From contig CALVBC010000011.1 in the NCBI GenBank assembly GCA_944325685.1, positions 1 through 33,717 on the forward strand: a stretch of DNA of 33,717 nucleotides, written 5' to 3'. Below are positions 1 through 33,717 of the stretch, in pieces. The position numbers and the translations under genes were made by a program. The stretch is from an uncultured Erysipelotrichaceae bacterium. Lineage in GTDB: Bacteria > Bacillota_I > Bacilli_A > Erysipelotrichales > Erysipelotrichaceae. The stretch's first letter is position 1; every line of letters starts with the position of its first letter. The notes under the pieces were generated by a model that was given only the letters and a program-made list of their open reading frames with translations, was not told the origin of the DNA and searched no databases.

Positions 1-1104
1 CTTATTCCGCTTTACATGTCATATCTGACTTCGCTCAGCGATCAAAAGAAGCGTTTTGACATCAAGATCATCGTGGCGACCTTTTGTTTCGTGTTTGGGA
101 TCGCTACGGTCTATTTCCTGTTGGGACTGGCAACAAGTGAGATCCGAAGTCTTTTAAATGATTATCAAAATATCATCACGTTAGTCGGCGGGATCTTACT
201 TTTATTCATCGCTTTAGTCCAACTTGGTGTGATCGAGATCAAAGCATTGAATCGAGAATACTCTTTTAAAGAGCGTCTGGATGTAACTAAGATGAGTTAC
301 CTCAAGGCCTATTTGCTCGGCTTGGCTTTCTCTTTTGCTTGGACACCGTGTATCGGGCCGATGATGGCCGGTGTCCTTATAATGGCAGCGGGAAGCGAGG
401 CGCTTTTTGGCAATCTTTTGATCCTGGTCTATACAATAGGTTTCACGATCCCGTTTTTGATCATCGCCCTCTTTTATAAAAAAGTGCTGGATTTTATTAA
501 AGCTAAAAGGGAGATACTCATCAAGATCTCTAAAGCGGCAGCGATCATCATCCTGGCCTTTGGGATCTATATGGTCTATAACGGCACCAAAAACATCGTC
601 GCTATCGAAGCCCAATACCGCGATCTTCTAGCTGCCTCTTCTACAACTGATGAAAAGAGCGATAAGTTTATGATGTATGATTTTGACTTAGTTGACCAAT
701 ACGGCACAAGACATACACTCAATGATTATAAAGGCCGCTACATTGCCCTTAACTTCATCGCTTCCTGGTGCAATTATTGTATCGGCGAGATCGATGATTA
801 CAAAGCCTTTGCCACCTCGCTTGACGATGATGAAGCCGTGGCTTTATACGTCATGGCTGATGTGATAAATGCGCAAAACAGCTCACTTACAACGGAAGAA
901 TTCATTGTTGAACATAGTGTTGAAGTGCCCGTCTTAAACGACGATGGGACGATGTTTACCTATCTTGGGATAAACTCTTTCCCAACCGTTGTCTATATCG
1001 GTCCGGATGGTTCATATATCGGCTATCGAAGCGGTGCTCTGGATACTGATAGTATGATGGAGATCTTTAAACTCGCAAAAGAGCGCTACGAAAAAGGTGA
1101 ATAG
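1..1104 (+). CDS. CcdA-type thiol transporter fused to a thioredoxin-like domain (5' partial)
   Basis: Polytopic membrane protein that would carry reducing power across the membrane, fused to an extracytoplasmic TlpA/ResA-like thioredoxin domain. The frame is open from base 1 and the first visible residues, LIPLYMSYLTS, match the CcdA sequence that follows the first redox cysteine. The true start and that cysteine therefore lie left of the window, and the ATG at 16 is internal. Numbering from that Met: hydrophobic segments near 16-40, 54-75, 96-125, 133-153 and 170-188; the second CcdA cysteine in FAWTPCIGP (Cys112); then a soluble domain from about 215 with the active site WCNYC (Cys252, Cys255) and the cis-Pro region SFPTVVYIG. 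The hydrolase gene begins 2 bp after the stop, so the two are probably co-transcribed. Family assignment is firm; the substrate is unknown. Confidence 0.9.
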   Translation, partial: LIPLYMSYLTSLSDQKKRFDIKIIVATFCFVFGIATVYFLLGLATSEIRSLLNDYQNIITLVGGILLLFIALVQLGVIEIKALNREYSFKERLDVTKMSYLKAYLLGLAFSFAWTPCIGPMMAGVLIMAAGSEALFGNLLILVYTIGFTIPFLIIALFYKKVLDFIKAKREILIKISKAAAIIILAFGIYMVYNGTKNIVAIEAQYRDLLAASSTTDEKSDKFMMYDFDLVDQYGTRHTLNDYKGRYIALNFIASWCNYCIGEIDDYKAFATSLDDDEAVALYVMADVINAQNSSLTTEEFIVEHSVEVPVLNDDGTMFTYLGINSFPTVVYIGPDGSYIGYRSGALDTDSMMEIFKLAKERYEKGE

Positions 1105-1105
1105 T

Positions 1106-1792
1106 ATGGGATTTTTCGATCTTTTTAAAAGAAACAAGACAAAGCCGCTCATCATTGCGATCCATGGCTTTGGCAAACGCAAGACCGATGAATATCTGTC
1201 GCTTACGGCGTATTTTGCCGATCGCTATGAGATCGTCTTGCCGGAGCTCTTCGATCAGCGTTATCCGCAAGACAACATTTGGTACAACTGGGTATCCCGA
1301 GCCGAAGAGAAGATCATCGAAGCGAAAAATGCCAAAAGGGAGATCATCCTCATCGGTTTTAGTATGGGTGGGGTCATCGCCAGCTTCTTGGCTTCCAAAT
1401 TCGCGATCAAAAGATTGATCCTTTTAGCTCCGGCCTTTGAATACCTCAGCGTCACGACAGCTAAAGGTTACGCCTTCGGTCCCAAAAGACCCGAGGAGAA
1501 AGATAAGTATGTCGCCTTGCCCTCAGAGTTTACCGCAACTTTCATCGATGTCGTCAACAATTGCCGAAAAGGCATTGAAAATGTCAGTTGTCCGACATTG
1601 TTTATCCATTGTTTAAACGATGAGTTGATACCATACAGTACCTCAGTCAAGTACTATAAAAAGATGAAGATCATGTCTAAAAAATGTGTCTTACTGGCTG
1701 ATGGCCAACATCGCATACTAGACGATGAGCGCTGCGGTAAAGTCGCTTTAGCGCTGATCGATGATTTTATTGAAGGTAAACTCGATGATTAG
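1106..1792 (+). CDS. alpha/beta hydrolase (serine esterase/lipase-like)
   Basis: Small cytoplasmic alpha/beta-hydrolase of 228 aa; substrate unknown. I chose the ATG at 1106 over the in-frame GTG at 1097 because AGGTGA (1095-1100) lies 5 bases before it and would itself contain the GTG. Visible family features are the oxyanion-side HGFG after strand 3, the nucleophile elbow GFSMGG (Ser86), a late acidic residue in HCLNDELIP and a C-terminal His in DGQHRIL. No signal peptide or membrane segment is present. The gene starts 2 bp after the CcdA-thioredoxin stop, so it probably shares that transcript. After it, 133 bp lead to the end of tuf on the other strand. Confidence 0.85.
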   Translation: MGFFDLFKRNKTKPLIIAIHGFGKRKTDEYLSLTAYFADRYEIVLPELFDQRYPQDNIWYNWVSRAEEKIIEAKNAKREIILIGFSMGGVIASFLASKFAIKRLILLAPAFEYLSVTTAKGYAFGPKRPEEKDKYVALPSEFTATFIDVVNNCRKGIENVSCPTLFIHCLNDELIPYSTSVKYYKKMKIMSKKCVLLADGQHRILDDERCGKVALALIDDFIEGKLDD

Positions 1793-1821
1793 ATCTCATT
1801 ATTAAACCCGGTGTTATAACT

Positions 1822-1854
1822 GATATCGCTTTTTAAAGGGAAGCGAGCGATATC
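1822..1854. repeat. inverted repeat after the hydrolase gene
   Basis: Perfect 9-bp arms GATATCGCT and AGCGATATC (1822-1830 and 1846-1854) are separated by 15 bases. There is no T-run on the + side, so this is at best a weak 3'-end structure for the hydrolase transcript. Confidence 0.4.
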
Positions 1855-1879
1855 CCTATCATATTACAGATCAGACCAC

Positions 1880-1908
1880 AAAAAAAGCTCTCATTTTCGA
1901 GAGCTTTT
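1880..1908 (-). terminator. intrinsic terminator of tuf, probably bidirectional
   Basis: A 10-bp stem AAAAGCTCTC/GAGAGCTTTT with a 6-base loop is followed on the minus strand by seven T (complement of 1880-1886). It starts 17 bp after the tuf stop. On the + strand the same stem ends in TTTT, so it may also stop transcripts from the hydrolase gene. Confidence 0.85.
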
Positions 1909-1925
1909 GTGATAAGTTTTATAAC

Positions 1926-3110
1926 TTATTTAATGACAGATGTAACGTTACCTGAACGTACAGTTCTACCACCTTCACGGATTGAGAATTTTGTACCGTT
2001 TTCGATAGCGATAGGAGCGATAAGTTCAACAGTCATTTCTACGTGGTCACCAGGCATAACCATTTCGGTACCTTCAGGTAATGTGATTACACCGGTAACA
2101 TCAGTTGTACGGAAGTAGAACTGAGGACGATAGTTAGAAACGAATGGGGTATGACGTCCGCCTTCTTCTTTTGTCAGGATGTAGACCTGAGCTTTGAAGT
2201 TTGTGTGGGGAGTAACAGTACCAGGTTTAGCTAATACCTGTCCTCTTTCAACTTCATCACGGTTGACACCACGGAGCAGGGCACCGATATTATCACCGGC
2301 TTCAGCCTGGTCTAACTGTTTGTGGAACATTTCAAGACCTGTAACAACAGTCTTACGTGTTGGTTTGATACCGACGATCTCTACTTCATCGTTTAAGTGA
2401 GCAACACCACGTTCAACACGTCCGGTTGCAACAGTACCACGACCTGAAATAGTGAATACGTCTTCAACTGACATCAAGAATGGCTTATCGATCTCACGAA
2501 CAGGATCAGGGATGTATGTATCAACAGCATCCATCAATTCATCGATCTTTTCGACCCAGCTTGGATCACCTTCGAGAGCTTTTAAAGCTGAACCGCGAAT
2601 AACAGGAGTGTTGTCACCATCGAATCCGTATTCATTCAATAATTCACGAACTTCCATCTCGACTAAGTCGATTAATTCCTCATCATCGACCATATCGCAC
2701 TTATTTAAGAAGACAACGATGTAAGGAACACCGACCTGTCTAGCTAATAAGATGTGTTCACGTGTTTGTGGCATTGGTCCATCTGTAGCCGCAACGACTA
2801 GGATAGCACCATCCATTTGCGCAGCACCAGTGATCATGTTTTTGACATAGTCAGCGTGTCCTGGGCAGTCAACGTGTGCATAGTGACGTTTTTCTGTTTG
2901 GTACTCAACGTGAGCAGTGTTGATGGTGATACCACGAGCTTTTTCTTCTGGAGCACCATCGATTTGATCGTAAGCTCTAAATTCAGCTTGACCCTTTTCA
3001 GCTAATCTCTTAGTGATGGCAGCTGTTAGAGTTGTTTTACCATGGTCAACGTGGCCGATAGTACCGATATTGACATGGGTTTTAGATCTGTCAAATTTTT
3101 CTTTTGCCAT
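1926..3110 (-). CDS. tuf: translation elongation factor Tu
   Basis: GTPase that brings aminoacyl-tRNA to the ribosome; 394 aa, the usual length. GTP-binding motifs are in place: GHVDHGKT (19-26), the effector segment RGITIN (59-64), DCPGH (81-85) and NKCD (136-139). Domains 2 and 3 follow with typical GRVERG and RDEVERGQV stretches, ending [15 protein letters not shown]. The start is set by AGGAGG about 11 bases upstream of the ATG (3124-3129 on the + strand). It is the last gene of the str operon, 60 bp after fusA, with a possible promoter of its own in that gap and a strong terminator after it. Confidence 0.98.
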
Positions 3111-3139
3111 TTCTGAAATATCCTCCTAATTTCCTATTA

Positions 3140-3168
3140 ATTTTAATTGAATATAATGCAAAATTCAA
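3140..3168 (-). promoter_or_regulatory. possible internal promoter for tuf
   Basis: On the minus strand, TTGAAT, 17 bases, TAAAAT directly follows the fusA stop. The -35 overlaps one arm of a 7-bp inverted repeat ATTGAAT/ATTCAAT (3146-3152/3163-3169). Extra tuf transcription is common in bacteria; this site is inferred from sequence only. Confidence 0.45.
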
Positions 3169-3170
3169 TC

Positions 3171-5267
3171 TTAATCCTTAGCGTTTTTCTTGATGATCTC
3201 TTCAGCGATCGATTTAGGTACCTCTGAGTAGTGATCCATCTGCATGACATATGTACCACGACCTTGAGTGAATGACCTTAAGTCAGTCGCATAACCGAAC
3301 ATTTCGGATAGTGGGACATAAGATCTGACGACGATCGCATTACCGCGTTCTTCCTGATCTCTGATCTGACCACGACGTTTAGTGATATCACCCATGACTG
3401 AACCTAAGTATTCATTTGGGGCAACGACTTCAACGTCCATGATCGGCTCTAAGATAACTGGTTTACACTTCTTAGCTGCTTCTCTTAGCGCTAAGCTAGC
3501 TGCCATCTTGAAGGCCATTTCGGAAGAGTCGACTTCATGGTATGAACCATCAAATAGGGTAGCCTTGATATCGACGACTGGATAACCAGCAACCAAACCG
3601 TTTTCTAAAGCAGCGACAAGACCATCTTGGACAGGCTTGATGTATTCACGTGGGACACTACCACCAACGACAGCGTCAATGAATTCAAATCCTTTACCTT
3701 CTTCATTTGGTTCGAACTTGATCCATACGTGACCATATTGACCACGACCACCTGATTGTCTGACAAACTTACCTTCACAATCAGCAGCTTGTCTGATCGT
3801 TTCACGGAAGGCAACTTGTGGAGCACCGACATTACATTCGACCTTGAATTCACGTTTCATACGGTCAACGATGATATCTAAGTGTAATTCACCCATACCA
3901 GCGATGATCGTTTGACCTGTTTCTTCATCGGTATATGTCTTGAATGTTGGATCTTCTTCAGCTAGTTTCGCTAAAGCGACACCCATCTTATCAGAGTCAG
4001 CCTTTGTCTTTGGTTCAACTGACATCTGGATAACTGGTTCTGGGAAGACCATGTTTTCAAGGATGATCGGCGCTTTTTCGTCACAGAGCGTATCACCTGT
4101 CGTCGTGTCTTTTAGACCGACAGCGGCGGCGATATTACCCGCATCGATCTCATCGATCTCTTGGCGGTGGTTCGCATGCATCTGTAAGATACGACCGAAG
4201 CGTTCTCTTTTACCCTTTGTCGCATTTAAGACATAGCTACCAGCTTTACATACACCAGAGTAGACACGGAAGAAAGTTAATCGACCTACGAATGGGTCTG
4301 TCATGACTTTGAACGCTAGTGCACTGAATGGTTCATCATCCGATGCATGGCGTAGAGCTTCTGTGCCATCAGGTAGTGTACCTTTGATAGCTGGGATATC
4401 GACAGGGCTTGGTAAGTACTCGATAACGGCATCAAGTAGTAATTGGATACCCTTATTCTTATAAGCACTACCACATAATACTGGGAAGAACTCGGAAGTG
4501 TTGGTAGCTTTACGGATAGCTGCCTTGATCTCTTCGACAGTTGGTTCTTCACCTTCTAAGACCTTCATCATGAGATCATCGTCATAATCAGCGATCATCT
4601 CGATGAGTTCTTGACGTAGCTTTTCTGCTTCATCGGCATATTGACTATCGATATCCGTCTCAGTGATATTATTACCACTGTCATCATTGTAGATGTATTG
4701 ACGACGTTCAACTAGGTCGATGATACCTCTGAAGGTATTTTCAGCTCCGATCGGCATTTGGATCGCTGCTGCTTTAGCTGCAAGTCTTGAACCGATCGAT
4801 CTGACTGACATCATGAAGTCAGCACCTGTAGCATCCATCTTATTACAGAAGACGATACGAGGGACCTTATATTCGGTAGCCTGACGCCATACAGTCTCAG
4901 TCTGTGGTTCAACACCAGCTTTTGAGTCTAATACAGTGACAGCGCCATCTAGTACCCTTAAAGACCTTTCAACTTCAACAGTGAAGTCTACGTGTCCTGG
5001 GGTATCGATGATATTGATACGAGTGTGTGGTAGTTGTTTCTTACTACCAGCCCAGAAAGCAGTTGTCGCGGCTGATGTGATCGTGATACCGCGTTCTTGC
5101 TCTTGAGCCATCCAGTCCATCTGGGAAGCACCATCGTGTGTTTCACCGATCTTATGAGTCTTACCGGTAAAGAATAAGATACGTTCGGTACATGTTGTCT
5201 TACCGGCATCGATGTGCGCCATGATACCGATATTACGAGTATTCTCTAATGAATATTCACGTGCCAT
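3171..5267 (-). CDS. fusA: translation elongation factor G
   Basis: Ribosomal translocase GTPase, 698 aa, full length. The P-loop AHIDAGKTT is at 17-25, followed by RGITIT, DTPGH and NKMD. The later domains keep the expected stretches [18 protein letters not shown] and [11 protein letters not shown]. The start at 5267 is supported by TAGGAG 6 bases upstream, and the TAG of that ribosome binding site is the stop codon of rpsG, so the two genes are tightly coupled. Position between rpsG and tuf is the classical str operon order. Confidence 0.98.
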
Positions 5268-5277
5268 TTCTTATCTC

Positions 5278-5763
<486 letters not shown>

Positions 5764-5773
5764 TCATCATGAT

Positions 5774-6184
5774 TTACTTAGGTTTCTTTGTTCCATATAG
5801 GGAACGACCCTGACGACGATCATTTACACCGGCGCAGTCTAATGTACCACGGATGATGTGGTAACGAACACCAGGTAGATCCTTAACACGACCGCCACGG
5901 ATCAAAACGACACTGTGTTCTTGTAGGTTGTGGCCGATACCTGGGATATAAGCGGTAACTTCCATACCATTTGATAAACGAACACGGGCATATTTACGTA
6001 AAGCTGAGTTAGGCTTTTTCGGGGTCATCGTGCCGACACGAGTACATACACCTCTTTTTTGTGGTGATGAGATATTCGTTGGGCGTGATTTTAATGAGTT
6101 GTAACCACGGTTCAAAGCCGGTGACTTACTTTTGAATGTCTTTTCCGTACGTCCTTTTCTGACCAATTGGTTGATTGTTGGCAT
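5774..6184 (-). CDS. rpsL: 30S ribosomal protein S12
   Basis: Decoding-site ribosomal protein, 136 aa. An upstream in-frame ATG at 6250 would add 22 residues, but the ATG at 6184 gives the conserved start [12 protein letters not shown] and has AAAGGAG 6 bases ahead, so I use 6184. It has the short insertion before [10 protein letters not shown] usual in Firmicutes S12. The two streptomycin-determining loops carry wild-type lysines (TPKKPN and GGRVKDLPG), which predicts streptomycin sensitivity at this gene. First gene of the str operon, with a consensus promoter and a roughly 75-base structured leader. Confidence 0.98.
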
Positions 6185-6214
6185 CTCTATCTCCTTTCTT
6201 TCCTTGTATACTAT

Positions 6215-6251
6215 GCACACATTACCATGTGTGCCTAAATAGTCCCACATG
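6215..6251 (-). promoter_or_regulatory. rpsL leader with two mutually exclusive stems
   Basis: Within the 5' leader, GCACACAT/ATGTGTGC form a perfect 8-bp stem with a 4-base loop (6215-6222/6227-6234). The segment CATGTG (6226-6231) could instead pair with CACATG (6246-6251). The two stems share bases 6227-6231, so only one can form at a time. The stem lies 31 bases before the rpsL start, a suitable place for ribosomal-protein feedback. This function is inference. Confidence 0.4.
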
Positions 6252-6265
6252 ACTGTGCAGAGATA

Positions 6266-6294
6266 ATAATATACACCTATTTACCTAAAGTCAA
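6266..6294 (-). promoter_or_regulatory. str operon promoter
   Basis: On the minus strand, TTGACT (6289-6294), 17 bases, TATTAT (6266-6271). This is near-consensus for the housekeeping sigma factor. Transcription should start near 6259, giving a leader of about 75 bases before rpsL. Confidence 0.8.
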
Positions 6295-6335
6295 TAATAA
6301 AAGTAAGAAAAATGAAACACTTGGCCTTGTGTATT

Positions 6336-6373
6336 AAAATACGACCGTAAAATAGGTATTTTAAGGTCGTATT
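6336..6373 (-). terminator. terminator of the MATE gene
   Basis: Long hairpin directly after the MATE stop: outer 9-bp arms AATACGACC/GGTCGTATT (6338-6346/6365-6373), one mismatch, then inner TAAAAT/ATTTTA. It is followed on the minus strand by TTTAA, a short T-run. It would insulate the str promoter just downstream. Confidence 0.7.
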
Positions 6374-6374
6374 A

Positions 6375-7715
6375 TCAAGCTAATTTTCTCTTGATGAACT
6401 TATTGAAATAGAAGAAGTTAGCGATCGCTGATGCGATATCGGATATCGGTTCCGCTAAAACGACCGCTAATAAGCCAAATGGGGTGATAAGGGGCAAGAT
6501 ATAGATAAGGGGTATTAATAAGATACCTTTTCTTAAAGTTGCAAAGAACAGTGATCTTTTGCCTTCACCTAGTGAATTATACGTCTGTTGCATGATCGAG
6601 AAGATCCCAGTCACAAAACCACCAGCGATATATACCCTAAGCATCGGTACACAAACGCTGAATAGTTCTTGGCTATCATTGAAGATGCCGATGAATAAGG
6701 TCGGTAGTGATAAGATGAGGATCGTCATCGATGATGTGTAGATGATCGCGATAAGACGGGCTAAAGAAATGGTCCTTTTGACGCGATCTAATCGCCTTGC
6801 ACCATAGTTATAGGAGATGATCGGTTGGGTACCTTGAGCTAGACCTTCAACGGGCAAAGATAAGATCTGCATGATGCTGAATAAGACCGTCATCGAACTG
6901 ACAGCGATATCGCCACCATAATATAAGACCTGATTATTAAAACAGATATTTAAGATACCTTCAGAGCCCGTCATAAAGAAAGGTGATGATCCTAAGACGA
7001 TGATCTGCTTTAAGATCTTTGTATCAGGGATCAGATTTTCTTTCCTTATCTTTAATATCGTCCGTTTAGAGAAGATAAAAAGTATGACCCAAATAAAGGA
7101 AGCAAATTGGGAGATGATGGTCGCTAGGGCTGCGCCCATGACACCCATATCTAAGGTAAAGATAAAGATCGGATCTAAGATGATATTTAAGATACCACCG
7201 ATCGAAGTTGATATCATCGCCGTTTTAGCAAACCCCTGTGTAGTGATATAGTAATTCATCCCGACGGTGACTTGCACAAAGATCGTCCCAAAGATATAAG
7301 TCACAAGATAATCCTTGGCATAGCCCATCGTAGCCGCTCTAGCACCAAATAGATATAAGATCTCTTCATTGAATAAAAGGACGATGATCATGATGATGAC
7401 AGAAGTTATTAGAAGCATGCTTAAGCTATTGCCCATATAGCGTTCAGCCTTCTTATAGTCATGACTTCCCATACTGATGGATGCTAGTGGGGCACCACCT
7501 CTTCCAAACATATTGGAGAAGGCATTGATGATCATGATGATCGGTGCCACGATACCGACAGCTGCCATCGCGATCGTCCCATCAGCCATCTTACCGATAT
7601 AGATACGATCGACAAGGTTATATAAAAGGGTGATGATCTGGGCAGCGATCGCTGGGATCGCTAGCGATGCGAGTAATTTACCGATCTTTTCTGTTCCTAA
7701 CTTACTTTCAGCCAT
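6375..7715 (-). CDS. MATE family multidrug/metabolite exporter
   Basis: Membrane antiporter of 446 aa with about 12 hydrophobic segments in two similar halves, the normal size for the family. The N-terminus (LGTEKIGKLLASLAIPAIAA, then YNLVDRIYIG) and the matching second-half stretch GLAQGTQPIISYNYGA are typical of NorM/DinF-like MATE proteins, which export cationic drugs or metabolites using a Na+ or H+ gradient. The substrate cannot be read from sequence. The start at 7715 has only AAGG one base away and GGAG 13 bases away, neither well placed. A TATCAT hexamer ends 7 bases before the ATG, so the mRNA may be leaderless. It stands alone between its terminator and the regulator gene. Confidence 0.92.
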   Translation of the reverse strand: MAESKLGTEKIGKLLASLAIPAIAAQIITLLYNLVDRIYIGKMADGTIAMAAVGIVAPIIMIINAFSNMFGRGGAPLASISMGSHDYKKAERYMGNSLSMLLITSVIIMIIVLLFNEEILYLFGARAATMGYAKDYLVTYIFGTIFVQVTVGMNYYITTQGFAKTAMISTSIGGILNIILDPIFIFTLDMGVMGAALATIISQFASFIWVILFIFSKRTILKIRKENLIPDTKILKQIIVLGSSPFFMTGSEGILNICFNNQVLYYGGDIAVSSMTVLFSIMQILSLPVEGLAQGTQPIISYNYGARRLDRVKRTISLARLIAIIYTSSMTILILSLPTLFIGIFNDSQELFSVCVPMLRVYIAGGFVTGIFSIMQQTYNSLGEGKRSLFFATLRKGILLIPLIYILPLITPFGLLAVVLAEPISDIASAIANFFYFNKFIKRKLA

Positions 7716-7814
7716 GCCTTAAATGATACTCCGATATAAAGATCAGAGCTAGGATTTTTTGGTATGAGAGGTATAGAAAACTTGTTTAGGTAATATTACT
7801 AGAAGAAGTTTGCG

Positions 7815-9077
7815 TCAGTTATCTAAAAGTTTATCTATACGCATTGCGAATTTAAAGTAGTTTTGATAGTGCTTTGTTTTTGTGGTCAGCTCTAATAGTT
7901 CTTTATTGATCATATCGATATATATCTTTGATTGGATCAATTCGATATGAAAGTTGTTTACTAGGTATTTTTCAAGTGTTGATGGATCTTCTTCGTTATA
8001 TTTCATAGTGTAATATTCAATGATATATCTAACGGAAGGCCTTTTTATTTTTTCGATCTTGCATTTATTGAGAATGGATCTTAATTCATCATATTTGTCT
8101 TCTTTTTCGCCGGCTATACACATAAAAATGACATTGAGGAACAAGTAATTAGGATCTTTTTCGAAGGTATCTTTTAAGTTTGCATAGCTGTTCTCGTAGT
8201 CATCTATGTAAAAATATACTAGACCAAGACGCATTTTAGCATATGCAAGTTCATGGTCTGGTAAGAGCTTTTCGATATTATATATAGTCAGCGATGAACT
8301 TAGAAGTTCGCAAGTTTCTTTATACATGTGAAGATTGAAATATGCCTGTGCTAAGCAAGAATGTCTAGCATATTCTGATAGTTTAGGACTGTCATCGAAA
8401 TAACAATTAGATCGATCTTCAAAGTATTTTGCCATCTCATATGGCTCTAGTAAGTAGCAATAATAGCTTGATTGGTCTAGTAAGAATAGGCTATGTTTTG
8501 ATAGTTCCTTGCCTAAGATGAAAAAATCGATATCTTTAGCTTTTTTGACAAGTCTTCTGCCGACACTATATAGATAGTACTCTGCGAGTATCTTATCGTA
8601 GTAATGTAACTTTTGAAAAAGCTTACCAAATAGATCATACATATCTCGATCATTTGTAATAGACTTGGTGACATAATCGCATACGACGATGTACAAAGAA
8701 AGAAGATCGCCGATATAGGCATAATCATCATATTCCTCTTTTAATTGTTTGATCTTTTTGATCATGATGTTTGTATTAGCTATCCTATTATCTGAGCAGA
8801 GTGTGTTATATAATTCTTCTCCGATACTTTCTACTTTTTCATATGGTCGCTTATCTATAGTGGTCTTCTTAGGATAAGCCATATTGATCAAGTCGAGATT
8901 GTTGTTGATAGCGGCGATATCACCATCTTCGATCCTCACCAATGTCGAATAGCTTATCTTGATGCCTCTATCACTCAGATATTTAACAAATTCTTTTCTT
9001 GATCGGCATATCTTCTTTCTGCGCTGTGCTAAAAATGCTCCGAGCAACATATAATCTAAGTAGTATTTCTTTGCCAT
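7815..9077 (-). CDS. HTH regulator with long TPR-like helical domain (RNPP/Rgg-like)
   Basis: Predicted cytoplasmic DNA-binding regulator of 420 aa. Residues about 10-55 form an XRE-type helix-turn-helix (LGAFLAQRRKKI, then RSRKEFVKYLSD, then YSTLVRIEDGD). From about 85 to the end the protein is all-helical and rich in Tyr and Leu, with TPR-like pairs such as ARHSCLAQAYFNLHMYKE and AKMRLGLVYFYIDDYENSY. An N-terminal HTH plus C-terminal TPR fold is the architecture of Rgg/PlcR/PrgX regulators that bind short peptides, although those are usually about 280-320 aa. The gene faces a 69-aa secreted-peptide gene 144 bp away, the usual geometry of such circuits. The fold is seen; the peptide-binding role is inference. 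There is no SD; see the promoter entry. Confidence 0.75.
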   Translation of the reverse strand: MAKKYYLDYMLLGAFLAQRRKKICRSRKEFVKYLSDRGIKISYSTLVRIEDGDIAAINNNLDLINMAYPKKTTIDKRPYEKVESIGEELYNTLCSDNRIANTNIMIKKIKQLKEEYDDYAYIGDLLSLYIVVCDYVTKSITNDRDMYDLFGKLFQKLHYYDKILAEYYLYSVGRRLVKKAKDIDFFILGKELSKHSLFLLDQSSYYCYLLEPYEMAKYFEDRSNCYFDDSPKLSEYARHSCLAQAYFNLHMYKETCELLSSSLTIYNIEKLLPDHELAYAKMRLGLVYFYIDDYENSYANLKDTFEKDPNYLFLNVIFMCIAGEKEDKYDELRSILNKCKIEKIKRPSVRYIIEYYTMKYNEEDPSTLEKYLVNNFHIELIQSKIYIDMINKELLELTTKTKHYQNYFKFAMRIDKLLDN

Positions 9078-9083
9078 ATAGAA

Positions 9084-9112
9084 ATAATACTATGCCTATA
9101 GATCAATAACAA
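9084..9112 (-). promoter_or_regulatory. promoter of the HTH/TPR regulator, leaderless geometry
   Basis: On the minus strand, TTGTTA (9107-9112), 17 bases, TATTAT (9084-9089), then six bases and the ATG at 9077. Transcription would begin at or within a base or two of the start codon, and no SD is present. Confidence 0.6.
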
Positions 9113-9127
9113 CAAAACCACATAGAT

Positions 9128-9215
9128 GTAATTTGAGAAAAATTATCAAGCACCATAGAATATCCTGCATCGAAGTAAAAATTACCTACGCTTCAATAGC
9201 ACGATTATGTACAAT
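9128..9215 (+). promoter_or_regulatory. control region of the peptide operon
   Basis: TACAAT (9210-9215) ends 6 bases before the ATG at 9222, but no recognisable -35 lies 16-18 bases upstream, as expected for an activator-dependent promoter. Seven-bp arms GTAATTT and AAATTAC (9128-9134/9179-9185) lie upstream, 51 bp apart start to start. They are candidate sites for the divergent regulator. Weak evidence. Confidence 0.3.
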
Positions 9216-9221
9216 CAAATT

Positions 9222-9431
9222 ATGAAAAAGTTATATATTTCACTTATTGTGCTATTTATTATCTTTTCAGTTACGAATATAAGAACAGAACAAGACAGTG
9301 TTGAAATACGATGCTGGATCGAGATGCTCGACGATGGTAGTTTGGAAGAAGTGTGTGTGGAAACACAAGACGAAGTTATGCCGCCAAGAAGAGTTGGCGC
9401 TAAAGATTGCACCAATTGTTGGTTGCCATGA
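9222..9431 (+). CDS. small secreted cysteine-containing peptide (candidate signal or protease substrate)
   Basis: A 69-aa product that I do not recognise as a known family. MKK plus a hydrophobic core (4-18) make a signal peptide or anchor, and a clear cleavage site is not obvious. The rest, from about residue 23, is acidic with four cysteines (31, 45, 63, 66), a PPRR turn at 54-57 and the tail DCTNCWLP. Start: ATG 9222 gives the classical MKK n-region, while ATG 9207 would add five residues; neither has an SD. It lies opposite a peptide-regulator-like gene and 77 bp before a secreted cysteine peptidase, with no terminator between. A pheromone precursor is the leading idea; a bacteriocin-like peptide or a protease partner is possible. 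Confidence 0.6.
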   Translation: MKKLYISLIVLFIIFSVTNIRTEQDSVEIRCWIEMLDDGSLEEVCVETQDEVMPPRRVGAKDCTNCWLP

Positions 9432-9508
9432 TAAAAGGCAGAGTATTTTGTAACTTAAAACACAAGATGAGGGATAGACTATTTGCGGTATTAAGAGAAG
9501 GAGGAAAA

Positions 9509-10636
9509 ATGATCATGAAAAGAACAATATCGCTACTACTAACTATTACGTTGATATTTTCCGGTTTTACTACGGTAAAGGCGGAAATAAATTCCATTAA
9601 ATATCTAAGTGACGAGGTTGCTAGGAGTCACATAGAGCTTGTGAATGAGGACTTTAATATCCAATCTGTAACACCATTATATGACGGAACTGGTGAGATC
9701 AATGGATATTGGTACCACCTAAAAAATGGCACTAACTCAGGTTATATGATTGTTTTTAATTGGGGTGGTGAATTAAAGGTGACAGAATATTCATTTGAAA
9801 GAGATTTGGATTTAGATACCTCTAGAAGGATATATTATAATGGTTTGATTTCATATTTCTATGGCGATCAAGATACAGCGATATTAACTGATTCGAAAGA
9901 GGATGTTTCTTTACTGGTATCCAGTTTATACAGAGCTCCAGATTTAAATATCTCTAAAACATACTCTTCTATACAAAAGAACAGCATTATTGAGCCGAAA
10001 GCTTATACAACAAAAGTTTCTCATATATATGGAGTTCCGAAAATCAATCAAAATGCTGTAAATTCATCTGAAAGATCAAAACTCTGTACTCAAACTGCTA
10101 CCGCGATGCTAATACAGTTTTATGATGAAAATAAAAGCGGCTATAGCGCAATTGCAACTTCATCTGGGACTAGCTTAGTTCTTGATGTTAGAAAAGATAT
10201 GCAAATTGGAACGAATGGAACTACACTTCAACAGTTTAGAAGTGGCTTAACCAATTACCTTAGTTCTAGAGGGTTTGGAGTATCTATAACCACAAAAGAT
10301 GCCGCTAATGGTGGTTATACGAATTTGTCAGATAACGATTTTAATTTACTTTATAACGATATGGTCAACTACAAGCCAGCAATCGTTGTCATCGGTAGCG
10401 CAGCAAAAACGGGAAGTGGTCAAGATTTTCCATGCATGGATGGTGTAGATCATAATTTCTTGCATGCAATGACTGTCATAGGAACATATAAAGATTCTCA
10501 AACAGGCGACATGTATTTAGAAGTAATTGATCCTGATGGGGGCGTTGAAAGAACCTTATTCTGGGATATTGAAATTACACCTGGGATAGAACCTTCTGCG
10601 ATTTGGGCGTTATCTCGTGTTACAATAACCAAATGA
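9509..10636 (+). CDS. secreted C39-like cysteine peptidase with propeptide-like N-domain
   Basis: A 375-aa exported protein. The start at 9509 has AGAAGGAGG (9495-9503) 5 bases ahead and gives MIMKRT; the open frame extends to 9407 but without SD. The signal peptide spans 1-25, with probable cleavage after VKA. Residues 30-125 (GYWYHLKNG, GYMIVFNWGGE) resemble the propeptide or inhibitor folds of streptopain-like enzymes. From about 172 comes a papain-fold C39-type domain: PKINQ (Gln181), LCTQTATAML with catalytic Cys193, FLHAMTVIGTY with His319, and VIDPDGG with Asp341. Unlike the C39 domains of bacteriocin ABC exporters it is not fused to a transporter. Ile codons are mostly ATT/ATA and GATC is rare, unlike most neighbours. 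Its natural substrate may be the upstream peptide. Confidence 0.78.
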   Translation: MIMKRTISLLLTITLIFSGFTTVKAEINSIKYLSDEVARSHIELVNEDFNIQSVTPLYDGTGEINGYWYHLKNGTNSGYMIVFNWGGELKVTEYSFERDLDLDTSRRIYYNGLISYFYGDQDTAILTDSKEDVSLLVSSLYRAPDLNISKTYSSIQKNSIIEPKAYTTKVSHIYGVPKINQNAVNSSERSKLCTQTATAMLIQFYDENKSGYSAIATSSGTSLVLDVRKDMQIGTNGTTLQQFRSGLTNYLSSRGFGVSITTKDAANGGYTNLSDNDFNLLYNDMVNYKPAIVVIGSAAKTGSGQDFPCMDGVDHNFLHAMTVIGTYKDSQTGDMYLEVIDPDGGVERTLFWDIEITPGIEPSAIWALSRVTITK

Positions 10637-11349
10637 TGAAACACATAACGTTATTACTTATCATCTTGATCATCCTCACATCATGCGCCACTCAAGATGA
10701 AGAAATAGTAAATACACCTGTATCAACACCACCATCGTCTTCTGGGATCCATGAAGAAGATAAGGTCAAGGATATCTGTGGTGATTGCTTATTCACTTAT
10801 AGGCTTGAAGATTACGATATCAACAATATTGAAGATGAGGCTTTTCTGATCGAGTATTGGCTCATCTCATCAAGACAATTTAGTGATGACTTTTATCTTA
10901 AAGATTATGATGATACTTGGATAAAAGAACTCGACGATTCATTAGACCAAGAGTCTTATATGTACGATATAAACGATGAAGGGATCGATATCAAGATCGA
11001 TGATATCTTAAATGGTCTTGGTGATGAAACGATCTTATATAACGATCTTATCCAAATTTCATGTGAAGGAAAGCCATTATATGAAAGCGATACATGGAAT
11101 AACCATATCGGCATCCGCTATAAAAAATCCTATTTAAAGGATGTCTTAGGGGGTGATATCAAGATGGGCAAGGTCGTTAGTGAACCTATGTATTCTTTGA
11201 TCTATAAGGCTTTTATCGATCATACAAGAGATGATATCTATATCCGTATTGATGCATATAGTGATAAATCAGTGATCGTTATTGAATACGAAAGGACGGA
11301 TCATCCTATCTATCATATATCCTACATAAGCGATGTAGTGATAGAGTAG
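10633..11349 (+). CDS. lipoprotein of unknown function, partner of the peptidase
   Basis: A 238-aa predicted lipoprotein. The ATG at 10633 overlaps the peptidase stop (ATGA), implying translational coupling; the ATG at 10636 is an equal alternative, and the in-frame start at 10603 lies inside the peptidase gene. Residues 5-15 are hydrophobic and end in the lipobox LTSC (Cys18). A Pro/Ser-rich linker (28-38) leads to a CGDC pair (Cys49, Cys52) and then an acidic, Asp/Tyr-rich globular part without any family I know. It should sit on the outer face of the membrane, where it could bind or tether the peptidase or peptide. That role is inference from linkage only. Confidence 0.72.
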   Translation: MMKHITLLLIILIILTSCATQDEEIVNTPVSTPPSSSGIHEEDKVKDICGDCLFTYRLEDYDINNIEDEAFLIEYWLISSRQFSDDFYLKDYDDTWIKELDDSLDQESYMYDINDEGIDIKIDDILNGLGDETILYNDLIQISCEGKPLYESDTWNNHIGIRYKKSYLKDVLGGDIKMGKVVSEPMYSLIYKAFIDHTRDDIYIRIDAYSDKSVIVIEYERTDHPIYHISYISDVVIE

Positions 11350-11411
11350 TGTGTATATGAATCGTTTGAAAGGATCGGGAGTGGGTCACGCTGTTTTAAA
11401 TTAGGATTTAT

Positions 11412-11997
11412 ATGAAGAATAACAGATCTTGGATCTTTAATACATTTGTCATACTGTTTGTTTTGGTCGTCGTTTTTTTTGGCTGTCGATTCGGTCGTTG
11501 TTTTGAAAGTGCGGTTGACATCTGAACAGTGGCAAGATGTAAATAAGAGACTACAGATCGATCTAGATGAATATTACCTCGTTTCAGTTCATCAAAGAGG
11601 CTTGTTATTTTTCAAAAGTGGATTAGAATTTCGGTATTTTGGTAACGATCTAAGTACTGTTAGTGTGATAGAAATAACCGAAGGAAATAAAGATGTATCT
11701 TATATGATAGTCCCAAGGGAAAATGTCTATAAAACAGAACATTTGAAATATAGAGGACTAGATATCAAAATGGAAGTTTTTACGGATTCTTCTAGTACTC
11801 AATTCGGATATGAAGATATGTATGTGCCTGTAGGGATCGATGTGAATTTTGAATACTTAGGGACAGATGTTAGGATGTCTTTAGGGGCAGTCAACAGTTT
11901 TTGGTGCGAACCAAGAGAGTTTGATGTCGGGGTCACGGATACAGAGATCGCTAATCTAAAGACCTTTATCGATGAGCATCTGTTCTTAGAACAATGA
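11412..11997 (+). pseudogene. membrane-anchored protein of unknown function, frameshifted at a T8 tract
   Basis: The ATG at 11412 has AGGA 5 bases ahead and encodes MKNNRSWIFNTFVILFVLVV, a clear signal anchor. In the given sequence that frame passes the T8 run at 11473-11480, reads FFGCRFGRC and stops at 11522-11524. The remaining open frame to 11997 is one phase off and has only a TTG (11446) without SD. Deleting one T joins them into a 194-aa protein with anchor, LAVDSVVVLKV, then a soluble domain (LTSEQWQDVNKRL onward) ending HLFLEQ. I do not recognise the domain. It could be a mutation, a slipped-strand switch or a sequencing error. It closes the peptide operon: 62 bp after the lipoprotein, with a terminator following. 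Confidence 0.65.
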
Positions 11998-12098
11998 TCT
12001 ATCACCATATAAGGTACCATATGCGTTAACAAAGACTATTAAAGTATGCCTTAAATTAGAATTCACTGGCGAAAGCAAAAGAAAGCTCAAATAACATT

Positions 12099-12140
12099 AA
12101 AAAGAGGATCAGCCCACCTTAAAAACTGACACCTCTTTTT
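12099..12140 (+). terminator. terminator of the peptide/peptidase operon
   Basis: Outer arms AAAAAGAGG/CCTCTTTTT (12099-12107/12132-12140) and inner TCAG/CTGA (12109-12112/12126-12129) form an interrupted hairpin ending in a T-run. The A-run on the other side makes it potentially bidirectional. Confidence 0.7.
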
Positions 12141-12142
12141 CT

Positions 12143-12195
12143 CTGCTCGGTTATTTTCGCTAAACTGCTCGGCTAATACTGATACGACTGCTCAG
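12143..12195 (+). repeat. three spaced copies of CTGCTCGG/CTGCTCAG
   Basis: CTGCTCGG at 12143-12150 and 12165-12172 and CTGCTCAG at 12188-12195 begin 22 and 23 bp apart, about two helical turns. The bases between differ. This is either a degenerate tandem repeat or a set of binding sites on one face of the DNA. It lies between two terminators. Confidence 0.45.
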
Positions 12196-12256
12196 ATAAA
12201 GGCGCTACGCGCAGATCAGAGATGGTCACTAGATATCAGATCTATAGAATGGTTAG

Positions 12257-12286
12257 AAAACTCGGCTTATATAAGGTCGAGTTTTT
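12257..12286 (+). terminator. terminator-like hairpin with no obvious upstream gene
   Basis: AAAACTCG/CGAGTTTT arms (12257-12264/12278-12285), inner CTT-ATAT-AAG, then TTTTT. The only sequence between this and the previous terminator is the CTGCTC repeat array. It could end a short non-coding RNA; no promoter was identified. Confidence 0.55.
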
Positions 12287-12339
12287 GATATGAGGATGAT
12301 CTTAAGCATACAAAATGTTATCATATATGTTAACATAAT
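12285..12339 (+). promoter_or_regulatory. twin palindromic operators and possible promoter of the HTH-HipA gene
   Basis: ATGTTATCAT (12315-12324) and ATGTTAACAT (12327-12336) are tandem palindromic sites 12 bp apart; the second extends to the perfect 12-bp TATGTTAACATA. A possible promoter is TTGATA (12285-12290), 18 bases, TACAAA (12309-12314), placing the operators over the start of transcription. Autoregulation by the HTH domain of the gene is the natural reading, as for HipB. Confidence 0.5.
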
Positions 12340-12353
12340 ATTGAGGTGAGAAT

Positions 12354-13727
12354 ATGGATGAGATGCATAAAAGACAGAAGATAATAGCGCAATTAGTCGA
12401 GGCGCGTCTTGAAAAAGGCATTTCGCAAGCTGAACTAGCTAGACGTTTGGGGGTCAAGCGTTCAGGAATCAATCGTTTAGAAAGCGGCTTACAGAATCCT
12501 ACTCTTGATATGATCTTGAAGATAGCCGCTGCTTTAGGCAAGGATATATCATTGGAACTTAATGATATAAAAGGACCTGAAACTAACACCTACAGTCTTC
12601 GCCTTTATGATACTGAATTGATGCGTTTTTCTTTAGAAAACAAAGGATTATCAGGTCTAGTAGCTGATATATCATATATCGATGAAGAAAAGAGATATTT
12701 GCTGCCACTTGATCTTGAGTGTACCAACGAAGGCGTGATCTCTTGGCTAAGACGACGTGTCATCCCTAAGAATCGGGCTTTTGTGGATGAGATCTTGAAG
12801 ACATTTGGCCTTAGCCATAATGATACCAAAGGGATCATCGATGTATGCAAAGGGTTATCGCTCAACGACAGCTATTGGGTAGTGCCTGAAGGTTTTAAGG
12901 GGCAATTTGCTAAGTTCAACCTTTATGAAAATCGCTTTTCGGAAAGGCTGGCATTAGTAGCTTATACAGGTGCTGGTGCTAGTAGGCAAGCCTTTTCTAT
13001 TTCCCCAGAGCTAACGACTGGTGGTATGTTGCCAAAAGCTTGGCACTATATCAAGGACGATGGGATATATCTATATAAAGGTGGTACATCTGGTACAGCA
13101 AATGCAGGTCGTGAACCGTATTGTGAATACTATGCTTCTGAGATCGCTGAGACCATGCGCCTTAATGCCGTTCACTATGACCTAGAAAATTACAAAGGTA
13201 TAGTCGCTTCAAAATGCCCTTTATTTACCGATATCGATACATCTTACATCCCTATTGGTCATATCGTAAAAACAGGTGGTATCGCTGCTTGCCTTGCTTA
13301 CTATGATGAATTAGGTCCGGTATTTGCTGATGCGATCCGCAGCATGCTTGTGTTTGATGCCTTGATCTATAATGAGGATCGTCACTTTGGCAATTTTGGT
13401 GTCCTTAGAGATAATCATAGCGGTGACATCATCGCGCCTGCCCCTATTTTCGATAATGGTCTGTCATTGTTTTGCTATGCAGGGGAAGAAGAATATAAAG
13501 ATCTTGACGCATATGCTAAGACGCGTACTAATCCTTATGGTGTTTCATTCGAAGAAATATGTGCTGAAGTTATGGGGCCAAAACAGAAGGAACAACTAAG
13601 GCACATGATCGGTTTTAAATTCAAACGTCATGGCAGTTTAGATCTTCCTGATGAGCATTTGGAAGCCGTTGAGAAACATTTAGAAGTCAGAGTACGTAAA
13701 CTTTTGGCAATACCAAATCATCGCTAA
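12354..13727 (+). CDS. single-chain XRE-HTH / HipA-like kinase
   Basis: A 457-aa fusion. Residues about 10-70 are a HipB-like helix-turn-helix (ISQAELARRLGV, then GINRLESGLQNPTLDMI). After a linker domain comes a HipA-type Ser/Thr kinase core: YLYKGGTSG with a likely ATP-contacting Lys242, the catalytic loop NEDRHFGNFG (Asp342, Asn347) and the metal-binding IFDNG (Asp367). HipA kinases phosphorylate translation targets such as tRNA synthetases and are normally restrained by a separate HipB; here antitoxin-like and toxin-like parts share one chain. All key residues appear intact. GAGGTGAG lies 3 bases before the ATG; the ATG at 12363 is a possible alternative. No separate antitoxin gene is adjacent. 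Activity as toxin is unproven; a phosphorylation-controlled repressor is equally possible. Confidence 0.82.
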   Translation: MDEMHKRQKIIAQLVEARLEKGISQAELARRLGVKRSGINRLESGLQNPTLDMILKIAAALGKDISLELNDIKGPETNTYSLRLYDTELMRFSLENKGLSGLVADISYIDEEKRYLLPLDLECTNEGVISWLRRRVIPKNRAFVDEILKTFGLSHNDTKGIIDVCKGLSLNDSYWVVPEGFKGQFAKFNLYENRFSERLALVAYTGAGASRQAFSISPELTTGGMLPKAWHYIKDDGIYLYKGGTSGTANAGREPYCEYYASEIAETMRLNAVHYDLENYKGIVASKCPLFTDIDTSYIPIGHIVKTGGIAACLAYYDELGPVFADAIRSMLVFDALIYNEDRHFGNFGVLRDNHSGDIIAPAPIFDNGLSLFCYAGEEEYKDLDAYAKTRTNPYGVSFEEICAEVMGPKQKEQLRHMIGFKFKRHGSLDLPDEHLEAVEKHLEVRVRKLLAIPNHR

Positions 13728-13754
13728 GATATAGTCGCTTGATGAAAAACACGC

Positions 13755-13760
13755 TACAAT
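13755..13760 (+). promoter_or_regulatory. putative -10 of the amylase gene
   Basis: TACAAT ends 6 bases before the ATG at 13767. No SD is present and no convincing -35 is seen, so leaderless initiation is a possibility rather than a firm call. Confidence 0.35.
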
Positions 13761-13766
13761 ATCCTT

Positions 13767-15197
13767 ATGAAAAAAGGTGTAATGATGCAATACTTCCATT
13801 GGGACTTAGAAAATGATGGTACTTTATGGAAGAAATTAAAAGATGATGTCAAACATTTAAGCGAGGTGGGTATCACTGCTTTATGGTTACCACCAGCTTA
13901 TAAAGGCCAAGCCGGTATAAATGATGTCGGTTATGGTGTTTATGATCTATATGACCTTGGTGAATTTGATCAAAAAGGGACTATTAGGACAAAGTATGGC
14001 ACCAAGGATGAATATCTTGATGCCATAAAAGAAGCCCATAAATATGGCATCGATATCTATGCCGATATGGTCTTCAATCACAAGATGGGGGCTGATGGTA
14101 TAGAGGATGTCATTGCCGATACAGTAAAAAGCAGTGACCGTGATATAGTCATCGACGAAGAGAAGATCAAAGCTTGGACGCGTTTTGACTTTAAGGGCAG
14201 GAATAATAAATATTCATCTTTTAAGTGGAGTAGTAAACACTTCACTGGCGTGGACTTTGATGATCACACCAAAAAGAAGGCCATCTACCGTTTCAAGAAC
14301 GAAGCTTGGAGTGAGGATGTATCATCGGAAAATGGTAATTATGACTATTTGATGGGGGCTGATGTCGATGTGGATGACGATGAAGTAAAGGAAGAACTAT
14401 ATCGCTATGGCTTATGGTATCTTGACTTTACTAAGGTCGATGGTTTTCGCCTTGATGCCCTAAAACATATCGACAGTGACTTCTTTAAAGGTTGGATCAA
14501 CTACCTTCGAGAAAAGACGCAAAAGGAGCTATTTACTGTTGGTGAATACTGGTCTAATGATCTAAAGGAATTACTAGCTTATCTTGATAAAAATGAAGAA
14601 GCATTATCTTTATTTGATGTACCACTACATTATCACTTCTTTGAGATCTCTAATGGTGGTGGCTATTTTGATATGCGCGATATCTTAAAGGATACGCTGA
14701 CTAATACAAGATCTATGAACAGTGTTAGCTTTGTCGAAAATCATGATACCCAGATCGGCCAAGCCTTACAAACAGTCGTCTCTGATTGGTTCAAACCGAT
14801 GGCTTATGCGATCATCTTGCTGAGAAATGAAGGTTATCCTTGTGTCTTCTATGGTGACTATTATGGGATCAGTAAATACAAGACCAAACCATTTAAAGAC
14901 ATCATCGATAAGATGATCTATTTAAGGCAAAACAAGATGACTGGTATCCAAAGGGATCACTTTGATGATCCAGATATCATCGGTTGGACCTTTGAAGGGG
15001 AAAAAGACGGTGAGGGATTAGCGGTCATCTTAGATGATGGTCCAGGTGGTCAAAAGAAGATGTCCTTAGGTAAGCGCAATGCTTTTAAAAAGATGGTGGA
15101 TATCAATACTGGTAAGGTCATCACTTTAGATGAGGATGGTGATGGTATCTTTAGTGTTGATGGTGGATCTTTTGGTATCTATACTTTCTCAGCTTAA
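13767..15197 (+). CDS. cytoplasmic alpha-amylase, GH13 (licheniformis-type subfamily)
   Basis: Endo-acting alpha-1,4-glucan hydrolase, 476 aa. It starts MKKGVMMQYFHWD, directly at the catalytic domain, so there is no signal peptide. The four GH13 regions are present: DMVFNH (D100-H105), GFRLDALKH with nucleophile Asp230, VGEYW with acid/base Glu260, and ENHD with Asp327. Spacing and flanking sequence fit the GH13_5 group (B. licheniformis-like and cytoplasmic AmyA-like enzymes), ending in a short beta domain. An intracellular amylase would act on imported or stored glucans, in line with the maltodextrin operon at 24995-31828. No SD; see the -10 entry. Confidence 0.93.
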   Translation: MKKGVMMQYFHWDLENDGTLWKKLKDDVKHLSEVGITALWLPPAYKGQAGINDVGYGVYDLYDLGEFDQKGTIRTKYGTKDEYLDAIKEAHKYGIDIYADMVFNHKMGADGIEDVIADTVKSSDRDIVIDEEKIKAWTRFDFKGRNNKYSSFKWSSKHFTGVDFDDHTKKKAIYRFKNEAWSEDVSSENGNYDYLMGADVDVDDDEVKEELYRYGLWYLDFTKVDGFRLDALKHIDSDFFKGWINYLREKTQKELFTVGEYWSNDLKELLAYLDKNEEALSLFDVPLHYHFFEISNGGGYFDMRDILKDTLTNTRSMNSVSFVENHDTQIGQALQTVVSDWFKPMAYAIILLRNEGYPCVFYGDYYGISKYKTKPFKDIIDKMIYLRQNKMTGIQRDHFDDPDIIGWTFEGEKDGEGLAVILDDGPGGQKKMSLGKRNAFKKMVDINTGKVITLDEDGDGIFSVDGGSFGIYTFSA

Positions 15198-15201
15198 AAA
15201 G

Positions 15202-15210
15202 TGATATCAT
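15202..15210 (+). promoter_or_regulatory. extended -10 before the LtaS-like gene
   Basis: TGATATCAT matches the extended -10 pattern TGnTATAAT, which can work without a good -35. It ends 7 bases before the GTG at 15218, where no SD is present, predicting a leaderless message. Confidence 0.45.
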
Positions 15211-15217
15211 ACTAGGC

Positions 15218-17041
15218 GTGAAAGATTTTTTAAAAGACAAGAAATACTACCTATATGAATTAGCCTATCTATTAGTGATGGGCCTTTATTTTGTGCTTGT
15301 AAAGTACTTCTATTCTAATATGCCAAGCTTAGAGATCCCGATCTTTATGATCATCTTGGCGGTGTTATGTATCTTAGTCATCGCCCTACCAGCTAAGGTC
15401 AATCGCTATGTCGCCTTTGTCTATGGCTTTATCTTTACCTTGTACCTTATTGCCCAGGGCATATATCTCAGGGCATTTGATCAATATTTTAGGATCTCGA
15501 CCGCTTTTAACTTCATGAAGGAAGCAGCTGGTGTCACCGATAGTATCATCCCCTTTATAAAGGTCACTGATATCATACCCTTTGTCATCCTCATACTTAT
15601 AACAGTCATCAGTATCATCATCTATTATCGTTTCCAAAGAAAATGCTTATATACTGGTAAATATCATCTATTATCCTTTATCTTTATCATCCCGATCATC
15701 ATTTCTATATTCATTTATAGCAATAAAGTAAAGGCGATGGAAGAAGACTATGCACCATGGCTCATGCATCTTGACTACTATTACTATGAAGAGATACCAA
15801 GTACGACTGACTTTGTCGATCGCTTTGGTACTTTGACTTTACTATATAAGGACTTCATGATCGAGATGACACCATCTGATATCGATGAAGATGCGATAGC
15901 TAGTTTTCTAGATAAAAGAGAAGATCATAAAGACAACGATATGACCGGTATATTCAAAGACAAGGATATCATCGTCATCCAAGCTGAATCATTCAATGAC
16001 TTTGCGATCGATGAAGAGTTAACACCGACTTTGTATATGTTCAAACACGAAGGCATCAATATCGATGGCTTTGATACACCGCTTCTATCTGGCTCAACTA
16101 GTGACAGTGAATTCATGGCTAATACATCCCTTGTACCGACAGTGGGCGGTGCTTGTTATGAGATGAGCCGTAATACTTATAAGACTACCTTAGCTAAAGC
16201 TTTTAAGACCATCGGTTATGATACTTATGCTTATCACAATAGCTATGGTTCATTCTATAACCGCGATGAGATCTTTATGACCTATGGTTATGATGAGTTT
16301 TTTGATCGCGGTGATCTTGGCCATGAAGAAGTGATATCCGATAGTCAGATCGTTCAAGAATTTGACACCTTATATGATAATGATGGTCACTACTTAGCCT
16401 TTTGGATCACCTATGATGGCCACCAACCGTTTGAGATGGATGCGGTTGGCGTCAGTAAAGAAAACTACGATAAGGTAAAGGCTAAATATCCTGACCTTGA
16501 TGATAGTTATGCCATCTATTTAGCTAAGAATATGGACCTCGATAAGGCTTTAAGCGATCTGATGACAAATCTTTCTGATGCAGGTAAATTAGATGATACC
16601 GTCATCGTTCTATATGGTGATCACTTAGTCAAAGAGTTAGATGTATCAGAAGATAGTGCCATGTATGATCAAATGGGTATCGAATATACTGAAGATCTAA
16701 CCAATACGGACTTATTCATCTATAACACTGAGATCGAGCCTTTAAATTACCCTAAGACCGCTACGGTCTTAGATATCTTACCGACCATATGCAATATGTG
16801 GGATATCGATGTCGATGAGAAGACTTATCTAGGTACGGATATCTTTGATGAAGACTATCGTGGTTTTTACTTCAGTGCCAATGGTGAATATAGGACCGAT
16901 GACTACTACTATGATAGCGATGGCTTTAAGCTTATAAGTGATATCAGTATAGAAGAAGCTCAAGATAGTCAACAGTACTATCAAGAGCTCATCGGTATCT
17001 CATATGATATCTTAGAGAGTGATTATTTTAAGGAAGACTGA
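15218..17041 (+). CDS. LtaS-like lipoteichoic acid synthase / phosphoglycerol transferase
   Basis: Polytopic membrane enzyme of 607 aa that would transfer glycerol-phosphate from phosphatidylglycerol to a growing lipoteichoic acid chain on the outer face of the membrane. Five hydrophobic segments lie within about 10-175, then an extracellular sulfatase-like domain. Motifs: IVIQAESFND (metal-binding Glu), SGSTSDSEF with the catalytic Thr294 (Thr300 in the S. aureus enzyme), a His in YDGHQPF and the metal site YGDH. The GTG start at 15218 comes 20 bp after the amylase stop and has no SD. Which LtaS paralogue it is cannot be told; other phosphoglycerol transferases share the fold. Confidence 0.9.
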   Translation: MKDFLKDKKYYLYELAYLLVMGLYFVLVKYFYSNMPSLEIPIFMIILAVLCILVIALPAKVNRYVAFVYGFIFTLYLIAQGIYLRAFDQYFRISTAFNFMKEAAGVTDSIIPFIKVTDIIPFVILILITVISIIIYYRFQRKCLYTGKYHLLSFIFIIPIIISIFIYSNKVKAMEEDYAPWLMHLDYYYYEEIPSTTDFVDRFGTLTLLYKDFMIEMTPSDIDEDAIASFLDKREDHKDNDMTGIFKDKDIIVIQAESFNDFAIDEELTPTLYMFKHEGINIDGFDTPLLSGSTSDSEFMANTSLVPTVGGACYEMSRNTYKTTLAKAFKTIGYDTYAYHNSYGSFYNRDEIFMTYGYDEFFDRGDLGHEEVISDSQIVQEFDTLYDNDGHYLAFWITYDGHQPFEMDAVGVSKENYDKVKAKYPDLDDSYAIYLAKNMDLDKALSDLMTNLSDAGKLDDTVIVLYGDHLVKELDVSEDSAMYDQMGIEYTEDLTNTDLFIYNTEIEPLNYPKTATVLDILPTICNMWDIDVDEKTYLGTDIFDEDYRGFYFSANGEYRTDDYYYDSDGFKLISDISIEEAQDSQQYYQELIGISYDILESDYFKED

Positions 17042-17042
17042 T

Positions 17043-17505
17043 ATGGAAGTATTGATAAATAGAGATAGTGTCTGTATGGGCGATGATATCGAAGATCATC
17101 GTATCGCTTATAACATCTTACCATCGATGACCTTTAGCGATCTATTCAAAGAGCTGATAGCTAAGGGCTACTTTCCTAGTGTTAGTGGCAATGATGTTGT
17201 GTGGACCTTATTTTGCGATGGTGAAGATATCATGACTTATAAGACACAAGAGAATAAGTTATATGGTCATTTTATCGATAAAGAACCTAAGATAGTAGAT
17301 GTAAAAAGATGGCAAGATATCAAGGAGATATACTTTCGCTATTATTCTTCACCACTTAAAAGGGCAAAAGCGATCTTTATTAAATTTAATGGTCAAAAAG
17401 GCTTTTATCGGTCATGAAGGGTTTTATGATGAATATAAGAGTTATGGTATCTCTTTAGAAATGGAAGAGCAGTGGCGTGAGGAAATGGGCTTCAAATGTA
17501 GATAA
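17043..17505 (+). pseudogene. small protein of unknown function, frameshifted near its 3' end
   Basis: The ATG at 17043, with AAGGA about 9 bases ahead inside the end of the LtaS-like gene, opens a frame that stops at 17415-17417 (124 aa). One phase away the frame from 17401 stays open to the TAA at 17503-17505 and reads AFIGHEGFYDEYKSYGI, a sensible continuation, and the transcription terminator overlaps exactly that TAA. Removing one base in the A5/GG stretch at 17395-17401 restores a 153-aa protein. So the original gene probably ran to 17505. The product is soluble and acidic, with no motif I recognise. Mutation or sequencing error cannot be separated from sequence alone. Confidence 0.6.
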
Positions 17506-17514
17506 GCCCTTTTT
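17487..17514 (+). terminator. terminator of the amylase/LtaS block
   Basis: GGGCTT/AAGCCC arms (17487-17492/17504-17509) with an 11-base loop, followed by TTTTT. It overlaps the predicted ancestral stop codon of the small gene. Confidence 0.75.
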
Positions 17515-17548
17515 GCAAACATGCTATGTAGAAACAGGATAAAATAAC

Positions 17549-17554
17549 TATAAT
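17549..17554 (+). promoter_or_regulatory. -10 of the glycosyltransferase gene, leaderless geometry
   Basis: A perfect TATAAT ends 6 bases before the ATG at 17561; there is no SD. The hexamer 17 bases upstream is a poor -35 (ATGTAG). Confidence 0.5.
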
Positions 17555-17560
17555 ATAGAT

Positions 17561-18475
17561 ATGAACTTATCGATCATCGTGCCGTGTTTCAATGAAGAAA
17601 AGGCCTTGCCACTATTCTATCAAGAGCTCAAGAAGTATCTTGATGATATCACCTATGAGATCATCATCGTCGATGATGGTTCTAAGGATAGGACTGTTGA
17701 AGTTGGTCTAGAGCTTAAAAAGGAAGATCCTAATATCAAGATCATCTCTTTTTCGCGCAATTTTGGCAAAGAAGCAGGTATCTTAGCTGGCCTTGAAGAA
17801 AGCCAGGGCGATCTTGTAGTCTTGATCGACGCTGACCTACAAGATCCACCGCGCTTATTACTTGAGATGATCAAGATCTTAGAAGGTGATGAATACGATA
17901 GTGTTGCGACATATAGGGTCACAAGAAAAGGTGAACCAAAGATCAGGTCTTTCTTTGCCCGGATGTTTTATAAGATCATCAATAAGATGATCGATGTGGA
18001 GATCGTCGATGGGGCAAGAGACTACCGGATGATGAAAAGATCGATGGTCGATGCGATATTAAAGATGCAAGAATATCACCGTTTTTCGAAAGGCATCTTC
18101 GCTTGGGTCGGTTTTAATACCAAGTATTTAGAATTTGAAAATGAGAAAAGGGTCGCTGGTGAGACCAAGTGGTCATTTTGGGGCCTATTCAAGTATGCGA
18201 TCGATGGCTTTGTCGGGTTTAGTACCGCGCCTTTAAGGCTTGCGACCTTGGTCGGTGCTTTTGTCTCGACATTTGGCTTTATCTATATGATCTATATCGC
18301 GATCAAGGCGATCTTCTTTAGTGATCCAGTAGCAGGTTATCCAAGCCTTATCGTCATCATCACCCTATTAGGTGGGATCGAGCTTTTGATCTTGGGGATC
18401 ATCGGTGAATATTTGGCTCGGACTTATATGGAAGTAAAAGGTCGTCCTAAATATATCATCCGCAAGCGTTATTAG
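17561..18475 (+). CDS. GT2 glycosyltransferase, GtrB/DPM1-like (polyprenyl-phosphate sugar)
   Basis: Transfers a sugar from a nucleotide donor to undecaprenyl phosphate, giving a lipid-linked sugar for extracytoplasmic glycosylation. In this 304-aa protein the GT-A domain has the N-terminal SIIVPCFNEE, VDDGS, the metal/donor motif DADLQDPP and later GARDYRMM. Two C-terminal membrane helices (about 220-245 and 258-285) end in the basic tail RPKYIIRKRY, the GtrB/YkoT layout. In Gram-positive bacteria such enzymes often work with a GT-C transferase that glycosylates teichoic acid; no such partner lies in the window. It follows an LtaS-like gene, which fits LTA decoration. Single gene with its own -10 and no SD. 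Confidence 0.9.
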   Translation: MNLSIIVPCFNEEKALPLFYQELKKYLDDITYEIIIVDDGSKDRTVEVGLELKKEDPNIKIISFSRNFGKEAGILAGLEESQGDLVVLIDADLQDPPRLLLEMIKILEGDEYDSVATYRVTRKGEPKIRSFFARMFYKIINKMIDVEIVDGARDYRMMKRSMVDAILKMQEYHRFSKGIFAWVGFNTKYLEFENEKRVAGETKWSFWGLFKYAIDGFVGFSTAPLRLATLVGAFVSTFGFIYMIYIAIKAIFFSDPVAGYPSLIVIITLLGGIELLILGIIGEYLARTYMEVKGRPKYIIRKRY

Positions 18476-18513
18476 TCTTAAGCTTATATTAAGGTAATAT
18501 TACTTTCCCTCAA

Positions 18514-18542
18514 TTTACAAAGATAAATGATGGTGATAATAT
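18514..18542 (+). promoter_or_regulatory. promoter of the membrane protein-LCP operon
   Basis: TTTACA (18514-18519), 17 bases, TAATAT (18537-18542). The palindrome GTAATATTAC (18494-18503) lies 10 bp upstream within a 13-mer that also occurs before the MATE gene. Confidence 0.55.
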
Positions 18543-18563
18543 ATCATGGCTTAAAGGAAGTAA

Positions 18564-19253
18564 ATGATGAAAAGTAAGAAAAACCGTTATCGTATATTAG
18601 CTATTATATTAATACCACTGGTCATTATCTGTATCGTGTTACTGTTGATGGCCTTTTTGTCTTTGCGCAATATAACCGATCAAACAACAAGTGAGATCAG
18701 TCTATCGATCGCTGAATATGACTACCACTTAAGGGCAGAGCCAACAACTTTACAAGAAGAGCTCTTTGATGAGCTCACGGTGGCTTTAAATGCGGAAGAA
18801 GTCGATGATGAGCTATGTGCAGAGCTTGTCGTTGAGAACTTCGTCGCTGACTTTTATACTTGGACCAATAAACATGGTCAGTATGATATCGGTGGTATGT
18901 ACTATGTCTATAGTGCACAAAAGACCAATATCTACAATGAAGCTCGTGATGGCTTCTATAAGAATATCAACAATGCGATCAATGAATATGGTCAAGATGA
19001 AGTACTAGAAGTTGAAACAGTTGAGGCAAATGCGACAAAACTATCTAGTGGTTATGACTTAGTAGATAGTGATGGAGCATCACTACACTATAGCGATGCC
19101 TATAATGTCGATTGTTCATTCACATATAAAAATAACGATATGGATACAAGTGGTCTATCGACAAGACAGTCATATATCGTGATAAGAGATGCGGAGACAG
19201 GTCGTTATGAGATCGTCGAAGCGATGGGAGAGACATATGAAGCAAATGAATAA
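18564..19253 (+). CDS. membrane-anchored extracytoplasmic protein, unknown function
   Basis: A 229-aa protein with a basic start, one strong membrane helix (about 10-35, LAIILIPLVIICIVLLLMAF) and an acidic exposed domain of about 190 residues rich in Glu, Asp, Asn and Tyr. I do not recognise the domain. AAAGGAAG (18553-18560) precedes two successive ATGs at 18564 and 18567; spacing slightly favours the second. Its end overlaps the start of the LCP gene by 17 bases and both share one promoter, so the two are translated together and probably act together at the cell surface. Confidence 0.75.
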   Translation: MMKSKKNRYRILAIILIPLVIICIVLLLMAFLSLRNITDQTTSEISLSIAEYDYHLRAEPTTLQEELFDELTVALNAEEVDDELCAELVVENFVADFYTWTNKHGQYDIGGMYYVYSAQKTNIYNEARDGFYKNINNAINEYGQDEVLEVETVEANATKLSSGYDLVDSDGASLHYSDAYNVDCSFTYKNNDMDTSGLSTRQSYIVIRDAETGRYEIVEAMGETYEANE

Positions 19254-21468
19254 GAGACTTAGTATCGCCGGAGCGATCTTTGTCGCTCTAGCCAATATCT
19301 TGGTCGTCATCTTAGCCTTTATGGCTTGGCGCTTTTCCAATATCGAAAGGACGACTTTTATCGCTGCATTAGGAGCTTTACTTTGTATCGTCCTCATCTT
19401 AGATGTCATCTTCATCTTTGGCTATACGACTAAAGACAAAAAGCTCAAGATCGTTAGCTTAGTATTTGGCATCATCTTATTTGTGGCAAGTGCATATGGT
19501 AACTACCTATTATTCAGGGTCAATAATGCCGTCGGTAATATGATCAATGATGGTTCAGCCCAATACGAGACGATCAGTGCTAGTATCGTCACATATGACA
19601 ACAGTGATATCACCAGTGTTGAAGACCTTGATGGTCTTACCGTCGGTATGACAGAGGGTTCTGATGCTTCACCAAGTGCATTAGGACAAAGTAAATTAAA
19701 TGAGGCTGGTATATCACCGCGTTATGAGACCTATAATAGCGTTGATGAACTCATGTCAGCCCTGATCAATAAAGAGATCGACTGTGCGATCCTTCCAAGT
19801 GGCTTTAATTCGATGTATGCTGATCAAGAGGGCTATAGTGAATTCTTAGACCGGATGAGTGTTATAACCGAGTATTCAGAGCAGATGCAGACCGGTGAGA
19901 ATACTGCCAGCAATGTCGACTTATCGATGGAACCATTCAATGTATTACTGATCGGTTATGCGCCAGAATCAGATACATATGGCTTGGCAGATGCGATCAT
20001 CGTCGCCAGTGTCAACCCCCAAAGCATGACCGTCACTCTCACTTCGATCCCAAGAGACTCTTATGTCGAGATCGCTGGGACCGGCTCTAAACAAAAGATC
20101 AATGCTGCCCGTGGTATATCAAGGCAGTGTCTAATGGATACCGTCAGCAATATGATGGGCATCGATATCGATTTCTACATGGAAGTAAACTTCAGAGGTG
20201 TCGTCGATATCGTCGATGCCTTAGGCGGGATCGAGATAAATTCACCAGTGGCTTTCTTAGCCCAGGATTCAAGTACACAACGTGGTAACTATACCGTTTG
20301 GATCGAAGAGGGTGTCCAATGGGCTGATGGTGAGATGGCTTTAGCTTTTGCCAGGGAAAGACATGCGATGCCAAATGGTGACTATGACCGTGAACTCAAT
20401 CAACAGCAAGTCATCGCCCAGATCGTCTCAAGACTATTAGAGCTCAATGACTTAAATAGAGCTTTAGATGCTTTAGAAGCAGCTGGTGATAACTTTGAGA
20501 CCAATATCTCCTTAGATCAGATGACAAGCCTATTCAACTACTTACTGAGCATCCCTAACTTCAGTGGTCTTGATACGATGGATCTTATCGATATCCAGAA
20601 TATGCGTGTCACCGGTTATTCATCTTATTACTATGACTATGGTTCAGGGCTTAACCTCTGGATCATGATCCCATACAATGGCTCGATCGAAGAGAACTCT
20701 GCTAAGATGAATGAGACCTTAGGTATCACATCAGTTGAACAAGTGGCTGACTTTAGTTTCACTGTGCAAGAACCATATGAAAGAGGTCAACTATACCATG
20801 AGGTCTTTGATGAAGCACGTCAAGATCCAGAGCTCCCAGAAATGGTACCGGACTTCGTATCGGAAGGGGCATCGATCATGGATGTTGAAGCGTGGGCTAG
20901 TGAGAATAACGTGACCCTAAATGTCGTCTATATCGACGAGACGGATGATCGCTATGTCGAAGGGGCAGAAGGATTAGTCGTTGAAACAGATCCAGGCAGT
21001 GGCACTTTAGTCGAAAACCTAAGTGGTCCACTTACCGTATATGTCGCTGGCGATGCAACCAGTATCCCGAACTTCGTCGGCGCATCCCTAACTTATGTCA
21101 CCAGTTGGGCAGAGCGAAATGGCTATGAATTAGAAGTCGATTATGTCGAGACCGGTGATCAAAGTCTAGATGGTACCATCGCTGATCAAACACCAAGTGC
21201 CGGTAATGACATCGAAAACTACAGCACGCTCTATGTCGATGTCTATACCTATGTCGAAGGTACAGGACCAAGCGAGGGCGAAAACACCGGTGCTAGCCCT
21301 TATGAAGTGCCAGGTATGAGTTATGAAGAAGCTGTAAGTTGGTGTTCAAATAACGGCTATACTTGCGTATTCTTAAATGAAGATAAAAACTATATGAACT
21401 ATGGTACAGTAACAGATACATGGGGTGAGTATGCTGATGGTACATTATGGTTCACGATGACGGAATAA
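19237..21468 (+). CDS. LCP (LytR-CpsA-Psr) ligase with SBP-like and PASTA-like domains
   Basis: Probable enzyme that moves lipid-linked teichoic acid or polysaccharide onto peptidoglycan; 743 aa from the ATG at 19237 (GGGAG 6 bases ahead). Three membrane helices lie within about 8-93. Residues 105-212 look like part of a type-2 solute-binding fold (VEDLDGLTVGMTEGS, then NKEIDCAILPSG). The LCP domain spans about 233-460 with Asp252, SIPRDSYV (Arg273, Asp274), FARERH (Arg373, Arg375) and DRELNQQQ (Asp384, Arg385), the residues that bind the pyrophosphate and metal. Three PASTA-like repeats follow from about 550 to the end, suggesting cell-wall binding. It overlaps the preceding membrane-protein gene and neighbours envelope genes. 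Confidence 0.88.
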   Translation: MKQMNKRLSIAGAIFVALANILVVILAFMAWRFSNIERTTFIAALGALLCIVLILDVIFIFGYTTKDKKLKIVSLVFGIILFVASAYGNYLLFRVNNAVGNMINDGSAQYETISASIVTYDNSDITSVEDLDGLTVGMTEGSDASPSALGQSKLNEAGISPRYETYNSVDELMSALINKEIDCAILPSGFNSMYADQEGYSEFLDRMSVITEYSEQMQTGENTASNVDLSMEPFNVLLIGYAPESDTYGLADAIIVASVNPQSMTVTLTSIPRDSYVEIAGTGSKQKINAARGISRQCLMDTVSNMMGIDIDFYMEVNFRGVVDIVDALGGIEINSPVAFLAQDSSTQRGNYTVWIEEGVQWADGEMALAFARERHAMPNGDYDRELNQQQVIAQIVSRLLELNDLNRALDALEAAGDNFETNISLDQMTSLFNYLLSIPNFSGLDTMDLIDIQNMRVTGYSSYYYDYGSGLNLWIMIPYNGSIEENSAKMNETLGITSVEQVADFSFTVQEPYERGQLYHEVFDEARQDPELPEMVPDFVSEGASIMDVEAWASENNVTLNVVYIDETDDRYVEGAEGLVVETDPGSGTLVENLSGPLTVYVAGDATSIPNFVGASLTYVTSWAERNGYELEVDYVETGDQSLDGTIADQTPSAGNDIENYSTLYVDVYTYVEGTGPSEGENTGASPYEVPGMSYEEAVSWCSNNGYTCVFLNEDKNYMNYGTVTDTWGEYADGTLWFTMTE

Positions 21469-21488
21469 GGCGCCGATAAGCGCCTTTT
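21469..21488 (+). terminator. short GC-rich terminator after the LCP gene
   Basis: GGCGC/GCGCC (21469-21473/21480-21484) with a 6-base loop and TTTT. It begins at the LCP stop and ends 7 bases before the next start codon, so it may only attenuate. Confidence 0.55.
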
Positions 21489-21495
21489 AGTGTAT

Positions 21496-22440
21496 ATGGC
21501 ATATATCAAGGATAAAGTAAGTATCATCATCCCCATCTATAATACCGGTATCTATCTAAAGCGCTGTTTAGATTCTTTATTAGCGCAAACATATCAAGAC
21601 CTCGATATCATCATCATCGATGATGGAAGTAATGATAAGGTAACTCTAGATATCATCGCTGGATATGCGAAAAAGGATACTAGGATCCGTGTTTTCCACA
21701 AGGAAAATGGTGGTCTATCTAAAGCATATAATGATGGCTTAGATAAGGTCATTGGCGAATATACCGTCTTTGTCGATAGTGATGATTATCTAAAAAAAGA
21801 TGCGATCAGTTTATTGGTGTCTAAGTGTGTTGGTGTCGATATGGTCGAAGCTTCCTATACTTTAAAGTTTGAACATCTGGTATTCTATAGGACCAACGCG
21901 AAAAAGGAGATGGTCTTAGAAAAGCCAGCCACCTTATATGGCTTATGCAATAATACGGTCGTCAATAATTATGCTTGGGCTAAGATCTATCGCTCTGAGC
22001 TTTTAGAGGATATCCGTTTCCCAACAAGCTACAATAACTTCAGCGATCTGGAATTCAGCGCTTATGTATTCTTGAAGGCATCTAAAGTAAGGGTCATCAA
22101 AGATCGGATCTATTATTACTATCAAAGAAAAGGTTCATCGACTAATGGGATGTCATATCAAGAAGCTAAGAAGATGTTTTATGCGTTCAAGCTGCAAGAG
22201 GATATCTTAAATAGTCACTATGATGGTAACTTCACTAACTATACCAATTACTACCGCAGTGAGATGATGATCTTATTTGGCTATATGAAAAATAAAGAAA
22301 AACTAGCTAAGGATGATATATGGCTGCCTCAATATGATGATACGAAGATCTTAAAGATCTTGAAGTTCTTTAGATGGTTAGCGTGGAAGGTCGTCTGTAT
22401 CAAGTATGGTCTTGGTAATAGAGGATATGTGAGGAAGTAA
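21496..22440 (+). CDS. GT2 glycosyltransferase (cell-surface polysaccharide type)
   Basis: A soluble family 2 glycosyltransferase of 314 aa. Its GT-A core shows SIIIPIYNTG, LAQTYQDLD, IDDGSND, the acceptor-side ENGGLSKAYNDGL and the metal-binding FVDSDDY. The C-terminal part, with YYYYQRKGSST, is typical of enzymes that extend surface glycans. I use the ATG at 21496; the in-frame GTG at 21490 adds only two residues, and neither start has an SD. The stop is followed one base later by the kinase gene, so it heads the five-gene operon. Donor sugar and acceptor are unknown. Confidence 0.88.
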   Translation: MAYIKDKVSIIIPIYNTGIYLKRCLDSLLAQTYQDLDIIIIDDGSNDKVTLDIIAGYAKKDTRIRVFHKENGGLSKAYNDGLDKVIGEYTVFVDSDDYLKKDAISLLVSKCVGVDMVEASYTLKFEHLVFYRTNAKKEMVLEKPATLYGLCNNTVVNNYAWAKIYRSELLEDIRFPTSYNNFSDLEFSAYVFLKASKVRVIKDRIYYYYQRKGSSTNGMSYQEAKKMFYAFKLQEDILNSHYDGNFTNYTNYYRSEMMILFGYMKNKEKLAKDDIWLPQYDDTKILKILKFFRWLAWKVVCIKYGLGNRGYVRK

Positions 22441-22441
22441 G

Positions 22442-22867
22442 ATGGTCGAAGTATTATATGGTAAAGTCGCAAGTGGTAAGACCACCTATGCGAATAGTAA
22501 AGAGGATGTCATCGTCTTTAATGTCGATGAATTATTAAATAGTTTAAATAGTGAGTGTGAAGGACCAAAGAGGCATAAGGAGATCGAGATGGCGATCATC
22601 AAATACTACATCTCTTTGATCATAAAATTAGATAAATTAGGTATCGATACGATCTTAGATCATGGCTTATGGTATAAGGATGAAAGGGCCTATATCAAAA
22701 AGGTATTAGATGATAATGGTGTCGATCATAAATTCATCTTATTTGATGAAAGCTATGATATAAGGCTTAAACGCTTAGAAGAAAGGAATAAAGAAGCATT
22801 AAGAAAGATCCCTTTAGAGAAGTTGGCTTTCTTTGATAGCTTGTTTGAGGAAGACGATGAAGTATAA
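22442..22867 (+). CDS. P-loop kinase-like ATPase (AAA_33/zeta-like)
   Basis: A 141-aa small P-loop protein. The Walker A is GKVASGKTT (7-15), with FNVDELL as the following acidic strand and an Arg-rich lid (RLKRLEERNKEALRK) near the C-terminus. This is the pattern of small nucleoside/sugar kinases and zeta-toxin-like kinases. No antitoxin-like gene is adjacent, so a metabolic or RNA-related kinase is more likely than a toxin, but the substrate is unknown. GAGGAAG precedes the start, one base after the glycosyltransferase stop, and its 3' end overlaps the next gene by 11 bases. Confidence 0.75.
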   Translation: MVEVLYGKVASGKTTYANSKEDVIVFNVDELLNSLNSECEGPKRHKEIEMAIIKYYISLIIKLDKLGIDTILDHGLWYKDERAYIKKVLDDNGVDHKFILFDESYDIRLKRLEERNKEALRKIPLEKLAFFDSLFEEDDEV

Positions 22868-23723
22868 ATTAGAAAAAGATACATTATATATCGATATAGA
22901 TCAACTTCACACAAAGACCGTCGATGAGTTTTTAGAAGCTTATATCTTATCGCGTAAATATCGTCATCTATTAGTGCAGAATAAATGGCTCTATATCGAT
23001 GATAAGCCCGCTAAAAGAGGTGATGTATTAGATGGTGAGATCATAAAGGTCATGATCTATCCTGATGAGCCTGTATCAGGATACAAGGAAGATCTTGATG
23101 TCATCTATGAAGATGAACTTTGTCTTATCGTATATAAAAGGGCTGGTCTATTAGTACACAGTGATGGAAATGATGAGGTCACCCTTAATGATATCGTCAA
23201 TGCCTATCTATATGATAAAGGCACAAAAGGGGTAGCTATCCATCGCTTAGATAAAGAAACACAAGGACTTGTCTTCTTTTCTAAGTCGGTCATCTTTCAA
23301 AGCTACTTTGATAAGGAGCTCGAATATAAAAGACTTAAAAGGAATTATATCGCTGTCTGTGCGGGTAAATTAAAGGATAAAGTGGTCATCGATAAGCCGA
23401 TCGGTAAAGATCGTCATGATGCTAAAAGGCAGGTCATCGCTAAAAATGGCCAAAGCGCTAAGACGATCGTCACGCCGTTAGTCTCCTATGAAGACTACAG
23501 TATCGTCGATTGTGAACTAAAGACCGGTCGTACCCATCAGATCAGAGTCCATATGGCTTCGATCGGCCATCCCTTATTGAATGATCGTTTATATGGTATC
23601 GATACGGATATCATAAATGAGATGGGGCTAGTAGCTGATCGCTTATCTTTTTATCATCCTTTAAAAGAGGAATTTATAAATGTCAAATGTGAATTACCAA
23701 AGGATATCGAGGAAAGATTATGA
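22857..23723 (+). CDS. RluA-family 23S rRNA/tRNA pseudouridine synthase
   Basis: Converts specific uridines in rRNA or tRNA to pseudouridine; 288 aa from the ATG at 22857, which has GAGGAAG 4 bases ahead. An S4-like N-terminal part precedes the catalytic domain with HRLDKETQGL (catalytic Asp132). Other conserved stretches are KRNYIAVCAG, KTGRTHQIRVHM and the following GHPLLNDRLYG. It overlaps the kinase gene upstream and the ybaK-like gene downstream (ATGA). Which member (RluC, RluD or another) cannot be decided. Confidence 0.93.
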   Translation: MKYKLEKDTLYIDIDQLHTKTVDEFLEAYILSRKYRHLLVQNKWLYIDDKPAKRGDVLDGEIIKVMIYPDEPVSGYKEDLDVIYEDELCLIVYKRAGLLVHSDGNDEVTLNDIVNAYLYDKGTKGVAIHRLDKETQGLVFFSKSVIFQSYFDKELEYKRLKRNYIAVCAGKLKDKVVIDKPIGKDRHDAKRQVIAKNGQSAKTIVTPLVSYEDYSIVDCELKTGRTHQIRVHMASIGHPLLNDRLYGIDTDIINEMGLVADRLSFYHPLKEEFINVKCELPKDIEERL

Positions 23724-24202
23724 AGAAGGTAAAGACTAATGTCATGCGTTTATTAGATAAGGCAAAGGTACCTTATGATGCCATGTATTATGATATCGAT
23801 AAGGAAGGGTTCGATGGTAAAAAGGTCACTGATCTATTAGGGCTTAAATACGAAGAGTGCTTTAAGACTTTAGCCCTAAAACATGACCATGACCTATATG
23901 TGATCGTGATCCCGGTCGATAAAGAGTTAGATCTAAAAAAGGCAGCTAAGAATATCGGCGTCAAGGAACTGGTGATGGTCCATGTGAAGGATCTATTAAA
24001 GACCGTCGGTTATGAAAGAGGTAGTGTATCACCAGTTGGGATAAGAGCTAAACACCAGGTCATCTTCGATAGTAGTGTCACTAAGCTAGATAAAGTAGAG
24101 ATATCAGGTGGTCAGATGGGTGTCGGTCTAAATTGCGATAAAGATAGTTTACTGAAGTACTTAAATGCCAAAGTATTAGATGTATGTAAAGGAGAAAAGT
24201 GA
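23720..24202 (+). CDS. ybaK: YbaK/EbsC-type aminoacyl-tRNA deacylase
   Basis: Trans-editing enzyme that hydrolyses mischarged Cys-tRNA(Pro). At 160 aa it has the usual single-domain size. Typical stretches are CFKTLALK, VIVIPVDKELDLKKAAK with the conserved lysines of the active site, and SVSPVGI. It starts within the stop codon of the RluA gene (ATGA), and its own stop overlaps the next start by one base. It is part of the translation-related middle of the operon. Confidence 0.9.
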   Translation: MKKVKTNVMRLLDKAKVPYDAMYYDIDKEGFDGKKVTDLLGLKYEECFKTLALKHDHDLYVIVIPVDKELDLKKAAKNIGVKELVMVHVKDLLKTVGYERGSVSPVGIRAKHQVIFDSSVTKLDKVEISGGQMGVGLNCDKDSLLKYLNAKVLDVCKGEK

Positions 24203-24924
24203 TGATCAAGGCAGTATTTTTCGATCTAGATGGGACATTAGTGCCCTGTGATACTAATGATTTTATAAAGGGCTATTTTAAGCTATTGGCCAAGTATATA
24301 AGTGAGCATACCAAAGATGTCGATGTGAAGATGGTCGGTGCTTATATCATGAAAGCCGTGGAATATGTCTTAAAAAATGATGGCTCTAAGACCAATAAAG
24401 AGGCCTTCTGGGAAGCTTTCTTTAAGATATGTCCGATGGATAAAGATGCGCAAGATAATTTCAAGAAGACCTGTGATCACTTCTATGAGAATGAATTTGA
24501 TGAAGCTAGGTATCTATTAAATGAAGTCGATAAGGATATCGATGAAGTATTAGCTTATATCAAAGAGAAAGACCTGATCAAAGTATTAGCTACTTCACCA
24601 GTATTCCCAAGGGCTGCTACCAATAAAAGGGTCAATTGGATCGGTCATAAGTTTGAAGAATTCGATCATATCACGACTTATGATAACTGCATCTATTGTA
24701 AGCCTGATATCAGATACTATCAGTCACTCTTGGATATGTTTGCCTTAAAGGGTGAAGAAGTGTTGATAGTCGGAAATGATATAGCGGAAGATATAAAGCC
24801 AGCTATCACCTTAAATATGAAGACCTTTTTCATCGATGACTATCCTTTACATGATGATGGCTCTTATACAGGGCCTAAAGGAAAATTCAAAGATCTATTA
24901 GCTTGTCTAAAAGAGCTAGCGTGA
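24202..24924 (+). CDS. HAD-superfamily phosphatase
   Basis: Small-molecule phosphatase of 240 aa. Motif I FFDLDGTLV gives the nucleophile Asp8 and acid/base Asp10, motif II is LATSP, and motif IV is GNDIAEDI. A helical cap (about 15-105) lies between motifs I and II, as in subclass I HADs. I chose the ATG at 24202, with AAAGGAG 7 bases ahead, over the overlapping GTG at 24199. It is the last gene of the operon, followed by a strong terminator. The substrate is unknown. Confidence 0.9.
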   Translation: MIKAVFFDLDGTLVPCDTNDFIKGYFKLLAKYISEHTKDVDVKMVGAYIMKAVEYVLKNDGSKTNKEAFWEAFFKICPMDKDAQDNFKKTCDHFYENEFDEARYLLNEVDKDIDEVLAYIKEKDLIKVLATSPVFPRAATNKRVNWIGHKFEEFDHITTYDNCIYCKPDIRYYQSLLDMFALKGEEVLIVGNDIAEDIKPAITLNMKTFFIDDYPLHDDGSYTGPKGKFKDLLACLKELA

Positions 24925-24941
24925 TATAAAGGTGATCAAGA

Positions 24942-24973
24942 CGTTTTATCATTAAAAGATAAGACGTTTTTTT
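24942..24973 (+). terminator. terminator of the glycosyltransferase-HAD operon
   Basis: CGTTTTATC pairs with GATAAGACG (one G-U) around a 7-base loop, followed by seven T. Confidence 0.85.
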
Positions 24974-24994
24974 ATTGATTTCTCGTAAAAATCG

Positions 24995-25023
24995 TTGACT
25001 CATGATAGGGCTTTCAATATAAT
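24995..25023 (+). promoter_or_regulatory. promoter of the maltodextrin operon
   Basis: TTGACT (24995-25000), 17 bases, TATAAT (25018-25023): near-perfect housekeeping promoter. The start site would be near 25030, just before the operator. Confidence 0.9.
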
Positions 25024-25036
25024 AAAGGTATGAAGT

Positions 25037-25060
25037 GGAAACGTTTACGGTAACGTTTCC
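25037..25060 (+). promoter_or_regulatory. LacI-family operator
   Basis: Perfect inverted repeat GGAAACGTT - 6 bases - AACGTTTCC, containing two AACGTT cores 11 bp apart. A further AAACGTA lies at 25063-25069. The site lies just after the predicted transcription start, so a bound repressor would block the operon. The LacI-type protein encoded at 28167-29195 in the same operon is the likely ligand; a CcpA-like protein could also recognise such a site. Confidence 0.8.
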
Positions 25061-25093
25061 AAAAACGTACATTAGTACAGAAGGAGATACTAG

Positions 25094-26419
25094 ATGAAAA
25101 AAATTTTAGGTGTTTTATTATCAGTATTGATGCTACTAGCGCTTGTCGGTTGTACAAGCAGCGATGGTGGTAATGATGCTGGTAATACGACAGAAGCTAC
25201 TGGTACAGTTTATTACTTAAACTTCAAACCAGAAGCTGATGCTCAATGGCAAGAATTAGCAGAGATCTATACAGAAGAGACTGGTGTTCCTGTTAAAGTA
25301 TTGACAGCTGCAAGTGGTCAATATGAGACAACTCTTAAATCAGAGATGGCTAAGTCAGAAGCTCCTACGCTATTCCAAGTCAATGGTCCTGTAGGTCTAG
25401 CTAGTTGGAAAGATTACTGCTATGACCTAACAGGCAGTAAGATCGCAGGTGAGCTAACCAGTAACGACTATGCCCTGATGGATGGCGATAAAATGGCTGG
25501 TATCGGTTATGTCACCGAGACATATGGTATCATCGTCAATACAAAGCTCCTTGGTGAAGCTGGCTATACATTAGAAGATATCACTGACTTTGATTCATTA
25601 AAGGCAGTTGCAGAAGATATCACCGCAAGATCTGGCGAATTAGGTTTCAGTGCATTCACCAGTGCTGGTATGGATGGTTCAAGTGACTGGCGTTTCAAGA
25701 CGCACTTAGCTAACCTACCTATCTACTACGAATATACTGATGAAGGTATCAATGATACCGATGCGATCAAGGGTACTTACTTAGATAATTACAGAGCTAT
25801 CTGGGATCTATACATCAATAACTCTACAACTGATCCATCACAACTATCCGTCAAGACAGCTGATGATGCAGCAGCAGACTTCGTATTAGGAAAAGCTGTC
25901 TTCTATCAAAATGGTACTTGGGAATACAACAACATCGCTGATGTCGGTGAAGAAAATATCAGTATGATCCCGATCTACATCGGTGCTGAAGGTGAAGAGA
26001 ACCAAGGACTATGTACTGGTACAGAAAACTACTGGTGTGTAAACTCTAAAGCCAGTGAAGAAGATATCCAAGCGACACTTGATTTCATGTATTGGTGTGT
26101 AACTAACGAAACAGCTGTCAAGGGTATCTGCGGTGGTGAAGGTGCTTTACCAAGCGGCGAAGCTGGTATGGGCTTCAATATCCCATTCAAATCAAATCCT
26201 GAAAGTTCAAATCCACTAGTCAATATCAACGCTGACTATGAAGCAGCTGGTAAGAAATCAGTCACTTGGAACTTCACAACGATGCCAAGTGAAGAGTGGA
26301 AGAACGGTGTCGGTAGTGCTTTAACAGTCTATGCAGCTGATCAAACAGATGCTAACTGGGATGCTGTAGTCAGTGCCTTCGTCGATGGCTGGGCTAGTGA
26401 AAAAGCAGCTACGAAATAA
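25094..26419 (+). CDS. maltodextrin ABC transporter substrate-binding lipoprotein
   Basis: Binds malto-oligosaccharides outside the membrane and hands them to the two permeases. The 441-aa precursor has signal peptide MKKILGVLLSVLMLLALVGC with lipobox Cys20, then a Gly/Asn/Thr linker and a family 1 extracellular solute-binding domain (QWQELAEIYTEETGVPVKV, GIIVNTKLL, AVFYQNGTWEY). AGAAGGAGA precedes the ATG. It leads the operon and is followed by a stem-loop before the permeases. Maltodextrin is inferred from the linked malQ; another oligosaccharide is possible. Confidence 0.93.
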   Translation: MKKILGVLLSVLMLLALVGCTSSDGGNDAGNTTEATGTVYYLNFKPEADAQWQELAEIYTEETGVPVKVLTAASGQYETTLKSEMAKSEAPTLFQVNGPVGLASWKDYCYDLTGSKIAGELTSNDYALMDGDKMAGIGYVTETYGIIVNTKLLGEAGYTLEDITDFDSLKAVAEDITARSGELGFSAFTSAGMDGSSDWRFKTHLANLPIYYEYTDEGINDTDAIKGTYLDNYRAIWDLYINNSTTDPSQLSVKTADDAAADFVLGKAVFYQNGTWEYNNIADVGEENISMIPIYIGAEGEENQGLCTGTENYWCVNSKASEEDIQATLDFMYWCVTNETAVKGICGGEGALPSGEAGMGFNIPFKSNPESSNPLVNINADYEAAGKKSVTWNFTTMPSEEWKNGVGSALTVYAADQTDANWDAVVSAFVDGWASEKAATK

Positions 26420-26441
26420 TCATTAGTTAAGATTGCTGTTT

Positions 26442-26466
26442 AGGAGTGGCAATTGATGCCACTCCT
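26442..26466 (+). terminator. intercistronic stem-loop, partial terminator or mRNA stabiliser
   Basis: Perfect 10-bp stem AGGAGTGGCA/TGCCACTCCT with a 5-base loop, then TTAATTT. Between the binding protein and the permeases it would raise the binding protein relative to the membrane parts, as in many sugar ABC operons. Confidence 0.7.
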
Positions 26467-26487
26467 TTAATTTAAAGGGGGAAAGTT

Positions 26488-27330
26488 ATGAGTAAAAACA
26501 TAAAGAAGTATTGGCCTCTATTTGTCTTGCCAACTTTTTTAGCTTTTATCATCGGTTTTATCCTTCCGTTTTTGATCGGTATCTATCTATCGTTCTGTGA
26601 GTTTACGACAGTCACCGATGCGACATTCGTCGGTCTTACTAACTATGTCAAAGCTTTTCAAGATACGATCTTCCAACATTCATTCTGGTATACGGCAGCC
26701 TTTGCGCTCGTGTCGCTTATCATCATCAATGTGGTAGCCTTCTTATTCGCTTTGGCTTTAACACAGAAATTAAAGGGAACTAACATCTTTAGGACGATCT
26801 TCTTTATGCCTAACCTTATCGGTGGTATCGTCTTAGGTTATATCTGGCAACTTATCTTCTCGGGTATCTTGTCACAATACAGTATGGCGATAAACCTCGA
26901 TAGCCGACTTGGCTTTATCGGGCTAGTCATCCTTGTCTGTTGGCAACAGATCGGTTATATGATGATCATCTATATCGCTGGTCTTCAATCGATCCCTGAG
27001 GATATGATGGAAGCAGCGGATATCGATGGGGCGAGTAGTCTGCAAAAGCTCTTTAAGATCACGATCCCGATGATGATGCCGTCGATCACGATATGTACGT
27101 TCCTATCGATCACAAACGGATTCAAACTATTTGATCAAAACCTAGCTTTAACAGCAGGTGAACCAGGTAAGATGTCAGAGATGATGGCTTTGAATATCTT
27201 CAATACCTTCTATGGCCGAGCCGGCTATGAAGGTGTTGGTCAAGCTAAAGCGGTCATCTTCTTTGTCATCGTCGTCGGTATTGGCCTTATCCAACTTTAC
27301 TTTACCAATCGTAAGGAGGTAGAACAGTAA
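26488..27330 (+). CDS. ABC sugar transporter permease, MalF/UgpA type
   Basis: First membrane subunit of the maltodextrin importer, 280 aa, with six hydrophobic segments. The cytoplasmic coupling helix carries the EAA signature (EAADIDGASSLQKLFKITIP), which contacts the ATPase. AAAGGGGG lies before the ATG. Its TAA overlaps the ATG of the next permease gene by one base, implying equal synthesis of the pair. It lacks the long extra N-terminal helices of enterobacterial MalF, as usual in Gram-positive members. Confidence 0.93.
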   Translation: MSKNIKKYWPLFVLPTFLAFIIGFILPFLIGIYLSFCEFTTVTDATFVGLTNYVKAFQDTIFQHSFWYTAAFALVSLIIINVVAFLFALALTQKLKGTNIFRTIFFMPNLIGGIVLGYIWQLIFSGILSQYSMAINLDSRLGFIGLVILVCWQQIGYMMIIYIAGLQSIPEDMMEAADIDGASSLQKLFKITIPMMMPSITICTFLSITNGFKLFDQNLALTAGEPGKMSEMMALNIFNTFYGRAGYEGVGQAKAVIFFVIVVGIGLIQLYFTNRKEVEQ

Positions 27331-28163
27331 TGAAAAAGAAACTCCCTATGTATCTAACGACAGGTATCTTGACCTTTTTGGCCCTGACTTGGGTCTTCCC
27401 GGTCTTTGTCGTCTTGATCAATTCTTTTAAGAATAAGTTGTATATCAATGCTGAACCATTCAAATTACCAAACGCCGATAGTTTTGTGGGCATGGAAAAC
27501 TACGCTGAAGCTATCGACCACTATGAACTATTAAAGGCCCTTGTCATCACGGTCTTTATCACAGTGGTAAGTGTAGCGGTCATTTTGATCTGCACTAGTA
27601 TGTGTGCTTGGTTTATCACCCGTGTCAAAAATAAGGTCACTAAAGCGATCTACATTTTATGTGTCTTTTCGATGGTCGTACCATTCCAGATGGTCATGTT
27701 TACCTTGAGCAAGATCGCTAATATCTTACATTTGACGACGCCTTGGGGCATCGTCATCATCTACCTTGGCTTTGGGGCAGGACTTGCGGTATTCATGTTC
27801 TGTGGCTTTGTCAAGTCGATACCACTTGAGATCGAAGAGGCGGCGATGATCGATGGTTGTACACCGGTCCAGACCTTCTTCAAGGTCGTTTTGCCGATCA
27901 TGAAGCCGACATATATCTCCGTTGGTATCTTAGAGACGATGTGGATCTGGAATGACTTCCTATTACCATATCTCGTCTTAGACATAAACAAGTATAAGAC
28001 CCTATCGATCGCTATCCAATACATGAAGGGGAGCTATGGAAGAGTTGATATGGGAGCGATCATGGCAGCGCTCATCATCGCCGTCATCCCCGTCATCATC
28101 TTCTATCTATCGTGTCAAAAATACATCATCAAAGGTGTGGCAGCTGGTGCTGTCAAGGGTTAA
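27330..28163 (+). CDS. ABC sugar transporter permease, MalG/UgpE type
   Basis: Second membrane subunit, 277 aa, six hydrophobic segments. It contains the EAA motif EEAAMIDGCTPVQTFFKVVLP and the typical MalG stretch WIWNDFLLPYLVL. AAGGAGG in the end of the preceding gene serves its start, and the ATG overlaps the preceding TAA. It ends with a GVAAGAVKG tail, common in this subfamily. The repressor gene follows after 3 bp. Confidence 0.94.
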   Translation: MKKKLPMYLTTGILTFLALTWVFPVFVVLINSFKNKLYINAEPFKLPNADSFVGMENYAEAIDHYELLKALVITVFITVVSVAVILICTSMCAWFITRVKNKVTKAIYILCVFSMVVPFQMVMFTLSKIANILHLTTPWGIVIIYLGFGAGLAVFMFCGFVKSIPLEIEEAAMIDGCTPVQTFFKVVLPIMKPTYISVGILETMWIWNDFLLPYLVLDINKYKTLSIAIQYMKGSYGRVDMGAIMAALIIAVIPVIIFYLSCQKYIIKGVAAGAVKG

Positions 28164-28166
28164 GAC

Positions 28167-29195
28167 ATGACGACGATCAAAGATATCGCCCGTTTGAGTG
28201 GTTATAGTATCGGGACAGTCTCAAGGGTCATCAATGACCATCCTGATGTCTCTGATGCGGCTAGAGAAAAGATCAAGGCGATCATCGCCCAAGAGAACTA
28301 TCGTCCTAATGTGAATGCGAAGAATATGAAAGTCAAAGCTAATGATGTCATAGCTATCTTAGTCAAAGGTCAAGCTAGCTTTCTTTTCGCCGAGATCTTA
28401 GAGCCACTCCAAAACCGCTTTGATGAATATGGGCAAGCGACTTCCGTCCATTATCTCGATGAGAATGACGATGAGGTCAAAAAAGCTAGGTCTTTGATCA
28501 TCGAAGAGAAACCAAAAGGTTTGATCTTTTTAGGGGGAAGTTTAAAGGGCTATGATGAGATATTAGCTGAGTATAATATCCCTACAGTATTACTTACTAA
28601 CTTCCCATATAACAGTAAAAGTGAACTGATATCATCATATACGACTGATGATGAAGATGCGGCCTATCATGCGATCAAGACGCTTATCGAAGATGGTCAT
28701 AATCGCATCGGTATCATCGGTGGTAATGACATCGCTGAGATCGCTAAAAGAAGGGTCAAAGGGGCATTTAAAGCCCTTGAAGATCATATGATCGATCTCG
28801 ATGAGACCTATTATGAACCTTCTAGGTTCTCGCTTGATGGTGGTTATACAGCGGTGGCAAATATCTTAGATCGACATCCTGATCTCAGTGCGATCTTTGC
28901 CCTTTCCGATACGATCGCTTTAGGAGCTTTAAGATGTCTATATGATAGGTGCTTTAAAGTTCCTGATGATATATCGTTGATCGGTTTTGATGGGATCGAA
29001 CTTGGTCAATATGCGATCCCAAGACTTACGACCATCCATCAGGATATCGAAGGCATGGCTAAAAAGGCTGCCAGTGATATCCTGCTTAGGATCGCCACTA
29101 ATAAAAAAGGTGTCCATAAGACGATACCTTATCAATTTGTCAAAGGAGCGACGGTCAAAAAGCTCAATGAAGGGAGGAAGGATGATGAAACGTAG
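28167..29195 (+). CDS. LacI-family repressor of the maltodextrin operon (MalR-like)
   Basis: Sugar-responsive repressor, 342 aa. The N-terminal LacI HTH (TTIKDIARLSGYSIGTVSRVIND) and hinge (YRPNVNAKNMK) are followed by a periplasmic-binding-protein-like effector domain, including LIGFDGIELGQYAIPRLTTI. It lies inside the operon it probably controls, 3 bp after the MalG-type gene, and overlaps malQ by 11 bases. A perfect LacI-type operator sits at the operon promoter. Negative autoregulation relieved by maltose or maltodextrin is the expected scheme; the effector is inferred. Confidence 0.93.
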   Translation: MTTIKDIARLSGYSIGTVSRVINDHPDVSDAAREKIKAIIAQENYRPNVNAKNMKVKANDVIAILVKGQASFLFAEILEPLQNRFDEYGQATSVHYLDENDDEVKKARSLIIEEKPKGLIFLGGSLKGYDEILAEYNIPTVLLTNFPYNSKSELISSYTTDDEDAAYHAIKTLIEDGHNRIGIIGGNDIAEIAKRRVKGAFKALEDHMIDLDETYYEPSRFSLDGGYTAVANILDRHPDLSAIFALSDTIALGALRCLYDRCFKVPDDISLIGFDGIELGQYAIPRLTTIHQDIEGMAKKAASDILLRIATNKKGVHKTIPYQFVKGATVKKLNEGRKDDET

Positions 29196-30666
29196 TGCTG
29201 GTATACTCTGTCCGATCTTCTCTTTGCCAAGCCCTTATGGGATAGGCACTTTAGGTAAAAAAGCATATGAGTTCATCGATTTTCTCAAAGCTAGTAAACA
29301 GACCTATTGGCAGATATTACCGATCGGTGTCACTGGCTTTGGCGATTCACCATATCAGACCTTCAGTGTCTATGCTGGTAATCCCTATTTTATCGATCTC
29401 GATCTATTAAAAGACGAAGGTCTATTAACACAAGATGATATCGATACCAATATCACGACTAAAGATCTTGGCCCTATCGATTATGCAACTCTATACAAAG
29501 AGCGCTTTAAAGTCTTAAAGATCGCTGCTGATAATTATCTTGATAGTGGTGCATATGGCTTTAAGGAATATAGCGAAAAAGAGGATTGGCTTGATGATCA
29601 TGCCTTATTCATGGCTTTAAAAGATCATTTAGGCGGTGGCTCATTTATCGATTGGCCTAAGGAATATCGTTTAAAAGATGAAGAAGCGATCAAAATGATC
29701 AGACCGAAATTAGAAAAAGAGATGACCTACTATATGGTCTATCAGTACTTCTTCTATACCCAATATATGGCCCTTAAAGATTATGCCAATAAGAACGGCA
29801 TCAAGATCATAGGCGATATACCGATCTATTGTGCTTTAGACAGCGTCGATGTCTGGTCAGATCCAAATGAATTTCAACTCGATGAAGATCTAAGACCGAT
29901 CGAAGTTGCTGGTTGTCCACCGGATGGCTTTGCGGCTGATGGTCAATTATGGGGTAATCCACTCTTTGATTGGGACTATATGAAGGAAGATGACTATCGC
30001 TTTTGGATCAAACGTATTAGATATCAATTACGCTTTGTCGATGTCTTGAGGATCGATCACTTCAGGGGCTTTGAAAGTTACTATGCGATACCAGTTCAAG
30101 ATGAAGATGCCAGAAATGGCAGATGGCGTAAAGGTCCAGGTATAGCTTTCTTCAACAAGCTGAAAGAAGAGATACCAGATGCACAACTGATAGCTGAAGA
30201 TCTAGGCTTTTTGACCGATGAGGTCATCCAGATGGTCAAAGATAGTGGTTATCCTGGTATGAAGGTCATTGAGTTTGCCTTTGATTCTAGAGATACCGGA
30301 TCTGGTTATCTACCTCATACCTATGATCACAATTGTGTCGCTTATACCGGGACGCACGACAACGACACGATCGAAGGTTGGTATAAGACATGCTTTATAG
30401 ATGACCGTAAATTCGCTGATGCCTATATCGATATCGATCATACTAAGCCGATCAATTGGCAGATGATAAGAGTGGTCATATCGAGTGTTGCGGATATCGC
30501 GATCATCCCGATCGGTGATTATCTAGGACTAGGGCACAAAGCACGCATCAATACCCCAAGCACCATCGGTCATAACTGGACCTGGCGCTTAGATAGAGAT
30601 CTTATCGATGATAAAGATCTTATCGCAAAGATCAAAAATATGACTTGTCTATATGGCAGAGATTAA
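29185..30666 (+). CDS. malQ: 4-alpha-glucanotransferase (amylomaltase)
   Basis: Disproportionates malto-oligosaccharides inside the cell, releasing glucose and building longer chains. It is a GH77 enzyme of 493 aa. It starts MKRSAGILCPIFSLPSPYGIG, and catalytic residues are Asp291 in LRIDHFRG, Glu338 in AEDLGF and Asp392 in GTHDNDT. AGGGAGG (29171-29177) is 7 bases before the ATG at 29185 and 4 before the adjacent in-frame ATG at 29182. Upstream in-frame codons belong to the overlapping repressor gene. It supplies the metabolic step next to the importer, and the products could feed the cytoplasmic amylase. Confidence 0.95.
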   Translation: MKRSAGILCPIFSLPSPYGIGTLGKKAYEFIDFLKASKQTYWQILPIGVTGFGDSPYQTFSVYAGNPYFIDLDLLKDEGLLTQDDIDTNITTKDLGPIDYATLYKERFKVLKIAADNYLDSGAYGFKEYSEKEDWLDDHALFMALKDHLGGGSFIDWPKEYRLKDEEAIKMIRPKLEKEMTYYMVYQYFFYTQYMALKDYANKNGIKIIGDIPIYCALDSVDVWSDPNEFQLDEDLRPIEVAGCPPDGFAADGQLWGNPLFDWDYMKEDDYRFWIKRIRYQLRFVDVLRIDHFRGFESYYAIPVQDEDARNGRWRKGPGIAFFNKLKEEIPDAQLIAEDLGFLTDEVIQMVKDSGYPGMKVIEFAFDSRDTGSGYLPHTYDHNCVAYTGTHDNDTIEGWYKTCFIDDRKFADAYIDIDHTKPINWQMIRVVISSVADIAIIPIGDYLGLGHKARINTPSTIGHNWTWRLDRDLIDDKDLIAKIKNMTCLYGRD

Positions 30667-30677
30667 GGAGGATAAAT

Positions 30678-31772
30678 ATGGCTACGGTAAATTTAAAGAA
30701 TATCAATAAGATATATGACAATAATGTACAAGCGGTCTTCGATTTTAACCTCGATGTGAACGAAAAGGAATTTGTCGTCTTCGTCGGACCATCGGGTTGT
30801 GGTAAATCGACGACTTTAAGGATGATCGCAGGACTAGAAGAGATCACCAGTGGTGAACTATACATCGATGGCAAGCTCATGAACGATGTTGAACCGAAGA
30901 ACCGTGATATCGCAATGGTCTTCCAATCATACGCTCTTTATCCTCATATGTCTGTCTATGACAATATGGCCTTTAGCTTGAAGCTAAAAAAGATGCCTAA
31001 AGATGAGATCGATAAAAGAGTCAAAGAAGCAGCGAAGATCTTAGAGATCGAACCATATCTCAAACGCAAACCAAAGGCGTTATCCGGTGGTCAAAGACAA
31101 AGGGTCGCTTTAGGTAGAGCGATCGTCAGAAATGCCAAGGTCTTCCTGATGGATGAACCACTAAGTAACCTCGACGCTAAACTCAGGGTCCAGATGCGAA
31201 GTGAGATCATCAAGCTACATGAGAAGATCGGGGCAACGACGATCTATGTTACCCACGACCAGACCGAAGCGATGACGATGGCCGATCGGATCGTCGTCAT
31301 GAAGGATGGCTATATCCAACAGATCGGGACACCAAAAGAGATCTACAATGATCCAGCGAATATGTTTGTGGCCGGCTTCTTAGGATCACCGGCGACATCA
31401 TTCATCAAAGGTGTATATCGCGATGGTCACTTCGATGTGGGTGATCTTCATATCAAACTACCGGATATGTATCTTGAAGGCCTAAAAGCCTATGACGGCA
31501 AAGAAGTCGTCTTAGGTATCAGACCAGAAGACATCTACGCTGAAGGTATCGTTGAAGAGACTTATCCAACTGCACGCTTTAAGATGGATATCGAAGTCGC
31601 TGAGCTATTGGGTCATGAGTATATCTTGCATGGCTCGATCGAAGGCCAAGAATTAGTGGCGAAAGTGGCAAGCCGTCTTGATCCAAAGATGCACGATACG
31701 CTCGATCTTACGATGGACCTATCAAAAGTCCACTTCTATGATATCGATACGCAAAAACGGATCGATCGATAA
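30678..31772 (+). CDS. malK: ABC transporter ATPase, MalK/MsmK/UgpC type
   Basis: Energises sugar import; 364 aa. Motifs: Walker A GPSGCGKST, Q-loop VFQSYALYPHMSV, signature LSGGQRQRVALGRA, Walker B VFLMDEPLSNLD and the switch His in VTHDQTEAMTM. A C-terminal TOBE-type domain (LGIRPEDIYAEG) is the usual regulatory part of MalK-like proteins. AAGGAGG lies before the ATG at 30678; the frame opens earlier but without signal. In many Gram-positive genomes one such ATPase serves several importers; here it is encoded with its likely partners, after malQ, and ends the operon. Confidence 0.95.
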   Translation: MATVNLKNINKIYDNNVQAVFDFNLDVNEKEFVVFVGPSGCGKSTTLRMIAGLEEITSGELYIDGKLMNDVEPKNRDIAMVFQSYALYPHMSVYDNMAFSLKLKKMPKDEIDKRVKEAAKILEIEPYLKRKPKALSGGQRQRVALGRAIVRNAKVFLMDEPLSNLDAKLRVQMRSEIIKLHEKIGATTIYVTHDQTEAMTMADRIVVMKDGYIQQIGTPKEIYNDPANMFVAGFLGSPATSFIKGVYRDGHFDVGDLHIKLPDMYLEGLKAYDGKEVVLGIRPEDIYAEGIVEETYPTARFKMDIEVAELLGHEYILHGSIEGQELVAKVASRLDPKMHDTLDLTMDLSKVHFYDIDTQKRIDR

Positions 31773-31792
31773 AAACTTTAAATAAGTATTTC

Positions 31793-31828
31793 AAAGCACA
31801 AGTATAAAGATCAAGCTTGTGCTTTTTT
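31793..31828 (+). terminator. terminator of the maltodextrin operon
   Basis: AAAGCACAAG/CTTGTGCTTT (31793-31802/31816-31825) with a 13-base loop and six T. Confidence 0.85.
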
Positions 31829-32088
31829 ATTGGGTCAAGTGCTTAAGTTATTTATTTAATTATCGATGATCTATAGAAATGTAAGCGTTTATAATATATA
31901 ACCAGTTTATCAAGATAGTCGTAACTTTCAAGTTGTTGTGAACGATCAGCACTGACATAACTATCTAAGGAGATGCATAGATATATCTTCTGAGTAGCTA
32001 TATCTAAAATGCGCTAGCGCCACTCACTAAAACGATACATCTGTATCATACTTCATAAGATCAATTCATCTAATTGCACTAGTCAACA
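31829..32088. other. non-coding region between maltodextrin operon and insertion sequence
   Basis: No supported gene. Visible elements are TATAAT at 31890-31895 without a matching -35, a perfect palindrome GCGCTAGCGC (32011-32020) and a small hairpin GATACA-TC-TGTATC (32034-32047). AAGGAG at about 31969-31974 is followed only by a 6-codon frame. Confidence 0.5.
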
Positions 32089-32100
32089 GAAAGTAGACAG

Positions 32101-32931
32101 TTAATCATCGTTTTCATCATCTTTCTTCGATAAGTATTCATCCATTACCTCTTTAGGAGTTTTATAACCTAAAGCGTAGGCAGGTCTTTCGTTATTGAAG
32201 AAATCGACGTATTCTCTGATACTTTCTTCGACGTTATCGGAATCATTTATCTTAAAATCAAGATATAGCTCGTCTTTGACCCAACCATTTATGGATTCCA
32301 TAGCCCCATTATCAGTTGGTGTTCCTGCACGAGACATACTTCTTGTGATATTACGTAAAAGAAGATTTTTATTAAAGTCTTTAGAAGCATATACAGACCC
32401 TTGATCAGTGTGTAAGATAAGGTCATAGTCTGGGTATGCTTCTTCTTTTATTTTGATCACTTCATCTCTGCCGTTGATATATGTATTGCGATCACCTTTT
32501 GTATCAGATACAGCCCAAGCTATGATCGCATTATTGAACAGATCCATATAGAAGGTTATCTCATAAGGCTTGCCTTTTATTTTGATCATCGTCATATCTG
32601 ATACGATCACTTGGAATGGCCTTGTGATGACGATATCAGCTAGTACCATATTAGGATAGATACATTCTCTTCCGGCTGCTTTATAGCCCCTAAAGCGCTT
32701 AGAAGCGCTTTTGATGCCACAATAATGGCAGACCCTTTGGGCATAGGTATCAGAGAATACGAGCCCTGTATCATGCCTGATCTTGGAATTTAACCACCTA
32801 TAGCCATGTGAAGGATATTTATCGTGATATTCTTTGAACAGCTTGATATTAGATTCTCTTTCGATTATCTTATCAGTCGGCTTTCTTTGTCGATCACGCC
32901 ATTTATAGAAACTGCTTCTATTGATGTCCAT
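32101..32931 (-). CDS. IS3-family transposase OrfB (DDE integrase part)
   Basis: Catalytic part of the transposase, 276 aa from the ATG at 32931. The HTH_21-like start (INRSSFYKWRDR, SHGYRWLNSKI) is followed by an rve integrase core: first Asp in IVSDMTMIKIKG, second Asp in LILHTDQGSVYAS, and the Glu in DNGAMESINGWVKDE, then the typical FFNNERPAYALGYKTP. The frame stays open another 24 codons upstream to the slippery heptamer at 32997-33003, so the natural product is mostly the OrfA-OrfB fusion made by frameshifting, with the internal ATG giving OrfB alone at most. The stop codon abuts the candidate terminal repeat. Confidence 0.92.
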   Translation of the reverse strand: MDINRSSFYKWRDRQRKPTDKIIERESNIKLFKEYHDKYPSHGYRWLNSKIRHDTGLVFSDTYAQRVCHYCGIKSASKRFRGYKAAGRECIYPNMVLADIVITRPFQVIVSDMTMIKIKGKPYEITFYMDLFNNAIIAWAVSDTKGDRNTYINGRDEVIKIKEEAYPDYDLILHTDQGSVYASKDFNKNLLLRNITRSMSRAGTPTDNGAMESINGWVKDELYLDFKINDSDNVEESIREYVDFFNNERPAYALGYKTPKEVMDEYLSKKDDENDD

Positions 32932-32978
32932 GACCCTACATAATCTTTTAACAGGGAATTCGCTAGATAGTTTGTATA

Positions 32979-33329
32979 TTATCTCGAATTCTGCTTCTTT
33001 AAAGTAATGAATTCCTTTTCCTGACCACCACCTTTCACCATGTAACCTTTTTTTAATCTTTCGACCTCGACTTTCGCTTTGATGATCTCATCGATAAGTT
33101 GGTCTTTAGATAGTTCTTTCAAAGTGTCGATATTGATTTCTTTTTCTATCTTAACCATCACCTGGTCTTTTTTCTTCGATTTAAGACCATTCTCTTTGAC
33201 ATAAGAAGTATAGTAGTATCGTGCCGTACTAGTAGGGATACCATATTTCTTACCAGCTTGAGCGAATGACAACCCATTTTCATGGATGTCCTTCGCTATG
33301 TCGCCTCTTAGCGTCTTATCTGTCGCCAT
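32979..33329 (-). CDS. IS3-family OrfA (DNA-binding part of transposase)
   Basis: A 116-aa protein with an N-terminal helix-turn-helix (RGDIAKDIHENGLSFAQAGKKYGI, then STARYYY), a basic linker and a Leu-rich coiled stretch (IDTLKELSKDQLIDEIIKAK) of the kind that mediates multimerisation. AAGGAGG lies about 6 bases before the ATG. It recognises the IS ends and, alone, usually represses transposition. The last codons overlap the upstream extension of orfB in the -1 frame. Confidence 0.88.
   Translation of the reverse strand: MATDKTLRGDIAKDIHENGLSFAQAGKKYGIPTSTARYYYTSYVKENGLKSKKKDQVMVKIEKEINIDTLKELSKDQLIDEIIKAKVEVERLKKGYMVKGGGQEKEFITLKKQNSR
32997..33003 (-). promoter_or_regulatory. programmed -1 ribosomal frameshift site of the IS
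   Basis: On the minus strand the orfA codons ACT TTA AAG contain the heptamer T-TTA-AAG (pattern X-XXY-YYZ). Slipping back one base gives TTT AAA GAA GCA GAA, which enters the open orfB frame; without slipping OrfA ends at the TAA at 32979-32981. Confidence 0.75.
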
Positions 33330-33382
33330 CCTTTATCCTCCTTGTCTATTTTTAAATGACACATCGTCCTTGGATCTTCGCC

Positions 33383-33418
33383 CATCTGTCTACATTCAAT
33401 ATTGAATGTAGACAGATG
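33383..33418. repeat. perfect 36-bp palindrome at the IS end
   Basis: CATCTGTCTACATTCAAT followed immediately by its exact reverse complement, with no spacer. It contains the candidate IS terminal repeat (GTAGACAG) in both orientations and lies 54 bp upstream of orfA. Confidence 0.9.
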
Positions 33419-33499
33419 CATATATATCACTCACTTATAATATAACACTGTATATTTACTGTTTGTCTGTGTCTACTTTATTAAATCACTTCATTAAGC

Positions 33500-33527
33500 T
33501 TGAATTAAGTTATACGCAAGTTATAAA
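33500..33527 (+). promoter_or_regulatory. promoter ahead of the tetranucleotide repeat
   Basis: TTGAAT (33500-33505), 16 bases, TATAAA (33522-33527). The start site would be near 33534, followed by SD-like AAGGGGAG at 33542-33549. Confidence 0.5.
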
Positions 33528-33558
33528 ATAGTATTCGTTAGAAGGGGAGAAATAACAC

Positions 33559-33678
<120 letters not shown>

Positions 33679-33717
33679 CTATGTAGCTCATAGTATTTTT
33701 GTAAAGGAAGATAACGA

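Follow-up and report, generated by a model that had tools for sequence, protein, structure and literature searches.

What does a bacterium do with a small exported peptide that carries four cysteines, and whose gene lies divergently from that of a large putative regulator and in front of a secreted peptidase gene? This arrangement is found in the 33,717-nt stretch of DNA analysed here (the window), contig C11 of the 1.36-Mb genome of an uncultured member of the Erysipelotrichaceae, a common gut family. The peptide might be a signal read by the regulator, an antagonistic effector, or a partner of the peptidase. The cassette at 7815–11997 is real (Table 1), and the coordinates agree with the divergent layout of the original prediction, in which the regulator gene (minus strand) lies opposite those of the peptide, the peptidase, a lipoprotein and a fourth protein (plus strand). 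The intergenic region contains a single promoter-like site, which equals the count in shuffled sequence; its inverted repeats are short, and an operator is not claimed.

Table 1. Features of the regulator-peptide-peptidase locus, in positions of the window
Position	Strand	Feature	Basis
7815..9077	-	Regulator, 420 aa: N-terminal helix-turn-helix and TPR domain, NprR/Rap receptor fold (predicted)	Model, weak sequence signal
9078..9221	.	Divergent intergenic region, single promoter-like site 9133-9161 (+)	Sigma-70-type site 10/12
9222..9431	+	Exported Cys propeptide, 69 aa, predicted signal precursor	Translation, family profile matches adjoining receptors, alignment of relatives
9408..9428	+	Propeptide C-terminus C-T-N-C-W-L-P, the C-x(2-4)-C motif as seen in this member	Motif in 16/22 members
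9509..10636	+	Secreted peptidase of papain-like (C39_2-like) type, 375 aa; signal peptide, pro-domain-like region at N-terminus	PF13529, tetrad, fold
10633..11349	+	Lipoprotein, 238 aa, lipobox-like LTSC	Translation
11412..11525	+	Fourth gene, start and membrane anchor, frame stopping early	Translation
11473..11480	+	Eight-T run, junction of the fourth gene's two frames	Sequence
11446..11997	+	Fourth gene body, 183 aa, +1 frame relative to anchor	Translation
12104..12135	+	Terminator-like hairpin 3' of operon	Fold -5.9 kcal/mol, z -2.1

The regulator is predicted to combine a helix-turn-helix (HTH) with a peptide-receptor fold of the RRNPP class. In sequence searches its TPR and HTH signals are weak; Pfam HTH_3 is matched weakly and by one of eight members only, and the regulator profile matches a HipB-type HTH with an E of 0.0057. 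As had been proposed, the structure was predicted: the model built from the eight-member alignment is confident (pLDDT 88.6, pTM 0.83), begins with four short helices (residues 9–67), and finds RRNPP receptors, that is, NprR and Rap proteins, as all of its ten best fold matches in the PDB (Z 14.5–17.2). Apo NprR ranks first (Z 17.2, 332 residues, rmsd 5.3), followed by RapF with its peptide (Z 16.7) and by phage Raps and RapJ (Z 16.6), and the first unrelated TPR protein, LGN, appears at Z 13.1; because helical repeats inflate Z, the rank order and the gap weigh more than the value itself. Sequence identity to NprR is about 13%. The HTH and TPR architecture originally ascribed to the regulator is thus borne out by the N-terminal helices and the NprR/Rap fold of the model. 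The remark that, at 420 aa, it is longer than classical members had to be given up, since the alignment with NprR reaches NprR residue 418, which makes this an ordinary NprR-like length.

For the peptide, translation upholds both the exported 69-aa frame and the number of cysteines (residues 31, 45, 63 and 66) that had been noticed. The original prediction had named non-conservation of this frame as evidence against itself; the frame is kept in independent relatives and is therefore more than a chance reading. The family shares a common plan of a signal peptide (called by a simple hydrophobicity rule), a middle part usually with two cysteines, and a tail, in which C-x(2-4)-C lies near the C-terminus in 16 of 22 members, often followed by Trp. 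The form C-x3-C is present at the C-terminus of 14 of the 22, where shuffling the residues within each peptide would give 0.69, and the residues within the motif vary among members (TFD, TLD, SPE, TPD, PPS, EHE, PRS, IGI, WFN, MFN). The C-terminal piece with the Cys motif is a candidate part of the mature signal, and the cysteines, pointed out earlier as a departure from a plain linear tail, are indeed the unusual part of the peptide. The ATG at 9222 is not preceded by a clear Shine-Dalgarno sequence, an observation that counts against the peptide being a signal.

Whether peptide and regulator belong together was asked across the family. Two profiles, one of the receptor and one built from four peptides, were run independently of each other over 273 whole Erysipelotrichaceae genomes, most of the genomes surveyed being fragmented drafts; new small-ORF peptide matches coincided with receptor matches on G278 C22, G278 C25, G275 C12 and G291 C8, a weaker peptide match lay beside a receptor match on G292 C16, and two further matches (G294 C103 and G001 C58) lie near contig ends. 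A 12-member peptide profile and 316 genomes yielded one further strong match, on G006 C59; 32 bases at the end of this contig recur at the start of each of the two contigs on which a receptor comes first, an overlap that again points to a divergent pair. Four weak small-ORF matches were opened as well (L166–L169), and all of them directly adjoin other regulators which, from their translations, are of the HTH/TPR type. Peptide and related receptors adjoin in at least ten genera of the Erysipelotrichaceae, and this co-occurrence, together with the NprR/Rap fold matches, supports the peptide-signalling reading with which the original prediction set out. In a 392-genome sample of the phylum, strong peptide matches outside Erysipelotrichaceae were not found, and a wider distribution is therefore not claimed.

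The pairing is also seen when profiles are dispensed with. When ORFs of 45–110 aa that begin like a signal peptide and have a ribosome-binding site were counted within 800 bp of the receptor, a small exported peptide was present at 20 of 26 receptor loci and at none of 52 other long genes from the same loci (Fisher p ~1e-13), a ratio not fully independent because several of the loci could also be reached via the peptide search; the coincidence of the two whole-genome profile searches is the cleaner evidence. One of the 20 loci (L133) has a doubtful peptide, and the scan added peptides which all profiles had missed, with tails reading GCIVDCY (L016) and CSSPDCMFQ (L130). Receptor homologues lying without a peptide gene, which had been named as a finding that would speak against signalling, thus do occur by this filter, as a minority of six against the 20 paired; the six include the window itself, whose peptide fails the filter solely for want of a clear ribosome-binding site, and L015, which looks decayed. 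A related locus in G026, with a metalloprotease that lacks its N-terminal part and with no peptide, looks decayed. That some receptors have no recognisable peptide, and that the window's peptide gene has no clear ribosome-binding site, are both observations counting against a signal. In two species that carry two paralogous pairs each (G291, with L118 and L169, and G065) the peptides sort with the type of receptor rather than with the genome, and over 18 pairs the distances among peptides correlate with those among receptors (Mantel r 0.70, p 1e-4); in one paralogous pair the tail CSPECWG is identical, whereas the remaining propeptide has diverged.

The locus is thus probably a quorum-sensing pair of the RRNPP type whose output is a secreted-protease operon; the traits of the propeptide family and its pairing with the receptor fit what is expected of a signal precursor, short of proof. 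The propeptide would leave the cell through Sec and be trimmed on the outside by general proteases, after which a short C-terminal piece with the Cys motif (here within KDCTNCWLP) would be re-imported by an Opp-type permease and bind in the TPR groove of the regulator. The peptide-bound regulator would then switch the divergent promoter, so that peptide and papain-like protease are both raised; the lipoprotein and the product of the fourth gene may be surface partners or serve in self-protection. Two genes for oligopeptide-binding proteins (SBP_bac_5) are present in the genome.

The conserved Cys framework would also suit a different function, in which the peptide is itself an effector, disulfide-bonded and bacteriocin-like, whose production the regulator controls on some other cue, and in which protease, lipoprotein and fourth gene are competition or immunity genes. 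Thioredoxin-like genes adjoin the peptide gene in L115, L127 and L134, one such neighbour weakly matches the bacteriocin disulfide isomerase PedC/BrcD, and ABC-type genes lie near some relatives; however, at L119, L122, L166, L167 and L169 no transport or immunity genes are recognisable around the pair, and the variable tail and one-to-one pairing with a peptide-receptor fold suit a signal better. We regard a bacteriocin-like effector as unlikely.

If the peptide is a signal, as we favour, its relation to the protease has to be explained. The original prediction saw a self-contained cassette in which the signal is matured by a C39-like protease dedicated to it, and peptide and protease genes are indeed adjacent and codirectional in several places: a papain-like peptidase lies 3' of the peptide in the window, in G027, in G279 and on G000 C6, the last being a second cassette in the window's own genome (receptor, small exported ORF, peptidase and lipoprotein, all codirectional), and a shorter C39_2-type peptidase does so in G001 (C58) and G006 (C59). 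The same peptide family, however, is followed by a matrixin-like (M10) metalloprotease with a lipoprotein in G278 (twice) and G206, and has no adjacent protease at L119, L122, L166, L167 and L169; conversely, related papain-like peptidases with lipoproteins occur without the peptide at L022, L042, L044 and L045. The neighbouring output varies, from papain-like protease or matrixin-like metalloprotease to other exported proteins or none, which means that it is the receptor, rather than the protease, with which the peptide goes. Since the peptide-receptor pair is constant and the protease variable, the protease is read as output: a product under regulation, for which nprR-nprX-nprA and ropB-SIP-speB are parallels, is more likely than a dedicated maturation enzyme. 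The claim that the maturation protease is encoded with the signal is not supported, as the adjacent protease changes class or is absent while the pair persists. Such a maturation role appears improbable. The same variation in protease class bears on the idea that the peptide acts on the secreted protease, as its specific inhibitor or pro-region partner in the manner of staphostatin or Spi: in the window the papain-like protease, which has staphopain and SpeB among its best folds, is directly preceded by the gene of a small exported protein, but the peptide family also stands beside metalloproteases and protease-free receptors, and a variable C-terminal tail is not expected from an inhibitor of one fold. 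We consider inhibition very improbable.

With the protease as a likely regulated product, the predicted signalling pair can be set beside known systems. In the Bacillus cereus group, NprR-NprX activates the NprA metalloprotease, and the likeness includes an HTH and TPR receptor of the same length, a small exported propeptide and a secreted protease in the output (PMC4873490); the window differs in its papain-like protease, in the four cysteines and C-terminal Cys motif of its propeptide, and in its divergent layout. In Streptococcus, RopB with its peptide activates the adjacent secreted SpeB, and there, too, the receptor is divergent from the peptide gene, which is followed by a secreted papain-fold cysteine protease (PMC10518010). 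The peptide SIP, however, is leaderless and 8 aa long, whereas that of the window is a 69-aa precursor with signal peptide and cysteines, and so stands apart from the leaderless communication peptides (~8 aa, no signal sequence). PlcRa-PapRa of Bacillus cereus shares the RRNPP receptor, the exported propeptide and a Cys in the proposed signal, CSIPYEY for PapRa7, but this is one Cys and not a conserved pair, and no adjacent protease operon is described there (PMC3519770). In staphopain/staphostatin operons, too, the secreted protease has a papain fold and an N-terminal pro-region; they differ in that there is no sequence-level match, that the lipoprotein of the window belongs to no known family, and that RRNPP-type control is predicted in the window. 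The statement that no described system has this composition was consequently too strong, as nprR-nprX-NprA (PMC4873490) and ropB-LCP-speB (PMC10518010) share three of its functions; the combination of signal, receptor and secreted protease is already known, and it is the conserved Cys pair in the propeptide tail that is unusual.

According to a review, peptides of the RRNPP class have fewer than ten residues and are not modified after translation (PMC4873490), and they are described as linear (PMC10518010). Four conserved cysteines are unexpected where signals are short, linear and unmodified, and this, too, counts against a signal. In the RRNPP literature searched, no propeptide was found whose tail has two conserved cysteines, the nearest being PapRa7 with its one Cys; in three large RRNPP surveys, Erysipelotrichaceae, cysteine and disulfide are absent from the main text, and the literature searched did not pair RRNPP with Erysipelotrichaceae. 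Tentatively, Erysipelotrichaceae might have an RRNPP pheromone class of their own, the mature signal being a disulfide-closed C-x3-C(-W) loop released from the C-terminus of a Cys-rich propeptide, with the loop residues setting specificity and the receptor reading a cyclic or redox-dependent peptide. If this were true, loop pheromones would put secreted proteases and other exported effectors under the control of cell density and possibly of redox state. Receptor-peptide pairs with a conserved two-Cys tail would extend the RRNPP class to constrained or redox-sensitive signals, and the pairs are testable candidates for the control of secreted proteases and exported proteins, including those in an isolate genome, that of Traorella massiliensis (G291).

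The secreted C39-like peptidase with Cys193, His319 and Asp341 was correctly recognised, and Gln181 can be added, all four residues being invariant in seven relatives as a papain-type tetrad. It passes the cut-off of Peptidase_C39_2 (PF13529) narrowly (24.7 bits against 24). Its best Foldseek match is prostaphopain B (E 2.8e-6), and staphopain, IdeS, C39 domains and SpeB are among the fold matches of a model of moderate quality (pLDDT 64); there is no sequence-level match to streptopain (C10) or staphopain (C47), searches of PDB sequences gave no significant relative, and none was found when named genomes were scanned with this protein alone. The start of the lipoprotein gene overlaps the peptidase stop by 4 bases, as expected from the coupling described earlier. 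The lipoprotein has no family in Pfam or NCBIfam and no similarity to the two other cassette lipoproteins with which it was compared.

The four-gene unit originally described stands for its first three genes; the fourth is not a single open frame. Its product had been called a membrane-anchored protein, and the anchor is present, but the anchor frame stops at 11525, and the body (11446–11997) has as its sole start a TTG inside the anchor. The eight-T junction near 11473–11480 may be explained by an error in sequencing, by slippage at this site or by a broken gene. Neither Pfam nor NCBIfam assigns the fourth gene a family, and comparison with two similarly placed anchored proteins showed no similarity; an ending supposedly shared with the anchored protein of L015 was dropped on that comparison. 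The label 'lactococcin-972-like', considered for neighbours at L016 and L118, was likewise dropped, having no Pfam or NCBIfam support. An Rfam search of the window found no RNA. As for the one terminator with which the unit was said to end, the hairpin at 12104–12135 is not among the terminators found by a pattern scan of the window and is weak; it does exist, is followed by a T-rich stretch, and is a plausible terminator.

The window's own genome carries one more cassette, its second, on contig C6 (L024); an HTH/TPR regulator, a small exported Cys ORF, a papain-like peptidase and a lipoprotein are encoded there, all in the same direction. In another genome of the family, G006, the first ~220 bases of two loci on separate contigs (L017 on C70, L018 on C71) hold an upstream region and HTH start common to both receptors; sequence comparison gave 127 identical bases followed by near-identity, whereas the TPR parts of the two receptors are divergent. 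The pattern looks as if sensors had been swapped behind a single DNA-binding end.

The last gene of the G279 cassette (L043) encodes a 443-aa exported protein to which a Pfam search assigned no family; a caspase-like SGHG...DCC pattern, found by reading the sequence, suggests that it is perhaps a second protease class. At L015 of G026, a metalloprotease gene without its N-terminal part diverges from the receptor and is accompanied by a lipoprotein and an anchored protein; no peptide gene is present in this stretch, which is apparently a decayed cassette copy.

At three loci the peptide gene is adjoined by one for a thioredoxin-like exported protein, that of L115 weakly matching the PedC/BrcD bacteriocin disulfide isomerase family. 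As judged from translations, the window itself encodes a fusion of a CcdA-like membrane part with a thioredoxin-like (TlpA-type) domain, a HipA-like protein with a fused N-terminal HTH immediately 3' of the cassette and, close to the contig end, insertion-sequence-like transposase genes.

Coordinates of cassettes and single genes, each in its own locus or in the window
Feature	Location	Coordinates	Strand
Second cassette	L024	6801-10553	minus
443-aa exported protein	L043	153-1481	minus
Cassette lacking peptide gene	L015	4909-8066	
Thioredoxin-like protein	L115	6765-7319	
Thioredoxin-like protein	L127	4995-5468	
Thioredoxin-like protein	L134	3712-4173	
CcdA-like/TlpA-type fusion	window	16-1104	plus
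HipA-like protein	window	12354-13727	plus
Transposase genes	window	32101-33329	minus
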